64,000 nucleotides of DNA from Actinomyces israelii DSM 43320 (GTDB lineage: Bacteria; Actinomycetota; Actinomycetes; Actinomycetales; Actinomycetaceae). This document shows positions 1-64,000 of the stretch, one piece after another; position 1 is the first letter of the stretch; each line of letters begins with the position of its first letter. Below the pieces are notes generated by a model, which saw nothing but the letters and a program-made list of their open reading frames with translations, made no database searches and had not been told where the DNA came from. Where the stretch lies: positions 1 to 64,000 of the forward strand of contig NZ_JONS01000019.1 of the NCBI RefSeq assembly GCF_000711965.1, written 5' to 3'. The position numbers and the translations under genes are program-made.

Positions 1-2
1 GC

Positions 3-278
3 ATGAGATTATCTTATACGAGGTGCTCCGCAGACGCCAACCAGGAATCCCGCAGCAGTTGCCCCAGAATGCCATTTTGTTTAATTCCGGCCATCCCTCC
101 GATGGCGATGCGATGGTATGCGGGCGAGCAGCTGCGGCTTCTGGTGGCGGGGTACAACATGCAGTCTCCCGAGTTCAATTTCCTGGCTCCCACGAAAACC
201 CTCAACAAGGGTCGAACCGTGCTGCACGTGGGCGGCCGCTACGACTCGCACCTGTTGGCGCCCGTACTGAAACCGTGA
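3..278 (+). pseudogene. C-terminal end of a CocE/NonD-type hydrolase (cut off or broken)
   Basis: Only about the last 60 codons resemble a known family. From about position 96 the frame reads PMAMRWYAGEQLRLLVAG and later GGRYDSHLLAPV, which fits the end of the C-terminal jelly-roll domain of CocE/NonD hydrolases and X-Pro dipeptidyl-peptidases (family knowledge). The frame stays open to base 3, but codons 1-31 do not look like that family and are AT-richer, so the upstream part is either out of frame or replaced. The catalytic triad of the family lies further upstream and is absent here. The stop is TGA at 276-278, and the gene converges on the TetR gene ending at 348. This piece alone should not be active. 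Confidence 0.5.
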
Positions 279-347
279 GTGGCGGCGGACCGGCCGGAGC
301 CCTGCGGGATCGCCCTCCCCCTCGGCCCTCGGGCGCACAGGGCCTGG

Positions 348-1007
348 TCAGGCGGGTTCCAGGCGATCCCGCAGGCGCTGAAGGGTCGCCAGCAGGTCCT
401 CCCGCAAGGCCTCGGGATCGCGCTTGGCGTAGATGAGGCCTTGGAGGAAGAGCCCGTCGAGGGTGATGTGCAGCTCGGCGGCCGCCGCCTCGGCGACGTC
501 GTCGGGCAGCGGGAGGCCCTGACCGCCGGCCTCCAGCCAGTCGCTCCGCCGCAGCAGGGCGGCGACGGCCATGCGGGCGGTCGAGCGCACCGCATCCCAG
601 GAGATCTCAGCCGATGGCTGGAGGCCGGGTTCGCGGATGCTGCGCATCATGAGGGCCAGCCACAGCAGCTGCTCGGAGCGGTGCCGCTCATCGATCGGGA
701 GCGCCTCCTCGCACAGGCGCAGGGCCACGTCGAGGGCGGATGAGCGTTCGGCCAGGGTCCGTTCGGTCTCGGCGGCCTCGATGATCCCTGCGATGCGGGC
801 CTCGGCATCGGCCAGGAGCTGGCGGCCCGCGAAGACCAGCAGCTCGTCGCGGGTGGAGAAGTAGTACTGGACCGCCCCGAGTGACCAGCCCGCCTCGGCG
901 GCGACGGCGCGGATCGAGGCCGATTCGACCCCGCCACGGGAGACCACGCGCCGCAGGGCGGCCGCCAGCTCCCGGCGGCGCTGCTCGTGGTCGACCTTCT
1001 TGGGCAT
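348..1007 (-). CDS. TetR/AcrR family transcriptional regulator
   Basis: A 219-residue one-component repressor. The N-terminal helix-turn-helix spans about residues 15-60 (SIRAVAAEAGWSLGAVQYYFSTRDEL is the recognition region, with the family hallmark Y-Y-F). The rest is the helical ligand-binding and dimer domain. I start it at the ATG at 1005-1007, because the frame upstream to 1244 has no TetR similarity. It is divergent from the GAP-type membrane protein at 1159, and the 150-base gap carries a strong inverted repeat that is a likely operator. By family habit it would repress itself and the neighbour when no ligand is bound. The ligand is unknown. The ribosome site upstream of 1007 is weak. 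Confidence 0.9.
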   Translation of the reverse strand: MPKKVDHEQRRRELAAALRRVVSRGGVESASIRAVAAEAGWSLGAVQYYFSTRDELLVFAGRQLLADAEARIAGIIEAAETERTLAERSSALDVALRLCEEALPIDERHRSEQLLWLALMMRSIREPGLQPSAEISWDAVRSTARMAVAALLRRSDWLEAGGQGLPLPDDVAEAAAAELHITLDGLFLQGLIYAKRDPEALREDLLATLQRLRDRLEPA

Positions 1008-1035
1008 GGGACATGCATACCAGGTGTCCCGGAAC

Positions 1036-1079
1036 TTGACTTCAGTCAACTGTATTGCTTCAATTTCATACGGTTGACT
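1036..1079. promoter_or_regulatory. Palindromic operator between TetR and GAP genes
   Basis: Two overlapping inverted repeats share one core. TTGACT (1036-1041) faces AGTCAA (1044-1049) with a 2-base gap. AGTCAACTGTAT (1044-1055) faces ATACGGTTGACT (1068-1079), 11 of 12 pairs, with a 12-base gap. TTGACT also resembles a -35 hexamer on both strands. The position, about 30 bases upstream of the TetR start, suggests an autoregulatory site. Binding by the TetR protein is inference. Confidence 0.6.
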
Positions 1080-1158
1080 TGCAAAGGAGGACGCGCCGGC
1101 GACATCCCCCGCCGACACGCGGGCCTCCACCCCTTCCAAGACGCAGAACAGGATCCGC

Positions 1159-1875
1159 ATGAGCCTTCCCGACGTCGGAGTACTCGCCGGCCTCGCCCTC
1201 CTGGACTCCACGAGCACCGGCACCCTGACCATCCCCGCGGTCATGCTCCTCCAGCCGCGGGTGCGCTTCAGCCGGATCCTGGGCTATCTGGCCACCATCA
1301 GCCTCTTCTACTGGGGGCTCGGGCTCGCGCTGGCGACAGTGGGCACCCGGATCACGGCCTCCGCAGGACTGCAGGACGCCCTGGAGTCGCGCACCGCCTA
1401 TGCGGTACAGTTGGCGATCGGCGTCGGCCTGGTCGCCGGCAGCTACCTGGTCGACGAGGAGGCCCAGGCACGACGGCGCGCCAAGCGCGGGGACCGCACC
1501 TCCCTGACGAGCCGCCTGATGGGCACGGTCCTGGGGCCTCGCGCCCGCTGGGACGCAGTTATCGCCCTGGCCCTCGTGGCGGGGCTCATCGAGGCGGCCT
1601 CCATGCTGCCCTACCTGGGCGCCATCGGACTCATCACCCGAGCCGGGCCGCCCGCAGCGGCGGTGGCCGCGGTGCTGGCGGCATATGTCGCGGTCATGGC
1701 GGCGCCCGCACTGCTCCTGACAACCGGGCGGGCCGCCGTCGGCGACCGCCTCAATGGGACCCTGGCCCGGATCAACGCCTTCATCGAGAGGCACTCCGCC
1801 AATTCACTGGCCTGGGTCATGGGCATCCTGGGCTTCCTCCTGGCGGCGGACGCCCTGGGCGCCCTCCTGGCGTGA
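1159..1875 (+). CDS. GAP/Sap-family integral membrane protein (SfLAP-like)
   Basis: A 238-residue membrane protein with about six hydrophobic segments (near 5-25, 38-58, 80-98, 133-155, 165-190 and 215-237). The start GLALLDSTSTGTLTIPAVML matches the conserved opening of the actinobacterial GAP family, formerly called sulfolipid-1-addressing protein, whose members are thought to help export lipids or peptidolipids (family knowledge). A charged loop (residues about 100-118) separates the two halves, as usual for the family. ATG at 1159 follows AGGAT at a normal distance. A strong unpaired Shine-Dalgarno sequence (1084-1092) lies 67 bases further upstream with no start codon near it. The gene is divergent from, and probably controlled by, the TetR gene. 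The substrate is unknown. Confidence 0.75.
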   Translation: MSLPDVGVLAGLALLDSTSTGTLTIPAVMLLQPRVRFSRILGYLATISLFYWGLGLALATVGTRITASAGLQDALESRTAYAVQLAIGVGLVAGSYLVDEEAQARRRAKRGDRTSLTSRLMGTVLGPRARWDAVIALALVAGLIEAASMLPYLGAIGLITRAGPPAAAVAAVLAAYVAVMAAPALLLTTGRAAVGDRLNGTLARINAFIERHSANSLAWVMGILGFLLAADALGALLA

Positions 1876-1925
1876 ACCGCGCCGGTCAGCCGCGATCCGC
1901 AGCCGCGCCTATCGCCCCACCTGCG

Positions 1926-1994
1926 TCGAGATTGACATTGTCGTACGAGATCGGCGGTGTCACCGTCTATCTCGTACGACAATGTCAATCTCGA
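1926..1994. repeat. Perfect 26-base inverted repeat (intergenic)
   Basis: The arms at 1926-1951 and 1969-1994 are exact reverse complements over 26 bases. The 17-base centre is itself nearly palindromic (CGGTG-T-CACCG), so the whole 69 bases can fold into one long hairpin or cruciform. The outer part contains TGACATTGTCGTACGAG. It sits 50 bases after the GAP gene and 53 before the next gene. It has no T-run, so it is not a classical intrinsic terminator, though it could stop or stabilise transcripts. It is not a copy of the ACCGATCTCGG repeat family found elsewhere in the window. Confidence 0.9.
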
Positions 1995-2046
1995 CGGGCC
2001 GTATTCTGCCACTCCGGGGATTCCCCGCACCGATTAGCCTCGCGAC

Positions 2047-2433
2047 ATGAGCTACGACATCCTGGTCTTCGATCCCGCAGCCGTCTCCGACGCCGACTTC
2101 TCCGCCTGGTGGGAGGAGCAGTCCGCCTGGCCCGAGGACCACTCCTACTCCGACCCGGCCGTGACCACCCCCGAGCTCCGGGCGTTCTACGCGGACATGC
2201 GCCAGCGGTTCCCGGATATGGATGCGCTGACCGACGAGGAACTCGACGCCAACCCCGGCCTGGAGGACCGCATGATCGAGTACACCATCGGGAGCCGCCT
2301 CATCTACATGGCCTTCCCCTGGAGCCGGGCCGAGCAGGCCGGCACCGCCGTCGAGACCACGGCCCTGCGTCACGGCGTGGCCATCGCCTGGGTCAGCGAG
2401 AGCACCACCACCGTCCCGATCCAGCGCCCCTGA
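2047..2433 (+). CDS. Hypothetical protein, 128 aa
   Basis: I do not recognise the family. The product is an acidic soluble protein without signal peptide or membrane segment, starting MSYDILVFDPAAVSDADF and rich in W, Y, D and E in the first half (SAWWEEQSAWPEDHSY). Its composition and opening resemble small actinobacterial proteins often found near SMI1/KNR4 genes, and an SMI1/KNR4 gene does follow 60 bases downstream on the same strand. The two may form a transcription unit. Codon use is normal for the window. The start ATG at 2047 lacks a strong ribosome site. The 26-base inverted repeat lies just upstream. Confidence 0.7.
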   Translation: MSYDILVFDPAAVSDADFSAWWEEQSAWPEDHSYSDPAVTTPELRAFYADMRQRFPDMDALTDEELDANPGLEDRMIEYTIGSRLIYMAFPWSRAEQAGTAVETTALRHGVAIAWVSESTTTVPIQRP

Positions 2434-2492
2434 TTTCCGTCGCGCCTCAGAGACGCTGACGCCCCTGCCGCACAGCCCGTTACCATAGCGCG

Positions 2493-3186
2493 ATGGGTGA
2501 GACCTCGCACGACAATGACCTGATGGCCCGCCTGGGGCGGATCAGCGCCGGGATCACCCAGCTCCCGTGCCCCAAGCCCGAACCGCCCTCGCCTGAGCTC
2601 AAGCTCATCCGCAGGCTGCTCGAGGTGCCCGAGGAACCCGAGCCGCACTGGGGGCCACCGCTGTCGGACGCCGAGCTCGCCGAGTGCGAGCAGTGCCTGG
2701 GCGTGAGCCTTCCCGAGGACTACCGGGCCTTTCTGACACGGGTGACACGTGGCGGCGACTGGCCGTTCTGTCTCGTGTGGGAGCCGGGCGAGGGGAGCTC
2801 CGAGTTCGGGGGCGGCCTGCGTCCAGACCTGCCCTTCCCCTATACCGACTCCGACCCCCTGGTGATCGCCGAGAGCAACCGGCAGGAGTATGAGGAGCAG
2901 CTCTCAAGCGGCGCCGTGAATCACGGGTTCGTCCCCCCTGTCGACCGACGGCTGCGGCATGAACTACATCCTGGTGGTCACCGCCGCAGACCCGTCCGCG
3001 ATCGGGACTGTGTGGGCCCACGACCTGCCCGACGACCTCGGGATCCGGCCCCTGCACGACCCCGACACCGGCAGGCCCCTACGCTTCCTGGAGCGGATGG
3101 AGCGCTCCATGGGACGCTGCCGCGCACTGCTCGAGGATGGGGAGGATCTCTACTTCCTCCACACGTTCGCCCGCCCTCCCATGTGA
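2493..3186 (+). pseudogene. SMI1/KNR4 family protein, frame broken at a C6 run
   Basis: The first part (from ATG 2493) carries the SMI1/KNR4 start: LSDAELAECEQCLGVSLPEDYRAFLTRV, then GDWPFCLVWEPG. The frame then runs into unrelated sequence. The continuation lies in the next frame (PLSTDGCGMNYILVVTA, then GTVWAHDLPDD), which is the conserved GCG-Y-LVV block of the family, and ends at 3186. The switch falls in CCCCCC at 2933-2938; taking out one C gives a single continuous product of about 230 residues. Family members are often immunity proteins of contact-dependent or secreted toxins (family knowledge). No toxin gene is visible nearby. The shift could be a sequencing error or a real inactivation. 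Confidence 0.8.
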
Positions 3187-3255
3187 GATCCCGGGTCCGG
3201 CCGCGCTCGAACACTCCGTCCGCGCCTGTATCTGAGCGGCGCCCGCACCACGCCT

Positions 3256-3648
3256 CTACCAGAGGGTCGCGAGTCCCGGGAACGTGGCGAACGCCGGGTC
3301 AACAGTGACGAGTACCAGGGACTCCCGGATCGCCTGGGCGGCGAGCATGCGGTCGAACGGGTCGCGATGCCCCCACTCCAGCTGGCCGCTCAGACGAGCA
3401 TGGTGCCACGCGATCGACAGCACTTCTGCTCCAAGCCGTGCGACATGGTCCTCAAGCGCGTCCAACCATGGACCGGCCCCGGGGAGCTTGCCGATACGGT
3501 GCTTGGTGAACAGCTCCCACGCGCTCGCCGTGGACACCACCAAACGGCTCTCCCGCGAGCGCAGCACCCCGACAGCACCAGCCCCCAGACGGGAAGGCTC
3601 ATTGATCGCCCACATCAGGGCGTGCGTATCCAGCAGGTAGCCATTCAT
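3256..3648 (-). CDS. vapC: VapC-type PIN-domain toxin
   Basis: A 130-residue PIN-domain ribonuclease. The conserved acidic residues are visible: D7 in YLLDTHALMW, the Glu of TASAWELFTKHRIG and the Asp of HRDPFDRMLAAQA, which bind the metal used to cut RNA (family knowledge). Length is typical. It overlaps the antitoxin gene by four bases (ATGA, 3645-3648), the usual coupling of antitoxin-first vapBC operons. The LLDTHALMW plus W(G)HRDPFDR pattern fits the subgroup paired with Phd/YefM-type antitoxins. No defects are seen. Confidence 0.93.
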   Translation of the reverse strand: MNGYLLDTHALMWAINEPSRLGAGAVGVLRSRESRLVVSTASAWELFTKHRIGKLPGAGPWLDALEDHVARLGAEVLSIAWHHARLSGQLEWGHRDPFDRMLAAQAIRESLVLVTVDPAFATFPGLATLW

Positions 3649-3869
3649 GCCTCCTCCCAGGCACGCAGCTCCTCCTCGGGCAGCTCGTCGAAGAAGGAGT
3701 CAGGCAGCCGATAGCCGCCGAACCCGAGCTCGCGCTCGCCGTCGTCAACCGGGACCAGCCGTGCGACGATCCGCCTCCCCCGAGCGATACTGATCGTGGA
3801 GCCGCTCTCGACCTCCTTCAGCAGCGCAGACAGATGGGTCTTGGCCTCCTGAACCTTCACCGTCCTCAT
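3645..3869 (-). CDS. vapB: Phd/YefM-type antitoxin (VapB)
   Basis: A 74-residue antitoxin. The first half (MRTVKVQEAKTHLSALLKEV, then GSTISIARGRRIVARLVP) is the Phd/YefM DNA-binding fold. The acidic C-terminal third (PDSFFDELPEEELRAWEEA) is the flexible toxin-binding tail. I start it at the ATG at 3867-3869 because the MRTVKVQEAK motif is the usual start of the family; an upstream ATG at 3905 would add 12 unrelated residues. An inverted repeat at 3888-3909 just upstream is a fitting autoregulatory operator. It is the first gene of the toxin-antitoxin operon. Confidence 0.92.
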   Translation of the reverse strand: MRTVKVQEAKTHLSALLKEVESGSTISIARGRRIVARLVPVDDGERELGFGGYRLPDSFFDELPEEELRAWEEA

Positions 3870-3887
3870 GCGGCCATGATCACCTAT

Positions 3888-3909
3888 CTGGTTCATGTTG
3901 GTCAACCAG
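3888..3909. promoter_or_regulatory. Putative vapBC operator
   Basis: CTGGTT (3888-3893) and AACCAG (3904-3909) form an inverted repeat separated by 10 bases, centred about 30 bases upstream of the antitoxin start. Phd/YefM antitoxins normally bind such palindromes in their own promoter. Binding is inferred from position only. Confidence 0.45.
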
Positions 3910-3930
3910 CCTGGTCAGCTAGGACTCGCG

Positions 3931-3980
3931 TATTCCGGAACCGATCTCGGTACAGGAATCGACCGATCTCGGCTAAGGGG
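3931..3980 (+). repeat. Interspersed repeat, copy A
   Basis: Two CCGATCTCGG boxes (3941-3950 and 3963-3972) lie 22 bases apart, about two turns of the helix, with GGAAT between and GCTAAGGGG after. It matches copies near 13256, 19111 and 53902. It lies between the end of the ABC permease gene (4020) and the vapB promoter region. Confidence 0.85.
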
Positions 3981-4019
3981 CTCGGGTGGTCAGGAATCAG
4001 GGAACCAGCGCTCAGAGAG

Positions 4020-5762
4020 TCAGGCGGTCAGGTCCCGACGGCGTCCGGCCGCGTCGGCCACAGCCACCAGCACGACTGCGAGCGCCGCGCACACCGCAGG
4101 CCCGATCCACGGCCCGCCCTCCCCCAGCAGGAGTCGCGCCCCTTCGCTCGCCCCGGCAGTCCCGGCCTCCGGTACCGGCAGCTGGGGGACGTGCGTGAAG
4201 GGCGAGAGGTCGAGCAGCCACTGTGGGGCCCGGGCCGTCGGCCCCAGCACCGTGATGCTCAGGGCCAGCAGGTAGGCGCCCCACCCCAGGGGCCGGGCGA
4301 GTCGGGGCACCACCGCGTGCAGGGCCAGCAGCCACGCGCCGGTCAGGAGCACCGCCGGCAGCTGGGCCGCCAGCCCGGCGACAAGGCCGCCGGCCAGCAC
4401 CCAGGGCCTGGCAGTCGCCGGCGAGTCCTGAGCCATGAGAGCGGGAACCGCGCCGGCCGCCAGCCCCAGGGCGATGGCCGCGAGCATGGCCGCGCTCCCG
4501 GCGGCCGCCACCACGGCCCGGGCTGCGAGCCATCGGCGTCGGGACACCGGGGCGGACAAGACGCTCGCCGTCAGCCCGCGCTCCTCCTCCCCCACGGCGC
4601 CCCCGGCCAGGGCGACGGCGCAGGCCGCGGTGAGGATCCCGCCGTACCTGATGATCATGGCGAGGTAGGTCTGGACGCTCAGCTGGTCGCCGAAGAAGGC
4701 CTGCATGGCCGGGTTGTCGGCGACCATCTGCTGGAAGGAGCTCTCGATGGTGGGGGCGAAGACGCCGTAGGTCAGGCCGAAGGCCAGACCGCCCACCACC
4801 CACCAGCCTCGGGCGGCGGCGCTCGTGCGCAGGGCCAGCCCCAGGGCGCCCGCGGGCCCACGGCTCCGGGTGCGCCAGGCCCCCGCGCCCGTGACCCGCC
4901 CCTCGCCCAGCTCGCGCCCGGCGTGCAGGGCCAGGCCCGCACCGATGAGGACGACGGCGACGCCGGCCAGCAGCCCCAGGGGCGCCCAGCGCAGGTCCAC
5001 GTACACGCGGCTCTGCTGGATGAGGCCGATGGGGGTCAGCCAGGACAGGAGGGAGACGGCGGCGCCGGTACCGCCGCCTGCGCTCCCGGCATCGCCCAGG
5101 CCGCGCAGCAGGAACCAGGCCAGGACCAGCATGAGGCCGCCTCCGCGGGCGGAGCGGGCCGACGGCGCCAGGGCGCCCAGGACCAGTCCGCTTCCGGCCG
5201 CGGCCAGGGCCACGAGGAGCAGTCCGGCCCCCACCACCAGGCAGCCGGCCGCCTCCAGGCCTCCTGCCAGAGCGGCCAGGGCGCACAGCACCGACATCAC
5301 CAGGGCTGCCAGGCCCGCAGAGCACAGCGCCGCCCGGGCACTCTCACCGCGTCCCACGGGGGCGGAGCGCAGCAGCTCGCTCGGGCCTCCCTCCTCGTCC
5401 CCGCGGGTGCGCGCGATCACCATGAGCACTCCCATGAGGGCGGCGACGAGGGCCAGCCAGCCCAGGGCCTGGGCGGCGAAGAGCGCGCCCATGGTGGGGG
5501 AGGCCGCGTCCATGCCGAAGCCGGGGCCGGTGAAGACGGCGGCCGCGGGAGTCGAGTAGGTCAGGGCGGCGGCCCTGCGCTCCTCGACGGTGGAGTACAT
5601 GGTGTTGAACATGGCCACGCAGTAGAGGGCCAGCACTCCTCCGCCCAGGGACCAGGCCAGGATGCTGCGCCGCTCACGACACAGGACCAGGCGGGTCAGT
5701 GGGGAGATCACGGCCCCGCGCGCCCTCGCCCGGGGAAGGGCGGCGGCCCGGCTCGCGCTCAT
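4020..5762 (-). CDS. ABC-2 type exporter permease (two fused membrane halves)
   Basis: A 580-residue integral membrane protein of the actinobacterial polyketide/drug exporter permease type. Two six-helix-like halves are visible: residues about 20-260 (GVLALYCVAMFNTMYS, MGALFAAQALGWLALVAALMG and others) and about 300-570 (GGLAFGLTYGVFAPTIE onward). The loop after each first pair contains the family pattern TRGDEEGGPSELLRSAPVGR and later GEEERGLTASVLSAPVSR, an internal repeat typical of this permease group. Its start overlaps the ATPase stop by four bases (5759-5762), so the two are translated together. With the TetR gene in front this is a self-regulated efflux operon. The substrate cannot be told from sequence. 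Confidence 0.92.
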   Translation of the reverse strand: MSASRAAALPRARARGAVISPLTRLVLCRERRSILAWSLGGGVLALYCVAMFNTMYSTVEERRAAALTYSTPAAAVFTGPGFGMDAASPTMGALFAAQALGWLALVAALMGVLMVIARTRGDEEGGPSELLRSAPVGRGESARAALCSAGLAALVMSVLCALAALAGGLEAAGCLVVGAGLLLVALAAAGSGLVLGALAPSARSARGGGLMLVLAWFLLRGLGDAGSAGGGTGAAVSLLSWLTPIGLIQQSRVYVDLRWAPLGLLAGVAVVLIGAGLALHAGRELGEGRVTGAGAWRTRSRGPAGALGLALRTSAAARGWWVVGGLAFGLTYGVFAPTIESSFQQMVADNPAMQAFFGDQLSVQTYLAMIIRYGGILTAACAVALAGGAVGEEERGLTASVLSAPVSRRRWLAARAVVAAAGSAAMLAAIALGLAAGAVPALMAQDSPATARPWVLAGGLVAGLAAQLPAVLLTGAWLLALHAVVPRLARPLGWGAYLLALSITVLGPTARAPQWLLDLSPFTHVPQLPVPEAGTAGASEGARLLLGEGGPWIGPAVCAALAVVLVAVADAAGRRRDLTA

Positions 5763-6868
5763 GAGGCCGCCTCCTCATCCTGAGCGGCCGGGCCGGCTGG
5801 GAGAGCGGGAGCGGCCGGACCGGTTGGGCAGGCCGGGCGCGCAGCACCGGCGGAGCCCGCCGCCGCGCCGTCGTCGACGCCCTCGACACATCCAGCGCCC
5901 TCGTAGTGACGCAGGAAGAGCTCCTCGAGGCTCGGCGGGGCCGCGGTGAGCGAGCGCAGCCCGAGGGGGGCCAGGCGCTCCATGACCTCGGCGTTGCGAG
6001 CCGGCTCGATGCTCAGCTCGACCTCCCAGCCCCCGCCGTCGTCCTGCGCCCGGGCGGTGACGCGCAGGTCGTGAACCCCGGCGAGCCCGCCCAGGGCCTG
6101 CGGGTCGCGCTCGACGACGGCGTGCACGCGGGTGCGCAGCATGCCGCGGATGCGGTGCAGGGGCCCGCTCTCGACGGTGCGCCCGGCGCGCACGATGGTG
6201 ACGGTGTCGCACAGCCGGTCCACCTCGGACAGGATGTGGCTGGACAGCAGGACCGCCGCCCCGCGCCCGGCCGCCTCGGCGACGCACCGGTTGAAGACCT
6301 CCTCCATGAGCGGGTCCAGGCCGGATGTCGGCTCATCCATAACGAGCAGGTCCACGGGCTCGCTCAGGGCGGCGATGAGGGCGACTTTCTGCCGGTTGCC
6401 CTTGGAGTAGGCGCGGACCTTCTTGGAGGGGTCCAGGTCGAAGCGCTGGACGAGCTCGTCTCGTCGCCTGCTCGCCTCAGCCGCGCGCCCGGCGCCGTCG
6501 GGCTCCTCCCTGTCCCGCCGCCGACGGCGCAGCGAGGCGAGGGCCTCAAGGGTCTGGCCTCCGGTGAGCCCCGGCCACAGGGCGACGTCGCCGGGCACGT
6601 AGGCCAGGCGGGAGTGGAGGGCGACGGCGTCGTCCCAGGGGTCGGCTCCGAAGAGCCGGGCGCGTCCGCCGTCGGCGCGGATCATGCCCAGCAGGATGCG
6701 CAGGGTGGTGGACTTGCCGGCGCCGTTGGGACCGAGGAAGCCCGCCACCTCGCCGGGGGCGACGACCAGGTCCAGGCCGTTCAGTGCGCGGGTGGCGGTG
6801 CGTCCGCGACCGAAGGTCTTGGTCAGGCCCGCGATGTCGACGACGGCGCCGGGTGCGCTGGAGCTCAT
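5759..6868 (-). CDS. ABC transporter ATP-binding protein (exporter)
   Basis: A 369-residue ATPase subunit of the exporter. Visible motifs are Walker A GPNGAGKST, signature YSKGNRQKVALIAAL, Walker B LLVMDEPTSGLDP and the H-loop SSHILSEVDRL. The Q-loop region is YVPGDVALWP. After the ATPase core a DUF4162-like C-terminal domain follows (VVERDPQALGGLAG to LEELFLRHYEG), then a low-complexity Ala/Gly/Pro tail of about 45 residues that is probably not structured. It starts at ATG 6866-6868, overlapping the TetR stop by four bases. Upstream in-frame sequence belongs to the TetR gene in another frame. Confidence 0.94.
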   Translation of the reverse strand: MSSSAPGAVVDIAGLTKTFGRGRTATRALNGLDLVVAPGEVAGFLGPNGAGKSTTLRILLGMIRADGGRARLFGADPWDDAVALHSRLAYVPGDVALWPGLTGGQTLEALASLRRRRRDREEPDGAGRAAEASRRRDELVQRFDLDPSKKVRAYSKGNRQKVALIAALSEPVDLLVMDEPTSGLDPLMEEVFNRCVAEAAGRGAAVLLSSHILSEVDRLCDTVTIVRAGRTVESGPLHRIRGMLRTRVHAVVERDPQALGGLAGVHDLRVTARAQDDGGGWEVELSIEPARNAEVMERLAPLGLRSLTAAPPSLEELFLRHYEGAGCVEGVDDGAAAGSAGAARPACPTGPAAPALPAGPAAQDEEAAS

Positions 6869-7584
6869 GAGTCCTCCCGGGGCGAGCCTGGTCGGGGCGT
6901 CCGGGGCTCGGCCGGGGTGTCGGCCGGAGCCTCGGCAGGGGAGGTGGCCGAGGTGGCCCGGACGTAGTCGGCGTAGAGCCCGGGGTCGGTGAACAGGGGC
7001 CGGGAGTAGAGCTCTGCGGTGACGGGGCCGTAGCGGTCGATGAACTCGCCGACGGCGGACTCGATGTCGCCGGGGTCGGAGGCCTCGTAGCGGGCGAAGA
7101 GCAGCAGGGCCCCGAACCCGGAGTAGAGGAGGTAGCGGGCGCGCGCCTCCTCGTTGCGGGAGGGGGTGATGGTCCCGGCCTCGACGGCGGCGGCCGTGTA
7201 GGACACGGCATCCTTGACGAAGAGGTCCAGCAGCTCGGTGGCGAGCTCGCCGCCCTCCGCGATCGAGCGCATGGCGTAGGCGGTGGCCGGGACGTACTTC
7301 TCGACCTGGGACATCTGGGTCATGAGGTCCACGGGGCCGCCGAAGTAGGTCGAGGCGCTCTTGGCCTCCATGGTCAGGCGCAGCACCTCGGCGTCGCAGG
7401 CGCGGCGCAGGCCGTCCTTGGAGCCGAAGTGGTGGGTGATGAGCCCGGCGGTGACCCCGGCGTCGGCCGCGATGGCGCGCAGGCCTACGCCGAAGCCGTC
7501 GCGGGCGAAGCGGCGCAGGGCCGCGTTGCGGATGCGGGCGGCGGCGGTGAGGTCCGGGTCCGGAGACGACGGAATTGAACACAT
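6865..7584 (-). CDS. TetR family regulator of the ABC exporter operon
   Basis: A 239-residue repressor with an N-terminal HTH (residues about 15-62: RIRNAALRRFARDGFGVGLRAIAADAGVTAGLITHHFGSKDGL in outline) and a C-terminal domain of the TetR_C group often linked to ABC exporters. The last 30 residues are a Pro/Ala/Glu-rich tail. I start at ATG 7582-7584 because the HTH begins at the normal distance after it; another ATG lies 36 bases upstream. It is the first gene of a three-gene operon with ATGA overlaps at both junctions, so it probably represses its own operon. TATAGC about 10 bases upstream of the start may be part of a promoter giving a very short leader. Confidence 0.92.
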   Translation of the reverse strand: MCSIPSSPDPDLTAAARIRNAALRRFARDGFGVGLRAIAADAGVTAGLITHHFGSKDGLRRACDAEVLRLTMEAKSASTYFGGPVDLMTQMSQVEKYVPATAYAMRSIAEGGELATELLDLFVKDAVSYTAAAVEAGTITPSRNEEARARYLLYSGFGALLLFARYEASDPGDIESAVGEFIDRYGPVTAELYSRPLFTDPGLYADYVRATSATSPAEAPADTPAEPRTPRPGSPREDS

Positions 7585-7771
7585 GATTAGGATGCTATAC
7601 GAACGTCTAGGATGGCGCAAGAGCCTCCACGCCCCGCCTCGTCGCGCCCGGCGCCGCCCGCGCTCTCAGGCAGGAAGAACCGACAGGCCGCTGCGTTACC
7701 ATATCGAGCCATTACGATTCGGCCTCCTTTCTTGAGAGGTTCGACATCGGGTTGCTAATCTCCTCCAGGAA

Positions 7772-7826
7772 ATGCGGGAAGTCACGATCCCCACATGAGA
7801 TGGATATTTCTCACACCTTCCCGCAT
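7772..7826 (+). promoter_or_regulatory. Structured leader upstream of surface protein gene
   Basis: ATGCGGGAAG (7772-7781) and CTTCCCGCAT (7817-7826) are perfect reverse complements. Inside them TGAGA (7796-7800) pairs with TCTCA (7809-7813). The RNA would fold into a two-level hairpin ending 30 bases before the start codon at 7856. It is far from a T-run, so a role in mRNA stability or translation control is more likely than termination. The function is inferred. The rest of the 270-base gap to the TetR gene shows no gene. Confidence 0.5.
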
Positions 7827-7855
7827 AGACCCTACCCCCTTCTGAGAGGACTCCC

Positions 7856-10486
7856 ATGTCTTTCTTGTCGCGCATGCGCGCCCCCGGCAGGTCGGTCATT
7901 GCCGGCGCGATTGTGCTCATACTTGTCCTGGTCGCGTCCTGGGCCGGGCTGACCCTATCCGCTCAGGCCGCGGTCAACGAGAACATCAAGATCAGTGACT
8001 TCTCGCTGGTGTCCTCCAACGGAAACGGGGCCGAGGACCCCAGCTACAACAACACCAAGGTCGATGACATCCTCAAGCTGAAATTCGCCTGGGATGCCAC
8101 CAACGCGGACCCCAGGAGCGGGCAGTCCTTCCAGATCACGCTGCCCAGCCAGCTCCGCAACCGCGAGAGCCTGACCGAGCCGATGAAGGTGACCTACAAC
8201 GGCGCCGACCACACGATCGGCGAGTGCGTCATGGACGACCAGACCATCACCTGCACCTTCAATGACGCCCTCGACACCCTCCGGGGCCAGGGATTCGACG
8301 GCTTGAACGGCAGGGGATCCGCGCTGGTCGTGGCCGCCAAGGCCACGGAGGAGTCCACGGTGACGATCGACGCCAACGGCAAGAAGACCGCCGTGCCGAT
8401 CCCCGGGGGCCGCATCGCTGAGAACAGCGGCATCAGCTACACGCCTGAGACCCTGCGCAAATGGGCATTCGACGTCACCGCCGCCTCGAAGCAGATGGAC
8501 TGGGAAGTCGATCTCGGCCCCTCCCAGCTCAAGGATGTCCTGGCAGGAGCGGGCACGCCCATCGTTCTGGACGGACACACGCGTTCCACCATCACCCTCA
8601 CTGACGAGATCAGTCCCGGTCACGCCTACTCCCCGGACCTCTCGAAATGGCATCTCGATATCGGTACCAGCTCCACCCGCGATGCCATCTACGGGCAGGT
8701 CACCGACGCCACCGGAACCGACCAGGACACCTCCCAGGGAGACTTCGACCTCAACGTCGTCATTGAGGGCAACCGGGCCACCATCACCATCACCGGCCCC
8801 TTCGCCGCGGACACCAACTACATCATCTACTACGCCTCGACGCCCTCCTCCGAGAACGGGACGGTCCAGCCCGGACTGGAGTACAAGAACAACGTCCACC
8901 TGAAGGGCACCGACCGAGAGGCGTCCTGGTCCGTGTACTACACGAGGTCCTTCACCATCGACGTGAAGCTCGCCCCAGGCTTCGGAGGCTTCAGCGTCGC
9001 CAAGCTGCTCACCGGCTCCGGCGCCCCGAAGGTGCCCGCCGGCACGACCTTCGACGTCGCCGTCGACTACACCCTGCCCGGCGGCGCCACCGTCGACACC
9101 TACCAGGGCTGGACAGCCCCCGGCACCGTCAACGACTCCCGCACCGGAGGCCGCACGGTCCTGAAGGTCTCCAGCGGAGACACGACCACCTACCCGGGGA
9201 CCTTCCCCGCCGGCACCGTGCTCACCCTCAGCGAGGACACCTCCACGGCGTCCGCGACCCCGGAGGGGACCGCCTGGGGCAGCCCCAAGTTCACGGTCGA
9301 TAATCAGGCCGGGTCCAGCCTCACCATCGCCGACCAGAAGTCGACCGCGGTGACGCTGAAGAACACGTCCGAGGAGACCGCCCCTCGCACCGGCCGGTTC
9401 TCGATCGCCAAGACGGTGAGCGGCGACGGCGACTTCACCGGCTCCACCTTCGTCTTCCCCTACGCCTGCGACAACGGCGCTGCGGACGTCCTGCGCGTCC
9501 CCGGCGACGGGACCGTCGTCACGAGCCCCGAGCTGGCGGAGGGAACGACCTGCGAGATCAGCGAGGACACCAACGAGGCCGCGCAGGACGGGTACTCTCT
9601 CGTCTCCTCGCTCTCGAAGAGCTCGGTGACCATCGCCGCCGGAGAGGTGATCGCGGTGACGGCCACCAACACCTACTCGCGCGAGACCGGCACCTTCTCC
9701 GTGGTCAAGCACGCGACGGACAAGGAGGAGCCGCAGCCCGATCCCGTCCCGGCCTCCGGCGACCCTGCGGGCGCTGCGGCCGACGACCAGCAGGCCGCCG
9801 GAGACACGGAAAACACGGCCCTGGCGGAGAAGGAGTTCACCTTCACCTACACCTGCAATGACGCCAACGCCACCAAGGGCACGCTGAAGGCCAAGGGCAA
9901 CGGGTCCACCACGCCCTCCAACGTCCAGCTGCCCCTGGGCACCTCCTGCACCATCACCGAGGACGTGGCCGACGCGCAGGTGCCCGGATACACGCTTAAG
10001 GCGCCCGAGGCGCAGACCGTGACGATCGGCCCCAAGGACCAGCTGGTGGAGGCCTTCTTCACCAATGTCTACACCCCGACGGAGCCGGAGCCCACACCGA
10101 CGCCAGAGCCCACGCCGACGACGGAGCCCACGCCGACGCCGGAGCCCACACCGACGACGGAGCCCACACCGACGCCGTCGCCCGAGCCGAGCGACTCGCC
10201 ATCACCCACGCCCGCCCCGACGCCGGAGCCCAGCGAGGCCCCCTCGCCGGAGCCCAGCGACTCGCCGGCTCCCGAGCCGAGCGAGATGCCGACGCCCGAG
10301 CCCAGCGACCCACCGTCACCCACGCCCGCCCCGACGCCGGATGAGCCGAGTGAGTCGCCAAGCTCGCCGGCGCCGGACGGCGGGAGCTCGCTGGCGCGCA
10401 CCGGAGCGAGCATGTCGATCGCGCTCCTGGCCGCCACGGCCGTCGCGGGCGGTGCCGTCCTGCTGGTCGAGCGCCGTCGGGCCTGA
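7856..10486 (+). CDS. LARTG wall-anchored, adhesin-like surface protein with DUF5979 repeats
   Basis: An 876-residue secreted wall protein. A signal peptide covers about residues 1-39 (hydrophobic VIAGAIVLILVLVASWAG, cut near AQA). Residues about 40-370 form a large beta-rich region resembling Ig-like adhesion domains of Gram-positive MSCRAMMs. From about 375 come repeated domains of the DUF5979 type (GRFSIAKTVSGDGDFTGSTF, then YACDNG and GTTCEISEDT; again GTFSVVKHATD, then FTYTCND and GTSCTITED). A Pro/Thr/Ser/Glu stalk follows (about 742-840). The end is a sortase signal LARTG (846-850), a hydrophobic stretch and ERRRA. GAGAGGA precedes the ATG at good spacing. It probably works in attachment, but the ligand is unknown. 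A strong terminator follows. Confidence 0.9.
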   Translation: MSFLSRMRAPGRSVIAGAIVLILVLVASWAGLTLSAQAAVNENIKISDFSLVSSNGNGAEDPSYNNTKVDDILKLKFAWDATNADPRSGQSFQITLPSQLRNRESLTEPMKVTYNGADHTIGECVMDDQTITCTFNDALDTLRGQGFDGLNGRGSALVVAAKATEESTVTIDANGKKTAVPIPGGRIAENSGISYTPETLRKWAFDVTAASKQMDWEVDLGPSQLKDVLAGAGTPIVLDGHTRSTITLTDEISPGHAYSPDLSKWHLDIGTSSTRDAIYGQVTDATGTDQDTSQGDFDLNVVIEGNRATITITGPFAADTNYIIYYASTPSSENGTVQPGLEYKNNVHLKGTDREASWSVYYTRSFTIDVKLAPGFGGFSVAKLLTGSGAPKVPAGTTFDVAVDYTLPGGATVDTYQGWTAPGTVNDSRTGGRTVLKVSSGDTTTYPGTFPAGTVLTLSEDTSTASATPEGTAWGSPKFTVDNQAGSSLTIADQKSTAVTLKNTSEETAPRTGRFSIAKTVSGDGDFTGSTFVFPYACDNGAADVLRVPGDGTVVTSPELAEGTTCEISEDTNEAAQDGYSLVSSLSKSSVTIAAGEVIAVTATNTYSRETGTFSVVKHATDKEEPQPDPVPASGDPAGAAADDQQAAGDTENTALAEKEFTFTYTCNDANATKGTLKAKGNGSTTPSNVQLPLGTSCTITEDVADAQVPGYTLKAPEAQTVTIGPKDQLVEAFFTNVYTPTEPEPTPTPEPTPTTEPTPTPEPTPTTEPTPTPSPEPSDSPSPTPAPTPEPSEAPSPEPSDSPAPEPSEMPTPEPSDPPSPTPAPTPDEPSESPSSPAPDGGSSLARTGASMSIALLAATAVAGGAVLLVERRRA
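10078..10380 (+). repeat. Pro/Thr/Ser-rich stalk coding repeats
   Basis: Degenerate tandem repeats encode PEPTPTPEPTPTTEPTP and then PEPSDSPSPTPAPTPEPSE units. They form the wall-spanning stalk of the surface protein. Repeats of this kind change length easily by slippage. Confidence 0.85.
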
Positions 10487-10505
10487 TTCCGCTCAACCCG
10501 CATAA

Positions 10506-10543
10506 GAGCGCCGGTGGAGCCCTCGGGGGCTCCACCGGCGCTC
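10506..10543 (+). terminator. Intrinsic-type terminator hairpin after surface protein gene
   Basis: Perfect 16-base arms GAGCGCCGGTGGAGCC (10506-10521) and its complement (10528-10543) with a 6-base loop, 20 bases after the stop codon. There is no T-run, as is common in GC-rich actinobacteria. Confidence 0.85.
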
Positions 10544-10553
10544 GCGCGCGTGA

Positions 10554-10779
10554 CGGGCCCCCGGTCGCGGCCCGGATAATGGCTGGGGCAGCCGCCTCGC
10601 CCAGCTCCTGCTCTCCATCGTCCTCGTGCCGCTCGCCGCCCTCTCCGTGCTCAGAATAATCCCGGCCCTGCGCTCGACGGGTTACGCCAGCGTGTACGGC
10701 TCCGTCCCGAACCTGATTGCGATTATGGGCTTCAGCATGACGCCGCTATTTCGCAGGGCCGACGACGAGTCCGCGTAAG
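10554..10779 (+). pseudogene. Small membrane-protein remnant
   Basis: After a stop at 10551-10553 the frame is open to TAA at 10777-10779 and reads two hydrophobic segments: LAQLLLSIVLVPLAALSVL and, after RSTGYASVYGS, VPNLIAIMGFSMTPLF. It has no ATG; only CTG or GTG codons could start it, and there is no ribosome site. The clear membrane pattern and sensible codon use suggest the 3' part of a small membrane protein gene whose start is lost. The family is not recognised. Confidence 0.35.
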
Positions 10780-10844
10780 GCGCGCCCTCATGCGGCCGGT
10801 CCCCGCCGACGCCGGCTGATAGCAGCAGGCCGACGCCGGTCGGG

Positions 10845-11606
10845 TCAGGATGTTCCCATCGTGAGGGTGATGCGGCGAATCCAAGACGGGTTGTGACGAT
10901 AGAAGCCGCTCACAGTAATGAGATCGACCGGCTCGGTGCTGGTCGTCAGAACCCGATCCTTCTCACTGGAGGCGGGCAACCAGGACGCAGGTGTGCTCGT
11001 GCCGTCCGATTCGTTCGCATCGGGCGTTCGCAGCACCCATACGTCGCCGGTGGGCGTGATTCGCCGCGTCACGATCATTCCCGTCACACTGAGACGCGCC
11101 CCCGTCTCAGGATCGACGAGCTCCCGCGGAGTCTCGCGCTCCTGCGCTTTCCCGGAGGCGTCCGGGTCGCCCGCTGCGCCCGTGCGGTCCGCGTAGCCCG
11201 TATAGCGCTCCGTCCAGCCGTTCGGATATACGCGGTAGACATGATCGATGGTGCTGCGAGTCTCTCCAGTATCGGGATCCGACAGGCTCAGGGCGGCGGG
11301 AGAGCAGGTCGAGGACGCGCAGTGCGAGGAGTAGTCGGAGTACTTGCGCAGTGAGGTCACGGCGCTGTTCGCGGTCGCGCCCACGAGCCAGCCGGTTGCC
11401 GGCCAGCTGAAGGGATCGGATTTCGGATCCGTCAGGGAGTAGGACGTCATGGTTCCGCCACCGGGATGGGAGGTGGGCGAGGTCTCGACGACAAGAGCAT
11501 CGTTGGTCAAGGCCAGGCCCAGAACCCTCTCGCCCGTCTCCACGGTGCGCACCACCTCCCCGGTCTCGGCCGAGAGCACCACAAGGGTCCGAGACTGGTC
11601 GGTCAC
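10845..11606 (-). pseudogene. Beta-propeller (PQQ-like) protein fragment, downstream copy
   Basis: A 253-residue reading frame from a GTG, without signal peptide or membrane anchor. Repeated blade-like motifs are seen (SAETGEVVRTVETGERVLGLAL, SLSDPDTGETRSTIDHV, VDPETGARLSVTGMIV), as in PQQ-like or WD-type propellers of actinobacterial secreted proteins. Its end (ITVSGFYRHNPSWIRRI) resembles the end of the upstream fragment (VDTNSEGGFYEHEYRIYG), so the two look like tandem paralogues. Full-length relatives begin with an N-terminal membrane segment and have more blades, so this one looks truncated at its 5' end. It may be expressed but is probably not functional. Confidence 0.55.
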
Positions 11607-11783
11607 ATCATCTCCCCGCCGGGCGGATTCCTCAGACGACGGCGGTGCTCTGCTGGCGGGGCGAACCAGGGGTGGAAAGACCTGCTGAACCAGAGAAGGA
11701 GTCCTGCGCGCAGGCCCAGACAGGGCGCGGATTCATCGAGCCCTGCGGGCTCGGCGCGCTGCGCAGCAGCCGATGTCTTCATA

Positions 11784-13001
11784 TCATTTCACCCCGTAGA
11801 TACGATACTCGTGCTCATAGAATCCGCCCTCGCTATTCGTATCGACGAGAATGACTGAGCCCCCGGGAGCCGCCACCACGCACGGCACAGAACGGGACGT
11901 ATAGCTTCCCTCCACCAGCTGACTGAGACTATATTCCAAGTCACGCCGGTCCGATACGTCGTCAGCGGCGGATGTTGAGGAGATCAGAACTGTGAGCGAC
12001 GCGGATCCGTCTGACGCCTGGACCCGAACGGCCATCTCCTCCCCATGGGGCTCGCCGGCCTGCCAGCCATAACCCACCGAGGCCCTGGTCATGCTCGCGT
12101 CCTGCGGGCCCATGGAGACCATACGGGCGGCGGGATCGAAGACGGAGCCGACCCAGGAGTGATCCGCAGGATTCTCCGATCCGCCGGTACCCTGCTCGGT
12201 GAGCTCGGGATACATGACGAGCTGCCGAGAGGCCATGGAGGCCATGGAGGCCATCCGGTTGAGTCCGGCCGTCCTGCCCAGGGCAACTCGTTCGGCGGCG
12301 TCGCCGCCGTGGGCGCCGACGTCGTCGATGCTCACCGCTGACGCGTCCCGGCTGCCGGACTCGCCCGCGCTCCCTTCTGCGTAGACGGCCACTGCTCCGT
12401 CGACAACCGCGAGCACCCGGTAACCTCTCTTATCGGAGATGGGGTCGAGAGCCACGTCCTGCAAGGTGGTAACGGAGTCCAATGCGGTGCCGGGCACGAG
12501 ATCCGGGCGACCCACGGGATTCGATTCGGATTCCTTGTCCTGCCTCCACGCACCGGCAATGAAGGTTGAGTGCCCTGCGGGCCCCGAGTACATGCCGGCG
12601 TTCCGGTAGTCCGACGCGAGGGTTCCCAGGTGGTGCCCGTCGGCCAGGGAGAATGCCTGGTCGCGAATGAGCACCGCGGAATCAGTGAGCTGCAACCGCC
12701 CCGGACTCGCCTCGTCCATTGGTTGCCGAACGGCGACATCACCGGTGATCGTGTCGAGGACGATCACGCTGCCACTCTCCTCCCGTTCGGGGAAGCTGCG
12801 CTTGAGGCGAACCTGAAAGGCCAGGTGCTTGAGGTCGGGGCTGGGAACCAGGTACGTCTCCGGCTCGGGCACAGAATCATCGCTCGCCGATACAAAGTTC
12901 GCACTGCGCACCTGGTAGCCCCACAGCGTGGATCCGTCCTGGGAATCGAGTCCCCTGACAGTGTCCTTATCCAGGACAACAGGACCACGCGCACCTGCCA
13001 C
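11784..13001 (-). pseudogene. Beta-propeller (PQQ-like) protein fragment, upstream copy
   Basis: A 405-residue frame from GTG 12999-13001. Coding similarity continues upstream in frame (WDRDIESGRVLDVVAG) to a TGA at 13068-13070, so the real 5' end with its membrane anchor is missing. Blade motifs are LDSQDGSTLWGYQV, LDTITGDVAVRQP and SLADGHHLGTLASD, typical of PQQ-like propellers that keep a Trp near the strand end. A nine-base unit (GGCCATGGA) is repeated three times around 12231-12254, giving MASMASMAS. It lies just downstream of the broken response regulator on the same strand. I infer that a deletion removed the 5' part of this gene together with the 3' part of the regulator. Confidence 0.6.
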
Positions 13002-13246
13002 GACATCCAGGACCCGGCCTGATTCGATATCGCGATCCCAGACGCAGGGCGCGCAGAATAGTGGTGCTCAGGCATTGGTGAGGCAATGGTGCGAGGCGCG
13101 GCGTCGCCCGCCTCTCCCGGTTCGCCATCCCGGGCTGCGCCGCCCCGGGCCCCGCAGTCCCCGAGCGGTCCGCGCCCGCGTGCTGGACGTCCTCGGCCAG
13201 GCACCCCCTCCCTTCCCGCCGCCTCCCCCTCTTTCCCCTCCGCCCG

Positions 13247-13296
13247 CCCCCTTCGCCGAGATCGGTCGTATTCCGGCTCGATCTCAGCGAAGGGGG
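13247..13296 (-). repeat. Interspersed repeat, copy B (inside broken regulator region)
   Basis: Read on the minus strand it carries a GATCGAGCCGGAATACGA core followed by CCGATCTCGG and CGAAGGGGG, matching copies A, C and D. The left box is inverted here, so the element is also an 18-base inverted repeat with one mismatch (CCCCCTTCGC...GCGAAGGGGG). It lies exactly where similarity of the response regulator ends. Confidence 0.85.
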
Positions 13297-13302
13297 ACGG
13301 GA

Positions 13303-13642
13303 GACCCGAGGCGCCTGCCCGCAGCGCCCCCAGCACGTACTCCTCGATCTCGAACATGGTCAGAACGAGCACGCGCGTGTCCGCGAGCGCCGGGTCGGCG
13401 CAGATGCGGCGAGTGGCCTCTATGCCGGTGAGCCCCGGCATCTGGATGTCCATGACGACGACATCGGGACGCACCCCGGCCGACAGCGCGACGACCTCGA
13501 CCCCGTCTGCGGCCTGGCCTACGACCGTCAGGTCGGGCTCGGCGCCCATGAGCGCGGCGAAGGAGGCGCGCAGGAGCGCCCGGTCCTCGGCGATGGGGAC
13601 GCGGATGGGACCGCGGGCCAACTCATTCGGCTCGGTCCTCAC
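13303..13642 (-). pseudogene. NarL/FixJ-type response regulator, cut after the receiver domain
   Basis: From ATG 13640-13642 about 113 residues of a receiver domain are intact: acidic pair ED (19-20), phosphorylated Asp D65 in VVVMDIQMPG, and LVLTMFEIEEYVLGALRAGASG. In the family the next residues are FLLKD and then, after a linker, a LuxR HTH. Here the frame instead enters the interspersed repeat at 13296 and then sequence with no HTH, so the output domain is gone. The start overlaps the stop of the histidine kinase (ATGA), showing that both once formed a two-component operon. No DNA binding is possible from what remains. Confidence 0.85.
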
Positions 13643-14721
13643 GGCCGGTTCGGCAGACAGCTCGGCAGCCGCCCCGGCGGTCGGCTCGGCAGGCGACTGG
13701 CGGCCCGCTCATCCATAGCAGCTCCTCGGCCTCCCGCACGCGGGAGCCTCCATGTCCCGGTCGGGCCGCGCCGTCGGCAGTGGCGGACGGCCTCGACGAC
13801 GAAGCCGGTCCTGGCGGACTCGCCGGCCCCGCCCGCATCGCCGACCGGCGCGCGACGAACTGGCCCCGCCGTCAGGGTCCCGCCCAGGGCCCCGACCCGC
13901 TCGCGCAGGCCCCGCAGGCCCTGACCGGCCCCGGGACGCGGCTCCCAGCCGGGAGCCGGTCCGTCGTCGTCGACGGCGACGCGCAGCCGGGCCCTCTCCC
14001 GCCGGAGCGCGACGCGGGCGCGCGTGGGGCCGGCTTCAGGAGCCCGCCGTCGAGGCCAGTGCCACAAGCGCGACGCGGGCGCGCGTGGGGCCGGCATGGC
14101 GGACGGTATTGGCCAGCGCCTCGTCCACGACCCGGATGGCCGTCTCCACGACCGGAGGCGGCCGGAATCCGCGGCCACCGTCGACCGTGACCGACACGCC
14201 GTGCGGCGGGCCCGGGCCACGGCCCCGGCAAGGGCGGGTTCGAGGCTGGCGACGCCGTCGGCCCCAGCGGCACCGGCCCGGTCCACCCGCAGCACGGCCA
14301 GCATGCGCCGCAGCCCATCGGTGGCCTCGCGGGAGGCCTCCTCGGCCTCGTGCAGGGCGCCGCGCAGCCCGTCAGGATCGGTAGCGAGGCGCTGGGCCAC
14401 GGCGGCGCGCACCGTGATGGCGCCCAGGCTCCTGGAGACGGCGTCGTGCAGCTCGCGGGCGATGACGAGGCGGTCCTCCGCCACGGCCCGCCCCGCCGCC
14501 TCGTGGGCCAGTGCCCGCTCATAGTTGCGGCGGTCGCGGCGCCGCAGCCACAGGGCCGCAACCACCAGGCCGGCGATGGCGGCCAGCGTCCCCGCCCGGG
14601 CGGGGAGCGGCGGCGTCGGGGAGATCCCGACGACCGTGATCCCAACCACGAGGAGTATCAGGCAGCTGGCGACCACGCCTCCCAGCATGGAGCGGCGCGA
14701 CGAGACGGCGGGTGCAGGCAC
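13639..14721 (-). pseudogene. NarL-type sensor histidine kinase, frameshifted and partly duplicated
   Basis: The first 145 residues look intact: two membrane segments (about 12-33 and 44-60) and a HisKA_3 dimer helix with the phospho-His in ARELHDAVSRSLGAITVR. Near 14210 the family similarity jumps frame: the ATPase N-box (VVDEALANTVRHAGPTRARVAL) lies in another frame. At 14006-14095 a 61-base stretch is duplicated, shifting the frame again, after which the ATPase glycine box (VAVDDDGPAPG, GLRGLRERVGALGG) is back in the first frame. So at least two frame changes destroy the ATPase domain. Its former partner is the cut regulator downstream. Confidence 0.85.
14006..14095. repeat. 61-base tandem duplication inside the kinase pseudogene
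   Basis: The same 29 bases occur at 14006-14034 and 14067-14095, 61 bases apart (start AGCGCGACGCGGG, end GGGGCCGGC). Because 61 is not a multiple of three, the duplication itself shifts the kinase frame. Confidence 0.9.
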
Positions 14722-14926
14722 CCGGCCAGTCTAGAAAGGCTCCGGCCCTGCCTCATCGAACCACGGTTCGACAGCCCCCGACCCGATGCTCCCGGCCGCC
14801 CAGGCGCGGACGACGGCGGTCCAGGCGGGCGGGATCCTGCGCCTCATCCGAGCGGACGCGTGAATGCAGCGTTCCGTGCCACGGCAGGAGGCGGATTCAA
14901 CGGGCCGCTCTACCTCGTCGCTCTGG

Positions 14927-15520
14927 CTACTTCCGCTCACAGGCGATGCCATCGTTGTCACGGTCCAACCCGGACCGATATCCGGGTTCGCCCCGATAAA
15001 GCGGGGCGGCGCCGGCGGCTCGGGCCGCATCGCAGTTGCGATAGTAGACACTCTCGGGCGTTGGATGAGCCGCAGGCGCCTCCCCGGGACTCGAGGAATC
15101 GCCGTCATCCGCGGTACCAGCATCCTGCCCGCTCGCCGAGCCCTCATCCTCAGACCGGGGGACGGCGGGCTCAGGCGCAGCCCGCTCCTCCGGAGCCTGC
15201 GTTGCCGGGGCCGGGCTGTAGACGATGGTGGGCACCGGCGTCGGGGCGTAGACAACCGTGGGCACCGGCGTCGGGGTGTAGACAACGGTCACTTCCGGAG
15301 AGGGAGTATCCGTCGAATTCGGACTCGAAGTCGCAGTGGTGGACGAGCCAGAGGCACCGACCCCGATACCGAGGAGGAAGCTCAGAAAGACCAGAATGAA
15401 AGGCAGCGACTTGCGGAGCAGTTCGCGATGCCGAGGTGTCGGCCGAGGGGAGTGCACAGGAACGGGGTAGGAGGGCGAAGGGGGTGCGGGAGAGAAAGAG
15501 GGTCTGAAGGGCGTAGTCAT
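14927..15520 (-). CDS. Membrane-anchored Excalibur-domain protein
   Basis: About 197 residues from ATG 15518-15520. The N-terminus is Pro-rich and cytoplasmic, followed by one membrane segment (LPFILVFLSFLLGIGVGA). A Ser/Thr/Pro-rich outer linker then has three near-copies of VVYxPTPVPT, and the C-terminus is an Excalibur calcium-binding domain (YYRNCDAARAAGAAP, then SGLDRDNDGIACE). The DxDxDGxxCE loop binds calcium in this family. Such proteins are often extracellular nucleases or wall-associated proteins, but no nuclease domain is present. It is the only gene between 10.5 and 16.4 kb that looks complete. The ribosome site is weak; an alternative start lies 45 bases upstream. Confidence 0.8.
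   Translation of the reverse strand: MTTPFRPSFSPAPPSPSYPVPVHSPRPTPRHRELLRKSLPFILVFLSFLLGIGVGASGSSTTATSSPNSTDTPSPEVTVVYTPTPVPTVVYAPTPVPTIVYSPAPATQAPEERAAPEPAVPRSEDEGSASGQDAGTADDGDSSSPGEAPAAHPTPESVYYRNCDAARAAGAAPLYRGEPGYRSGLDRDNDGIACERK
15218..15294. repeat. 30-base tandem repeat in the Excalibur protein linker
   Basis: Two full units start at 15218 and 15248, and a partial third at 15278. Each encodes ten residues of the form VVY-x-PTPVPT on the minus strand. Confidence 0.85.
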
Positions 15521-15899
15521 GGGGGCCTCGAGCAGAAGGGGACGGCGACGTCTAGTCACGGGCATTCAAGCACGCCATCGGGACGGGTCTGCAAGACCAC
15601 GTCAACCGTTGCAGAACTGGTACCTGCGCGCCGAGCACTCCGGGCGCTCAGGAAGCAGGCGGAGGCCGGCGTCGGCGTCCGGCATAGGACCGGGGTCCGG
15701 GGCCCGCGACTCGCCTCCTCCCGGTAGGCGATGTCGCCTGTGCGACCGCGCCGGCACGCTTGACGCATAACCGCCTCCACCAGTCCCCACCGGCTCGGCG
15801 AGCGCCATCAAGGCGCCGCCAGGGAGACCCGCATCGCGCAGGGCGACTTCGTGATTGTCTATGCAGGCTGTTTTCTCCTCAGTCCTGGCAGGCCCCTGA

Positions 15900-16157
15900 T
15901 CCCGGGCGACTACCGCGTTCCTGCTGCGGGTCACGGGCCTGTCGGGCGCGGTGCTGCAGAACGACGAGAGCGTCTTCCGCATCGCGGCAACGCTCACACC
16001 GCTCCTCTTCGTCACCGTCGCCGGAGTCGCGGGCCCGTCCGTGGAGGAGCTGTTCTTCCGGCAGTTCCTCATCGGATTCATCGAGCGGTACTCACGCACC
16101 GTCATGGTCGACCTCAGCGCCTTCGCGCCGCTGCTCCTCCAGCGAGTCTTCCAGTGA
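15900..16157 (+). pseudogene. CPBP-family intramembrane protease remnant
   Basis: After a TGA at 15897-15899 the frame reads TTAFLLRVTGLSGAVLQ, then LTPLLFVTVAGVAGPSVEELFFRQFLIGFI. The EE-x3-R block (EELFFRQF) is motif 1 of the CPBP/Abi (CAAX-like) proteases. The normal following helices with the F-x3-H and H motifs are missing: the frame ends 28 codons later at 16155-16157. There is no start codon with a ribosome site. It is a remnant of a gene that lost both ends. Confidence 0.65.
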
Positions 16158-16159
16158 GG

Positions 16160-16192
16160 CCCTTCGCCGGGACCGGTGGTGTCGGCGAAGGG
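16160..16192. terminator. Hairpin after the CPBP remnant
   Basis: CCCTTCGCCG (16160-16169) pairs perfectly with CGGCGAAGGG (16183-16192) around a 13-base loop. Half of it resembles the GGCGAAGGGG end of the interspersed repeat. The following 300 bases (16193-16491) show no gene or clear signal. Confidence 0.5.
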
Positions 16193-16491
16193 GTGCGGGA
16201 ACTGGGCGAGAGGATGTCGGTTCCGGAGACGGCGGCTCGACTGGCTCGGATACGGTCTCGTCGCTCATCCTCGTGGGGTACCCGCCTTGTCCTACTTGTT
16301 ACCCCGCTCGGGCCCAACCGCCCGCGCCCCGCGCGCCCCGCCGGGCCATGGCGCGCTCCGGCGCGCTCCGGCGCGCTTCGCTCCCCGTCGAGCGGCCGCC
16401 CCGCGCCGTCGGCCCCCGGCCGGGCTCTGAGAGCCGCTGCCCCGGCGCCGAGCTCGCCAAGGACCCCGCCCAGGCCCCTTATCCTGGCCCC

Positions 16492-18312
16492 ATGCACGCG
16501 TGGCGCTCCGGTCTGACCAGGCTGGGCCGCAGCCTCATCACCCTCCAGCCGGCCCCGGGCCGCGCCCGCCGGGCCCTGCGGTGGGTGGCCGCCATCGCCC
16601 TCGGCCTGATCGGGACCGTTCTCATTCTGGGACCCACCCGCGGCTCGCTGGGGCTGCTGGGTGCGATGGTGGCCAACTCCGGCCGCGAGGCCCCGCTGCG
16701 TCGTCGCGTGCGCACCCTGCTCGCCGTCGGGGCGACGACGCTGGCCTGCCAGAGCATCGGCATCCTCATCGCCCCGCACCCCGCCCTCATCCCCCCGGTC
16801 ATGACGGCGATGACGCTGGTGGTGGTGTGGACCTGGCACGCGCTCCTGACCGGACCGCCGGGCCCCATCAACACCGTGTTCGCCGGGGCCTTCGGCACCT
16901 ACATGGGCTCGGAGGGCTGGACGGTGCCGACCCTCGTCCCCATCACCGCCCTGGCCTGGGCGCTGGCCTCGGCGGCCTCCCTGCTGCTCCTCGCCCTGGA
17001 CCCGTACGCGCCCGAGCGCGAGAGCGTGGAGGAGGCGGAGCAGGCTGTCGCCGCCTACTGCCGCCTGCCCGCGCCCACCGACGACGACGGTGCCTCCCTG
17101 GTCTCCCAGCGCGCCATCGCGCGCTCGCGCGCCTGGATCGGTGTCGACGACGCCTGGCACATCCTGCGCACCGGGCGCACCCCCGGCACCGTGCCGCTGA
17201 CCGCCCGGGGGCGGGCGCTGGAGGAGCGCCTGCGCGCGGCCCACCTGCGGCTGGTGTCGGTCCTGCACGCCCAGTCCTTCCCCGGCGACCACCCAGACAT
17301 CACGGACAACTTCGACCTGGTGCCCATGGGCCGCCCCAAGGCCCGCTACCTGCTGCGCACCGCGGCAGAGCGCGGGTCCCGCCCCCGCCTGGTGGCAGGG
17401 AGGGCGGCGACGGCGGTGCTCCTGGCCTCCTCGGCGGCGTTCCTGTCGCCGGTGGGGCGGCCCTACTGGGCGATCCTGTCCTCGCTCATCGTCCTGCACA
17501 TGGGGGCCTCCCGTGCGGATCTCACGATCCGGGCCGCCCACCGGGTCATTGGCACGGCCCTGGGCACGGTCGTCTACCTGGGGATCGTCGCGCTCGACCC
17601 GTCGACCTGGGTGCGCCTGTGCCTGGTGATCGCCGCGGTCTACGCGCTGGAGAGCCTGGTGACGCGCAACTACGCGGTCGCCGTGGTCTTCGTGACCGTC
17701 TTCGCGCTCATGCTCACCCCTGCGGCATCCTCTGCGCAGATCGTGACCCTCATGGGCGACCGCGTGCTGGAGACCGTCATCGGGGCGAGCTCGGCGGTGC
17801 TCGTCACCTGGTCGATGGGGCGGCGGGCCCCGGTGCTGCTCGTGCGCAGGCAGTACCGGCTGACCCTGAGCTCGCTCGTGAAGGTCCTCGCGGACCTCGC
17901 CGACGGGCTGGAGGACACCACCATCCGCTCCGGGGAGGCGGCGGCGCCCGGCCGCGGCTGGTGGCGCCGGGCGAGGTGGCACCCGCTGACGTCCCTGGTG
18001 CGCGACCACCGGCGTCGTCTCGTCTTCGAGCTGGGGCGGGCCGGGGCCGTGCTGTCCTCCGCCCGCCCTGATGATCCCGCCGCCCTCGAGCCGTGGTACG
18101 CGGTCCAGCGGGAGGTCTCCTCCCTGGGGTACGACGTCGTGGCGGCCACCTGGCGGGATCCGGGCGCGAACCGGCGGGCGGCGGCCCGCGCGTACACCGA
18201 GCTGACCTTTCTCATCGCCGCCCTGCCGCCGATCTCCTCGCGGAACATCTCTCCCGACAGGCTGGCGGCGAGGGTCGCGGCGATCCGCGCGGTCTTCCTC
18301 GCGGGAGCGTAG
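16492..18312 (+). CDS. FUSC-family membrane protein (aromatic-acid-exporter-like)
   Basis: A 606-residue membrane protein. Two clusters of hydrophobic helices are present, residues about 27-165 (VAAIALGLIGTVLILG, LVPITALAWALASAASLLLLAL) and about 300-445 (AATAVLLASSAAFLSPVG to MLTPAASSAQIVTLMG), each followed by a cytoplasmic helical domain. The second cluster carries the FUSC-type signature RPYWAILSSLIVLHMGAS, then AAHRVIGTALGTVVYL. Proteins of this group (YccS, AaeB and PET112-like exporters) are thought to export aromatic acids. I start at ATG 16492 because the upstream open frame has no similarity and very skewed composition. The gene stands alone and converges on vapC2. Confidence 0.85.
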   Translation: MHAWRSGLTRLGRSLITLQPAPGRARRALRWVAAIALGLIGTVLILGPTRGSLGLLGAMVANSGREAPLRRRVRTLLAVGATTLACQSIGILIAPHPALIPPVMTAMTLVVVWTWHALLTGPPGPINTVFAGAFGTYMGSEGWTVPTLVPITALAWALASAASLLLLALDPYAPERESVEEAEQAVAAYCRLPAPTDDDGASLVSQRAIARSRAWIGVDDAWHILRTGRTPGTVPLTARGRALEERLRAAHLRLVSVLHAQSFPGDHPDITDNFDLVPMGRPKARYLLRTAAERGSRPRLVAGRAATAVLLASSAAFLSPVGRPYWAILSSLIVLHMGASRADLTIRAAHRVIGTALGTVVYLGIVALDPSTWVRLCLVIAAVYALESLVTRNYAVAVVFVTVFALMLTPAASSAQIVTLMGDRVLETVIGASSAVLVTWSMGRRAPVLLVRRQYRLTLSSLVKVLADLADGLEDTTIRSGEAAAPGRGWWRRARWHPLTSLVRDHRRRLVFELGRAGAVLSSARPDDPAALEPWYAVQREVSSLGYDVVAATWRDPGANRRAAARAYTELTFLIAALPPISSRNISPDRLAARVAAIRAVFLAGA

Positions 18313-18350
18313 CGGAGCCGGCCCCGGCTAAGACAGCCCGCGCGCCGCCC

Positions 18351-18752
18351 TCAGGCCGCGAGCGGATCGAAGACGGCCAGGCCGTGAGCGCGGGCAGCGT
18401 GCACCAGGCGGGCGTCGTGGGTGAAGACGGTGACCGGATCACCCGGGTCGTCGAGCAGCAGTGCGGTCGCCAGATGAATGGCGTCCAGGGACTTCAGCTC
18501 CTCAGTCATGGCGCACGCCCGCTCAATCACGTCGTCATTAATGGGCAGCAGTTCCACGCCGTTGAGAAACTCCTGGGCGATAGTCAGCGAGAGCTTCTCT
18601 CTGTGAAGAGCCCTGGTCATCTCTATCTGAAGCAGGACAGAGGACGTTACTCTTTCTCCGGACGCCAACCTGCCGAGAAAGGTCTGGGACGAGACAGCAC
18701 CCTCCTGTCCAAGAAGAACCAGCAGCGCTGCTGATGTGTCGACGTAGATCAC
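18351..18752 (-). CDS. vapC: VapC-type PIN-domain toxin, second copy
   Basis: A 133-residue PIN nuclease. Acidic residues are in place: D5 in MIYVDTSAALLVLL, the Glu of SSVLLQIEMTRAL, D in SLDAIHLATALLL and D in VFTHDARLVHAA. The order and spacing are those of active VapC toxins. It overlaps the antitoxin gene by four bases (18749-18752). It belongs to a different VapC subgroup from the one at 3256 (start MIYVDTSA rather than YLLDTHA), so the two systems were probably acquired separately. Confidence 0.93.
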   Translation of the reverse strand: MIYVDTSAALLVLLGQEGAVSSQTFLGRLASGERVTSSVLLQIEMTRALHREKLSLTIAQEFLNGVELLPINDDVIERACAMTEELKSLDAIHLATALLLDDPGDPVTVFTHDARLVHAARAHGLAVFDPLAA

Positions 18753-19060
18753 CGCTCTTCCAACCGCTCGCCGAGGAGGAAGTCTTCGAGGTCAGTCTCT
18801 TCGGGGAGGGTGCAGCGCTCCACCGGCAACCGGAAAGGATGCTTGGCGGGTCGGACCTGGCCCTGGCGGACCATGCGCTGGTACCAAGACTCCCCGCGCC
18901 GGATGGGGACGATCCGAGCGATGGGCCGACCGTTGTCGGTCACCGTCACCGGCACACCGGTGGACTCCACCTCCCGATAGACCTCCACGGCCCGCCGACC
19001 GACCTCACACAGACCCACGCTCCTGGAACCGGGAGCCATGGGCGCACCCATCACATCCAT
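18749..19060 (-). CDS. vapB: Phd/YefM-type antitoxin, second copy
   Basis: A 103-residue antitoxin. The Phd/YefM core is SVGLCEVGRRAVEVYREVES, then VPVTVTDNGRPIARIVPI. The C-terminal part (ESWYQRMVRQGQVRPAKHPF, then LPEETDLEDFLLGERLEER) ends in the acidic toxin-binding tail. The first about 12 residues are extra compared with relatives, and a start at the second Met is possible. It is the first gene of vapBC2. Copy C of the interspersed repeat lies about 50 bases upstream, the same arrangement as at the first vapBC. Confidence 0.9.
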   Translation of the reverse strand: MDVMGAPMAPGSRSVGLCEVGRRAVEVYREVESTGVPVTVTDNGRPIARIVPIRRGESWYQRMVRQGQVRPAKHPFRLPVERCTLPEETDLEDFLLGERLEER

Positions 19061-19108
19061 GACACAAGGCTACCGACCACAGCAACCCGCCCCAACAGCC
19101 CGCCCGCG

Positions 19109-19152
19109 AACCGATCTCGGTGCGGAACTGAACCGATCTCGACGAAAAAGGG
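19109..19152 (+). repeat. Interspersed repeat, copy C
   Basis: CCGATCTCGG at 19111-19120 and CCGATCTCG at 19133-19141, again 22 bases apart, with GCGGAAC between and CGAAAAAGGG after. It lies between the nrdG stop (19184) and the vapB2 start. Confidence 0.85.
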
Positions 19153-19183
19153 CGAGGGAGGGGGTGGGCCGCCCGCGCCGTCC

Positions 19184-20044
19184 TCAGGCCGCCCGGTAGG
19201 TGAACCGCTCCCAGCCGAGGGCTCCGATGCGCTCGGCCATGCGCTCGCAGGCGGCGTCCCAGCCCGCCGCAGTCACCGCGAAGTCGCCGGTCGTGCCCTT
19301 GCCGCGCGCCTGCTGCAGGGCGTAGACCCGCGCCCCGGCCTCGTGCACGCGGCGCGCGACCTCGACGGCGTCGTCGGCGGTCACGTCCCCGGGCACGACC
19401 GTGGTGCGCACCTCGAACGGAGTGTCCGCCTCCAGCAGGACCTGCAGGCTCTCCCACGCCTTCGCCGCGGCGCCGGGCCGCCCGACCACGGCCTGATAGT
19501 GCTCGGGCAGCGCCTTGACGTCCAGCCCCACCCAGGAGACGAGCCCAGAGGCGACCAGGTCGCGCAGGCGCCGCGGATAGGCACCCGCGGTGTGGAGCCC
19601 CACCCGGAAGCCCGCCTCGACGACCTCGCCGACGGCGTCGGCGAGCGCGTCCTGGCGCAGCGCCTCGCCACCGGTGAAGACGACGCCGTCGAGCAGCCCG
19701 CGGCGCCGCCCCAGCAGGGCGCGCACCTCCTGCCAGGCGACGGCCCCGGGCGTGCGCGTGGGGATGAGCGCCTGGTTGTGGCAGTAGAAGCAGTTCCAGG
19801 GACAGCCCTGGGCGAAGACCGTCGCGGTGAGGTGGTCGGGCCAGTCGACGGTGCTCATGGGGACCAGCCCGGCGATGACCAGGTCGTCGGCCGCGTGCGA
19901 CCGGGGGCGGGGGCGTCGGGCGAGTGCCTCTCGGCTACCATCCGCGCCGCTCACTCCTCGCGCCGCTCCCGCCAGCCCCGCCGCGCCTTCGAGGCACTCG
20001 CCCGACGCCCCCTCGGACTCTCGCGGCACCCGCGACACCAGCAT
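19184..20044 (-). CDS. nrdG: Anaerobic ribonucleotide reductase activating protein
   Basis: A 286-residue radical-SAM enzyme that makes the glycyl radical on NrdD using S-adenosylmethionine and a 4Fe-4S cluster. The cluster motif is C81-PWN-C85-FY-C88, followed by the SAM-binding FTGGEAL. Relatives start close to the motif VIAGLVPMSTVDWP (residue about 56). The about 50 residues before it (Ala/Arg/Gly-rich) are unusual, so the true start may be internal, although ATG 20042-20044 has an AGG at good distance. It lies 8 bases after nrdD and is surely co-transcribed. It allows DNA precursor synthesis without oxygen. Confidence 0.93.
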   Translation of the reverse strand: MLVSRVPRESEGASGECLEGAAGLAGAARGVSGADGSREALARRPRPRSHAADDLVIAGLVPMSTVDWPDHLTATVFAQGCPWNCFYCHNQALIPTRTPGAVAWQEVRALLGRRRGLLDGVVFTGGEALRQDALADAVGEVVEAGFRVGLHTAGAYPRRLRDLVASGLVSWVGLDVKALPEHYQAVVGRPGAAAKAWESLQVLLEADTPFEVRTTVVPGDVTADDAVEVARRVHEAGARVYALQQARGKGTTGDFAVTAAGWDAACERMAERIGALGWERFTYRAA

Positions 20045-20052
20045 GCCCAGCC

Positions 20053-22011
20053 TTACGCGGATACGGCGCTCAGCCGCGAGACGGCGGGGCCGTGCCCGCC
20101 GGCGGCGTCCTCGGTGAACATCTGCCGCTCCATGTACTCGCCCTTCTTGCCGATGTTGAAGGACTTCACGGGGCGGAAGTAGCCCATGACGCGCGTCCAC
20201 ACCTCGCACTCGACCGGCTCGGCACCCGGGTGCAGCTCGGCGCACTTCTCGCAGGTCAGGTGCTCCCCGGCCAGGTAGCCGTGGGTGGGGCAGATCGAGA
20301 AGGTCGGCGTGACGGTGATGTAGGGGGTGCGGAAGGCGGTCAGGCTGCGCCGCACGAGCTCCTTGCAGGCCTGCGCCGAGGAGATCCGCTCGTTCATGTA
20401 CAGGTGGAGGACCGTGCCGCCGGTGTACTTGGTCTGCAGCTCCTCCTGCATCTCCTGGGCCTCGAAGGGGTCGTCGGTGTAGGCAACAGGCACCTGCGAG
20501 GAGTTCGTGTAGTAGGGGTTGGACTCGGTGCCGGCCTGGAGGATGCCGGGGAAGCGCTTGCGGTCCTCCTTGGCGAAGCGGTAGGTGGTGCCCTCCGCCG
20601 GGGTGGCCTCAAGGTTGTAGAGGTGGCCGGTGGCCTCCTGGAACTCCACCATCTTGTCGCGCACGTGGTCGAGGAGGCGCACGCACATGTCGTGGCCGCG
20701 CGGGTCGGTCAGGTCGTAGCCGCCGCCGTCGTGCCGCGTGAAGTTGCGGACCATCTCGTTCATGCCGTTGACGCCGAGGGTCGAGAAGTGGTTGTCGAGC
20801 GTGCCGAGCCACCGCTTGGTGAAGGGGAACAGGCCGGCGTCGATGTGGTGCTGGATGACGGTGCGCTTGAGCTCGAGGGTGTCCCGGCCGATCTCCAGCA
20901 GGCGGTCCAGGGCCGCGACGAGGCCGGGCTCGTCCCCGGCGTGCAGGTAGCCCAGGCGGGCCATGTTGACGGTGACGACGCCGACGCTGCCGGTCTGCTC
21001 GGCCGAGCCGAACAGGCCGTTGCCGCGCTTGAGCAGCTCGCGCAGGTCGAGCTGGAGGCGGCAGCACATGGAGCGGATCATGCCGGGGTCGAGCTCGGAG
21101 TTGATGAAGTTCTGGAAGTAGGGCAGGCCGTACTTCGCCGTCATGGTGAACAGCCGCTCGCAGTTCTCCGTGTCCCAGTCGAAGTCCCTGGTGATGTTGT
21201 AGGTGGGGATGGGGAAGGTGAAGACGCGCCCCTCGGCGTCGCCAGTGGTCATGATCTCCATGAAGGCGCGGTTGATCATGCCCATCTCCTCGGCGAGGTC
21301 CCCGTAGGTGAAGTCGCACAGCTCGTCGCCGATGAGGGGGTGCTCGTCGGCCAGGTCCGCGGGGCAGGTCCAGTCGAAGGTGAGGTTGGTGAAGGGCGTC
21401 TGGGTGCCCCAGCGGGAGGGGACGTTGAGGTTGAAAATGAGCTCCTGCATGCACTGGAGGACCTGGTCGTAGGTCATGGAGTCCAGGCGGACGAAGGGCG
21501 CCATGTAGGTGTCGAAGGAGGAGAAGGCCTGGGCGCCGGCCCACTCGTTCTGGAGCGTGCCCAGGAAGTTGACGATCTGCCCGACGGCGGAGGAGAAGTG
21601 CCTGGCCGGCGCGGAGGCGATCTTGCCGGGCACCCCGTTGAAGCCCTGCTGGAGGAGGTTCTTGAGCGACCAGCCGGCGCAGTAGCCGGCGAACATGTCC
21701 AGGTCGTGGATGTGGAAGTCGCCGGCGCGGTGGGCGTCGCCCGCCTCCTGGGAGTAGATCTGGCTCAGCCAGTAGTTGGCGATGACCTTGCCGGAGGTGT
21801 TGAGGATCATCCCGCCCAGCGAGTAGCCCTGGTTGGCGTTGGCGTTGACCCGCCAGTCGGAGCGGTCGAGGTACTCGGTGATGGTGGAGACGGCGTCGAT
21901 CTGGGGCCGCGAGCCGTGGGCGACAGCGGAGTCGGCGGAGCCGCGCGCCACGAGCTCGGGGTGAGCGGCGGCGAGGTGAGCGGCGGTGGGGATCTGGCTG
22001 CTGTCTGACAC
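20053..22011 (-). CDS. nrdD: Anaerobic ribonucleoside-triphosphate reductase, class III
   Basis: A 652-residue glycyl-radical enzyme that reduces ribonucleoside triphosphates anaerobically. Recognisable parts are the ITEYLDRSDWRVNANANQGYS start of the catalytic domain, GDFHIHDLDMFAGYCAGWSL, NVPSRWGTQTPFTNLTFDW and SVGVVTVNMARLGYL. A zinc-binding site is formed by CPTHG and CEKC (C-x13-C-x2-C pattern), and the glycyl-radical site is RVMGYFRPV near the C-terminus. The N-terminal ATP-cone that many NrdD proteins carry for allosteric control is missing: the catalytic domain begins at about residue 38. An NrdR-box-like palindrome lies upstream. Confidence 0.96.
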   Translation of the reverse strand: MSDSSQIPTAAHLAAAHPELVARGSADSAVAHGSRPQIDAVSTITEYLDRSDWRVNANANQGYSLGGMILNTSGKVIANYWLSQIYSQEAGDAHRAGDFHIHDLDMFAGYCAGWSLKNLLQQGFNGVPGKIASAPARHFSSAVGQIVNFLGTLQNEWAGAQAFSSFDTYMAPFVRLDSMTYDQVLQCMQELIFNLNVPSRWGTQTPFTNLTFDWTCPADLADEHPLIGDELCDFTYGDLAEEMGMINRAFMEIMTTGDAEGRVFTFPIPTYNITRDFDWDTENCERLFTMTAKYGLPYFQNFINSELDPGMIRSMCCRLQLDLRELLKRGNGLFGSAEQTGSVGVVTVNMARLGYLHAGDEPGLVAALDRLLEIGRDTLELKRTVIQHHIDAGLFPFTKRWLGTLDNHFSTLGVNGMNEMVRNFTRHDGGGYDLTDPRGHDMCVRLLDHVRDKMVEFQEATGHLYNLEATPAEGTTYRFAKEDRKRFPGILQAGTESNPYYTNSSQVPVAYTDDPFEAQEMQEELQTKYTGGTVLHLYMNERISSAQACKELVRRSLTAFRTPYITVTPTFSICPTHGYLAGEHLTCEKCAELHPGAEPVECEVWTRVMGYFRPVKSFNIGKKGEYMERQMFTEDAAGGHGPAVSRLSAVSA

Positions 22012-22157
22012 GGAACTCTCCAGTGCGTCGGTGAACGAGTACGGCGGGCGCTGCCGCTCCAGCCCCCGGGAGGGGCGTCCGGCGCGGCACCACCAGGAGT
22101 GAGACTACAACCGAATCACACGTATGCAACACATCATGTAGATGCGAGACTGGTCTG

Positions 22158-22179
22158 TGACCACTACATATTGTGGTCA
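22158..22179. promoter_or_regulatory. NrdR-box-like palindrome upstream of nrdD
   Basis: TGACCAC (22158-22164) and GTGGTCA (22173-22179) pair perfectly around TACATATT. On the minus strand the centre reads ACCACAATATGTAGTGGT, close to the known NrdR box (ACACWATATATWGTGT). A weaker second box, ACACATCATGTAGATG (about 22129-22144), lies about 32 bases nearer to nrdD, the usual three-turn spacing. The site also lies in the leader region of the AraC gene. Confidence 0.6.
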
Positions 22180-22287
22180 TGTCGACACCCCTCGAACTGA
22201 CGTACGAACGCTTTCGGCGGGATTCCGGGGCTCTTCCCGATATGTGCGCGGGATCACGCGCCCATATGTCGTTCGGTCCGCTGCGCG

Positions 22288-22356
22288 TGTCGCGGGCGGG
22301 ATCGCGCGTGTCGCGGGGCGACCGGCGAGACCGACGGCGCACATGTCGCGGGCGGG
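22288..22356. repeat. Three short repeats (TGTCGCGGG) upstream of the AraC gene
   Basis: TGTCGCGGGCGGG occurs at 22288-22300 and 22344-22356, and TGTCGCGGGGCG at 22309-22320. They lie in the 414-base gap between divergent nrdD and the AraC gene. They may be regulator-binding half-sites; nothing else supports this. Confidence 0.4.
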
Positions 22357-22425
22357 GTCCCGGCCGGGGTCGCTGCCGGGCCGATCGACGACGGCGCCCG
22401 GCCGCCTCCGACAGGCCCGTCTACC

Positions 22426-23517
22426 ATGGATGACATGGGGACGCCAGGGCCGGCCGCGACACAGCTCCATCACGTCCACGACGCGGCCGCCCGGGGCCTG
22501 CGCGCCAGCCAGTACGTGTACGCGATCGGCTCCTACCACTACAACTGGCACACGGCCCTGGAGATCCTCGTGGTCATCACCGGCGCCCTGGAGCTGTGCG
22601 CCGCGGGGAGCGTCAACCAGCTCGAGCCGGGCGACGTCGTCGTCATCAACGCCAATGACGGCCATGCCACGCTGGCCACCCAGCCGCGCACCACAGTCAT
22701 GTGCCTGCACATCGAGGGCGACTATCTGGCCTCCTTCACCCCCGACGGCGCCGTCCCCCGCTTCGCCTGCCGCTCCGCCCCGGCCACGCGCGAGGACGTC
22801 GGCTTCACGCGGCTGCGCACCCTGTGCTGCCGGATGATGCTCGCCTCCCACCGCTGCGGCCCAGGCGCCGACGCCGCCTGGGAGGCGCGTCTGCTCGACG
22901 TCGTCGCCACGCTCTTCGACCACTTCCCGCCCGCCCCGGCGAACACCGGCGAGCCGCCGGCGGCGGTCGAGAACCACCGGGCGCTGCAACGGGCGGTGAC
23001 CTACATCGACTCCTCCTTCCGCGAGCGCATCACCCTGGACCGCCTGGCGCGGCGCGTGGGGTTCTCCCCCGGCTACCTCTCGCAGGTCTTCCACCAGCAG
23101 GTGGGGATGACCTTCAGCGAGTACCTGGCCCGGGTGCGGCTGCGGCGGGCGACCCGAGACCTGGGCGAGACCGACCACCTCATCGCGCGCGTCGCCGCCG
23201 ACGCCGGCTTCCCGGACGTCAAGGCCTTCAACACGGCCTTCCGCCGCGCCTTCGGACGCACGCCGTCCGCCTACCGCAGCCTGCTGACGACGGACACCGC
23301 CGCCGCGGACGAGGTCTTCCACCAGCGCTACGTCTCCCGCGGCGACGAGTCGGTCATGCGGGTGCTGCGCGTCTGGGCCTCGCGCGGCGCGACCGGCGGG
23401 GCGGAGGGGCCCTGCACGACGGCGGCCCTGCTGGCGCGCCCCTCGCCGGTCGAGGAGGCCCTGGAGCTCACGCGCTCGCTGACGGCCCGGCTGGAGCAGA
23501 TGGCCGACAGCGGGTAG
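22426..23517 (+). CDS. AraC family transcriptional regulator
   Basis: A 363-residue regulator. The N-terminal half is a cupin-like sensor domain (YHYNWHTALEILVVITGALEL, then LEPGDVVVINANDGHA). Residues about 190-285 form the AraC double HTH (VTYIDSSFRERITLDRLARRVG, then SPGYLSQVFHQQVGMTFSEYL, and finally FPDVKAFNTAFRRAFGRTPSAYR). A C-terminal extension of about 75 residues has no known domain. Two start codons are possible (22426 and 22435). The dehydratase and transporter genes follow on the same strand, so it probably activates them in response to a dicarboxylate or tartrate. That link is inferred from order. Confidence 0.9.
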   Translation: MDDMGTPGPAATQLHHVHDAAARGLRASQYVYAIGSYHYNWHTALEILVVITGALELCAAGSVNQLEPGDVVVINANDGHATLATQPRTTVMCLHIEGDYLASFTPDGAVPRFACRSAPATREDVGFTRLRTLCCRMMLASHRCGPGADAAWEARLLDVVATLFDHFPPAPANTGEPPAAVENHRALQRAVTYIDSSFRERITLDRLARRVGFSPGYLSQVFHQQVGMTFSEYLARVRLRRATRDLGETDHLIARVAADAGFPDVKAFNTAFRRAFGRTPSAYRSLLTTDTAAADEVFHQRYVSRGDESVMRVLRVWASRGATGGAEGPCTTAALLARPSPVEEALELTRSLTARLEQMADSG

Positions 23518-23796
23518 GTGCGCACCGTCCCGCCCTTCGGCGCGCCGGTGCCGCTGCGCCCGAGTGGCGAGGCGGTCCAGGCCTGGCGAATCTCCAGGCC
23601 GAGAAGGGGCGCGGCCCCGCCCCGCAGGCCCGCGCGAGGCGCGCAGGCCCGGAACGACGGCGATTGCGGGACGCAGGCCGCAGGGCATCCGGTCAGGTCC
23701 CCGCCCTCGCGACCGGCACCGCACCGCCCCGCCACGGGAGCACCGTCCCGCCCGCCCCTCTGAGGCATTGGACAGACCGGCGCCGGCCGTAAGCGG

Positions 23797-23810
23797 ACCC
23801 TTGAAAGGGT
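23797..23810. promoter_or_regulatory. Perfect 14-base palindrome before ttdA
   Basis: ACCCTTGAAAGGGT pairs ACCCTT with AAGGGT around GA, 34 bases before the ttdA start. It is flanked by two copies of GCGCCGGCCG (23781 and 23821 regions). It is a candidate operator. The rest of the 326-base gap (23518-23843) has no gene. Confidence 0.4.
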
Positions 23811-23843
23811 ACAGATCACCGCGCCGGCCGAAGGAGGACCGCC

Positions 23844-24809
23844 GTGACCGCCGCAGGCACAGCCGCCGACACAACCATTCCCGCCCTCTCCGCCACCGCC
23901 CTGCCGCCGGACTCGGACCCCGGCCGCCTCGCCGAGCTCGCCGACGTCGTCGCCCGCTTCACCGCCGTCGTCTCCCGCCGCCTGCCCGATGACGTCACCG
24001 CCCGGCTCAAGGCGCTGGCCGCGGAGGAGACCAACCCCATGGCGACCATGATCTACCGCACCATGCAGCGCAACCAGGAACTGGCCGAGAGGCTGAGGCG
24101 CCCCTCCTGCCAGGACACGGGCCTGGTGCAGATCTTCGCCACGGTGGGAAGCCACTTCCCCTGCGCCGACGGCCTCGCCGAGACCCTCAAGGCCTCCATC
24201 GCCGAGGCCACCCGCCTCGCTCCGCTGCGCCACAACACCGTGGAGACCTTCGACGAGCTCAACACCGGCACCAACGTCGGGACGAAGTCGCCGTGGATCT
24301 ACTGGGACCTCGCCGAGGGCCGCGACGACCTGACCCTCCACGTCTACCTCGCCGGCGGCGGCTGCTCGCTGCCCGGCCAGGGCAAGACCCTCATGCCGGG
24401 CGAGGGCTACGAGGCCGCCATGAGGTTCGTCCTGGATGTCATGACCTCCTACGGGATCAACGCCTGCCCGCCGCTGCTGGTCGGGGTGGGCATCGGCTCG
24501 TCCATCGACGCCGCGAGCTACATGTCCAAGCTCGCCCTCATGCGGCCGGTCGGCTCGCACGCCTCCAACCCGCGGGTCGCCCGGCTGGAGGACGACCTCC
24601 AGGAGGCCATCGACTCGATCGGCCTGGGCCCCCAGGGCCTGGGCGGGACACGTTCCACGATGGGCGTCAACATTGAGAGCTCCGCCCGCCACCCCTCGGT
24701 GCTCTCCGTGGCCGTCAACACCGGCTGCTGGTCGCACCGCCGCGGCACCATCCGCTTCGACCGCAACCTGAGCTATGAGCTCATCACGCACAGGGGAGTC
24801 GAGCTATGA
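23844..24809 (+). CDS. ttdA: L(+)-tartrate/fumarate dehydratase alpha subunit
   Basis: A 321-residue iron-sulfur hydro-lyase subunit (class I fumarase / tartrate dehydratase N-terminal domain). The three cluster ligands are visible: C89 in SCQDTGLVQ, C208 in NACPPLLVGVGIG and C295 in NTGCWSHRRG. Length fits TtdA rather than one-chain fumarase. Start is GTG 23844 with a perfect AAGGAGG (23831-23837) before it. The stop overlaps the beta subunit start by four bases. Reaction is tartrate to oxaloacetate plus water, or fumarate to malate; the sequence alone does not settle which, but the split subunits and the neighbouring carboxylate transporter favour tartrate. Confidence 0.9.
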   Translation: MTAAGTAADTTIPALSATALPPDSDPGRLAELADVVARFTAVVSRRLPDDVTARLKALAAEETNPMATMIYRTMQRNQELAERLRRPSCQDTGLVQIFATVGSHFPCADGLAETLKASIAEATRLAPLRHNTVETFDELNTGTNVGTKSPWIYWDLAEGRDDLTLHVYLAGGGCSLPGQGKTLMPGEGYEAAMRFVLDVMTSYGINACPPLLVGVGIGSSIDAASYMSKLALMRPVGSHASNPRVARLEDDLQEAIDSIGLGPQGLGGTRSTMGVNIESSARHPSVLSVAVNTGCWSHRRGTIRFDRNLSYELITHRGVEL

Positions 24810-25447
24810 GCACCACCGGGCGGGCCACGGCCCACCACATCACGCTGACCACCCCCATTCAGCGGGAGGACATCGAGGACATCCGCATCGGCGACGTCGT
24901 CTTCCTCGACGGCCATATCACCACCTGCCGCGACGTCGCCCACCGCCGTCTCATCGAGTACGGCCGCGAGCTGCCCGTGGACATACGCGACGGCGCCATC
25001 CTCCACGCCGGCCCCATTATCCGCGTGGTCGACGAGGACAGGGACGCGTTCGAGGTCGTCGCCGTCGGCCCCACCACCTCGATGCGCATGGAGATGTCCG
25101 AGGAGGAGTTCATCGCCCGCACGGGCGTGCGCCTCATCGTCGGCAAGGGCGGCATGGGCCCGGGCACCGAGGCCGGCTGCGCCGCCCACGGCGCCCTGCA
25201 CTGCGTCTTCCCGGCCGGCAACGCGGTCATCGCCGCCACCGCGGTCGAGGCGGTCGAGGACGCGCAGTGGCGCGACCTGGGCATGCCCGAGACCCTGTGG
25301 ACCTTCCGGGTCAAGCAGCTCGGGCCCCTCATCGTCTCCATCGACGCCCACGGCGGCAACCTGTTCGAGCGGCAGAAGGTCCTCTACAACGAGCGCAAGG
25401 AGGCTGCGCTGGCCTCCCTCAACGAGAAGGTCAGGTACATCAGATGA
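24806..25447 (+). CDS. ttdB: L(+)-tartrate/fumarate dehydratase beta subunit
   Basis: A 213-residue class I fumarase C-terminal-domain protein. Characteristic blocks are RIGDVVFLDGHITTCRDVAHRRL, ILHAGPIIRV, VAVGPTTSMRMEM and VGKGGMGPGT, which form the swivelling substrate-binding domain. ATG 24806 overlaps the alpha stop by ATGA, and its own stop overlaps the transporter start in the same way (25444-25447), so three proteins are made in coupled fashion. Together with the alpha subunit it forms a heterotetramer in known systems. Confidence 0.92.
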   Translation: MSTTGRATAHHITLTTPIQREDIEDIRIGDVVFLDGHITTCRDVAHRRLIEYGRELPVDIRDGAILHAGPIIRVVDEDRDAFEVVAVGPTTSMRMEMSEEEFIARTGVRLIVGKGGMGPGTEAGCAAHGALHCVFPAGNAVIAATAVEAVEDAQWRDLGMPETLWTFRVKQLGPLIVSIDAHGGNLFERQKVLYNERKEAALASLNEKVRYIR

Positions 25448-27097
25448 ACGCCGACGCCCACCCGGCCTCCCCGAGCGTCCCCGACGCGGGTGCCGCGCAC
25501 GCGAGCGCCGCGCAGGGGAGCGCCGCAGACCGGCCGGCCGCCATCAGCATTGACGCCCGCGCCCCCCGGCCCGGCGGCGGGCCGGGCCCGGCACCGGCGG
25601 GCCGAGCCTCGACGGCACAGACATCACAGCCCCCGCCCGCGCCGTCGGGCCCCGAGCGGCCGGGCCTGGGCCGTGAGACCAGGCCGTGGGCGCTGGCCGC
25701 CTGCCTCGCCGTCGGCGCGCTCGTCTGGTTCGTCCCCGTCCCGGGGGGGACTCGAGCCCAGCGCCTGGCACCTCTTCGCGATCTTCCTGGCCACCATCGT
25801 CGGAATCATCGCCAAGGCCGCCCCCATGGGCGCGCTGTCGATCATCGCCATGGCCCTGTGCGCCGCGACTGGCGTCCTCGCGCCCGACGGCGGCTCCGCC
25901 GACAAGGTCTCCGCCGCCCTGTCCGGCTTCTCCAACTCCACGATCTGGCTCATCGTCTCCGCGTTCTTCGCCGCCCGGACGGTGATCTCCTCCGGGCTGG
26001 GCGAGCGGCTCGCCTACCTGTTCGTCAGGGTCTTCGGCCGCTCGAGCCTCGGCCTGGCCTACGGGCTAGGCCTGGCCGACCTGGTCACCTCGCCGGCGAT
26101 CCCCTCGAACACGGCCCGCTCCGGGTACGTGTACCCGGTCATGATGAGCGTGGCCAGGGCCTTCGGCTCAGAACCGGACAGGCCGCAGACCCACCGGCGG
26201 CTCGGCTCCTACCTGGCGCTGACGACCTACAACCTCAACCTGGCCGTCTCCGTCATCTTCTTCACCGGCGCCGCCCCCAACGCCATGTCCTCGCGGCTGG
26301 CGGCCGCGGCCGGCGTCGAGGTCGACTGGCCCGGCTGGCTGCTGGCCGCGGTCGTGCCCGGACTCCTCGGCGTCGTCGCCGTGCCGCTGGTCACCTACGC
26401 GCTGCACAGGCCGGAGATCCGCCGCACCCCGGACGCCTCCGTCATGGCCGCCCGCGAGCTGAGGCGGCTCGGGCGGGTCACGGCGCACGAGTGGGTGACG
26501 CTCGGGGTCTTCCTCATCATGATCGTGCTGTGGGCGATAGGCGAGTCCTTCATGAGCGCGACGACGGTCGCCCTGCTGGGCCTGGGCGCGCTGCTGCTGA
26601 CCGGGGCGCTGACCTGGGAGCAGATGAAGGCCGAGCGCTCGGCCTGGGACACCCTGACCTGGTTCGCGGCGCTGGTCATGATGGGCACCTACCTCAACAA
26701 GCTCGGCTTCATCGGCTGGCTCGGGGACAGCACCGGCTCCATGATGGGGGGCCTGGGCACGGTCGCGGCCTTCGCGGCCCTGACGGGCGTGTACGCCCTG
26801 ACCCACTACCTGTTCGCCTCGGGCACGGCGCACACCGCCTCCATGTTCGCCGTCTTCCTCGGGGTGGGGCTGGCTCTCGGTCTGCCGGGGGTGCCGCTGA
26901 CGGTGTTCCTCGGGGCGATCCCGACCCTCATGGGATGCCTGACCCACTACGGCAACGGGCCGGCTCCCCTGTACTTCGGCTCCGGGTTCGTCGAGCTGGG
27001 GACCTGGTGGCGAACGGGGCTCGCGCTCGGGACCGTGCACCTGGCGATCTGGCTGGTGGTCGGCCCCCTCTGGTGGAGCATTATCGGCGTGTGGTGA
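25444..27097 (+). pseudogene. DASS/SLC13-type di- or tricarboxylate transporter, frame shifted at a G7 run
   Basis: Translation from ATG 25444 (overlapping the ttdB stop) gives a long Ala/Pro/Gly-rich N-terminus and the first membrane helix (WALAACLAVGALVWFVPVP). At GGGGGGG (25743-25749) the family similarity moves to the next frame: GGLEPSAWHLFAIFLATIVG, then SNSTIWLIVSAFFAAR, TSPAIPSNTARSGYVYPV and HYLFASGTAHTASMFAVF. The SNT and SGTA motifs are the sodium/substrate site of the DASS family. With six Gs the product would be one chain of about 550 residues with about 11-12 helices. Its place after ttdAB suggests tartrate/succinate exchange. The shift may be sequencing error, phase variation or real damage. 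Confidence 0.85.
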
Positions 27098-27120
27098 GTG
27101 AGACCGTGGTGAGTGAGACC
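27091..27120 (+). repeat. 15-base tandem duplication at the transporter gene end
   Basis: GTGGTGAGTGAGACC is present twice back to back (27091-27105 and 27106-27120). The transporter stop codon lies in the first copy. Confidence 0.9.
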
Positions 27121-27220
27121 GGTCGGCGGCGCGCGGGAGCCGGCGGCGTGGCGCATCCGCATCGGCAGCCACCGGGTGATCCGGGCCGACTCCGGCGGCT
27201 TCATCGTGCGAGCTGGTAGA
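27119..27220 (+). pseudogene. Possible RelE-type toxin remnant
   Basis: The frame reads REPAAWRIRIGSHRVIRAD, then GGFIVRAGRSS, resembling the core WRIRVGDYRVIY...VVRVGHR of RelE/ParE toxins. Both ends are missing. It overlaps the end of the HTH remnant on the other strand. Weak evidence. Confidence 0.25.
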
Positions 27221-27392
27221 TCCTCTGCCGCGTCACTCCGAGTATCCGGGCCGTATCAGAGGCGCTGTAGTGCCGTTGCTCTCGTAGCAGGGCCACGGCC
27301 TCGCGCCTGCGCGCCGCGGCGCGGGCGAGGGCTGCGCGCCCCGCGCGCTCCTCGGCCTCGCCCTGCTCCCAGATGCGCCGCGCCTCGACCAA
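27201..27392 (-). pseudogene. C-terminal HTH of a HicB-like antitoxin (5' end missing)
   Basis: 63 codons from a TTG directly after a stop. The product is an Ala/Arg/Glu-rich helix (EERAGRAALARAAARRREAVAL) followed by a compact HTH (YSASDTARILGVTRQRIYQLAR). This pairing is the usual C-terminus of actinobacterial HicB-type antitoxins of about 130-150 residues, whose N-terminal HicB fold is absent here. No HicA toxin gene is nearby. It is probably a left-over of a deletion that joined it to the HsdR fragment. Confidence 0.55.
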
Positions 27393-27502
27393 TCAGGATA
27401 TGCAATCGACTCAGTCGTCCGGCTCCTGCGCCCCTGCACCGAGTACCTCCAGGAGTACCTTGAGAAGGTGAGCGAGTTGCGCACCAGCTTCGAGCCCGGA
27501 GA

Positions 27503-28039
27503 GTGATCGCCTCCGAGAGCGAGCAGAAGCGCTTCATCCGGCTCTTCGGGGCGATCCTGCGGCTGCGCAACATCCTGACGAGCTTCGACGATTTCGCCGA
27601 CGCCGATGTCCTCGACGACGTCGACCACGAGATCCCGGCCGACATCACACGCGCACTGGCCTCCAGCCCGTCCCTGCACAACAAGCGCGACCTCATCGAG
27701 GACTTCGTCCGCTCCGTGTCCTCGACGGGCGACGTCGCCGCCCAGTGGGAGGCCCACATTACGGACCGCCAACAAGCCGAGCTCGATGCCCTCATCTCCG
27801 AGGAGCGTCTCAAGGCCGAGCCGACCAGGCGGCTCGTGGCGGCCGCTGTGGCGGGACTCGCACGCATCGGCGTCGAAGGAACCGCCGTCTCACGCATCCT
27901 CCCGCCCATGTCGCGGTTCCGCAGGACCGCCGGCTCCGACACTCTCGACACCAAGAAGCACCGCGTGGCCGACGAGCTCGCATGCCACGTCGACCGTTTC
28001 AGCGGGCTGTTGGGCGTAAGGATACGGCCCGGAAGGTGA
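27503..28039 (+). pseudogene. C-terminal fragment of a type I restriction enzyme R subunit (HsdR)
   Basis: 178 codons read the helical C-terminal domain of HsdR: RFIRLFGAILRLRNILTSFDDF, then HNKRDLIEDFVRSV, ISEERLKAEPTRRLVA and GTAVSRILPPMSRF. In intact proteins this block follows a nuclease and two helicase domains of about 700 residues, all missing here, and the chain normally ends about where this one changes to GVRIRPGR. At 28018 the sequence joins the 3' half of a small-peptide locus that is complete at 29446. No hsdM or hsdS is in the window. So it is a relic of a type I system. Confidence 0.75.
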
Positions 28040-28205
28040 GCGACATCGTGACCGGTCTCGCTCGCCTGGTCCGGGCCGTTGGTGTCCTTGTGGATGCCCT
28101 CGGCAGGTGGTTCATCTGAGCCGCCCGCCAGGGGAGCCATCCGGGCCCGCCGGGTGGCTCCCCACCGTTTTGACCCACCCGAACCGCCGACGTCCACACC
28201 CGGCA
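28018..28205 (+). repeat. Direct repeat 1 (3' half of small-peptide locus)
   Basis: About 188 bases, over 90% identical to 29488-29676. It includes the last 33 codons of the peptide gene (KDTARKVSDIVTGLARLV to GRWFI, stop 28117-28119), its terminator and about 40 bases beyond. The upstream third of the gene is replaced by HsdR sequence, so this copy has no start codon. Confidence 0.9.
28131..28163 (+). terminator. Terminator of the truncated peptide locus
   Basis: GGGGAGCCATCCGG (28131-28144) pairs with CCGGGTGGCTCCCC (28150-28163), one wobble, followed by CACCGTTTTGAC, so it has a short T-run. Confidence 0.8.
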
Positions 28206-28425
28206 GGCCAGTACGGGCCGCTACGCTCATGTGCCGGCGCCGGGCTCGGGTTGCGGCGAAACGGGAGCCGCGGGCGCTGTCGCTGGTGCGCGAGCCATCG
28301 CGGGGTGCTCCACGGTGGATGGCGGTGACGCGGCCTGCGGTGACGTCCTCGTCAAGCTGGTCGTAGCGGACCCGCGTTCCGGCGAAGAAGGGCCGGGCCG
28401 CGCGTCAACCGACTCCGAGCCGGCA

Positions 28426-28549
28426 GGTGTCCACCAGAATGACATTGGCCCCTCCGGGCCCAGACGCGCAAGAGAAAAACCGCATGATCGCAAGGATTCT
28501 TCCGAGAGGCACGACGCCCTGGGCCTCCAATGTCATTCTGACGGACACC
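28426..28549. repeat. Long inverted repeat around a 70-base loop
   Basis: GGTGTCCACCAGAATGACA and following bases (28426-28452) are the near-perfect complement of 28521-28549 (core CCAATGTCATTCTG, outer GGACACC). The loop is about 70 bases. The arms contain AATGACATTGG. The stretch 28206-28589 otherwise shows no recognisable gene. Confidence 0.8.
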
Positions 28550-28589
28550 CGGCCCCGCCCCGCACACAGCGGGCCTGCGGCCGGACGAG

Positions 28590-29250
28590 TCAGGCGGGCA
28601 GGGCCACGTGCACGACGAGCCGGCCCTTCTCCGCCACCCGCTGCTCGACCAGCCCGGCGAGACGGCCGGGCACGCGCCCGAAGGAGCTGGTCAGGCCGAC
28701 GAGCCACGTCCACGCGTCCTCCCCGAAGGTCTCGCAGTCCACAGGCATGTTCTCCGGCTCGTACGGGCCATCGGGGTAGACGCCGTACCAGTAGCAGGGG
28801 CTCGCCACTCGTCTTGAGAATCATGCGCGACCCGTCCTCATCGTCCCAGTCCCCGAAGGGCCCGAAACAGCTGCTCAAGACTCACCTCGACGAGACGGCT
28901 GATCCCATCGCCGACCGCGCAAAAGCTGAAGGAGTTGATCCCGCCCCACACGTCCAGCTTGTAGATGGTGGGATCGCCGTCCTCGCGACGAGCACGCAGG
29001 TCTCGGGCAAGAACCCCGGCGCCGTCGCCCTGGATGAGGGCGCTGGCCCCCAGGTGCCGATGTAACGGGCTCCCTCCACGCCCCGACCCGCGAGCATGGA
29101 GATCGTCTCGCCCGTCAGCCTCCATCCGGGCACCGACCGGTCGATGAAGGCCTGCGCGCCCTCGGGCCCGCCCTCCGGATGCGCAAGGATGTCGAGACGC
29201 GGCACCGTCGGCGAGACGGCCACGAGATGGGCCTTGAAGCTCATGCACAT
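28590..29250 (-). pseudogene. Unrecognised gene with several frameshifts
   Basis: Sensible protein sequence runs through three frames in order. MCMSFKAHLVAVSPTVPRLD to GARYIGTWG (from ATG 29250) is followed by GDPTIYKLDVWGGINSFSF, then by FGDWDDEDGSRMILKTSGEP, and last by CYWYGVYPDGPYEPENMPVD to the stop at 28590. Joined, it would be a soluble acidic protein of about 215 residues rich in W, D, G and Y. I do not know the family. At least three single-base shifts (near 29065, 28880 and 28797) break it. It lies between the two copies of the peptide repeat. Confidence 0.55.
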
Positions 29251-29445
29251 CCTTCGGGTCTCAGGGTCCCACCCGTCATGGGACCGCACGCGGAGCCATG
29301 GGGCGACAGGCGTATCAGCAAGCCGGGACTGTGGCCGACCGGACAGTCCGCACGGCATACTGGTGGGGCCTTCTCCGGCACCTTCTCCCGGAACACCCAG
29401 TGTCCTTGCCGGGGAAGTTAAGGAGCCAGGGAGGAGGTGGGGGCC

Positions 29446-29589
29446 GTGTCCAAGCCGAGAGGCAGACACGTCAAGATCCGCAAGGACAAGGATACGGCCC
29501 GGAAGGTGAGCGACGTCCTGACCGGTCTCGCTCGCCTGATCCGGGCCGTTGGTGTCCTTGTGGATGCCCTCGGCAGGTGGTTCAGCTGA
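29446..29589 (+). CDS. Small basic amphipathic peptide, 47 aa
   Basis: GTG 29446 follows a strong GGAGGAGG at good spacing. The product has a basic head (SKPRGRHVKIRKDKDTARK) and a C-terminal amphipathic helix (SDVLTGLARLIRAVGVLVDA, end GRWFS). A hairpin terminator with short spacing follows. The 3' two thirds of the gene and the terminator are repeated at 28018. Conservation between the copies is highest in the helix, with conservative changes only (V/I, I/V, S/I), which argues that the peptide is really made. The helix could act on a membrane (type I toxin or bacteriocin-like) or be a small regulator. No transport or immunity gene is near. Function unknown. Confidence 0.6.
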   Translation: MSKPRGRHVKIRKDKDTARKVSDVLTGLARLIRAVGVLVDALGRWFS

Positions 29590-29676
29590 GCCGCCTGCCA
29601 GGGGAGCCATCCGGGCCCAACCGGGTGGCTCCCCACCATTATGACCCACCCGAACCGCCGACGTCCACACCCGGCA
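29488..29676 (+). repeat. Direct repeat 2 (complete small-peptide locus)
   Basis: Matches 28018-28205 from codon 15 of the peptide gene through the terminator to CACACCCGGCA. The two copies are in direct orientation 1.47 kb apart, so recombination between them could delete the genes in between. Confidence 0.9.
29601..29634 (+). terminator. Terminator of the small-peptide gene
   Basis: GGGGAGCCATCCGG (29601-29614) pairs with CCGGGTGGCTCCCC (29621-29634), 11 bases after the stop. Confidence 0.8.
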
Positions 29677-29754
29677 AGCCTCCACGCCGACCTCGCCTCG
29701 GCCGCGGGCGCACCCCTGCGGATTCGTGTCGCACCCCTGCGGCACACTTGACCC

Positions 29755-32409
29755 ATGGCAGACGGCACCCGACGCGACCTCACCGAGCTCCTGGAGAGCA
29801 TCGGTGCGCGCGACGGCCGCCTCGTCCACCTCCGGCGCACCCCCGCGCGCCCCGCCCGCCACGCCGCCTGGCCCACCTGGGCCGACCCCGCGCTCGTGGC
29901 CGCCTACGGGCGCCTGGGGGTGGAGGCGCCGTGGACGCACCAGACCCGGGCCGCCGACGCCGTCCACGCCGGCCGCCACACGGTCCTGGCCACCGGCACG
30001 GGGTCGGGCAAGTCGCTGGCGGCCTGGCTGCCGATCGTCTCCGGCGTGCTCGCAGCCCAGGGCGGCGGGCCGGGCGACGGTCAGGGCGACGGGCCGGACG
30101 CCGGAGGGCGCATCTCCGCCTACGGCCGCCGCCCGACCGCCCTGTACCTCTCCCCCACCAAGGCCCTGGCCGCCGACCAGGCCGCCTCCCTGGAGCGCCT
30201 CGTGGCCGAGACCGAGGCCGTCCAGCAGGCCGACGGCGTCCCGGCCGGCTCCATCCGCACCGTGCACACCGGCACCTGCGACGGCGACACGCCCCTGCCT
30301 GAGCGCGACTGGGCGCGCGCCCACGCCGACGTCGTGCTCACCAACCCCGACTTCCTGCACTTCTCGCTCCTGCCGGGCCACGAGCGGTGGACGCGCTTCC
30401 TGCGCTCGCTGCGCTATGTGGTGGTCGACGAGTGCCACGCCTACCGCGGGCTCCTGGGCGCGCACGTCGCCCTCGTCCTGCGCCGCCTGCTGAGGCTGGT
30501 GCGCCGCCTGCGCCCAGACGGCCCGGAGCCGGTCGTGCTGTGCGCCTCCGCGACGGCGGGCGAGCCGGCCCTGACGGCCGCGCGCCTCATCGGGGCGGCG
30601 CCGGGCGCTGTCGTCGCCGTGACCGACGACGGCGCCCCCGCCGGCGAGCGGGTCCTCGCCCTGTGGCAGCCGGCGCTGCGCGAGCCGTGGCTCGCCTGGG
30701 CCCGGGAGGCCCCGGCCGCCGGCGCTGCTACCACCACGCCCGCGGCCCCCGGCGCGCCCGCCGACACCGGCGGGTCACGCACAGCCACCGCGGGCGAGCC
30801 ACGCACCGCCGGCCTCAGTACCGCCGCCCCCGGCACCGCCGGCCCCGACACGCTCGACCCCACCGAGGACCCCTCGGCCCGCCGCTCCGCCGTCGTCGAG
30901 GCAGCCGAGCTGCTCGTGGACCTGCTGAGCGTGGGCGCCCGGGCCCTCGTCTTCGTGCGCTCGCGGCGCAGCGCCGAGATCGTCGCCGAGCGCGCCAGGC
31001 GCACCCTGGGCCGCTCCCAGCCCGAGCTCATGAGTACCGTGGCCGCCTACCGGGGCGGCTACCTGCCCGAGGAGCGCCGGGCGCTGGAGAGGGACCTGCG
31101 CAGCGGCAGGCTCCGCGCCCTGGCCACCACCAGCGCCCTGGAGCTCGGCATCGACGTCACCGGCCTGGACGCCGTCCTCATCGCCGGCTGGCCGGGCACG
31201 CGGGTGAGCCTGGGCCAGCAGGCGGGCCGCGCCGGGCGGGCCGGCACCCGCGGCGTCGCCGTCCTCATCGCCTCCGACAACCCGCTGGACGCCTACCTCG
31301 TCCACCACCCCGAGGCGGTCTTCGCCGCCCCGGAGGCCACCGTCTTCGACCCCGCCAACCCCTACGTGCTCGCCCCGCACCTGTGCGCGGCGGCCGGAGA
31401 GGCGCCCCTGCGCGAGGCGGACCTGGCGCTGTTCGGGCTGCCCGACGAGACCCTCCTGGCCGACCTGGTGGCCCGCGGGGCGCTGCGCCGTCGGCCCTCC
31501 GGCTGGTACTGGAACGCGAGCCTGCCGGGCCGCCCCCAAGACCTGACCTCGCTGCGCGGGGACGGGCCGCCGGAGGTGCCGGTGGTCGACGCCGCCACGG
31601 GCGCGGTGGTCGGCACGGTTGACGGCGCCGCCGCGGACTCCACCGTGCACGAGGGCGCCGTCTACATCCACCAGGGCCGCAGCTACGTCGTCGCCGAGCT
31701 CACCGAGGAGGCCGCGATCGCGGTCGAGAAGGCGGCGGTCGGCTACCGGACCCGGGCACGTGAGCGCTCCAGCGTGCGCATTATCGCCGAGCGCGGGGCC
31801 CGGGAGTGGGGCGGGGGGATCCGCTGGTCCTTCGGGTCGGTGGAGGTCACCAGCCAGGTGACCGGCTACGCCAGGCTGGCCCTGCCGGGGATGGAGGTGG
31901 TCGCGCAGCACCAGCTGGACATGCCCGAGCGCGTCCTGCCGACCGCGGCCGTGTGGTGGACAGTGCCGGAGGCCGTCACCCGGGCGGCGGGCATCGCGAC
32001 CACTGACCTGCCCGGTGCGCTGCACGCCGCCGAGCACGCCTCGATCGGCATGCTGCCGCTGCTGGCCACCTGCGACCGGTGGGACATCGGCGGCCTGTCG
32101 ATCACCGCGCACCCGCAGACCGGGGAGCCCACGGTCTTCGTCCACGACGGTCACGCCGGCGGGGCCGGCTTCGCCGAGCGCGGCTACCGGGCCGGCGGGC
32201 AGTGGCTGGCCGCGACGCTCGCCGTCGTCGAGGGCTGCGCCTGCGCGGCCGGGTGCCCGAGCTGTGTGCAGTCCCCCAAGTGCGGCAACAACAACGAGCC
32301 GCTGGACAAGGCCGGGGCGATCCTCCTGCTGCGGCTGCTGGTGCGGGCGGTGTCGCGGGCCGGGGAGGGTGGCTCCGGTGGCGCCGACGACGACGGGGCC
32401 GCGCCGTGA
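29755..32409 (+). CDS. MrfA/YprA-type DEAD-box helicase with DUF1998 zinc domain
   Basis: An 884-residue superfamily 2 helicase. Walker A is GTGSGKS (81-87), motif II is DECH (225-228), motif III CASATAG and motif VI QQAGRAGRAG (488-497). A long disordered Ala/Pro/Thr linker (about 325-370) separates the two RecA-like domains. The C-terminus is the DUF1998 (MrfA) domain with a zinc-binding cluster CACAAGCPSC (828-837) and KCGNNNEPLDK. In Bacillus, MrfA repairs mitomycin C DNA lesions without UvrABC (family knowledge). The stop overlaps the start of a histidine kinase gene (GTGA), an odd partner for a repair helicase. Confidence 0.92.
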   Translation: MADGTRRDLTELLESIGARDGRLVHLRRTPARPARHAAWPTWADPALVAAYGRLGVEAPWTHQTRAADAVHAGRHTVLATGTGSGKSLAAWLPIVSGVLAAQGGGPGDGQGDGPDAGGRISAYGRRPTALYLSPTKALAADQAASLERLVAETEAVQQADGVPAGSIRTVHTGTCDGDTPLPERDWARAHADVVLTNPDFLHFSLLPGHERWTRFLRSLRYVVVDECHAYRGLLGAHVALVLRRLLRLVRRLRPDGPEPVVLCASATAGEPALTAARLIGAAPGAVVAVTDDGAPAGERVLALWQPALREPWLAWAREAPAAGAATTTPAAPGAPADTGGSRTATAGEPRTAGLSTAAPGTAGPDTLDPTEDPSARRSAVVEAAELLVDLLSVGARALVFVRSRRSAEIVAERARRTLGRSQPELMSTVAAYRGGYLPEERRALERDLRSGRLRALATTSALELGIDVTGLDAVLIAGWPGTRVSLGQQAGRAGRAGTRGVAVLIASDNPLDAYLVHHPEAVFAAPEATVFDPANPYVLAPHLCAAAGEAPLREADLALFGLPDETLLADLVARGALRRRPSGWYWNASLPGRPQDLTSLRGDGPPEVPVVDAATGAVVGTVDGAAADSTVHEGAVYIHQGRSYVVAELTEEAAIAVEKAAVGYRTRARERSSVRIIAERGAREWGGGIRWSFGSVEVTSQVTGYARLALPGMEVVAQHQLDMPERVLPTAAVWWTVPEAVTRAAGIATTDLPGALHAAEHASIGMLPLLATCDRWDIGGLSITAHPQTGEPTVFVHDGHAGGAGFAERGYRAGGQWLAATLAVVEGCACAAGCPSCVQSPKCGNNNEPLDKAGAILLLRLLVRAVSRAGEGGSGGADDDGAAP

Positions 32410-33338
32410 GCGGGACCGTCTGGGCCGTCGCCATCCTGGCCGTCCTCGCCGTGGCGGGGGCTGTCGGCGCGGTGGCGCTGGCCGCGCGCCGCACGCGCCT
32501 GGCGCGCGCCGAGACCGAGCGGCTGCGCGCGCAGGTCGCCCAGCACGCCGCCCCGCGCGACGCGCTGGCCCACGAGATCCGCACCCCGCTCACCCTCATC
32601 CGGGCCTCGGCCGAACTGCTCGCCGAGGAGACGCCCGGCAACCTCAACGAGGTGCAGCGGCGCTTCGTGGCCACCATTGTGGACAACACCGAGCAGGCCA
32701 TCGGCATGGCGGAGGACTTTCTGACCCAAGCGCGTCTCGACCACGCGCTGTTCGCCCTCCACCTGGAGACCGTCGAGCTGCGCCGCCTCGTGCGCAACCT
32801 GGTCCAGGAGATGCGCCGCACCGCGAGCACGCCCATGCGGCTGGAGGAGCACGGCGCCCCCATCCGCATGGTCGCCGACCGCCGGCTCCTGCGGCAGGCG
32901 ATCGCCAACACGGTGACGAACGCCGTGCGCCACGCGGGCCCGAGCGCCACCATCACCATCTCGGTCAGCAGCGAGGAGGACACCGCGCTCATCACCATCT
33001 CCGACGACGGCCGCGGCATGACGCCCCAGCAGCGCGAGGTGCTGTTCACGCCCTTCCGCTCACAGAATTCCCTGGAGGCTCCGGTCAGCCGCGGGGTCGG
33101 ACTGGGCATGGTGGTCACCAGGCAGATTCTCGCCCTGCACGGAGGGTCCATCCTGGTGGACTCCATGGCCTCGCGGGGGACCGTCGTCTACCTGACCGTG
33201 CCGCTCCGCCCGCCCGCGCCCGGAAGGCCCGACGCCGGGGCGGCCGAGGCCGCCGGGATCGGCAGGTCCGCGAAGCCCGTCGGGGCTGCGGAGTCCGCCG
33301 CGCGTCATAATGCCGCAACCGGGCCCGGCGGGGCATGA
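32406..33338 (+). CDS. Sensor histidine kinase, class I HisKA type
   Basis: A 310-residue kinase with one N-terminal membrane helix (VWAVAILAVLAVAGAVGAVAL). The HisKA dimer helix carries phospho-His H56 in ALAHEIRTPLTLI. The ATPase domain has the N-box ANTVTNAVRHAG, G1 SDDGRGM, F-box LFTPFRS and G2 GVGLGMVVTRQIL. There is almost no extracellular part, so the signal is probably membrane-borne or passed on by a partner protein such as the binding protein encoded downstream. GTG 32406 overlaps the helicase stop. The response regulator follows 19 bases after its stop. It probably controls the ABC importer downstream. Confidence 0.92.
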   Translation: MSGTVWAVAILAVLAVAGAVGAVALAARRTRLARAETERLRAQVAQHAAPRDALAHEIRTPLTLIRASAELLAEETPGNLNEVQRRFVATIVDNTEQAIGMAEDFLTQARLDHALFALHLETVELRRLVRNLVQEMRRTASTPMRLEEHGAPIRMVADRRLLRQAIANTVTNAVRHAGPSATITISVSSEEDTALITISDDGRGMTPQQREVLFTPFRSQNSLEAPVSRGVGLGMVVTRQILALHGGSILVDSMASRGTVVYLTVPLRPPAPGRPDAGAAEAAGIGRSAKPVGAAESAARHNAATGPGGA

Positions 33339-33357
33339 TGAGAACAGGAGACACACG

Positions 33358-34063
33358 GTGGAGCCGATCGCCCACGACCCGAAACCGCTGGGACTCGTCG
33401 TCGATGACGAGCCCCAGATGCGCTATGTCATCACCTTCGCCCTGGAGACCCAGGGCTTCCGGTGCGTCAGCGCCGCCAGTGCCGAGTCCGCCTGGGAGAG
33501 ACTGGGCCAGGAGTCATTCGACCTGGTCATCCTGGACGTCATGCTCCCCGGCCTGGGCGGAGTGGAGCTGTGCCGTCGGATACGCGCCACGAGCACGACC
33601 CCTATCATCCTGCTCACGGCGCTGGGGGACGAGGAGGACCGCATTGCGGGCCTGGAGGCCGGCGCGGACGACTACGTCACCAAGCCCTTCTCACCGCGCG
33701 AGCTCGCGCTGCGGGCCAGCGCCGTCGTCCGCCGGACCGCCCCGGGAGCCAGGGACGCCGTGTCCAACGGGGCGCTGAGCATCCTGACCGCCACCGGCGA
33801 GGTCACCTGGGAGGGCAGGCCGGTGCCCCTGCCCGACACCGAGGCCCGCCTCCTCGCCGTCCTGGCCCGGCACGCCGGCTCCATCGCGTCGTGGTCCGAC
33901 CTGCTCAACGAGGTCTGGGGGACGGGGGAGTCGGCGGGCGGGCGCGAGATGGTGCGCACCACCGTCTACCGGCTGCGCCGCCATCTCAAGCGCCGGGGGG
34001 GTGCCCGGCGACCTCGTCGTCGCCGCCCGCGGCCAGGGCTACACCATGCCGAGGCTGCCCTGA
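33358..34063 (+). pseudogene. OmpR-type response regulator, frame shifted at a G7 run near its end
   Basis: From GTG 33358 (AGGAG at 33346-33350) the receiver domain is complete: D16-D17, phospho-Asp D60 in LVILDVMLPG and K109 in YVTKPF. The winged-helix domain follows (GALSILTATGEVTWEGRPV, LLNEVWG, MVRTTVYRLRRHLKRRG). At GGGGGGG (33995-34001) the frame changes, and the last part of the wing (VPGDLVVAARGQGYTMPRLP, stop 34061-34063) lies in the next frame. With six Gs the protein would be a normal 234 residues. As read, translation runs on in the wrong frame towards the binding protein gene. The missing residues form the DNA-contacting wing, so the shifted form should bind DNA poorly. Confidence 0.88.
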
Positions 34064-34102
34064 GGACCGGACGCGATACCCTCCGCGGGGTCCCGCAGTT
34101 AA

Positions 34103-34116
34103 TGACAGGCCTGTCA
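34103..34116. promoter_or_regulatory. Perfect palindrome upstream of the ABC importer
   Basis: TGACAGGCCTGTCA is a perfect 14-base palindrome. Twenty bases later GTCAC-TGAC-GTGAC (34123-34136) forms a second one. Both lie in the 150-base gap before the binding protein gene, so they are candidates for regulator binding. Confidence 0.5.
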
Positions 34117-34212
34117 CCAATCGTCACTGACGTGACCCGCTCAGCTCCTGGGGCTCGGGCGATTATGGCGCCGAGCGGCGCGATGTGGCGCCGCAGTACC
34201 GAAAGGCTTCCC

Positions 34213-35280
34213 ATGCTCTCCCACCGCACGCTCTCCCGCAGGGCTGGCGCCCTCCTCGCCGGCGCCGTCTCCATCAGCCTGGCCCTGGCCGGATGCGCCG
34301 GAAAGACGACCTCCTCCGGCGACGGGTCCGACGACGGCCCCATCACCATCGCCTGCGGCGCCATGGAGGACCTGTGCAAGGCCTGGACCGACCAGTTCAC
34401 CGCGAAGACCGGCATCCAGGCGACCTATGTGCGCCTGTCCTCCGGGGAGGCGGTCGCGCGCCTGGCCTCCGCCAAGGACAACCCCGAGTTCGACGTGTGG
34501 CACGGCGGCCCCGTTGACGGCTACGGCGAGGCCGCCAACCAGGGCCTCATCGAGCCCTACGTCTCGCCCGAGGCCGCCGCCATCCCCGACAAGTACAAGG
34601 ATGCCGACGGCAGCTGGACCGGCGTGTACGTCGGGGTGCTCGGCTTCTGCTCGAACAGGACCCGGCTCAACGCCATTGGCGCCAAGACCCCCGAGTCCTG
34701 GGAGGATCTGCTCGCCCCGACCCTCAAGAGCCAGGTCTCCACCGCCCACCCCTCGACCTCCGGCACGGCCTTCACCACCCTGTGGACGCAGGTCACCCGC
34801 CTCGGCGGTGAGGACGCCGGCATGGACTACATGAAGAAGATGCACGCCAATGTCCTCCAGTACTCCAAGTCCGGCACCGCGCCCGGCCAGATCGCCGGCC
34901 GCGGCGAGGCCGCCGTCGGCCTGGTCTTCTCCCACGACTGCGTGAAGTACCAGGAGGAGGGCATGACCGACCTGACCGTCTCCTTCCCCAAGGAGGGCAC
35001 CGGCTACGAGATCGGCGGCGTCGCCCTGGTGGCCGGCTCCAAGCACAAGGCGGCCGCCCAGAAGTACATCGACTACGCGATCTCGGCCGAGGGGCAGAAC
35101 GTGGGCCCGACGGTCGGCTCCTACCAGGTCCTGACCAACCCCGAGGCCGACCACTCCGACAAGATGGTCGACCTCGACTCCGTCAACCTCATCGACTACG
35201 ACTTCGCAGCGGCCGCGCAGGCCAAGCCCGAGCTCACGGCCCGCTTCGACGACGAGGTCGCCGCGGCCCCCAAGGACTGA
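34213..35280 (+). CDS. ABC importer substrate-binding lipoprotein (FbpA/AfuA type)
   Basis: A 355-residue lipoprotein. The signal peptide ends in lipobox LAGC (Cys at about residue 28), and a Ser/Gly/Asp linker follows. The mature part belongs to the FbpA/AfuA type 2 binding proteins: ITIACGAMEDLCKAWTDQF, then AKDNPEFDVWHGGPVDGYGE, KTPESWEDLL and SGTAFTTLWTQV. The ferric-binding Tyr pair typical of FbpA is not obvious; the GYEIGGVALVAGSKHKAAAQ region fits AfuA-like proteins, some of which bind hexose phosphates. Start ATG 34213 has GAAAGG upstream. It heads the importer operon behind the two-component genes. Confidence 0.9.
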   Translation: MLSHRTLSRRAGALLAGAVSISLALAGCAGKTTSSGDGSDDGPITIACGAMEDLCKAWTDQFTAKTGIQATYVRLSSGEAVARLASAKDNPEFDVWHGGPVDGYGEAANQGLIEPYVSPEAAAIPDKYKDADGSWTGVYVGVLGFCSNRTRLNAIGAKTPESWEDLLAPTLKSQVSTAHPSTSGTAFTTLWTQVTRLGGEDAGMDYMKKMHANVLQYSKSGTAPGQIAGRGEAAVGLVFSHDCVKYQEEGMTDLTVSFPKEGTGYEIGGVALVAGSKHKAAAQKYIDYAISAEGQNVGPTVGSYQVLTNPEADHSDKMVDLDSVNLIDYDFAAAAQAKPELTARFDDEVAAAPKD

Positions 35281-35324
35281 GTCCGGCCCAGCCGCCCCTT
35301 GCCCGCACAACGATCCGAGACCCT

Positions 35325-37079
35325 ATGTCCGCCACCGCCGTCTCACCCGCCGCGCCGGCTCAGCCCGGCCGCGCGCTCGCCCGCGACCGCTCCCGCGACC
35401 GCACGAAGGTCCGCCAGGACCCCGTGACGCTCGCCATCACCGGCGTCGTCCTCCTCCTGCTCATCCTGCTCGTCGGGCTGCCCCTGATCCGGGTCCTCGC
35501 CGAGGCCTTCTCCGCACCCGGCCTCAAGGTCCTCACGGGCCTGTTCTCCTCCACGACCAACCGCACGATCGTGCTCAACACGCTCGTGCTGGGCACCGTC
35601 GTCGGGGCGCTGGGAACCGCCGTCGGATTCATGCTCGCCTACGTCCAGGCCCGCGTGGCCTTCCGGGGCAAGCGGCTCTTCCACCTCGTGTGCCTGGTCC
35701 CCATCGTCTCCCCGCCCTTCGCGGTGGCGACGGCGTCGATCACGCTCTTCGGCCGCAACGGCCTCGTCTCCAAGCAGCTGCTGGGCCAGCAGTGGAACAT
35801 CTACGGACTGAGCGGGCTGACCCTGGTGCTGACCCTGTCCTTCTTCCCCGTGGCCTACATGAACCTGCTGGGCATGTTCCGCAGCCTCGACCCGGCCATG
35901 GAGGAGGCGGCGTCCTCGCTGGGGGCGAGCCGCTGGACGATCTTCCGCACGGTGACCCTGCCCATGATGGTCCCGGGCATCGCCGCCTCCTTCCTGCTGC
36001 TGTTCGTCGAGGCGATCGCAGACCTGGCCAACCCCCTGGTCATCGGCGGCGACTACACGGTGCTGGCCTCGCGGGCCTACATCGCGATCACCGGCGACTA
36101 CAACACGGCCGCCGGCGCCGCCTACTCCCTCGTGCTGCTGGTCCCCTCGCTGCTGGTCTTCCTCCTCCAGCGCTACTGGTCGAAGCGGACCTCCACCGTG
36201 ACGGTGACCGGCAAGCCCGCCGGCAGCGTCAAGCAGGTCCGCGACAACCTCACCCGCATCCCGCTGCTCGCCCTGGCCGCCCTCATGCTCGCGCTGGTCG
36301 TCGTCGTCTACGCGGCGGTCATCGTGGGCGCCTTCGTGGAGATCCTCGGCGTCAACAACTCCTTCACGCTGCGCCACTTCACCTACATCCTGTCCGGGAT
36401 CGGCAACGACGCCATGATCGACACCACGATCCTGGCGCTCATCGCCACCCCGATCGCCGGCGTCCTGGGCATGGTCATCGCCTGGCTGGTCGTGGTCCGC
36501 CTGCGCCGCGGCGCGGGGCTCATGGACTTCATCGGCATGCTCGGGCTGGCCGTCCCCGGCACCGTCATCGGCATCGGCTACCTGGTGACCTACAACGTGC
36601 CGGTGGCCATCGGCACGGTGAACGTCATTCCGCCGCTGGCCGGCGGCAGCGCCATCGCGGCGGGCGCCATCGCGATCGTCATGGTCTACGTGGCCCGCTC
36701 GACGCCGGCCGGGCAGCGCTCGGGCGTGGCCAGCCTGCACCAGATCGACAAGGCGATCGACGAGGCCTCGACCTCGCTGGGCGCCTCGGGGCTGACCACC
36801 TTCCGCCGGGTCACCCTGCCGCTCATCCGCCCCGCCTTCCTGGCGGGTCTGACCTACGCCTTCTCCCGGTCGATGACGACGCTGTCGCCGATCATCTTCA
36901 TCACGACCCCGCGCACGAAGATCATGACCTCCCAGATCCTCGCCGAGGTCGACGCCGGACGCTTCGGCAACGCCTTCGCCTTCTGCACGATCCTGATCCT
37001 CATCGTCATGGTCGTCACCGGGGCCATGAACCTGCTCGTCAAGGACAGGCGGGTCCGCGAGTCGGGGGCGATCCTATGA
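35325..37079 (+). CDS. ABC importer permease, two fused permease domains
   Basis: A 584-residue permease with two BPD-type domains in one chain, as in FbpB/AfuB systems. The first ATPase-contact (EAA) loop is EEAASSLGASRWTIFRTVTLPMM, and the second is DEASTSLGASGLTTFRRVTLPLI. About 12 hydrophobic helices are visible. The N-terminus is a basic 45-residue cytoplasmic tail. It begins 45 bases after the binding protein stop. Its stop overlaps a 54-codon frame (ATGA 37076-37079) that in turn overlaps the ATPase gene. Confidence 0.94.
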   Translation: MSATAVSPAAPAQPGRALARDRSRDRTKVRQDPVTLAITGVVLLLLILLVGLPLIRVLAEAFSAPGLKVLTGLFSSTTNRTIVLNTLVLGTVVGALGTAVGFMLAYVQARVAFRGKRLFHLVCLVPIVSPPFAVATASITLFGRNGLVSKQLLGQQWNIYGLSGLTLVLTLSFFPVAYMNLLGMFRSLDPAMEEAASSLGASRWTIFRTVTLPMMVPGIAASFLLLFVEAIADLANPLVIGGDYTVLASRAYIAITGDYNTAAGAAYSLVLLVPSLLVFLLQRYWSKRTSTVTVTGKPAGSVKQVRDNLTRIPLLALAALMLALVVVVYAAVIVGAFVEILGVNNSFTLRHFTYILSGIGNDAMIDTTILALIATPIAGVLGMVIAWLVVVRLRRGAGLMDFIGMLGLAVPGTVIGIGYLVTYNVPVAIGTVNVIPPLAGGSAIAAGAIAIVMVYVARSTPAGQRSGVASLHQIDKAIDEASTSLGASGLTTFRRVTLPLIRPAFLAGLTYAFSRSMTTLSPIIFITTPRTKIMTSQILAEVDAGRFGNAFAFCTILILIVMVVTGAMNLLVKDRRVRESGAIL

Positions 37080-37236
37080 GCATGACGACGGCGCGCCGCC
37101 GGGCGCTTCCGGAGCGATCGCTCCCCCGCGCCGCAGGAGGCGTCCGGGCCGCCGGGGCGGCCCGGACCCCCAAGACCACCAGAACCACCGGGGCCGTCGG
37201 GACGGCCCGCACCACCGGAACCACCAGGACCCAGTC

Positions 37237-37240
<4 letters not shown>
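37076..37240 (+). CDS. Small basic coupled reading frame, 54 aa
   Basis: ATG 37076 overlaps the permease stop, and TGA 37238-37240 overlaps the ATPase start ATG 37237, both by ATGA. The product is very basic and low in complexity (MSMTTARRRALPERSLPRAA, then TPKTTRTTGAVGTARTTGTT). It may be a real small protein, or simply a translated bridge that lets ribosomes pass from permease to ATPase. No homology is recognised. Confidence 0.4.
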
Positions 37241-38559
<1,319 letters not shown>

Positions 38560-38589
38560 GCCTGCCGCGCCGGGGTGTGCCGGGTGCCG

Positions 38590-38885
38590 GGGCCGGATGA
38601 CTGGTCCTCGGCGCCCGGCTCCCGGCGCGCAGCGGCCTGGACGTTGAGTCCCGCGGTCCTGTGCCCGCCGGAGTACAGGTCGGGCCTGTCCTTCCACGAC
38701 CAGCGCGGCAGGAGCGTTCCGTCGATGATCGGCTGCGCACCCAGGTCCAGGTCCTCCACCACCGGCACGTTCGCCTGAAGGGCCCGGGCGATGACGGGGG
38801 TCAGGCCGAGATGACGCGCGAGCCGGTGGACCGGTAGACCCCGGCCACGGCCGCCAGGACCACCTGGGGCGGGTTGAAGCGCAAG
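38590..38885 (-). pseudogene. IS5-like transposase remnant
   Basis: The minus strand reads RLARHLGLTPVIARALQ, then AQPIIDGTLLPRWSWKDRPD and LYSGGHRTAGLNVQ. The DGTLLP-W and YSGGHRTAG pattern is that of DDE transposases of the IS5/DDE_Tnp_4 type around the first catalytic Asp. Upstream coding sequence (MPLRFNPPQVVLAAVAGVYRSTGS) lies in another frame. The catalytic C-terminal half, a start codon and terminal inverted repeats are missing. The element ends next to a truncated LuxR gene. Confidence 0.65.
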
Positions 38886-38939
38886 GGCATCAGGACCAGT
38901 CGCACGCACCGGTACAGCTCCGGAGCGTGCGAGCCGGCC

Positions 38940-39223
38940 ACCGGGATCCAGATCCCGTGGACTGGGCGTCGGCCCTGGACACCGACGGCGACTTCGTCGC
39001 CGAGCACCTGGCCCCCTTGGAGGTCAGGATCCTGTCCCTGTACGCCATGGGCGCGAAATCCGTGACCGTGGCCCGAGAGCTCGGCTGCACCGTGCCCACC
39101 GTCAACACCTACGTCGCCAGGATCCGCGAGAAGTACCGGAAGGTCGGACGCCCGGCAGACACGCGGGTGGACCTGTTCCGGCGCGCCGCCGAGGACGGCC
39201 TGGTCGGCTACCGCGTCGCGTAG
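38940..39223 (+). pseudogene. LuxR-type response regulator, receiver domain lost
   Basis: The frame reads VDWASALDTDGDFVAEHLAP, then LYAMGAKSVTVARELG and TVNTYVARIREKYRKVGRPA. It is over 75% identical to the C-terminal half of the regulator at 41746. The whole receiver half is gone, and the transposase remnant lies directly upstream. A GTG at 38927 could start a 98-residue HTH-only protein, but no ribosome site is seen. If made, it might compete with the full-length paralogue for DNA. Confidence 0.75.
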
Positions 39224-39228
39224 TACTG

Positions 39229-41534
39229 ATGGGCCGTGTCCTGTCGCCCGCCGCTGGGCCGCACACGCTGCAGCTGCGCAGATGGATCGTCGTGTTCGTC
39301 GGCGCCACCGCGGCCGGGACCAGCGCCGGAGCGGCCCCCGCCATCGCGTCGGCCATCCAACGGGTTCCTGCGCTGACGCTGTGGCCGCTCATGCTGCCGG
39401 TGCTCATCCTCCCGCTGCTCGCCGGCGCGGTGGCCGCCGTCGCCCTGTCGCAGGCTCAGCGCAGGAAGCGGGTCGGGGAACCGGCCACGGCCGTTGAAAC
39501 GCGGTCATCGCCGATCGACCGGACCTGGCAGGCGATGGTGATGGCCGCACTGATCGGCTACGGCCTCGAAGTCGCGCTGACCGGGGCGATACCGCTGATC
39601 CCGTCGCTGTCCGGCACCGACACCGTCACTCGGGACACCCCGCTCATCAGCTACTTCCCGATCGTCGGAATCGCGGGATCGACCATCCTGACGCCACGGG
39701 CCAACGGCCTCTACATCGTGACCCTGGTGCCTGCCCTGATCATAATGCTGGTGACCTCCCGCGGCGCCCTGACCGACGTGTCGGTGGAGCAGCCGCTGCT
39801 CCTCCTCATGAGCGCCCTGCTGGTGACCGGGATGCTGCACTGGATGCTGGACCAGGGACGCGCGCTGGACCGGGCATCGGCTGAGCGCCGCCGGCAGTTC
39901 GTCAGCCTGGCCGCCGACCACGCCCGCTCCGTCGCCCAGCGACGCTCCAACGGCTTCGTCCACGACCACATCCTGTCCGTCCTGGTCTCGCTCTCCGCGG
40001 GCCTGGAGGACTCGGCCCAGCTGCGGCAGGCCACCCGTAGCGCGCTGGAATCGTTGGAGCCGCAGGCTCCGAGCGCCCCCCGATCAGCGCCTCGGCCCTC
40101 TTCGAGGCCCTGACGACGCAGATCCGGTCGCTGAGCCCCGAAGCGCGGCTGGCGATCTCCACCGCCGTCGACCGCCCCGTGCCCGCCGCGGTGTCCCAGG
40201 CCCTCGCCGACGCCGTCACGGAGGCGCTGCGCAACTCACTGCGGCATGCTGGCGGCGAGGAGGGCCCGGGGAGTGTCGAGCGTCGCATCGAGATGCGCAG
40301 CGACGCGGAGGGGGTGGCCGTCGTCGTCTCCGACGACGGCCGCGGCTTCGACCCGGCCGCCCCGGCTCCCGGCAGGCACGGTCTCACCGGCTCCATCGGG
40401 ACTCGTCTGCACGACGCCGGTGCCACGGCGCACGTCCGCTCCGCCCCGGGGCACGGGACCGCCGTCTCCATGACCTGGGCCCCATCGTCGGGCGCCGACC
40501 AGCGAGCAGCCGACATCACAAGCGCCGAGGTCTGGCCGAGCTCCGTCGCCTCGGCCGCGGAGACCGCCTGGGCGCGGCTCATCGGCGTCTACGCGGTGGT
40601 CATCCACATCGCGATCGCCGTCGCGGAGATCCGCTCCGGCGCCTACTCGACCGCCGTCCCCGTCGTCGTCAGCCTGGCCGCTCTCATGCTGGCGGCCTTC
40701 CTGCTGCTGCGCTCCTGGCCGCGGGCCTCCATGCCGCGCTGGGCCGTCGCCGTCGTCCTGCTCATCGTGCCCACCACCCATCTGGCCGTCATGCTGCCGA
40801 TCCGCACCAGCGGGTGGCCCGGCTTCGCCTCGTGGGTCACCGGCGCGGCCAATGCGGTGTGCTGCTGCCTACTGGTGAGGCAGCGCCCCAGGGCGGCCTG
40901 GGCGGGCGAGCTCCTCCTGATCGCGACCGCCGTCGTCTGGGTGGCCCTCAGCCGCCGCTCCCCGCTGATACTCCCGAGCTACCTGCTCCCCCAGACCATT
41001 GCGCTCATCCTGTGGCATCTGGCCGCCAACCGCCGCACCGCGGCCAGCGCCGCCATCGCCGCCGCGCAGGCGCGCACCGCGGAGGTCCTGGCCCTGCGCC
41101 AGGCCAACATGACCGCCGACCGGGTCATGAGGCAGGCGATGGAGTCGGTTCGCCGCCGCGCCAGTCCCCTGCTGGAGCGGGTCGCCGCCGGCGAGGCGCT
41201 CACCCCGCAGGTGCGGACCCATGCCCGTCTGGTGGAGGCGGAGCTGCGCGACGAGATCCGCGCCCCGTTCTTCACCGGCACCCCCGTCGTCCGGGCGGCC
41301 CGGGAGGCGCGCGCTCGCGGCACCGACGTCATCCTCATGGATGACCGGGGCGACAGCCGGCTGCCCCCGGACATCCGCCGGGCGATCACCGACAGCATCG
41401 TCCAGATTCTCGCCGACGGCGACCAGGCGCGCGTCGTCGTCCGCGTCCTGCCCGCCGGGCGGCCGCAGCTCGTCTCCGTCCTCACCGACACCGGCGCCAC
41501 CCTTCTGGGGGCGGACGGGCGCCCGGTTCGCTGA
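39229..41534 (+). pseudogene. Tandem sensor kinase (two membrane-kinase modules), frame shifted at a C6 run
   Basis: Part one (from ATG 39229) has about six membrane helices and a HisKA_3-like helix with H245 in FVHDHILSVLVSLS. Its frame ends at 40111. The ATPase domain continues in another frame (PISASALFEALTTQIRSL, N-box DAVTEALRNSLRHAGG, G1 VVVSDDGRGFDP). One added C in CCCCCC (40076-40081) joins both into about 768 residues. After the ATPase domain comes a second six-helix block (about 40560-41030), a helical part without a phospho-His (ALRQANMTADRVMRQAMESV) and a degenerate ATPase-like end (IRRAITDSIVQILADGDQARVVV). So the module membrane-dimer-ATPase occurs twice, the second being degenerate. 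Its partner is the regulator at 41746. Confidence 0.8.
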
Positions 41535-41745
41535 GCGCGGATTCGGGCCGAGATGTTCTCTGGGCCCGCCTCCGGGCCGGTCCCCGCACCGCTCTTCGGG
41601 CCCGCCCGGCTCCTGGCCGTCGCGGCCCCGGCACGCGTCCGACTCGGACGGCCCCGACCGGTCATGTCCGTCAACACAACCGACAGCGTTCGAGTTCGGA
41701 ATCGCACCGTCCAGGCACCCCGCTGGGCGGGCAGGGAAGGCAATG

Positions 41746-42420
41746 ATGAGCAGCCAGCCATACGTCCTGATTATCGACGAGTGCAGTATTATCGCCCAGG
41801 GCTGCCAACTGCGGTTCGCCCAGGCCGGCCTGCCCTGGACGGTGCGGTGGGTCCCGAGCCTGCACACCGCAGACGGGCGGCTGGTACCGGAACTGGGCGC
41901 CGCAGATGGGCATCCGGCACCAGACCTGGCCATCCTCGAGCTGCGGCTGGCAGACGGCTCCACGCCCACGGACAACATCCGCGAGCTGAACGAGCTCTCC
42001 ATCCCGGTGGTCGTCCACACCTCGGGCGACGAGCCGGTGCTGGTCCGCCAGGCCCTCGCCACCAGCATTCTGGCCATTGTGAAGAAGTCGGCTCCCGACG
42101 GCGACCTGATCAGGGCCTCGCAGGCGGCCCTGGACGGGATCCCCAGCACCAACCTGAGCTGGGCGTCCGCCCTGGACACGGACAACGACTTCGCCACCGA
42201 GTGCCTGACCCCCACGGAGGTCGATGTGCTGTCCCGGTACGCCCTGGGGGCGAAGTCCGTGACGGTGGCCCGAGAGCTCGGCTACACCAATGCCACCGTG
42301 AACACCTACGTCGCCAGGATCCGCGAGAAGTACCGGGAGGCCGGCCGCCCGGCAGACACGCGGGTGGACCTGTTCCGGCGCGCCGTCGAGGACGGCGTGG
42401 TCGGCTACCGAGCCGCATAG
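41746..42420 (+). CDS. LuxR-type response regulator with Glu at the phosphorylation site
   Basis: A 224-residue regulator. The receiver half starts YVLIIDECSIIAQG (D11-E12 acidic pair). At the place of the phosphorylated Asp it has E65 (DLAILELRLADG, where relatives have LLDLRLPDG). A Thr/Ser switch (VVVHTSGDEP) and Lys (AIVKKSAP) are kept. The C-terminal LuxR HTH is LTPTEVDVLSRYALGAKSVT, then TVNTYVARIREKYREAG. Glu at this site often imitates the phosphorylated state, so it may be active without its kinase (inference). ATG 41746 is preferred over 41743 because AGGGAAGG (41733-41740) is then at better spacing. A terminator follows. Confidence 0.88.
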   Translation: MSSQPYVLIIDECSIIAQGCQLRFAQAGLPWTVRWVPSLHTADGRLVPELGAADGHPAPDLAILELRLADGSTPTDNIRELNELSIPVVVHTSGDEPVLVRQALATSILAIVKKSAPDGDLIRASQAALDGIPSTNLSWASALDTDNDFATECLTPTEVDVLSRYALGAKSVTVARELGYTNATVNTYVARIREKYREAGRPADTRVDLFRRAVEDGVVGYRAA

Positions 42421-42446
42421 GGCAGAACAGGGCCCGGGACGACCGC

Positions 42447-42483
42447 GGCCCGTGGGCCGGGGTGGCGTCCCGGCCCACGGGCC
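42447..42483 (+). terminator. Terminator hairpin after the LuxR regulator
   Basis: GGCCCGTGGGCCGG (42447-42460) pairs perfectly with CCGGCCCACGGGCC (42470-42483) around nine bases, 27 bases after the stop. The following 330 bases to 42814 hold no gene, only a degenerate repeat copy. Confidence 0.85.
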
Positions 42484-42728
42484 CTCGTCATCGAGACCGC
42501 CGAGCCGGGTTCCCACTCCCGGCCGGTCGAGCCCCCTTCGCCGGAACGACCCACCAGGGCTCCCTTAGACCCTGGCGGCTCTCGCAAGCAGGCCCCTCAC
42601 CGGGTTCCCCAACCCTCATGACCCGCCCCGTCCGGCGGCAGCAACCATGTAACCCGACCACCCTGGAGACTCACCCCCACCACACCTGGCAAAACCCTGA
42701 GAGCACCCCACCGCGCCGCACCGGCACA

Positions 42729-42767
42729 ACCGACCCCGCACCGGAGGCGAACCGATCCCGACAAGAG
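42729..42767 (+). repeat. Degenerate interspersed repeat copy
   Basis: ACCGACCCCGCACCGGAGGC followed by GAACCGATCCCGACAAGA has the box-spacer-box layout of copies A-D, with the boxes about 22 bases apart and three to four changes. A half-copy (TTCGCCGGAACGACC) lies at about 42538-42552. Confidence 0.5.
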
Positions 42768-42814
42768 ACGGCGGCGCAGGAAGCGCAGGAGGACGAGAAG
42801 CAGCGGGAGGGACG

Positions 42815-43810
42815 TCAGCGGGCCTGGCAGGTCGGGCACCAGAAGAGCCGCCGTCCGGCCGTCTCCCGCTCGCGCACCGGGGCGCCGCACCGCAGGCAGG
42901 GCCGCCCCGTGCGGTGGTAGACGTACCAGCGTCCGGCCTCCTGGTCGTCGTCGGGCAGCGGCTCGGGGACGTCGTCGGCCTCCACGGTGGTGATGAAGCC
43001 GGTGGCGACGCCGTGCTCCATGAGCGGGACGAGGTCGTCCCACACGGCCCGCAGGCGCGCCTCGCTGAGCCGGTTGCCGGCCCGGAAGGGGCTGATCGCG
43101 CAGCGCAGCAGCGTCTCGGCGCGGAAGATGTTGCCCACCCCCGAGATGACCGACTGGTCCATGAGCAGCTCTCCGACCGCCTTGCGGCGCCGACGCGCGC
43201 CCGCGACGAACTCCTGAGGGTCGGCGTCGGCGCGCAGCGGGTCGGGGCCCAGGCGCCGGTGCACGGCGGCGGCGCCTTCGGCGTCGAGGAGCTCGCAGGC
43301 GGCCGGGCCGGTCAGGTCGGCCACGCCGTGCTCGCCGAGCAGGCGCAGCCGCACTGCGCCGCGGGGCGCGGGAGGGCTCCACAGTCCCGGCGCGGGCGCG
43401 TCCTCGGCGCCGGGGCTCGCGCCGGACCCGCCGCCGCTCAGGCCCGCGAGCGCCGAGCCGCCCCCGTGGCGCAGCGCGTGCTCCCCGCGCTCGCCCACGC
43501 GCCGGCGCGGGGCGCCGATGGCGTGCGGCGCGGTGAAGGCGGAGTCGCCGTCGAAGGTCCACGAGCCGTACAGCCCCAGGTGGATGCGCAGCCAGGTCAC
43601 GGCCTCGGCGTCCATCGGCATGTCGGGCTCCGGCCCGAAGGCCAGGAAGAGGTGCTTGCCGTGCGCCTCGGCCCCCAGGAGGACCTGGTTGTCGAGCCGG
43701 GCGGCGCCGTCGGCGAAGCGCCCCTGCGGGGAGCTCGTCCGCAGGCGCCGTCCGCCGTAGAGCTCCGTCAGGGCGCCGGCGAGCCGGTGGATGGTGTGTC
43801 CTTCTGGCAT
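42815..43810 (-). CDS. Fpg/Nei-type DNA glycosylase (endonuclease VIII-like)
   Basis: A 331-residue base-excision repair enzyme. It starts MPEGHTIHRLAGAL, with catalytic Pro2 and Glu3 and the GHTIHR opening of the Nei (Nei2) branch. The beta-elimination Lys is in AHGKHLFLAFG. The helix-two-turn-helix is LLMDQSVISGVGNIFRAETL, and the C-terminal zinc finger is CLRCGAP...WCPTC. A Gly/Ser/Pro-rich insert (residues about 108-145) enlarges the protein over the usual 260-270. It removes oxidised pyrimidines in the family. It lies 44 bases after rpiB on the same strand and is probably co-transcribed with it. Confidence 0.94.
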   Translation of the reverse strand: MPEGHTIHRLAGALTELYGGRRLRTSSPQGRFADGAARLDNQVLLGAEAHGKHLFLAFGPEPDMPMDAEAVTWLRIHLGLYGSWTFDGDSAFTAPHAIGAPRRRVGERGEHALRHGGGSALAGLSGGGSGASPGAEDAPAPGLWSPPAPRGAVRLRLLGEHGVADLTGPAACELLDAEGAAAVHRRLGPDPLRADADPQEFVAGARRRRKAVGELLMDQSVISGVGNIFRAETLLRCAISPFRAGNRLSEARLRAVWDDLVPLMEHGVATGFITTVEADDVPEPLPDDDQEAGRWYVYHRTGRPCLRCGAPVRERETAGRRLFWCPTCQAR

Positions 43811-43854
43811 GAGCCGGACGTTACCCGAGCGGCCCGGGCCGCCGGCTCCGCGGC

Positions 43855-44316
43855 TCAGGCCCCCTCGCGGCGGGTGCGCTCGTAGTCGCGCACCTGGTCG
43901 ATCCGTCCCTGGTGGCGCGCGTCCCCGGAGAAGGACTCGGCGATAAAGGCGTCCAGGATCGTCATCGCCTCCTCGGCGGAGTGCTGGCGCACGCCGAAGC
44001 CGGCGACATTGGCGTCGTTGTGCTGGCGGGCCAGGCGCGCGGTCTCCACGGACCACACGAGGGCGGCTCGCACGCCGTCGACCTTGTTGGCGGCGATCTG
44101 CTCGCCGTTGCCGGAGCCGCCCAGGACGACGCCGAGGCTGCCGGGGTCGGCGACGACTCCCTCGGCGCAGGCGAAGCAGAAGCCGGGGTAGTCGTCAGCG
44201 GGGTCGTACTCGTAGGAGCCGTGATCGACGACCTCGTGACCGGCCCGCCTCCAGTGGTCCCTCAGGAGGTTCTTGAGCTCGAATCCGGCGTGGTCGGTAC
44301 CAATGTGAATACGCAT
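43855..44316 (-). CDS. rpiB: Ribose-5-phosphate isomerase B
   Basis: A 153-residue enzyme that interconverts ribose-5-phosphate and ribulose-5-phosphate in the pentose phosphate pathway. It starts MRIHIGTDHAGFELKNLL. The active-site stretch is VLGGSGNGEQIAANKV: it has the mycobacterial form with a catalytic Glu in place of the Cys found in E. coli RpiB (family knowledge). The conserved HNDANVAGFGVRQH follows. I start at ATG 44314-44316, the normal first residue of the family, not at 44334. It is first gene of a two-gene unit with the DNA glycosylase. Confidence 0.95.
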   Translation of the reverse strand: MRIHIGTDHAGFELKNLLRDHWRRAGHEVVDHGSYEYDPADDYPGFCFACAEGVVADPGSLGVVLGGSGNGEQIAANKVDGVRAALVWSVETARLARQHNDANVAGFGVRQHSAEEAMTILDAFIAESFSGDARHQGRIDQVRDYERTRREGA

Positions 44317-44401
44317 ACCCGGATTGTGCCTCACGCGAACAGCAGCGGACAGCGGGCTGACCGCACAGATGTGCGGGTAGCGCCCACGTTAGCGTGAGCT
44401 C

Positions 44402-46615
44402 ATGACGACTGACTCCCCTCACTCCTCCGCACCGGCGACGCGCGCCCCCTCCGAGATCCCTGCGGCCCCCGAGGCCCCCGAGGGCTCCGAGGGCACCGAG
44501 GCTCCCGAGGGCTCTGTGCGCGGCGGCGTGCTGGAGACCGCGGCCGTCGACCCCGCCGTCCGCCCGCAGGACGACCTCTTCCGCCACGTCAACGGCGCCT
44601 GGCTCGCCACGGCGCAGATCCCCGCCGACCGCCCGGGCACCGGGGCCTTCCTGGTCCTGCGCGACGCGGCGGAGGCGGCCTGCCGGGACATCCTCGACGA
44701 GCTCGTCGCCCGGGCCGACTCGGCGCCCGCCGCCCCGGCGGGGCCGACCGGCTCAGCCGAGCCCGCTGCCCAGGCCGGGTCCGCGGCCAAGATCGCCTCC
44801 CTGTACACCTCCTTCCTCGACGAGGAGCGCATCGAGGAGCTGGGCGCCTCCCCGCTGGAGGTCGAGCTCGCCCCCGTCCTGGAGGCGGGCGACAAGGCGG
44901 CCCTGGCCCGCGCCCTGGGAGCGGGGATCGCCGCCGGCTTCTCGGGCCCGGTCGCCGTCGCCGTCGAGGTCGACCTCAACGACCCCGACCACTACACGAC
45001 CTGGATGGGACAGTCCGGGCTCGGCCTGCCCGACGAGTCGTACTACCGTCAGGAGGAGCGCGCGAGCATCCGCGAGGCCTACACGGCGCACGTCGCGCGC
45101 ATGCTGGAGCTGGCGGGGCTGCCGCAGCGGCTCGGGGCGGACGCGTCCGGGCTGGCCGCCCGCGTCATGGGGGTGGAGACCGCCCTGGCCGCCGGGCACT
45201 GGGACCGCGTCGCCTGCCGCGACGTGGAGAAGATGAACAACCCGCGCACCTGGGCCGAGCTCGCCGGCTCGGCGCCGGCCTTCGAGTGGGAGGCCTGGCG
45301 CTCCGGGATCAACCGGGCCGCCGCGGGCGCGGGGGCGGACTCCACGGCGCTGCTGGAGCGCACGATCGTCAAGCAGCCCGACTACCTGCCCCACCTGGCG
45401 CGGGTGTGGCGGGACGCGGACCTGGAGGACCTGCGCGCGTGGGCGGCGTGGCACGTCGTCCACGGCCGCGCGCCCCTGCTCTCGCGGGCCTTCGTGGAGG
45501 AGAGCTTCGCCTTCTACTCGCGCACCCTCCAGGGCGTCGACCAGCTGCGGGCGCGGTGGAAGCGCGCTGTCGGCCTGGTCGAGAGCACCATGGGCGAGGC
45601 CCTGGGGGAGCTGTACGCGGCCAGGCACTTCCCGCCCGCCCACAAGGAGCGGATGGAGGCCCTGGTGGGCCGCCTCATCGAGGCCTACCGGGAGTCGATC
45701 TCCTCCCTGGAGTGGATGAGCCGGGCCACGCGCGAGCGCGCCCTGGACAAGCTCGCCATGTTCACCCCCAAGATCGGCTACCCGGACACCTGGCGCGACT
45801 ACTCCGCGGTCGTCGTCACCCCCGGGGACGTCATCGCCTCGGTGCGCTCGGTCGAGGACTTCGAGCTGGCCCGCGCCCTGCGCAAGCTGGACGGCCCCGT
45901 GGACCGGGGCGAGTGGCACATGACGCCGCAGACGGTCAACGCCTACTACAGCCCGACGATGAACGAGATCGTCTTCCCCGCGGCGATCCTCCAGCCCCCC
46001 TTCTTCGACCCGGCCGCCGACGACGCCGTCAACTACGGCGGCATCGGCGCGGTGATCGGTCACGAGATCGGGCACGGCTTCGACGACCAGGGCTCGACCT
46101 TCGACGGCACCGGCAAGGTCGTCGACTGGTGGACCTCCGCGGACCGCGAGGCCTTCACGGCGCGGACCAGGGCGCTGATCGACCAGTTCGACGCCTACCG
46201 GCCGGCCCTGCTCGTGGCTCGGGCCGAGGCCGCGGGCAAGGACGCCTCCGAGGTCCCGCACGTCAACGGCGCGCTGACGATCGGGGAGAACATCGGGGAC
46301 CTGGGGGGCCTGGGGATCGCGCTCAAGGCCTACCGGCTGGCGCTGTCCGAGGCGGGCATCGACTCCTTCGAGGACGCCCCCGTCATCGACTCCCTGAGCG
46401 CGCTGGAGCGCTTCTTCTTCTCCTGGGCGCGCATCTGGCGGGGCCGGAACCGCGACGACTACGCCGAACTGCTGCTCGCCATCGACCCGCACTCGCCGGG
46501 CGAGTTCCGCTGCAACGGCATCGTGCGCAACGTGGACGCCTTCTACGAGGCCTTCGGCGTGGGCAGCGACGACGCCCTCTGGCTCGCCCCCGAGGAGCGA
46601 GTCAACATTTGGTGA
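44402..46615 (+). CDS. pepO: M13 family zinc metallopeptidase (PepO/neprilysin-like)
   Basis: A 737-residue peptidase. An acidic, Glu/Ala/Pro-rich N-terminus (about 45 residues) precedes the family start (AVDPAVRPQDDLFRHVNGAWL). Zinc ligands are H554 and H558 in HEIGHGFDDQ and E629 in GENIGDLGG, with D633 also conserved. NAYYSPTMNEIVFPAAIL is the substrate-binding edge motif. The C-terminus ends in RVNIW instead of the usual C-R-V-W. No signal peptide or membrane helix is seen, so it is cytoplasmic, as in other actinomycetes. It cleaves peptides. It is divergent from rpiB. Confidence 0.95.
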   Translation: MTTDSPHSSAPATRAPSEIPAAPEAPEGSEGTEAPEGSVRGGVLETAAVDPAVRPQDDLFRHVNGAWLATAQIPADRPGTGAFLVLRDAAEAACRDILDELVARADSAPAAPAGPTGSAEPAAQAGSAAKIASLYTSFLDEERIEELGASPLEVELAPVLEAGDKAALARALGAGIAAGFSGPVAVAVEVDLNDPDHYTTWMGQSGLGLPDESYYRQEERASIREAYTAHVARMLELAGLPQRLGADASGLAARVMGVETALAAGHWDRVACRDVEKMNNPRTWAELAGSAPAFEWEAWRSGINRAAAGAGADSTALLERTIVKQPDYLPHLARVWRDADLEDLRAWAAWHVVHGRAPLLSRAFVEESFAFYSRTLQGVDQLRARWKRAVGLVESTMGEALGELYAARHFPPAHKERMEALVGRLIEAYRESISSLEWMSRATRERALDKLAMFTPKIGYPDTWRDYSAVVVTPGDVIASVRSVEDFELARALRKLDGPVDRGEWHMTPQTVNAYYSPTMNEIVFPAAILQPPFFDPAADDAVNYGGIGAVIGHEIGHGFDDQGSTFDGTGKVVDWWTSADREAFTARTRALIDQFDAYRPALLVARAEAAGKDASEVPHVNGALTIGENIGDLGGLGIALKAYRLALSEAGIDSFEDAPVIDSLSALERFFFSWARIWRGRNRDDYAELLLAIDPHSPGEFRCNGIVRNVDAFYEAFGVGSDDALWLAPEERVNIW

Positions 46616-46683
46616 CTATTATCACAACTACCCCACATTTCTGTTGTCTCTGTTGCCAATGTGACTACTGAGGCGTCCGTCTG

Positions 46684-46762
46684 TCTCGCATCGTGGACAT
46701 TGTGGCCTTGTGCCCGCATTGCGGGTGCGAGAGAGTTGATTCCAGATCGGTGCGATGCACCG
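46684..46762 (+). promoter_or_regulatory. Hairpin-rich leader upstream of wall protein gene
   Basis: TCTCGCA (46684-46690) pairs with TGCGAGA (46726-46732), enclosing CCCGC-ATT-GCGGG (46713-46725). CGGTGC-GAT-GCACCG follows (46748-46762). The region before it (46616-46680) is AT-rich and probably holds the promoter. The ribosome site GGAGG (46792-46796) is outside the hairpins. Confidence 0.4.
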
Positions 46763-46800
46763 TGATGGACAACCCGACCCGACCACCCTCTGGAGGACTC

Positions 46801-47871
46801 ATGCGTCTCGGACGCTTCGTCGCCACCATCGGTGCTACTGCCACCCTCGCGGTCGTCGGTACTGCCGTTTCCGCCCCCGCCCTCGCCGCCGAGGAGGACG
46901 GTTTTGTCACGGACGGCAAGTACACGGGCGTCGCCGACCCGAGCTCGACCCTGACCGTCTCCGGCACCGGCTGCACCGACCCCGCCGGCCACCCGACCAG
47001 CCTGACCTGGGCCATCGGCAACGAGGACTCCACGGCCGCCGGCACCGGCGAGGTCAAGGAGGACGGCTCGTGGACCGCGACCATCGACCTGGCGCAGGCG
47101 GTCCCCGCCGCCGGGCTGAAGGACCAGCAGAGGACCGGCCTCTCCTTCGCCTGCGTCGACTACAACACGAACACCCTCAAGACGCTCTCGCTGTCGCTCC
47201 AGCTGGACTCCTCCAAGCTCAGCGGCGAGTACAAGCTGATCAATCAGGCCGACGGCACCCAGACCATTGCGCTCGACGTCAAGGGCTTCGCCCCCGGCGA
47301 GGAGGTCACCTTCCGCGTCGCGCCGGAGAGCGCCTACCAGAGCGAGCAGGGCCCGGTCGAGGGCGACTTCCACGCCCTGGGCACCTTCAACGCCGACGGC
47401 GGCGGCGCCGTCGCCCAGAGCTTCACCCCCCCGACCGATCTGCCCGACGGCAGGTACAAGGCGGGTGTCTTCGGCGCCGCCTACGGCGAGCACGCCTGGT
47501 TCGAGAACATCCTGGTCAAGGACGGCAAGATCTACACCGTCGACAAGGGAGACGGCGGCCAGGGAGACGGCGGCCAGGGCGACGGCGACCAGGACAACAA
47601 CGGGGGCGGCCTGCCCGAGCCGACCGAGGCCGCTGAGGCCCCCTCGCAGACCGCCGCCCCCGCAGCCGGCGGAGACCCGGCCGACCCGCCGGCTGCGGGC
47701 AATCCCGCCCCGGCCAGCCCCGCCCCGGCCAAGCCCGCGGCGCCCGCGGCCCAGACTCCTTCGAGTTCGAGGCAGCTCGCCAAGACCGGGGCCGACCTCG
47801 GCGCCGCGCTCGTCGGCGCCGGCCTCCTCGCCAGCGGCGCCGTCCTCCTGGCCTCCCGCCGCAAGGCCTGA
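46801..47871 (+). CDS. LAKTG wall-anchored surface protein, paralogue 1
   Basis: A 356-residue secreted wall protein. The signal peptide is MRLGRFVATIGATATLAVVG to ALAAEE. Two beta-rich domains follow, each with one disulfide-type Cys pair in the first (SGTGCTDPAG and LSFACVDYNTN). The second opens DVKGFAPGEEVTFRVAPES and ends FTPPTDLPDGRYKAGVFGA. A Gly/Asp/Gln repeat (GDGGQGDGGQGDGDQD) and an Ala/Pro linker lead to LAKTG (326-330), a membrane stretch and SRRKA. The same layout is found at 49220, including the TGGAGGACTC leader and MR-GR start. An LCP ligase gene lies between them. Function unknown, probably wall structure or attachment. Confidence 0.88.
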   Translation: MRLGRFVATIGATATLAVVGTAVSAPALAAEEDGFVTDGKYTGVADPSSTLTVSGTGCTDPAGHPTSLTWAIGNEDSTAAGTGEVKEDGSWTATIDLAQAVPAAGLKDQQRTGLSFACVDYNTNTLKTLSLSLQLDSSKLSGEYKLINQADGTQTIALDVKGFAPGEEVTFRVAPESAYQSEQGPVEGDFHALGTFNADGGGAVAQSFTPPTDLPDGRYKAGVFGAAYGEHAWFENILVKDGKIYTVDKGDGGQGDGGQGDGDQDNNGGGLPEPTEAAEAPSQTAAPAAGGDPADPPAAGNPAPASPAPAKPAAPAAQTPSSSRQLAKTGADLGAALVGAGLLASGAVLLASRRKA

Positions 47872-47891
47872 GTGCCGCTAGTGTGCAGGCG

Positions 47892-48953
47892 ATGACGCGC
47901 TCCGACTCACCTGCACACCGCACAGCCCCCGCCCGGGTGCGCGCAGCCCTCGCCGCTGCGCGCACCCGGGCGTCCGCGTTCGGGCGGCGCCGCCCGCTGG
48001 CGGCCGCCACCGCCCTGGTGCTCACCCTGACGCTGGTCCTCGTCCTGGGCGACATCGGCCTCATGAGCGCCAGGCTCCGCAGCACCGACATCCGCATGCC
48101 GCGCGCGACCGCCGAGACAGGCGCTCCCGACGCGGAGACCTGGCTGCTCATCGGCACCGACTCGCGCGAGGACCTTCCCGAGGGCCCCGACCGCTACGGC
48201 ACCGTGGAGGACACCGGAGAAGGCTCCCGCGCCGACGTGCTGGCCCTCGTGCAGCCCGGCAAGGCCGGGCTCACCGTCCTCACCCTGCCCCGGGACCTCA
48301 CCATCGGCCCGACCTTCTTCACCAGCCAGAGGCTCGCCACCTCCTACCTCGACGGCGCGCAGAACACGATCGACCTGCTGTGCACCCAGCTCGGCATCAC
48401 CACCACCCACCTGGTCACGGTCGACATGGCCCAGTTCGCCTCCATCATCGACTCCCTGGGGGGCCTGGAGGTCACGATCGACGAGCCCTTCCGGGACACC
48501 AACGCGGGCCTCGACATCGCCCAGGCGGGCCCTCAGACCCTGTCCGGCGTCGACGCGCTCGCCCTGGTCCGCTCCCGCCACCCCGAGGTCTACCGCGACG
48601 GCGCCTGGGTCGCCCTGTCCGAGACCGAGGGCGCGCACCGCCGCACCCGGTACTCCGGCGTCGTCATGAAGGCCCTGATCGACGCCGTGCGCGAGCGCGC
48701 CGGCAGCCCCCTGGCCGCGCACCAGCTGGTCTGGACGCTGACCGGCAACCTCGGGGTCGACGACCGCACCGGCCTGCTCGACCTCGCATCCCTGGGCGCC
48801 GCCGCCGCCCGGAGCGGCGCCGACGCCGTCACGCTCGTCGATGTGCCCGCGCCCACGCGGGGGAGCTCCTTCATCGCCTTCCCCACCGAGGACACCTACG
48901 CAGTCCTCGCCGAGCACGGCTACGCGCCCGGCGCCTGCGCCCCGGCGGGCTGA
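47892..48953 (+). CDS. LytR-CpsA-Psr (LCP) family wall-polymer ligase
   Basis: A 353-residue membrane-anchored enzyme. A basic cytoplasmic head is followed by one helix (LAAATALVLTLTLVLVLGDIG), and the LCP domain is outside. Conserved parts are TWLLIGTDSREDLP, GSRADVLALVQ, LPRDLTIG, ATSYLDGAQNTIDLL, VDMAQFASIIDSLGG and DALALVRSRH, including the Arg and Asp residues that bind the polyprenyl pyrophosphate substrate. LCP enzymes attach teichoic-acid-like polymers or glycoproteins to peptidoglycan; in Actinomyces one glycosylates the GspA wall protein (family knowledge). Two wall proteins flank it. A GTG start nine bases upstream is also possible. Confidence 0.93.
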   Translation: MTRSDSPAHRTAPARVRAALAAARTRASAFGRRRPLAAATALVLTLTLVLVLGDIGLMSARLRSTDIRMPRATAETGAPDAETWLLIGTDSREDLPEGPDRYGTVEDTGEGSRADVLALVQPGKAGLTVLTLPRDLTIGPTFFTSQRLATSYLDGAQNTIDLLCTQLGITTTHLVTVDMAQFASIIDSLGGLEVTIDEPFRDTNAGLDIAQAGPQTLSGVDALALVRSRHPEVYRDGAWVALSETEGAHRRTRYSGVVMKALIDAVRERAGSPLAAHQLVWTLTGNLGVDDRTGLLDLASLGAAAARSGADAVTLVDVPAPTRGSSFIAFPTEDTYAVLAEHGYAPGACAPAG

Positions 48954-49219
48954 GGGGCCCGGGCCCGGATCGCCCCGGCGGGGCCGGCGGAGACCGCGGA
49001 CGCGAACAGGGTGGGGAGCAATCCCCATACAACCCGGTGCAGTCGTGACCAGTGATACCTGAAGTGACGCACGGGAGTCATGTGACAGCAAAATTCAGGG
49101 CACGGTCCCGGCAGGCGCTGTTAAAGCCTTGTAAATACCCTGCGTCAGGTGAAACACTGCGTAGCGGGCAGACAACATCCCCGACGCCCTCACTGACTCC
49201 CAGCTATTTGGAGGACTCC

Positions 49220-50170
49220 ATGCGTTTTGGACGCTCCCTTGCCACCGTCGGCGCCACCGCCCTGGTCGCGGTCGGCGCCCTCGCAAGCCCCGCCGCTGCC
49301 GACGACGGGTCGGGCTTCGCCATCGACGACAGCTACGCCGGCCGCTACGCCTCCGGCCAGTCCGCGACCGTCTCCGGCGTCGGCTGCAACCCGGTCAACG
49401 GCAACCGCTCCGCCCTCGTCTGGGGCCTCACCCGGGACGGCGTCGCCATCGAGGGCGCCAACGGCGCCGAGGCCGCCAATGCCGACGGCACCTGGAAGAC
49501 CACCATCGACCTGCCGGCCATTGCCGCCGGCGCCGACCTGAAGGACCCGTCGGCGCTCCGCCTGGGCGTTGCGTGCGTGGACTACAACGGCAACGTGGCG
49601 GGCACCGCCGAGGTGCCCCTGTACATCGACTCCACCGCCGTGGACGGCACCGCCACGATCGTCTCCTCGGACACCGACAGCGACGGCAAGTACGACACCC
49701 AGACCTTCGAGATCAACCTCACCGGCTTCACCCCGGGTGCGACCGTGAAGTTCTTCGTGACCGACGAGAACGGCAGCTCCGTCAAGGACATTCGAGAGGT
49801 CACCGCCGACGCCGAGGGCCGCTTCGCCTACAACGGCCCCGTCCCCACCGACCTTCCTGACGGCAAGTACCGCATCGTGATCTGGAACGCCACCTACGAC
49901 GAGGGCTTCATCAGCGAGGCCATCCAGGTGACGGGCGGCTGGTGGCAGGTCAAGGACGGGGCCATCCCCTCCGACCCGAACAACCCGACCCCCACCGCCG
50001 ACCCGAGCGCCGCCGCTGACCCGGCGACCGACGGCGACCCGGGTGCCACCGCCCCGACCGCCCCGAAGTCCGGCCTGGCCAAGACCGGTGCGGGCCTTGG
50101 CGCTGCCGTCGTCGCCGCCGGCCTGCTCGCCGCGGGCGGCGTCCTCCTGGCCTACCGCCGCCGGGCCTGA
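49220..50170 (+). CDS. LAKTG wall-anchored surface protein, paralogue 2
   Basis: A 316-residue wall protein. The signal peptide is MRFGRSLATVGATALVAVGALAS, cut near AAADD. Two domains follow: SGQSATVSGVGCNPVNGNRS to LRLGVACVDYNGN (Cys pair) and EINLTGFTPGATVKFFVTDE to PTDLPDGKYRIVIWNATYDE. They are clearly paralogous to those of the protein at 46801. A Thr/Pro/Asp linker precedes LAKTG (286-290), a hydrophobic stretch and YRRRA. GGAGGA lies at good distance before ATG 49220. The gap of 266 bases upstream has no gene but room for its own promoter, so the gene may be expressed independently of the LCP gene. Confidence 0.88.
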   Translation: MRFGRSLATVGATALVAVGALASPAAADDGSGFAIDDSYAGRYASGQSATVSGVGCNPVNGNRSALVWGLTRDGVAIEGANGAEAANADGTWKTTIDLPAIAAGADLKDPSALRLGVACVDYNGNVAGTAEVPLYIDSTAVDGTATIVSSDTDSDGKYDTQTFEINLTGFTPGATVKFFVTDENGSSVKDIREVTADAEGRFAYNGPVPTDLPDGKYRIVIWNATYDEGFISEAIQVTGGWWQVKDGAIPSDPNNPTPTADPSAAADPATDGDPGATAPTAPKSGLAKTGAGLGAAVVAAGLLAAGGVLLAYRRRA

Positions 50171-50243
50171 CCGGCGCCCCCTCTCCCGGCGGTGCTGCGG
50201 GCGGTCCCCCCGCGGACACCCCGCTGAGGACCCGATCATCGAA

Positions 50244-50279
50244 CCGCCCGGGTGCGCACGACCGTGCGCACCCGGGCGG
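50244..50279. terminator. Bidirectional terminator between convergent genes
   Basis: CCGCCCGGGTGCGCACG (50244-50260) is the exact complement of 50263-50279, with only AC between. It lies between the wall protein gene and the convergent ABC permease gene. Confidence 0.85.
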
Positions 50280-50312
50280 CCGCATGCATCCACCGCCCAC
50301 CCCCGCCGTCGC

Positions 50313-51140
50313 TCACAGCTCGGCGCGGCGCAGGAGGAGCACGGCCCCCGCCACGAGGAGCACCACGGCTGCGCCTCCCGTCCACACGGGCCCCCAGGAC
50401 AGAGCGTCCCAGGAGGAGGCCAGCGAGGAGGCCATGGGAGCCAGGCCCAGGGGGCTCCAGCGGGCCAGGGGCTCCCACGCGGCGGCGGTCGGCCCCAGCA
50501 GCGAGAGCACCACCCCCACGGCGGCGGGCAGCACGGTGGCCCGCGAGCAGGCCGAGACCAGGAGGGTCAGGCCGAGGGTGACCAGCGCGCCCAGGCCCCA
50601 CAGGGCGGCGGCCGCGGCGCCGCGTCCCGCCTCCGGCCCGGTGACCCCCTCGAAGAGGACCGCTGTCACCGCCGCGCAGGTCAGTGCGCTCAGCAGGACC
50701 GCCAGCGCTGCGCTCAGGCCCACCGCCACCGCCTTGGCCAGGACGTAGACGCTGCGGCCCCGCGAGCCCTGCCCGGCCAGCTCGGCCGGCGCCACGCCGC
50801 TGCCCCGCTCCCCCGCGATCGCCGAGGCGGCCACGACGACCAGGGCCACGAGCAGGAGCGAGGAGGCGTTCTTGACCCACTGGGCCCAGGCGTCGGCCAC
50901 GACCGGGGGCGGGACGGCGCCCGCGGCGACCTCGCCCAGGGTGCCGGCCAGGAGCTCGGGCATGAGCCGGGCCACCACGGGAGAGCCGACCCCGGTCACC
51001 AGGGCCGCTCCGAGCAGGACCGGGCCGCGCCAGGTCCGCCTCACGCCGGTCAGCTCGATGCGGACGAGCTCGGTGAAGGCGTCGAGGAGACCCGCGCCAC
51101 GGCCCCGGGCCCGCCCACTCATCTCACTCATGTCACTCAT
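50313..51140 (-). CDS. ABC-2 type permease
   Basis: A 275-residue membrane protein with about six helices (WRGPVLLGAALVTGVGSPVV, ASSLLLVALVVVAASAIAG, LSAALAVLLSALTCAAVTAV, LWGLGALVTLGLTLLVSA, AAVGVVLSLLGP and VVLLVAGAVLLLRR). GERGSGVAPAELAGQGSRGR is the cytoplasmic loop typical of ABC-2 permeases. I start at ATG 51138-51140, eight bases inside the end of the ATPase gene, so translation is coupled. It is the last gene of a five-gene PadR-led operon. The substrate is unknown; such ABC pairs under PadR control often give resistance to membrane-active compounds. Confidence 0.88.
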   Translation of the reverse strand: MSDMSEMSGRARGRGAGLLDAFTELVRIELTGVRRTWRGPVLLGAALVTGVGSPVVARLMPELLAGTLGEVAAGAVPPPVVADAWAQWVKNASSLLLVALVVVAASAIAGERGSGVAPAELAGQGSRGRSVYVLAKAVAVGLSAALAVLLSALTCAAVTAVLFEGVTGPEAGRGAAAAALWGLGALVTLGLTLLVSACSRATVLPAAVGVVLSLLGPTAAAWEPLARWSPLGLAPMASSLASSWDALSWGPVWTGGAAVVLLVAGAVLLLRRAEL

Positions 51141-52128
51141 GGTCCGCTCCCCGCCTCGCGCCGTCCGTCCTGGTGCCGTCCGTCTCGGCGGGGCGCTCGG
51201 GCGTCGCGCTCCCCACGGCTCGCAGGAAGACCTCCTCCAGGCCGTGGCGGGTGAAGCCCAGGCGGACCAGCCCGCACCCCGCCCGGTCCACGACGCCCGC
51301 GAGCGCGTGGTGCGCGGCCTGCGGGTCCCGCGTGCGGATGCGGACACGGGTGTCCGCGCACTCGACGGCCTGCACCCAGGGCTGCCGCTCCAGGAGCGCG
51401 GCCAGGGGCGCGGCGTCGTCCACGGCCTCGATCTCCATGCTGGTGGCCCGCGCCCCGGCGACGAGCTCCGCCGTCGTCCCGGTCAGGAGCAGGCGCCCGC
51501 GGTCGATGATGGCGACGTCGTCGCAGACCCGCTCGGCGTCGTCGAGCAGGTGGGTGGACAGGAGGATGGTGGTGCGCCCGCGCAGGGCGGCGATGAGATC
51601 GAGGACCTCTTTGCGCCCCACGGGGTCGAGGGCGGAGGTCGGCTCGTCCAGAATGAGCAGGCGCGGGGCGGTCACGAGGGCCCGGGCCAGGCCGAGGCGC
51701 TGACGCATGCCGCGGGAGTAGGCGCCGACCGGCTGGTCCACGCCCCGCAGGCCCGCCAGCTCCAGGAGGGTGGCGCTGCGGCGCCGCAGCGCCGCGCCCC
51801 GCAGGCCCATCATGCGTCCGGCGTGGGCGAGGACCTCGTCGGCCCTCATCCAGGGGCGGAAGCCGGGGACGTCGGGCAGGTAGCCGACCAGACCGGGGGC
51901 GAGGGCCCCGCCGGCGTCGCGTCCCAGGATCCGCACGCTCCCGCCGGTGGGGCGGGCCAGGCCCAGGACCATGCGGATGGTCGTGGTCTTGCCCGCGCCG
52001 TTGCGGCCCAGGAAGCCGAAGACTCCGCCCTCGGGGACGCGCAGGTCCAGGTGGTCCACGACTGTGCGGTCCTTGTAGCGCTTGGTCAGGCCCCGGGTGG
52101 CCAGGGCCGTGGAGACGGCGGGGCTCAC
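51133..52128 (-). CDS. ABC transporter ATP-binding protein
   Basis: A 331-residue ATPase. Walker A is GRNGAGKTT, Q-loop GYLPDVPGF, signature YSRGMRQRLGLARAL, Walker B LLILDEPTSALDP and H-loop LLSTHLLDDAERV. A DUF4162-like C-terminal domain follows (ATSMEIEAVDDAAPLAALL, LEEVFLRAV). An acidic-basic tail ends the protein. Its start overlaps the PLDc_N gene stop by four bases, and its end overlaps the permease start. It is the energy subunit for the exporter. Confidence 0.93.
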   Translation of the reverse strand: MSPAVSTALATRGLTKRYKDRTVVDHLDLRVPEGGVFGFLGRNGAGKTTTIRMVLGLARPTGGSVRILGRDAGGALAPGLVGYLPDVPGFRPWMRADEVLAHAGRMMGLRGAALRRRSATLLELAGLRGVDQPVGAYSRGMRQRLGLARALVTAPRLLILDEPTSALDPVGRKEVLDLIAALRGRTTILLSTHLLDDAERVCDDVAIIDRGRLLLTGTTAELVAGARATSMEIEAVDDAAPLAALLERQPWVQAVECADTRVRIRTRDPQAAHHALAGVVDRAGCGLVRLGFTRHGLEEVFLRAVGSATPERPAETDGTRTDGARRGADHE

Positions 52129-52448
52129 CGCCGGTCGTCTCCGTAGAGGGCGGCGACGACGTCGGCCGTCCCCGCGCCCGCTGCCGGGCGCTTACCCGGC
52201 GGGGGCTCCGTGACGGGAGCGGGACGGCGCCCGGCGGCGAGGAAGGCGACCGGGCCGATGAAGGAGAGCGCGACGATGAGGACCAGCCAGACCCAGCGGT
52301 TGGCGCTCAGGCGCTCGGCGGGCGTGCGCCACCAGCGCCACAGGGCTACGGCCGCCAGCCCCAGCTCGACGACGGCGAGGGCGGCGAGCACTGCGAGCAC
52401 AGGGCCGCTCGGCGGGTCTGCGACGGCGGACGGGAACGCGGATGACAT
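52125..52448 (-). CDS. PLDc_N-type small membrane protein
   Basis: A 107-residue protein with two helices (VLAVLAALAVVELGLAAVAL and RWVWLVLIVALSFIGPVAFLAAG). The second helix plus the Arg/Pro after it is the phospholipase D N-terminal (PLDc_N) pattern, found alone in many actinobacterial ABC operons. There is no enzyme domain. A disordered tail with GDDRR follows. It overlaps the ATPase gene by four bases, which suggests a helper role for the exporter, such as assembly or sensing (inference). Confidence 0.85.
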   Translation of the reverse strand: MSSAFPSAVADPPSGPVLAVLAALAVVELGLAAVALWRWWRTPAERLSANRWVWLVLIVALSFIGPVAFLAAGRRPAPVTEPPPGKRPAAGAGTADVVAALYGDDRR

Positions 52449-52464
52449 GAGGGCTCCTCTCGGG

Positions 52465-53391
52465 TCAGTGGACGGTTGGCTGAGTGCGGTTCTGCGCGCG
52501 CACGGCGCGGCGCACGGCGACGCGCAGGGCCAGGACGGCGGCCCCTCCCGCCAGGACGGCGCCGGCCGCCACCGCGCCCGCCTGCGCGAGGCGGGAGGCG
52601 GGCGCCGAGGGGCTCGGGCTGCGCTGGAGCGCCCCGGCGGCGCCGACGCCGGTCAGGAGCAGGGAGGTGACGGCGTGCCCGAGGCGCTGGGGCAGGGGCG
52701 CGCCGCGCAGGACGTCGGTCGCGCCCAGGGCGGTGGCGACGAGCACGGGCGGCAGGAGGGCGGCGGCCCGCCCCCTGCCGTTCGTCGGGCCCACCGCCGG
52801 GTCACCGCCGCTGCGCCCCGCCCGCGGTGCGCCCGCAGCGGCGACGCCCAGGGCGAGCAGGGCGGGAGCCGCGCTCAGGGCCGCGGTCTGGGCGGGGCCG
52901 AGGCTCAGGTCGTCGTCGAGGTCGTCGGGGTGGGCCAGGCCCGCCCGCACGGCCAGCGCCCCGAGGTTGAGGTCCCAGCCGATCCCGTAGGCGCGGGGCA
53001 CCAGGACGGGGTCGGCGGGCGAGAAGCTCCGGGCGGCGCGCTCGGACAGCCCTCGCGGGCTGAGGGCGACGGGTACGCCGAGCACACGGCGCACCGGACG
53101 ACACGGCCTCCCGGAGGGCTCGTCGGCCTGGTCGCCGGCGGCGCCGATGAGGGCGGCGGCGTAGCGGTCGGCGGGGCCGTGGGCGGCCAGGGCGGCCTCC
53201 TGCCCCTGAGCGGCCGCGGCCTCGCGCAGGGAGGCGGCGAGCTCGGCCAGGTCCTCCTCGAGGGCGGGCGCGGCATCCCCGAGGCGGGCGCGAACCTGAG
53301 CGACGTAGTCGGCCAGCGGGTCCGCCGCCTCGGCGCCAGGAGCGCCTGCACGGGATGCCCGCTGGTGCTGGTTGCGCAGTGCGGCAGTCAT
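52465..53391 (-). CDS. HAAS and DUF5808 domain membrane protein
   Basis: A 308-residue protein. Residues about 25-90 (DYVAQVRARLGDAAPALEED to HGPADRYAAALIG) are a HAAS-type helical domain, found in proteins encoded next to PadR regulators. Then comes a DUF5808-like block (VLGVPVALSPRGLSERAARS, DPVLVPRAYGIGWDLNLGAL). The second half has about four helices. ATG 53389-53391 overlaps the PadR stop. HAAS proteins are thought to pass a membrane signal to the PadR regulator (family knowledge; direct evidence is limited). Confidence 0.83.
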   Translation of the reverse strand: MTAALRNQHQRASRAGAPGAEAADPLADYVAQVRARLGDAAPALEEDLAELAASLREAAAAQGQEAALAAHGPADRYAAALIGAAGDQADEPSGRPCRPVRRVLGVPVALSPRGLSERAARSFSPADPVLVPRAYGIGWDLNLGALAVRAGLAHPDDLDDDLSLGPAQTAALSAAPALLALGVAAAGAPRAGRSGGDPAVGPTNGRGRAAALLPPVLVATALGATDVLRGAPLPQRLGHAVTSLLLTGVGAAGALQRSPSPSAPASRLAQAGAVAAGAVLAGGAAVLALRVAVRRAVRAQNRTQPTVH

Positions 53392-53747
53392 GACTGCACG
53401 TCCTTTCCGGCGGGGTCCTTCAGGACGTCCGCCATGTCCGAGGCCAGGGCCCGCCAGGTGGCGCGCTGCTCGCTGAGGCGGCCGGCGCCGTCGGGCGTAA
53501 GGTGGTAGTAGCGGCGGGGAGGGCCGGCGGGCGACTCCCGCCAGGTCGTCTCGACGATCCCCTGCCGGCGCAGGCGGGACAGGAGCGGGTAGATGGTGCC
53601 CTGAGGCGCGGCGAGGGCGGGGCGGGCGGCGAGACGCTCGACGAGGGCGCCCCCGTAGACGCCGTCGGGCTCGGAGCGGGCGATGAGCGCCAGGACGGCG
53701 AGCTCCAGGGCTCCCTTGCGGAGCTGGGACTCCCGAGGACGCGCCAT
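53388..53747 (-). CDS. PadR family transcriptional regulator
   Basis: A 119-residue winged-helix repressor. It starts MARPRESQLRKGALELAVLA, and the recognition part is PQGTIYPLLSRLRRQGIVET, then PPRRYYHLTPDGAGRL, the wing signature of PadR. AAGGAGAT (53751-53758) precedes ATG 53745-53747 at ideal distance. It heads a five-gene operon (PadR, HAAS, PLDc_N, ATPase, permease) in which four junctions overlap or nearly touch. It probably represses the operon until a membrane-active signal is sensed. Confidence 0.94.
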   Translation of the reverse strand: MARPRESQLRKGALELAVLALIARSEPDGVYGGALVERLAARPALAAPQGTIYPLLSRLRRQGIVETTWRESPAGPPRRYYHLTPDGAGRLSEQRATWRALASDMADVLKDPAGKDVQS

Positions 53748-53898
53748 AGTCGATCTCCTTACCTTGCGACACCCGCTAGTGTGCATTACAAAGTATGCGG
53801 CGTCAACGCGTCGATGGTGGCCCCGTGAGGCGTGGGCGGGCCGCGGCGGGGCGGGCCGCGCGCCCCGAGCAGAGAACCGTGCGACCGCCGGCCCCGAC

Positions 53899-53941
53899 GG
53901 ACCGATCTCGAGCCGGAACCGGACCGATCTCGGCGGAGGGG
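53899..53941 (+). repeat. Interspersed repeat, copy D
   Basis: CCGATCTCG at 53902-53910 and CCGATCTCGG at 53924-53933, 22 bases apart, with AGCCGGAACCGGA between and CGGAGGGG after. It lies in the 368-base gap between the PadR and pepN starts. The rest of that gap shows no gene. Confidence 0.85.
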
Positions 53942-54115
53942 ACGGGCACCGTGGGGCCCATCGGCCGGCGGGACCCCGTCCCGCCGCACCCACCGCGAGT
54001 CGCCGCCGCGCGAGATGAGAGGATGTCGCCCGATGTCCGCCGCGCCGTCATCATCAGCGCCACCGCGGACCGGCGGCCCCGCCGCCCGCCCGTTCCACCA
54101 CATCAAGGAGCACTT

Positions 54116-56713
54116 ATGCCCGGTCAGAACCTGACCCGCGAGGAGGCGAGCGCCCGCGCCGGCCTCGTCACCGCCACGAGCTACGACATCGCCCTGGATC
54201 TCAGCGGCGCCGCCGACCCGGCGCAGGAGACCTTCCGATCCACGACGACGGCGCGCTTCTCGGCCGCCTCGACCGGCCCCGGCGCGGTCACCTTCATCGA
54301 CCTGATCGCCCCACGGGTGCGCTCGATCGTCCTCAACGGCCGTGAGCTCGACCCGGCCGAGGCCTACGTCGACTCCCGCATCGTGCTGGCCGACCTGGCC
54401 GCCGACAACGAGCTCACCGTCGTCGCCGACTGCGCCTACATGCACACCGGGGAGGGGCTGCACCGCTTCACCGACCCGGCGGACTGCGAGACCTACCTGT
54501 ACTCCCAGTTCGAGGTGCCCGACGCCCGCCGCGTCTTCGCCGTCTTCGAGCAGCCCGACATCAAGGCCTCCTTCGCCTTCACGGTGAGCGTGCCCGAGGG
54601 CTGGACCGTCCTGTCCAACTCCCCCACTCCCGAGCCGAGGGCCGTCGGCGGCGCGAGCGTCTTCGACTTCGCCCCCACCGAGCCGATCAGCTCCTACATC
54701 ACGGCGATCGTCGCCGGCCCCTACCGGGGCGCCACCGACGAGTACCGGGCGGCCGACGGGCGCGTCGTCCCGCTGGGCGTCTACTGCCGCGCCTCGCTGG
54801 CCGCCCACATGGACGCGGGCGAGATCCTGGAGATGACCCGCAAGGGCTTCGCCTACTACGAGGAGCTCTTCGGCACCCCCTACGCCTTCGCCAAGTACGA
54901 CCAGGTCTTCGTACCGGAGTTCAACGCGGGAGCCATGGAGAACGCCGGGTGCGTCACCCACCGCGACGACTACGTCTTCCGCTCCCGGCCTGTCGAGGCG
55001 CGCGTGGAGCGCCGGGCCGTCACCATCCTCCACGAGCTCGCCCACATGTGGTTCGGAGACATGGTGACCATGAAGTGGTGGAACGACCTGTGGCTCAATG
55101 AGTCCTTCGCCGAGTACACCTCCACGCTCGCCGTGGCCGAGACCACGCGCTTCACCGACGCCTGGACCACCTTCCAGACCATTGAGAAGGGCTGGGCCTA
55201 CAACCAGGACCAACTCTCCTCCACCCACCCGGTGGCCGCCGAGATCAACGACCTGCACGACGTGGAGGTGAACTTCGACGGCATCACCTACGCCAAGGGC
55301 GCCTCCGTCCTGGCGGCCCTGGTGGGCTACGTGGGCCGGGAGAGCTTCTTCAAGGGCATTAAGAAATACCTGGCCGCCCACGCCTACGCCAACGCCACCC
55401 TGGCCGACCTGCTGGCCGAGCTGGAGGCCACCAGCGGCCGCGACCTGGGCGCGTGGACGCGGGTGTGGCTCCAGGAGGCGGGCGTGACCACGCTGCGCAT
55501 GGCTGTGGAGACCGACGACGACGGCGTCATCACCTCCGCAGCCGTCCTCCAGGAGATCCCCGCCGGCTCGCCGGCCACCCTGCGCCCGCACCGCGTGGCC
55601 ATCGGCTCCTACACGCTGACCGGCCGGGGCGAGCGGGCCCGCCTGGAGCGCACCGGCCGCGTCGAGCTCGACGTCGACGGGGCGAGCACGCCGGTGCCCG
55701 GGCTCGTCGGGACGCGCCGCGCCGACGTCCTCGTCCTCAACGACGACGACCTCACCTACGCCAAGGTGCGCCTGGACGAGGACTCGCTGGCCACGGGCCT
55801 GGAGAAGGTGGACGCCTTCGCCGAGTCGCTGCCCCGCTCGGTGCTGCTGGCCTCCGCGTGGGACCTGGTGCGCGACGGCGAGCTGCCGGCGTCCCGCTTC
55901 CTGGCTGCGGCGCTCGCCGCGCTGCGAGTGGAGACCCACTCCTCGGTCGTCCAGGGCCTGCTGAGCCGGGTCACCACCTGCCTGAGCCACTACCTGCCCC
56001 AGGCGGACCGCGCGCCGGCCGCCTCGGCGACGGCGGAGACGCTGCTCGCCCTCGCCCGTGCCGCCGAGGCCGGCGGGGACGCCCAGCTCCAGCTGGTGCG
56101 CGCCGTCGCCGAGCACGCCGTGACCGAGGAGCAGACCGCGGCGGTGGCTGCCTGGCTCGACGGCTCGGAGCCTCTCGAGGGGCTCGTCGTCGATCAGGAC
56201 CTGCGCTGGGAGCTGCTCATCGGCCTGGTGGCCGCGGGCCGGGCGGGCGAGGCCGAGATCGCCGCCGAGGAGGGCCGGGACCGGACGACGACGGGCCGCG
56301 AGCGCGCCGCCCAGGCGCGGGCCTGCGTCCCGACGCCCGAGGCCAAGGCCGCCGCCTGGCGCAGGCTCGTGGAGGACTCCTCCATGCCCAACGAGACCCA
56401 GGTCAAGATGCTGCGCGGATTCCGCAGCGTCGAGCGCAGCCCGGAGCTGCTCGCGCCCTTCGTCCAGGAGTACGTCCGCCAGGCGGACGCCATCTGGGAC
56501 ACGCGCACCTTCCACATGGCCGACAACCTGCTCACCGCGCTGTGGTCCCCGGCCACGGTCGGCCTGGAGGGAGCGGACCCGATCGGCGCCCTGGAGGGCT
56601 GGCTGGCCTCCCACCGGGAGGCGCCCGCGGCCCTCCGCCGGATCATCTCGGAGAACCTCGACAACACCCGCCGGGTGGCCGGTGCGCAGGCCTGCGAGGC
56701 CGCCGCGCACTGA
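54116..56713 (+). CDS. pepN: Aminopeptidase N (M1 family)
   Basis: An 865-residue zinc aminopeptidase. The exopeptidase motif is GAMEN (272-276). Zinc ligands are H306 and H310 in HELAHMWFGD and E329 in NESFAEY, the exact HExxH-x18-E spacing. The C-terminal half is the ERAP1-like helical domain of actinobacterial PepN. ATG 54116 has AAGGAG (54105-54110). It removes N-terminal residues from peptides in the cytoplasm. It stands alone, with copy D of the repeat upstream and a strong terminator downstream. Confidence 0.97.
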   Translation: MPGQNLTREEASARAGLVTATSYDIALDLSGAADPAQETFRSTTTARFSAASTGPGAVTFIDLIAPRVRSIVLNGRELDPAEAYVDSRIVLADLAADNELTVVADCAYMHTGEGLHRFTDPADCETYLYSQFEVPDARRVFAVFEQPDIKASFAFTVSVPEGWTVLSNSPTPEPRAVGGASVFDFAPTEPISSYITAIVAGPYRGATDEYRAADGRVVPLGVYCRASLAAHMDAGEILEMTRKGFAYYEELFGTPYAFAKYDQVFVPEFNAGAMENAGCVTHRDDYVFRSRPVEARVERRAVTILHELAHMWFGDMVTMKWWNDLWLNESFAEYTSTLAVAETTRFTDAWTTFQTIEKGWAYNQDQLSSTHPVAAEINDLHDVEVNFDGITYAKGASVLAALVGYVGRESFFKGIKKYLAAHAYANATLADLLAELEATSGRDLGAWTRVWLQEAGVTTLRMAVETDDDGVITSAAVLQEIPAGSPATLRPHRVAIGSYTLTGRGERARLERTGRVELDVDGASTPVPGLVGTRRADVLVLNDDDLTYAKVRLDEDSLATGLEKVDAFAESLPRSVLLASAWDLVRDGELPASRFLAAALAALRVETHSSVVQGLLSRVTTCLSHYLPQADRAPAASATAETLLALARAAEAGGDAQLQLVRAVAEHAVTEEQTAAVAAWLDGSEPLEGLVVDQDLRWELLIGLVAAGRAGEAEIAAEEGRDRTTTGRERAAQARACVPTPEAKAAAWRRLVEDSSMPNETQVKMLRGFRSVERSPELLAPFVQEYVRQADAIWDTRTFHMADNLLTALWSPATVGLEGADPIGALEGWLASHREAPAALRRIISENLDNTRRVAGAQACEAAAH

Positions 56714-56739
56714 GGACCCGTGACCCGTGCCCCCGCCCG

Positions 56740-56776
56740 CCGGGGCCCGGCGCTCCGCGAGCGCCGGGCCCCGGCG
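56740..56776. terminator. Bidirectional terminator between pepN and the EIIC gene
   Basis: GCCGGGGCCCGGCGCTC (56740-56756) pairs perfectly with 56760-56776 around CGC. The two flanking genes converge on it. Confidence 0.9.
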
Positions 56777-56784
56777 CGTGCGCG

Positions 56785-58287
56785 CTACTTCTTCGCGGCC
56801 CTTGCGCTCCCGGCGCTCTTCTCACTCTCCGCGGCCTGGGCGCCCGGCGCCTCCTTGGCGCCGGTCCTGCCGGGCCTCCCGGCGACGGCGGCCTGGGCGT
56901 CCTTGAAGGCGTCGGCGTCGTCGTCCTCGCGGCCGGGCGTCCTGAAGCCGAACCGCGTAATGAGGAAGCGGAACAGGAAGTAGTAGATGACGGCGTATAC
57001 CAGGCCGATCAGGACCAGCAGGACCGGGCCGGCGAGGGCGCCGCCGGACAGCTCGGCGGACTTGCCGAAGTTGATGAGGTAGTCGATGCCGCCGGCGGAG
57101 AAGGAGAAGCCGTCCTTGATGCCCAGGGCGTTGACCAGGGCCAGCGCGGTGCCCGTGAGCACCGCGTGGACCAGGTAGAGCGGGAAGGCGACGTAGGCGA
57201 AGGCGTACTCCAGGGGCTCGGTGATGCCGGTGAGGAAGGCCGTCAGCGCCACCGAGATCATGAGGGCGCCGGTGGCCCTGCGCCTGGAGGGCCTGGCCGT
57301 GCGCCACATGGCCAGGGCGGCCGCGGGCAGGGCGAACATCATGATCGGGAAGAAGCCCGTCATGAAGGTCCCGGTCCAGGTGTTGGTCCCCTCCACGCCG
57401 GAGAAGAAGCAGGTCAGGTCGCCGTGAGCGGTCTGACCGGTGGCGGTGGTGCAGTCGCCGAGCTGGAACCACGGGATGGAGTTGACCAGGTGGTGCAGGC
57501 CGAGGGGGATGAGCAGGCGGTTGACGGTGCCGAAGACGAAGGCGGCCAGGGCGGCGCCGGCGCCGCCCTGGGTGCCGGCGCGCATGAGCCAGCCGCCGAC
57601 CTGCTCGTTGATGAGCCAGTTGAAGGCGGGGTAGAGGGCGCCCATGACAATGGCGATGCCGACGGCGGCCACCGAGGTCACGATCGGCACGAAGCGGCGG
57701 CCGCCGAAGAAGGCCAGCCAGTCGGGCAGCTTGATCCGGTAGAACCGCTGCCACAGCAGCGCAGCGGTCAGGCCGATAATGATGCCGCCGAGCACGCCGT
57801 AGTTGATGGGGGTCTGGGTGGGCAGCTCGCAGACGCTCACGCCCTGGTTCCAGGGGCCGACCTGGGCGATGGCGTCCGACGCCGGGTCGAAGCCGTGGAG
57901 GCAGTCGAGCTGCTCCTGGGTGGGGGCGGGCGGCTTGCCCATGACCAGGGGCGCCATGACCCACAGGACGCCCTGGTACACCAGGTAGCCGAACAGTCCC
58001 GCCACTGCGGTGGACCCGTCGGACCTCCGGGCGAAGCCGACGGCCACGCCCACCGCGAAGATGAGGGCGAGGTTGCTGAAGACGGCGTTGCCGGCGGCCA
58101 GGAGCACGTCGGCGACCGGCTGCACCCAGCTCAGGTGCCCGGCGACGCCGTCCGCGCCGAGCATGTCGGCCTGCCCGAGGCGCAGCAGGAGGCCGGCGGC
58201 GGGCAGCGTCGCAATGGGCAGCATGAGGGAGCGCCCGAGCCGCTGGGCGGCTGCGAAGGCACCGCCCGACTTCTTCTTGTCAGACAC
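56785..58287 (-). CDS. PTS EIIC permease, N-acetylglucosamine/glucose family
   Basis: A 500-residue membrane permease of the sugar phosphotransferase system. The opening is QRLGRSLMLPIATLPAAGLLLRLGQ, with GVAVGFARRSDGSTAVAGLFGYLV, INYGVLGGIIIGLTAALL, GLHHLVNSIPWFQ and the substrate/phosphoryl motif GITEPLEYAFAYVAFPLY. No EIIB or EIIA domain is fused: the C-terminal about 60 residues are an Ala/Asp/Glu-rich tail. Separate EIIB and EIIA genes follow at 59567, 59794 and 62675. The HHLVNSIPWFQ block favours N-acetylglucosamine over glucose. A palindrome at 58387-58404 upstream is a probable GntR site. Confidence 0.92.
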   Translation of the reverse strand: MSDKKKSGGAFAAAQRLGRSLMLPIATLPAAGLLLRLGQADMLGADGVAGHLSWVQPVADVLLAAGNAVFSNLALIFAVGVAVGFARRSDGSTAVAGLFGYLVYQGVLWVMAPLVMGKPPAPTQEQLDCLHGFDPASDAIAQVGPWNQGVSVCELPTQTPINYGVLGGIIIGLTAALLWQRFYRIKLPDWLAFFGGRRFVPIVTSVAAVGIAIVMGALYPAFNWLINEQVGGWLMRAGTQGGAGAALAAFVFGTVNRLLIPLGLHHLVNSIPWFQLGDCTTATGQTAHGDLTCFFSGVEGTNTWTGTFMTGFFPIMMFALPAAALAMWRTARPSRRRATGALMISVALTAFLTGITEPLEYAFAYVAFPLYLVHAVLTGTALALVNALGIKDGFSFSAGGIDYLINFGKSAELSGGALAGPVLLVLIGLVYAVIYYFLFRFLITRFGFRTPGREDDDADAFKDAQAAVAGRPGRTGAKEAPGAQAAESEKSAGSARAAKK

Positions 58288-58386
58288 GATGATCTCCAGT
58301 CTCGGGATGGCGGGGCGGCTGTGCCCCGCAGGGGGATCCGTCGCTCGCGGAAGCGACGCGGCCAGTCGCGCTCAGGCCGAACACGT

Positions 58387-58404
58387 CTGGACCAGTGGGT
58401 CCAG
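58387..58404. promoter_or_regulatory. Operator-like palindrome between EIIC and GntR genes
   Basis: CTGGACC (58387-58393) and GGTCCAG (58398-58404) pair perfectly around AGTG. It resembles the DasR (GntR/HutC) dre site, although it has TGGACC where dre has TGGTCT. It lies 100 bases upstream of the EIIC start, within the 365-base divergent gap, which holds no gene. Confidence 0.6.
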
Positions 58405-58652
58405 CAAAGCCCCGCGGGCGCCGGAAGTCAAGCGACGATCAAGCCAAAATTCGGGGAGCAGCTACGAGACCATCCACCACTGTGGAGCAGCACCGGTCCG
58501 CACCAGCTGCGGAGCCGTCCGCGAAACGGGCGGAAGGCGCCCCCGCGAAACACCACCGGGCCGCTGCCGAGAGGGCACAATGGCCCGTGTCCGGCGCCCA
58601 CTGGCGGGCCGCCCGACTCCGCCCGGTTCCCGATCGACCTGTAAGTACCGCC

Positions 58653-59420
58653 ATGCCCACCACGCCCAACGAGCCCGGCTCACCGACCCCCGCGAAGTAC
58701 GTCGTCGTGCGCGACCATCTTCTCGAGCTCATCGCCCAGGGCCTCGCTCCGGGGGCCTCTGTGCCCTCCGAGCGCGAGCTGTGCGAGAGCTTCGGCGTGT
58801 CCCGCATGACCGTGCGACAGGCGATCGACACCCTCGTCGTCGACGGCGTGCTGGAGCGCCAGCAGGGGCGCGGCACCTTCGTCGCGCCGCCCAAGCTCGA
58901 CCTGCAGGTGCGGCTGACCTCCTTCTCCGAGGAGATGAGGCGGCGCGGCATGGAGCCGGGCGCCGTCTTCCTGACCGCCGAGACGGCCCCCGCCGACGCC
59001 GCCGTCGCCGAGGCGCTGGAGATCGGCGCCGGGGACGAGGTCCACCATCTGCATCGCCTGCTGACCGCGGACTCCGTCCCCATGGCGATCGAGGAGAGCT
59101 GGGTCCCGGCCGGCCTCCTGCCGGACCTGCTCGAGGGGCCCCTGCCCTTCTCCGTCTACGCCGAGCTGACCGAGCGGGGACTGGCCCCGCAGTGGGGCGA
59201 GGACGTGATCGAGGGACGGGCCGCCACCGCCGACGAGGCGGTCCTGCTCGGCGTGGCCGAGCGGGCCCCGTCCCTGGACATCACCCGGCGGACCTTCCAC
59301 GACCATCTCGCCGTGGACTACTCGCGCACCCTGTACCGGGCCGACCGCTACACGCTGTGGGTGCCGGTCGCGGCGCCCGGTCCGCGCCGTCGTCGCCCCC
59401 GTCCCGTCCGGGACGCCTGA
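58653..59420 (+). CDS. GntR/HutC family regulator (DasR-like)
   Basis: A 255-residue repressor. The winged HTH is KYVVVRDHLLELIAQGLAPG to SVPSERELCESFGVSRMTVRQAIDTLVVDGVLE in outline, then RQQGRGTFVAPPK. The UTRA sensor domain follows (RLTSFSEEMRRRGMEPG, ALEIGAGDEVHHLHRLL, PMAIEESWVP, VDYSRTLYRADRYTLWV). In Streptomyces, DasR responds to glucosamine-6-phosphate and controls GlcNAc PTS genes. The gene order here (EIIC divergent, EIIB and EIIA downstream) is that of such a regulon. Start ATG 58653 was chosen because the KYVVVRDHLL block follows at normal distance. Confidence 0.92.
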   Translation: MPTTPNEPGSPTPAKYVVVRDHLLELIAQGLAPGASVPSERELCESFGVSRMTVRQAIDTLVVDGVLERQQGRGTFVAPPKLDLQVRLTSFSEEMRRRGMEPGAVFLTAETAPADAAVAEALEIGAGDEVHHLHRLLTADSVPMAIEESWVPAGLLPDLLEGPLPFSVYAELTERGLAPQWGEDVIEGRAATADEAVLLGVAERAPSLDITRRTFHDHLAVDYSRTLYRADRYTLWVPVAAPGPRRRRPRPVRDA

Positions 59421-59465
59421 GACCGGGCCGGGATGGACATGCCGCCGAAGTCGAGTACGATAACC

Positions 59466-59481
59466 AGTGGTATGGACCACC
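59466..59481. promoter_or_regulatory. dre-like site upstream of EIIB
   Basis: AGTGGTATGGACCACC matches the published DasR site AGTGGTCTAGACCACT at 13 of 16 bases, 85 bases upstream of the EIIB start and 45 bases after the GntR gene. It is the best match to a known operator in this part of the window. Confidence 0.7.
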
Positions 59482-59566
59482 GGCACGGGGTCCTGCCGGG
59501 CGACGGCGCCCGCCGGTCACCGCCCTCACCGCTGCCCGGCTGCGGCCGGCCGATCCAGGAGGACAC

Positions 59567-59797
59567 ATGTCCCAGGCCCAGAGCATCGTCGACGCCCTCG
59601 GGGGGCTCGACAACATTGTCGAGATCGAGCCCTGCATCACCCGTCTGCGGTGCGAGCTGGACGACGCCTCGATCGTCGACGAGGCCGGTCTCAGGGCCGC
59701 CGGCGCCCACGGCGTGCTCGCGCTCGGCAACAACGTCCAGGTCGTCGTCGGCCCCAACGCGGACGCCATCGCCGAGGACATCGAGGACCTGCGGTGA
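59567..59797 (+). CDS. PTS EIIB single-domain protein, copy 1
   Basis: A 76-residue EIIB of the glucose/GlcNAc family. The phosphorylated Cys is C23 in IEPCITRLRCEL, and the family end motif is VLALGNNVQVVVGPNADAIA. AGGAGG precedes ATG 59567. It accepts phosphate from EIIA and passes it to sugar bound by EIIC. Its end overlaps the EIIA start (GTGA). It is about 60% identical to the second EIIB at 62675. Confidence 0.94.
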   Translation: MSQAQSIVDALGGLDNIVEIEPCITRLRCELDDASIVDEAGLRAAGAHGVLALGNNVQVVVGPNADAIAEDIEDLR

Positions 59798-60255
59798 TCC
59801 TGACCGTCCGGGCGCCCCTGTCCGGGACGGTCGTCGCCATCGAGGACGTTCCCGACCCGGTCTTCTCGGGCAGGCTCGTCGGGCCGGGCCTGGCCATCGA
59901 CCCCGACCGCGAGGCGGGCGCCCCCGTCACCGCGGTCGCGCCGATCTCGGGCACCCTGTCCAAGATCCACCCGCACGCCTACGTCGTCGTCGCCCCCGGG
60001 GGGCGCGGCGTGCTCGTCCACCTCGGTCTGGACACGGTCCAGCTGGGCGGGAGGGGCTTCACGCTCCACGCCGCCGAGGGCGACCCGGTCGCCGTGGGCG
60101 ACCCGGTCGTGACCTGGTCGCCCGCGGATGTCGAGGCCGGCGGACGCAGCCCGATCGTCCCGGTGGTCGCCCTCGACGCCGAGGAGGGGGCGCTCACGAC
60201 GGCCCGCGCCGGCCAGACCCTGGCCAGCGGCGCCGTGGCCTGCACCTGGTCCTGA
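59794..60255 (+). CDS. PTS EIIA protein, glucose family
   Basis: A 153-residue EIIA of the Crr type. It starts MILTVRAPLSGTVVAIEDVPDPVFSGRL in outline, and the phosphorylated His is H76 in GVLVHLGLDTVQL. The second His that assists transfer is in SKIHPHAYVVV. It ends with the family motif TLASGAVACTW. GTG 59794 overlaps the EIIB stop by four bases. It takes phosphate from HPr and could also act as a regulatory protein, as Crr does elsewhere. Confidence 0.94.
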   Translation: MILTVRAPLSGTVVAIEDVPDPVFSGRLVGPGLAIDPDREAGAPVTAVAPISGTLSKIHPHAYVVVAPGGRGVLVHLGLDTVQLGGRGFTLHAAEGDPVAVGDPVVTWSPADVEAGGRSPIVPVVALDAEEGALTTARAGQTLASGAVACTWS

Positions 60256-60279
60256 CGGCGCCCCGGCCGGACCCGCGGG

Positions 60280-62436
60280 TCAGCGCCTCATCTCGTCGCG
60301 GACGGCCGCCAGCAGGCTGGCGAGCCGCATGTTGCCCGGCAGGTCCTCGAGCAGGACGGGGCTGCCCGAGCCGTCGGCGAGCGGGATCCTCCAGTTCGGG
60401 TACTCCTGGTCGGTGCCCGGCTGGTTCTGGGCGCGCCGCTCGCCGACGCCGTCGACGAGGGCCACGCCGACCAGCGCGGAGGGCGTGCGCACCACGTAGC
60501 GGTGCAGGGCCTCGACGATCTCGCGCTCGGAGGGGTCGTCGCCCAGCAGCCCGTGCTCGCGCAGCCGCGTGAGCATCCTCTCGCGCTCCAGGCGGGCCTC
60601 GGCGCGGACCTGCTCGGCGGGCTCGGTGAGCAGCCCCAGCCTCTCGCGCAGGGCCACGTGCTCATCAGCGAGGTAACCGGCGGTGGGGGGCAGGTCGTGG
60701 GTGTTGACGGTGGACAGGGCCAGGTGCCGGTAGGCGGCGGGCTGCAGCGGCCAGCCGTCGTGCTGCTTCTCGAACCACAGCACCGAGGTGCCGAGCACGC
60801 CGCGGCTGGCGAGGTAGTCGCGCGCCCAGGGCTCGACGGTGCCCAGGTCCTCGCCGATGATGACGGCGCCGGCGCGGTGGGCCTCGAGCAGGGCGACGCC
60901 GACCATGGCCTCGTGGTCGTAGCGGACGTAGGCGCCCTGATCCGCCCCCATGCCCTGAGGGATCCACCACAGGCGGAACAGCCCGACGACGTGGTCCACG
61001 CGCAGCGCGCCGGCGTGGCGCAGCACCGTGCGCACCATGTCGCGCAGCGGCGCGTAGGCGGTCTGCGCCAGGTGGGCGGGGCTCCACGGCGGCTGGGACC
61101 AGTTCTGGCCGAGCTGGTTGTACATGTCCGGCGGGGCGCCGACCTCGATGCCCGGGGCGAAGGAGTCCGGGTCGCTCCACACGTCGGCCCCGTAGGGGTG
61201 GACGCCGACGGCCAGGTCGTTCATGACCCCCAGGCTCATGCCCGAGGCCTTGGCCTCGGCCTGCGCACGGCCCAGCTGCTCGTCGACGATCCACTGCAGC
61301 CACGCGTAGAAGTCGATGCGCTCGGTCAGGGTGCGGGCCTCGTTGGCGACGAAGGCGCTCGAGGCGTCCCTGAGGGTCTCGGGCCAGTCCTTGAGCTCGC
61401 CGTACTTCTCGGTCAGGGCGCACCACAGGGCGAACCGCTCCAGGCCCCTGCCCTGCTCGGCGCGGAAGCGCTCGAAGTCGCGCTGGCGGGACCGGGAGCG
61501 GCCGGCGGCGAAGATGACCTCGAGGGCCTCGCGCTTGGCCTTCCAGACGGCGTCGCGATCAATGGGATCCGCGCTGAGGTTGGCCGGCGAGACCTCCTCG
61601 AAGGCCCACTGGACCAGGGAGCGGCGGGGCCCGGACAGGCGGGCGACCTCCCCGATCGCCTCGGGGCGGATGTAGATGGGGTTGACGAAGCGCCTGGTCA
61701 CCGGCAGGTAGGGCGACGGCGTCATGCGGCCGGCGGGCTCCGCGGCGTGCAGCGGGTTGATCAGGAGGAAGTCGGCGCCCTCCTCCCCCAGGAAGCTCAC
61801 CAGCTCGGTGAGGTCGTCGGCGTCGCCGATCCCCCATGAGCCCTGGGAGCGCACGGAGTACAGCTGCGCCATGGCGCCCCAGCCCCGCAGGCCCAGGGCC
61901 GCCGGCAGCTCCAGGCGGTCCGGGGTGATGGCCAGGGGCGCCCGGGCCGAGAACGCCTCGCGGGCCGGGCAGGCGTCGATGTCGGCGACGAGGGTGTGCC
62001 ATCCCAGGGGGAGGTCGGCCGGCAGGGCGAAGCAGGCCCTGCCGGTCAGGGCGCCGTCGACGTCGTGCGGCAGCGTCCATTCGTCGGTCTGGGACAGCTG
62101 GCGCCTGCCGCCGCCCTCCAGCTCCACGCGCACCCGCACCGCGGCGCCGTCGGGCAGGTGGACGGGCACGGAGGTCGAGGCGCCGGACCGGGAGACGACG
62201 ACCCGCGGCAGCGTGAGCCTCCAGGGGGTGAGCTCGACATCCTTCAGGGAGGCCTCGACGTCCTCGTCGGTGCCGGCCTTGACGCCCAGGGCCGCCAGGA
62301 CGGCGACGAGCGTGGCGCGGGAGGGCGCGGCGAGATTGCCGCGATAGTCCCAGTACTCGGTGGAGACTCCGTGTGCTTCGGCGAGCTGCTTCAGGCGTTC
62401 GCCCGCGGGCTCGGATGCGGCGATGGACTCGGTCAT
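60280..62436 (-). CDS. malQ: 4-alpha-glucanotransferase (amylomaltase)
   Basis: A 718-residue GH77 enzyme that transfers maltosyl units between glucans during glycogen and maltodextrin breakdown. The catalytic core has ALGLRGWGAMAQLYSVRSQGS, WGIGDADDLTELVSFLGEEG, LRVDHVVGLFRLWWIPQG (nucleophile Asp), VIIGEDLGTVE (acid/base Glu) and STVNTHDLPPTAGYL (third Asp). The N-terminal about 160 residues are the extra beta domain of actinobacterial MalQ. It converges on EIIA and lies after the second EIIB, from which a terminator separates it. A TTGCAGCAAGCGTTTCA sequence upstream may be a LacI/MalR site. Confidence 0.96.
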   Translation of the reverse strand: MTESIAASEPAGERLKQLAEAHGVSTEYWDYRGNLAAPSRATLVAVLAALGVKAGTDEDVEASLKDVELTPWRLTLPRVVVSRSGASTSVPVHLPDGAAVRVRVELEGGGRRQLSQTDEWTLPHDVDGALTGRACFALPADLPLGWHTLVADIDACPAREAFSARAPLAITPDRLELPAALGLRGWGAMAQLYSVRSQGSWGIGDADDLTELVSFLGEEGADFLLINPLHAAEPAGRMTPSPYLPVTRRFVNPIYIRPEAIGEVARLSGPRRSLVQWAFEEVSPANLSADPIDRDAVWKAKREALEVIFAAGRSRSRQRDFERFRAEQGRGLERFALWCALTEKYGELKDWPETLRDASSAFVANEARTLTERIDFYAWLQWIVDEQLGRAQAEAKASGMSLGVMNDLAVGVHPYGADVWSDPDSFAPGIEVGAPPDMYNQLGQNWSQPPWSPAHLAQTAYAPLRDMVRTVLRHAGALRVDHVVGLFRLWWIPQGMGADQGAYVRYDHEAMVGVALLEAHRAGAVIIGEDLGTVEPWARDYLASRGVLGTSVLWFEKQHDGWPLQPAAYRHLALSTVNTHDLPPTAGYLADEHVALRERLGLLTEPAEQVRAEARLERERMLTRLREHGLLGDDPSEREIVEALHRYVVRTPSALVGVALVDGVGERRAQNQPGTDQEYPNWRIPLADGSGSPVLLEDLPGNMRLASLLAAVRDEMRR

Positions 62437-62570
62437 GGCGTGGATTCAGCCTCGTTGGTCGGTCGCGTGGGTGCGAGGGGTGGCCCCTGTCGGGATGGTG
62501 CGGCGGATGACCACCCGCCCGACCGTTCCAGTGCGGCTGTGCGACAGAACGATCGGGCGGCGGCTATCCG

Positions 62571-62587
62571 TTGCAGCAAGCGTTTCA
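62571..62587. promoter_or_regulatory. Possible LacI/MalR-type operator upstream of malQ
   Basis: TTGCAGCAAGCGTTTCA contains TTGC-A-GCAA and the GCAAGCGTTTC pattern seen in sites of LacI-type sugar regulators. It is about 140 bases upstream of the malQ start. No LacI gene is in the window. Confidence 0.35.
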
Positions 62588-62643
62588 CAGGTGCTCGCGC
62601 AATGCCAGTCCCGGTTGGTCCCGGCGTGCACGCGGCGCCCGCT

Positions 62644-62674
62644 GCCGCGCCGGGAGGCCGGAGGACGGCGCGGC
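62644..62674 (-). terminator. Terminator hairpin after EIIB copy 2
   Basis: GCCGCGCCG (62644-62652) pairs with CGGCGCGGC (62666-62674) directly after the EIIB stop codon. Confidence 0.7.
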
Positions 62675-62905
62675 TCAGCCCAGCGCGGCGATCTCGCCCG
62701 CGAGGTTGTCCGCCGTCGGCCCGACGACGACCTGGACGACGCGGCCGGAGCGGACGACGCCGAAGGCCCCCGCAGCGCGCAGGGCGTCCTCGTCCACCTT
62801 CTCCTGATCCACGACCTCGACGCGCAGCCGCGTGATGCAGGGCTCAAGATCCGAGATGTTCTCCCGACCCCCCAGGCCGGCGACAATCTTCTCAGCGGTA
62901 CTCAT
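62675..62905 (-). CDS. PTS EIIB single-domain protein, copy 2
   Basis: A 76-residue EIIB with C23 in LEPCITRLRVEV and the end motif VVQVVVGPTADNLAGEIAAL. I start at ATG 62903-62905, which has GAGGGAGC in front and lines up with the first EIIB. It is divergent from ptsI. A second free EIIB in the same cluster suggests either that two EIIC permeases share one EIIA, the other EIIC being outside the window, or that the copies serve different sugars. No defects are seen. Confidence 0.93.
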   Translation of the reverse strand: MSTAEKIVAGLGGRENISDLEPCITRLRVEVVDQEKVDEDALRAAGAFGVVRSGRVVQVVVGPTADNLAGEIAALG

Positions 62906-63174
62906 GTGTGCTCCCTCGTGAGTCTCGGTGCGGCGGCGCCCGGGGCGCCGCACGACGGCTCGTCATCTCCGTGCTCGCAATCACCTTATCCTAGGCGGAC
63001 CATCTCCCGCCCGATCGGCGTCCCGGGGCGCGTCGAGCCGGTCCGCACCGGGACGTCGCCGGGGCGACAGCCTGTCAATCGATATTCATCCGACGGCAGA
63101 AACGAGACATCCGGCGCCTTCCCGGGGCACAATGGGCCGTGATATTCGCCTCCATCGCTGTTGAGGAGCACCGC

Positions 63175-64000
63175 ATGGCCCCGTCCGACGCAACACCCAC
63201 CTCCCTGACTGGCATTGGCGTGAGCCCCGGGCTCATCGCCGGCCCTGTCGCCCGCATGGCGCCGGGTATCACCGAGCCCGAGATCGCCACCCTCGATTCC
63301 AGCCGAGACCCCGAGAAGGAGTGCGACCGCATCGCAGAGGCCGCCCAGAAGGTCAAGAAGAGCCTCGAGCTCTCCGCCGCCGAGGCCAAGGGCGACGGAC
63401 GCACCCTGCTGGAGACCACGGCCCAGATGGCCGCCGACCCGACCCTGACCACCTCCGCCCAGGCCAAGGTGCGCGAGCGCAAGCTCGTCCCCGAGCGCGC
63501 CGTGTGGGAGGCCGCCGGCACCCTGGCCGGCATGCTGGAGTCGCTCGGCGGCTACATGGCCGAGCGCACCCGGGATGTGGGGGACGTGCGCGACCGCATC
63601 GTCGCCGTCCTGACCGACTCACCCATGCCGGGAATCCCGCGCATGCCCGAGCCCTTCGTCCTGGTCGCCGAGGACCTCGCCCCCGCCGACACGGCGCTGC
63701 TCGACCCCGAGAAGGTCGTCGCCTTCATCACCTCCGAGGGCGGCCCCACCTCCCACACCGCGATCCTGGCCCGCGCGCTGGGCATCCCGGCGATCGTCGG
63801 CACGGGCACGGAGGTCACCGACCAGCTCCACGACGGCGACATCGTCCTGGTGGACGGCACCAAGGGCGCCGTGACCCTCAACCCGACCGAGGAGGCCCTG
63901 CGCCGGGCACGCGAGCTGGCCAGCCGGGTGCGAGTCTTCAACGGCGACGGCGCCACGAAGGACGGCCACGAGGTCCAGCTGCTCGCCAACGTCGGCGACG
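63175..64000 (+). CDS. ptsI: PTS enzyme I (cut by window end)
   Basis: The first 275 codons of phosphoenolpyruvate-protein phosphotransferase. LTGIGVSPGLIAGPVARM opens the protein, followed by the HPr-binding helical domain (residues about 30-140). The phosphorylated His is H194 in GGPTSHTAILARALGIPAIVG. The PEP-binding C-terminal half lies beyond the window. GAGGAG precedes ATG 63175. It starts the phosphate relay to HPr and then to the EIIA, EIIB and EIIC proteins of this cluster. The 269-base gap to the divergent EIIB shows no further gene. Confidence 0.96.
   Translation, partial: MAPSDATPTSLTGIGVSPGLIAGPVARMAPGITEPEIATLDSSRDPEKECDRIAEAAQKVKKSLELSAAEAKGDGRTLLETTAQMAADPTLTTSAQAKVRERKLVPERAVWEAAGTLAGMLESLGGYMAERTRDVGDVRDRIVAVLTDSPMPGIPRMPEPFVLVAEDLAPADTALLDPEKVVAFITSEGGPTSHTAILARALGIPAIVGTGTEVTDQLHDGDIVLVDGTKGAVTLNPTEEALRRARELASRVRVFNGDGATKDGHEVQLLANVGD

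Follow-up and report, generated by a model that had tools for sequence, protein, structure and literature searches.

The closest worked-out analogue that we found for the locus described here is the FasBCA system of group A Streptococcus, whose proteins FasB and FasC are reported to form heterodimers, with FasC put forward as a pseudokinase (PMC12675982). Other kinases that are dead, or have been made so, also act on active ones. DivL is named as a pseudo-histidine kinase (PMC9430884), and in Corynebacterium glutamicum a ChrS protein inactivated by a frameshift in its ATPase domain alters signalling through its paralogue HrrS (PMC9491836). In that study, the native forms of ChrS and HrrS heterodimerised, whereas the truncated form gave no significant signal (PMC9491836). 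EL346, described as a monomeric kinase with one LOV and one kinase part, indicates that a symmetric dimer is unnecessary (PMC10359499). Beyond the kinases, membrane adenylyl cyclases are described as duplicated, fused pseudoheterodimers (PMC9552081), and CqsS, a quorum-sensing kinase, has a six-helix receptor that is reported to substitute for the anchor of the cyclase Rv1625c (PMC4821796).

The DNA analysed here is a stretch of 64,000 nucleotides from Actinomyces israelii DSM 43320 (contig NZ_JONS01000019.1, positions 1 to 64,000; hereafter, the window). We confirm that it encodes a histidine kinase with a complete ATPase domain joined to a second membrane module that lacks the phospho-acceptor His (Table 1). 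The gene is spread over two reading frames. Frame A runs through the phospho-His helix; frame B, open from position 40041 to a stop codon at 41532–41534, encodes the first-module ATPase domain and the entire second module. Positions 14–274 of the profile built from first halves match frame A and positions 270–418 match frame B, with the switch at or next to a run of six C residues, which is where an initial annotation of these letters had placed a one-base shift. With the two frames kept separate, full-length analyses were made on intact relatives encoded in a single frame. A programmed frameshift at the six-C run was rejected, as 16 full-length relatives are each encoded without a break in a single frame.

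Table 1 Features of the two-module kinase locus in the window.
Feature	Position	Strand	Basis or conservation
LuxR-type response regulator remnant, C-terminal DNA-binding part only	38927..39223	+	Pfam GerE
Frame A: first (kinase) module, membrane part and phospho-His helix	39229..40113	+	
His245, phospho-acceptor position	39961..39963	+	His in 55/57 first halves
Six-C run at the frame break	40076..40081	+	
ATPase domain, first module, frame B	40143..40478	+	Pfam HATPase_c_2, E 1.2e-9, residues 22-133 of the frame-B ORF
N-box, first module	40230..40250	+	Asn in 57/57 first halves
D-box (DDGRGFD), first module	40332..40352	+	Asp in 57/57 first halves
G-box, first module	40449..40466	+	Gly in 57/57 first halves
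Second-module membrane helices, counted as six	40566..41033	+	AlphaFold2 model, residues 8-163; limit of helix six, which falls within a long helix, set by judgement
Second-module hairpin: putative dimerisation/phospho-His helices without His	41112..41261	+	AlphaFold2 model and hhalign (start set from hhalign)
EAELRD motif, second module	41235..41252	+	First E in 59/60, R and D in 60/60 second halves
ATPase-like remnant without N-box Asn	41268..41516	+	VIA on DesK, 82 residues of a domain of about 120 residues
Downstream response regulator, full	41746..42420	+	Phospho-acceptor Asp replaced by Glu

The annotation's reading of the first module as a phospho-His helix (H245) followed by a full ATPase domain is borne out: the His and the N-, D- and G-boxes were all located, and Pfam HATPase_c scores above its cut-off in the ATPase domain, as HATPase_c_2 does. 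The kinase parts of the window other than this domain gave no significant Pfam or NCBIfam match, and neither Pfam HisKA nor HisKA_3 matched the frame A or frame B proteins at E values up to 1; the phospho-acceptor domain of the first half is assigned from its motif, the model and the profile comparison. A hybrid histidine kinase was excluded, as Pfam detected no receiver domain (Response_reg) in either window frame. Six membrane helices had been proposed for each module. The models agree with this count, whereas a hydropathy plot of the window letters shows five membrane peaks in the second half and only about four separate ones in the first; the number six rests on the full-length model of a relative for the first half and on the model of the window second half for the other.

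The layout is not unique to the window's genome, which itself contains an intact paralogue (an open frame of 864 codons, with 45% identity over frame B). Some match was found in 37 of 49 genomes of the genus, many of these being merely to ordinary ATPase domains; judged row by row, 14 of the 49 (counting the window's own genome) show matches that are long or fall in the second half. Among the named carriers are Actinomyces dentalis, A. johnsonii, A. oris (with a broken frame), A. timonensis, A. provencensis, Pauljensenia hongkongensis and a Buchananella MAG. The same layout in one frame does occur in other Actinomyces genomes: 16 full-length single-frame proteins from the window's genome and its relatives align across both halves. 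In the first half, all 16 retain the His, the N-box Asn and the residues of the D- and G-boxes; in the second half, they retain E..LRD, AR..G..V, two Asp (DD) and, near the end, an R-x-x-P. Matches to second-half profiles were found in 35 of 200 genomes sampled in the family Actinomycetaceae, 107 of 396 in the order (two at E above 1e-4), 32 of 394 in the class and 15 of 396 in the phylum; the samples overlap, so that the counts are not additive. Three of the phylum matches lie outside the class, are marginal (E 3e-5 to 9e-4) and were discounted as carriers. The His is replaced by Arg in two first halves (L110 and L114). Broken copies also occur in A. oris, G009 and G043; with several Actinomyces copies broken, the system is dispensable there.

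The annotation had read the gene as a fused duplication, and profile alignment of the two halves shows that they are homologous. Comparing 60 second halves with 57 first halves, hhalign gave a probability of 97.1% and an E value of 7.2e-11 over 200 columns, covering the last membrane helices, the stalk and the hairpin, up to the first ATPase helix. The first-half alignment comprises 57 of 59 rows, the window and L034_7013 being omitted as incomplete. Controls were far weaker, at E 0.006 for the reversed alignment and 0.46–0.90 for five column shuffles, and a smaller run with 14 versus 16 sequences gave 89.3% and E 2.1e-6. Set against 11 other kinases of the genus, the second half reached only E 0.35, whereas the first half reached E 1.5e-19. 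By these alignments, the second half is recognisably related to its own first half and not, at the hhalign sensitivity used, to the control kinases. A chance fusion of two unrelated domains is thereby ruled out.

An AlphaFold2 model of the second half, built from the window letters and 20 relatives (21 sequences; mean pLDDT 89.3), contains five helices, a long helix (residues 142–214), its partner helix (221–239) and an α/β remnant (247–321), in line with the helical part and ATPase-like domain that had been predicted for it. By judgement, the start of the long helix was taken as the sixth membrane helix. VIA aligned the remnant to the DesK ATPase domain (82 residues, 2.4 Å, Z 6.8) and the model to AgrC (102 residues, 2.9 Å, Z 7.5), both modest by the tool's own guide; its top row for the second half alone was a designed helical repeat aligned to the membrane part (Z 9.2). 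Foldseek returned no match to this model at E 0.001 or better, the best being AgrC at E 0.014. Since sequence and structure alignments disagree on which strands remain, we describe the nucleotide pocket only as 'reduced'.

Across a 60-row alignment, for which wide profile coverage was needed and in which broken copies were included (the window, L040 and L042), the H-box column holds His in one row and nearby columns in at most four, and no column of the N-box helix holds Asn in more than seven. The window second half is missing both residues at the aligned places, as had been noted. Other residues are strongly retained, which speaks for selection on the second half: the Arg and Asp of ELRD, an Arg and a Gly further on and an Asp are invariant in 60 of 60 second halves, and the first E and another R are present in 59. 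In all, E, R, D, R, R, R, G, D and R are conserved in at least 55 of the 60 and cluster in the cytosolic part. The ELR...P segment resembles the terminal part of the second helix of the hairpin, as seen in the seven control kinases listed; first halves have no conserved motif of this kind. We take the motif losses of the two halves as complementary, which would mark two parts that need each other. An HPt-carrying partner of the RcsD type was rejected, there being no HPt match in 21 second halves (Pfam), and Pfam found no class III cyclase domain in the window protein or in those 21. Searched by sequence against solved structures, the second half gave a best E of 0.014 (an isomerase) and E 0.58 for adenylyl cyclase type 5, neither significant. 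Judged from its sequence, the second half is best read as a conserved, catalytically dead copy of the first, that is, a pseudokinase half.

The gene order shows how the two halves came to lie in one chain. We counted 61 second halves in 58 stretches (the window and 57 hand-picked from profile matches): 30 share the frame of a first half, another 30 follow a first half that is in a separate frame, and only one (L042) has no first half, so that 60 of 61 are linked to a first half, in frame or upstream. Two that were counted as separate (L040 and L131) seem to be fusions whose frame has been broken, and in L130 the first half is 1.9 kb from the second; shorter or weaker fragments (L048, L049, L121 and L148) stand outside the 61. 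The 23 named loci comprise 10 with both halves in one frame, one without a first half and 12 with separate halves, the last being the A. oris locus L152 (a broken fusion), seven from Nocardia, two from Rhodoluna and two from other MAGs. The genes of 20 of 28 separate-frame pairs (two pairs being probably broken fusions) share a 4-base stop/start overlap, counted with the start codon nearest the stop of the first gene, as chosen by script and not by annotation. Such an overlap is the usual sign of coupled translation, and the split pairs are probably translated together.

Outside Actinomycetaceae, nearly all copies examined are two adjacent genes; the exceptions are L119, which is fused outside the family, and L130, L132 and L139–L141, which are split inside it. 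A tree of 70 second halves (quick method, SH-aLRT support only, midpoint root), from which named loci of genomes already included and two near-identical and two partial Nocardia rows were left out, implies four changes between the split and fused states. With the root set at the midpoint, the direction from split to fused was drawn from the wide spread of the split form and from the 4-base overlaps. Fusion joined two neighbouring genes that had already diverged; it was not a duplication within one gene. The initial annotation had held that relatives with two separate genes would speak against its reading, and such relatives are what we find outside Actinomycetaceae, with 30 of 61 second halves in separate frames overall. 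Homology of the halves, and with it the duplication, stands, but the last step was the fusion of diverged neighbours. Distances of the two halves in split pairs are correlated (r 0.93), as expected from shared descent alone.

The kinase is usually accompanied by a regulator. For 53 of the 61 second halves, the stretch contains a full-length regulator of this family; the regulator was split in one case and was not found in seven; it is present at 13 of the 23 named loci and at none of the seven Nocardia loci. Other neighbour families recur in at most 8 of 67 stretches, and for this reason no target pathway can be named. In the window, the upstream regulator remnant is 77% identical to residues 137–224 of the downstream regulator, whose phospho-acceptor position holds Glu, where the other 62 of 63 rows (some genomes being represented twice) hold Asp.

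To view both halves in one chain, we modelled an intact relative from A. dentalis (10 sequences, pLDDT 79.1, pTM 0.62). Its top eight VIA rows are the membrane adenylyl cyclases AC9 and AC8, the best with Z 17.5 at 4.7 Å over 363 residues in the model range 1–614; the kinase rows shown have Z 15.4 and below, and VIA warns that helical bundles reach Z about 13–14 by chance. The first 50 Foldseek rows for the same model are kinases and related proteins, with no adenylyl cyclase among them, and VIA finds DesK a close match for the ATPase parts of both halves. As the range 1–614 must span both membrane modules and their stalks, the model seems to pack as an internal pseudo-dimer.

We suggest the following course of events. 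An old duplication gave a kinase and a dead partner encoded by neighbouring genes, which were later fused. The first half is a membrane histidine kinase in which every catalytic motif is present, and its family is usually encoded beside a LuxR-type regulator; the second descends from a duplicate that retained the membrane module, stalk and hairpin while losing the phospho-His and the nucleotide-binding residues. The halves would pair via the membrane bundle, stalk and hairpin, the second supplying half of the sensor and setting the conformation of the active half, which in turn would phosphorylate the response regulator. Fusion fixes a 1:1 ratio of the halves. We lean, on balance, towards the core of this scheme, in which the pseudokinase half and the active half pair as an unequal dimer with one active His and one ATPase, as the predicted structure suggests.

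Two other roles for the second half have to be weighed against this pairing. Histidine kinases are typically described as homodimers (PMC10359499, PMC12675982), and the second half owns a membrane module, stalk and hairpin with which it could pair with itself; fused chains might then homodimerise, first half with first and second with second, leaving the second half as an attached accessory sensor with a modulating, for instance inhibitory, effect on the kinase. The alignment of the one-chain model with adenylyl cyclases over both membrane modules and stalks argues against this arrangement, as do the complementary motif losses, neither being decisive, and we regard it as unlikely but well worth keeping in view. 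The second half might instead keep an activity of its own, binding a nucleotide or other ligand or stimulating dephosphorylation of the regulator through its invariant Arg, Asp and Gly residues. The grouping in its cytosolic part of nine positions conserved in at least 55 of 60 rows would fit such an activity; however, second halves have no conserved His or N-box Asn, and just 82 residues of the remnant align with the ATPase fold of DesK, which has about 120, so that we consider this very improbable. Pairing of a dead with an active half remains the reading that we prefer.

The window copy itself is probably a pseudogene. An error of sequencing or assembly, with the gene intact in the organism, would fit a break at a six-C run with all catalytic motifs still in place on either side of it, in an assembly that is a draft of 102 contigs. 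Two further family genes in this genome are frame-broken, for which a high error rate would account too: at one locus (C6) the kinase is intact and the regulator is split between frames, and at another (C47) the regulator is split and no family kinase was found on the contig, a short kinase match beside it being the regulator gene read in another frame. However, the C47 break lies outside any long single-base run and its split regulator has no family kinase beside it, and the surroundings of the window gene are decaying as well, with the upstream regulator truncated and the Asp of the downstream regulator changed to Glu. An artefact is rather unlikely, although a draft with many frame errors would look partly alike. 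The frame break, the two altered regulators and the broken loci elsewhere in the genome, taken together, favour a decaying gene in this strain.

The annotation knew of no described kinase family with this layout. We found no significant Pfam or NCBIfam match for the 21 second halves and, by titles and the starts of abstracts among the matches listed, no description of a two-module kinase family in the open-licence literature. The family seems to be a sensor not yet catalogued, made of two unequal partners; the kinase partner, conserved and without a significant Pfam or NCBIfam match, occurs in roughly one in four genomes sampled from the order (107/396). As the family offers one unequal pair in both split and fused form, it can serve to test whether two active subunits are necessary in a sensor kinase.

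Several known systems share part of this design. DesK is not known to carry a dead kinase module in addition to its active one. A kinase-like region is part of RcsD, and the DNA-binding part of RcsB is of the LuxR type. The RcsC/RcsD/RcsB system resembles the present one in combining a kinase, a membrane partner protein and a regulator, but RcsD carries an HPt domain (PMC5651002), for which the 21 second halves gave no match. DivL offers a likeness as another dead kinase that regulates an active one, and EL346 as a kinase that works without a symmetric dimer, although EL346 has no second, dead kinase module. The dead ChrS is described as a laboratory-evolved mutant of a normal kinase, with no fusion (PMC9491836). 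FasBCA comes nearer, with a response regulator and two sensor-kinase-like membrane proteins from neighbouring genes. It differs in that FasC has the required His (H246) whereas the dead half here has none, in that the Fas proteins stay separate whereas the halves here are fused in many Actinomycetaceae, and in its regulator, which is ComE-like and not of the LuxR type. Membrane adenylyl cyclases match the architecture in another way, with two six-helix modules per chain and the top VIA rows of the full-length model; here, by contrast, the output is a kinase, no cyclase domain was found, and the sequence similarity is not significant (E 0.58). As a tentative proposal, possible rather than probable, the Actinomycetaceae kinase may have independently taken the path of the membrane adenylyl cyclases, through duplication of a six-helix receptor-kinase, loss of catalysis in one copy that retained a fixed set of contact residues, and fusion, to a single-chain pseudo-heterodimer of 12 helices with one active site. 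If this is so, the kinase would be obligately half-active and could sense through a pair of dissimilar membrane receptors, while the split genes would be living intermediates of the fusion. If the resemblance is borne out, two unrelated enzymes on six-helix receptors would have converged on a pseudo-heterodimer design.

The phospho-acceptor residue of the LuxR-type regulator family is Asp in the other 62 rows of a 63-row alignment (in which some genomes are present twice) and Glu in the copy that adjoins the window kinase. This regulator may be fixed in one state, or may be in decay. The second regulator next to the kinase is a remnant from which the receiver part is absent. Elsewhere in the same genome, the regulator of an intact paralogous double kinase lies about 2.3 kb upstream of that kinase and is divided over two frames. 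No kinase of the family was found on contig C47 of this genome, which carries a further split regulator.

Positions of regulators and kinase genes of the family
Feature	Locus	Position
Response regulator, Glu at the phospho-acceptor Asp position	Window	41746-42420
Second regulator of the family, reduced to its DNA-binding part, immediately 5' of the kinase	Window	38927-39223
Paralogous double kinase (intact) and its regulator	L033 (G000:C6)	7136-9727 and 12025-13193
Regulator divided over two frames	L176 (G000:C47)	about 4900-5560
1154-codon frame with insertion in second half	L044	6710-10171
First-half gene, Arg at the phospho-His position, ATPase domain complete	L110	11245-12432
First-half gene, Arg at the phospho-His position, ATPase domain complete	L114	11527-12681

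In the clusters L037, L034/L149, L047 and L044, a single regulator precedes a tandem of two double kinases, and each cluster thereby contains up to four kinase-like modules; the first kinase in L034 is broken by N. The Nocardia loci L158-L162, L169 and L171 encode kinase and dead partner as split pairs. Their fetched stretches contain no regulator of the LuxR-type family described here, and the partner regulator may be located elsewhere or be of a different type.

In L044, a long Gly/Pro/Ala-rich insertion lies within the second half's ATPase-like remnant, and in two decayed copies (L048 in G009 and L049 in G043) internal deletions fuse the start of the first-half ATPase to portions of the second half. 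Finally, the Arg-for-His first-half genes of L110 and L114 each adjoin a normal pair as well as a gene encoding a second half; they represent a loss of the reverse kind, in which the His is lost and the ATPase is kept.
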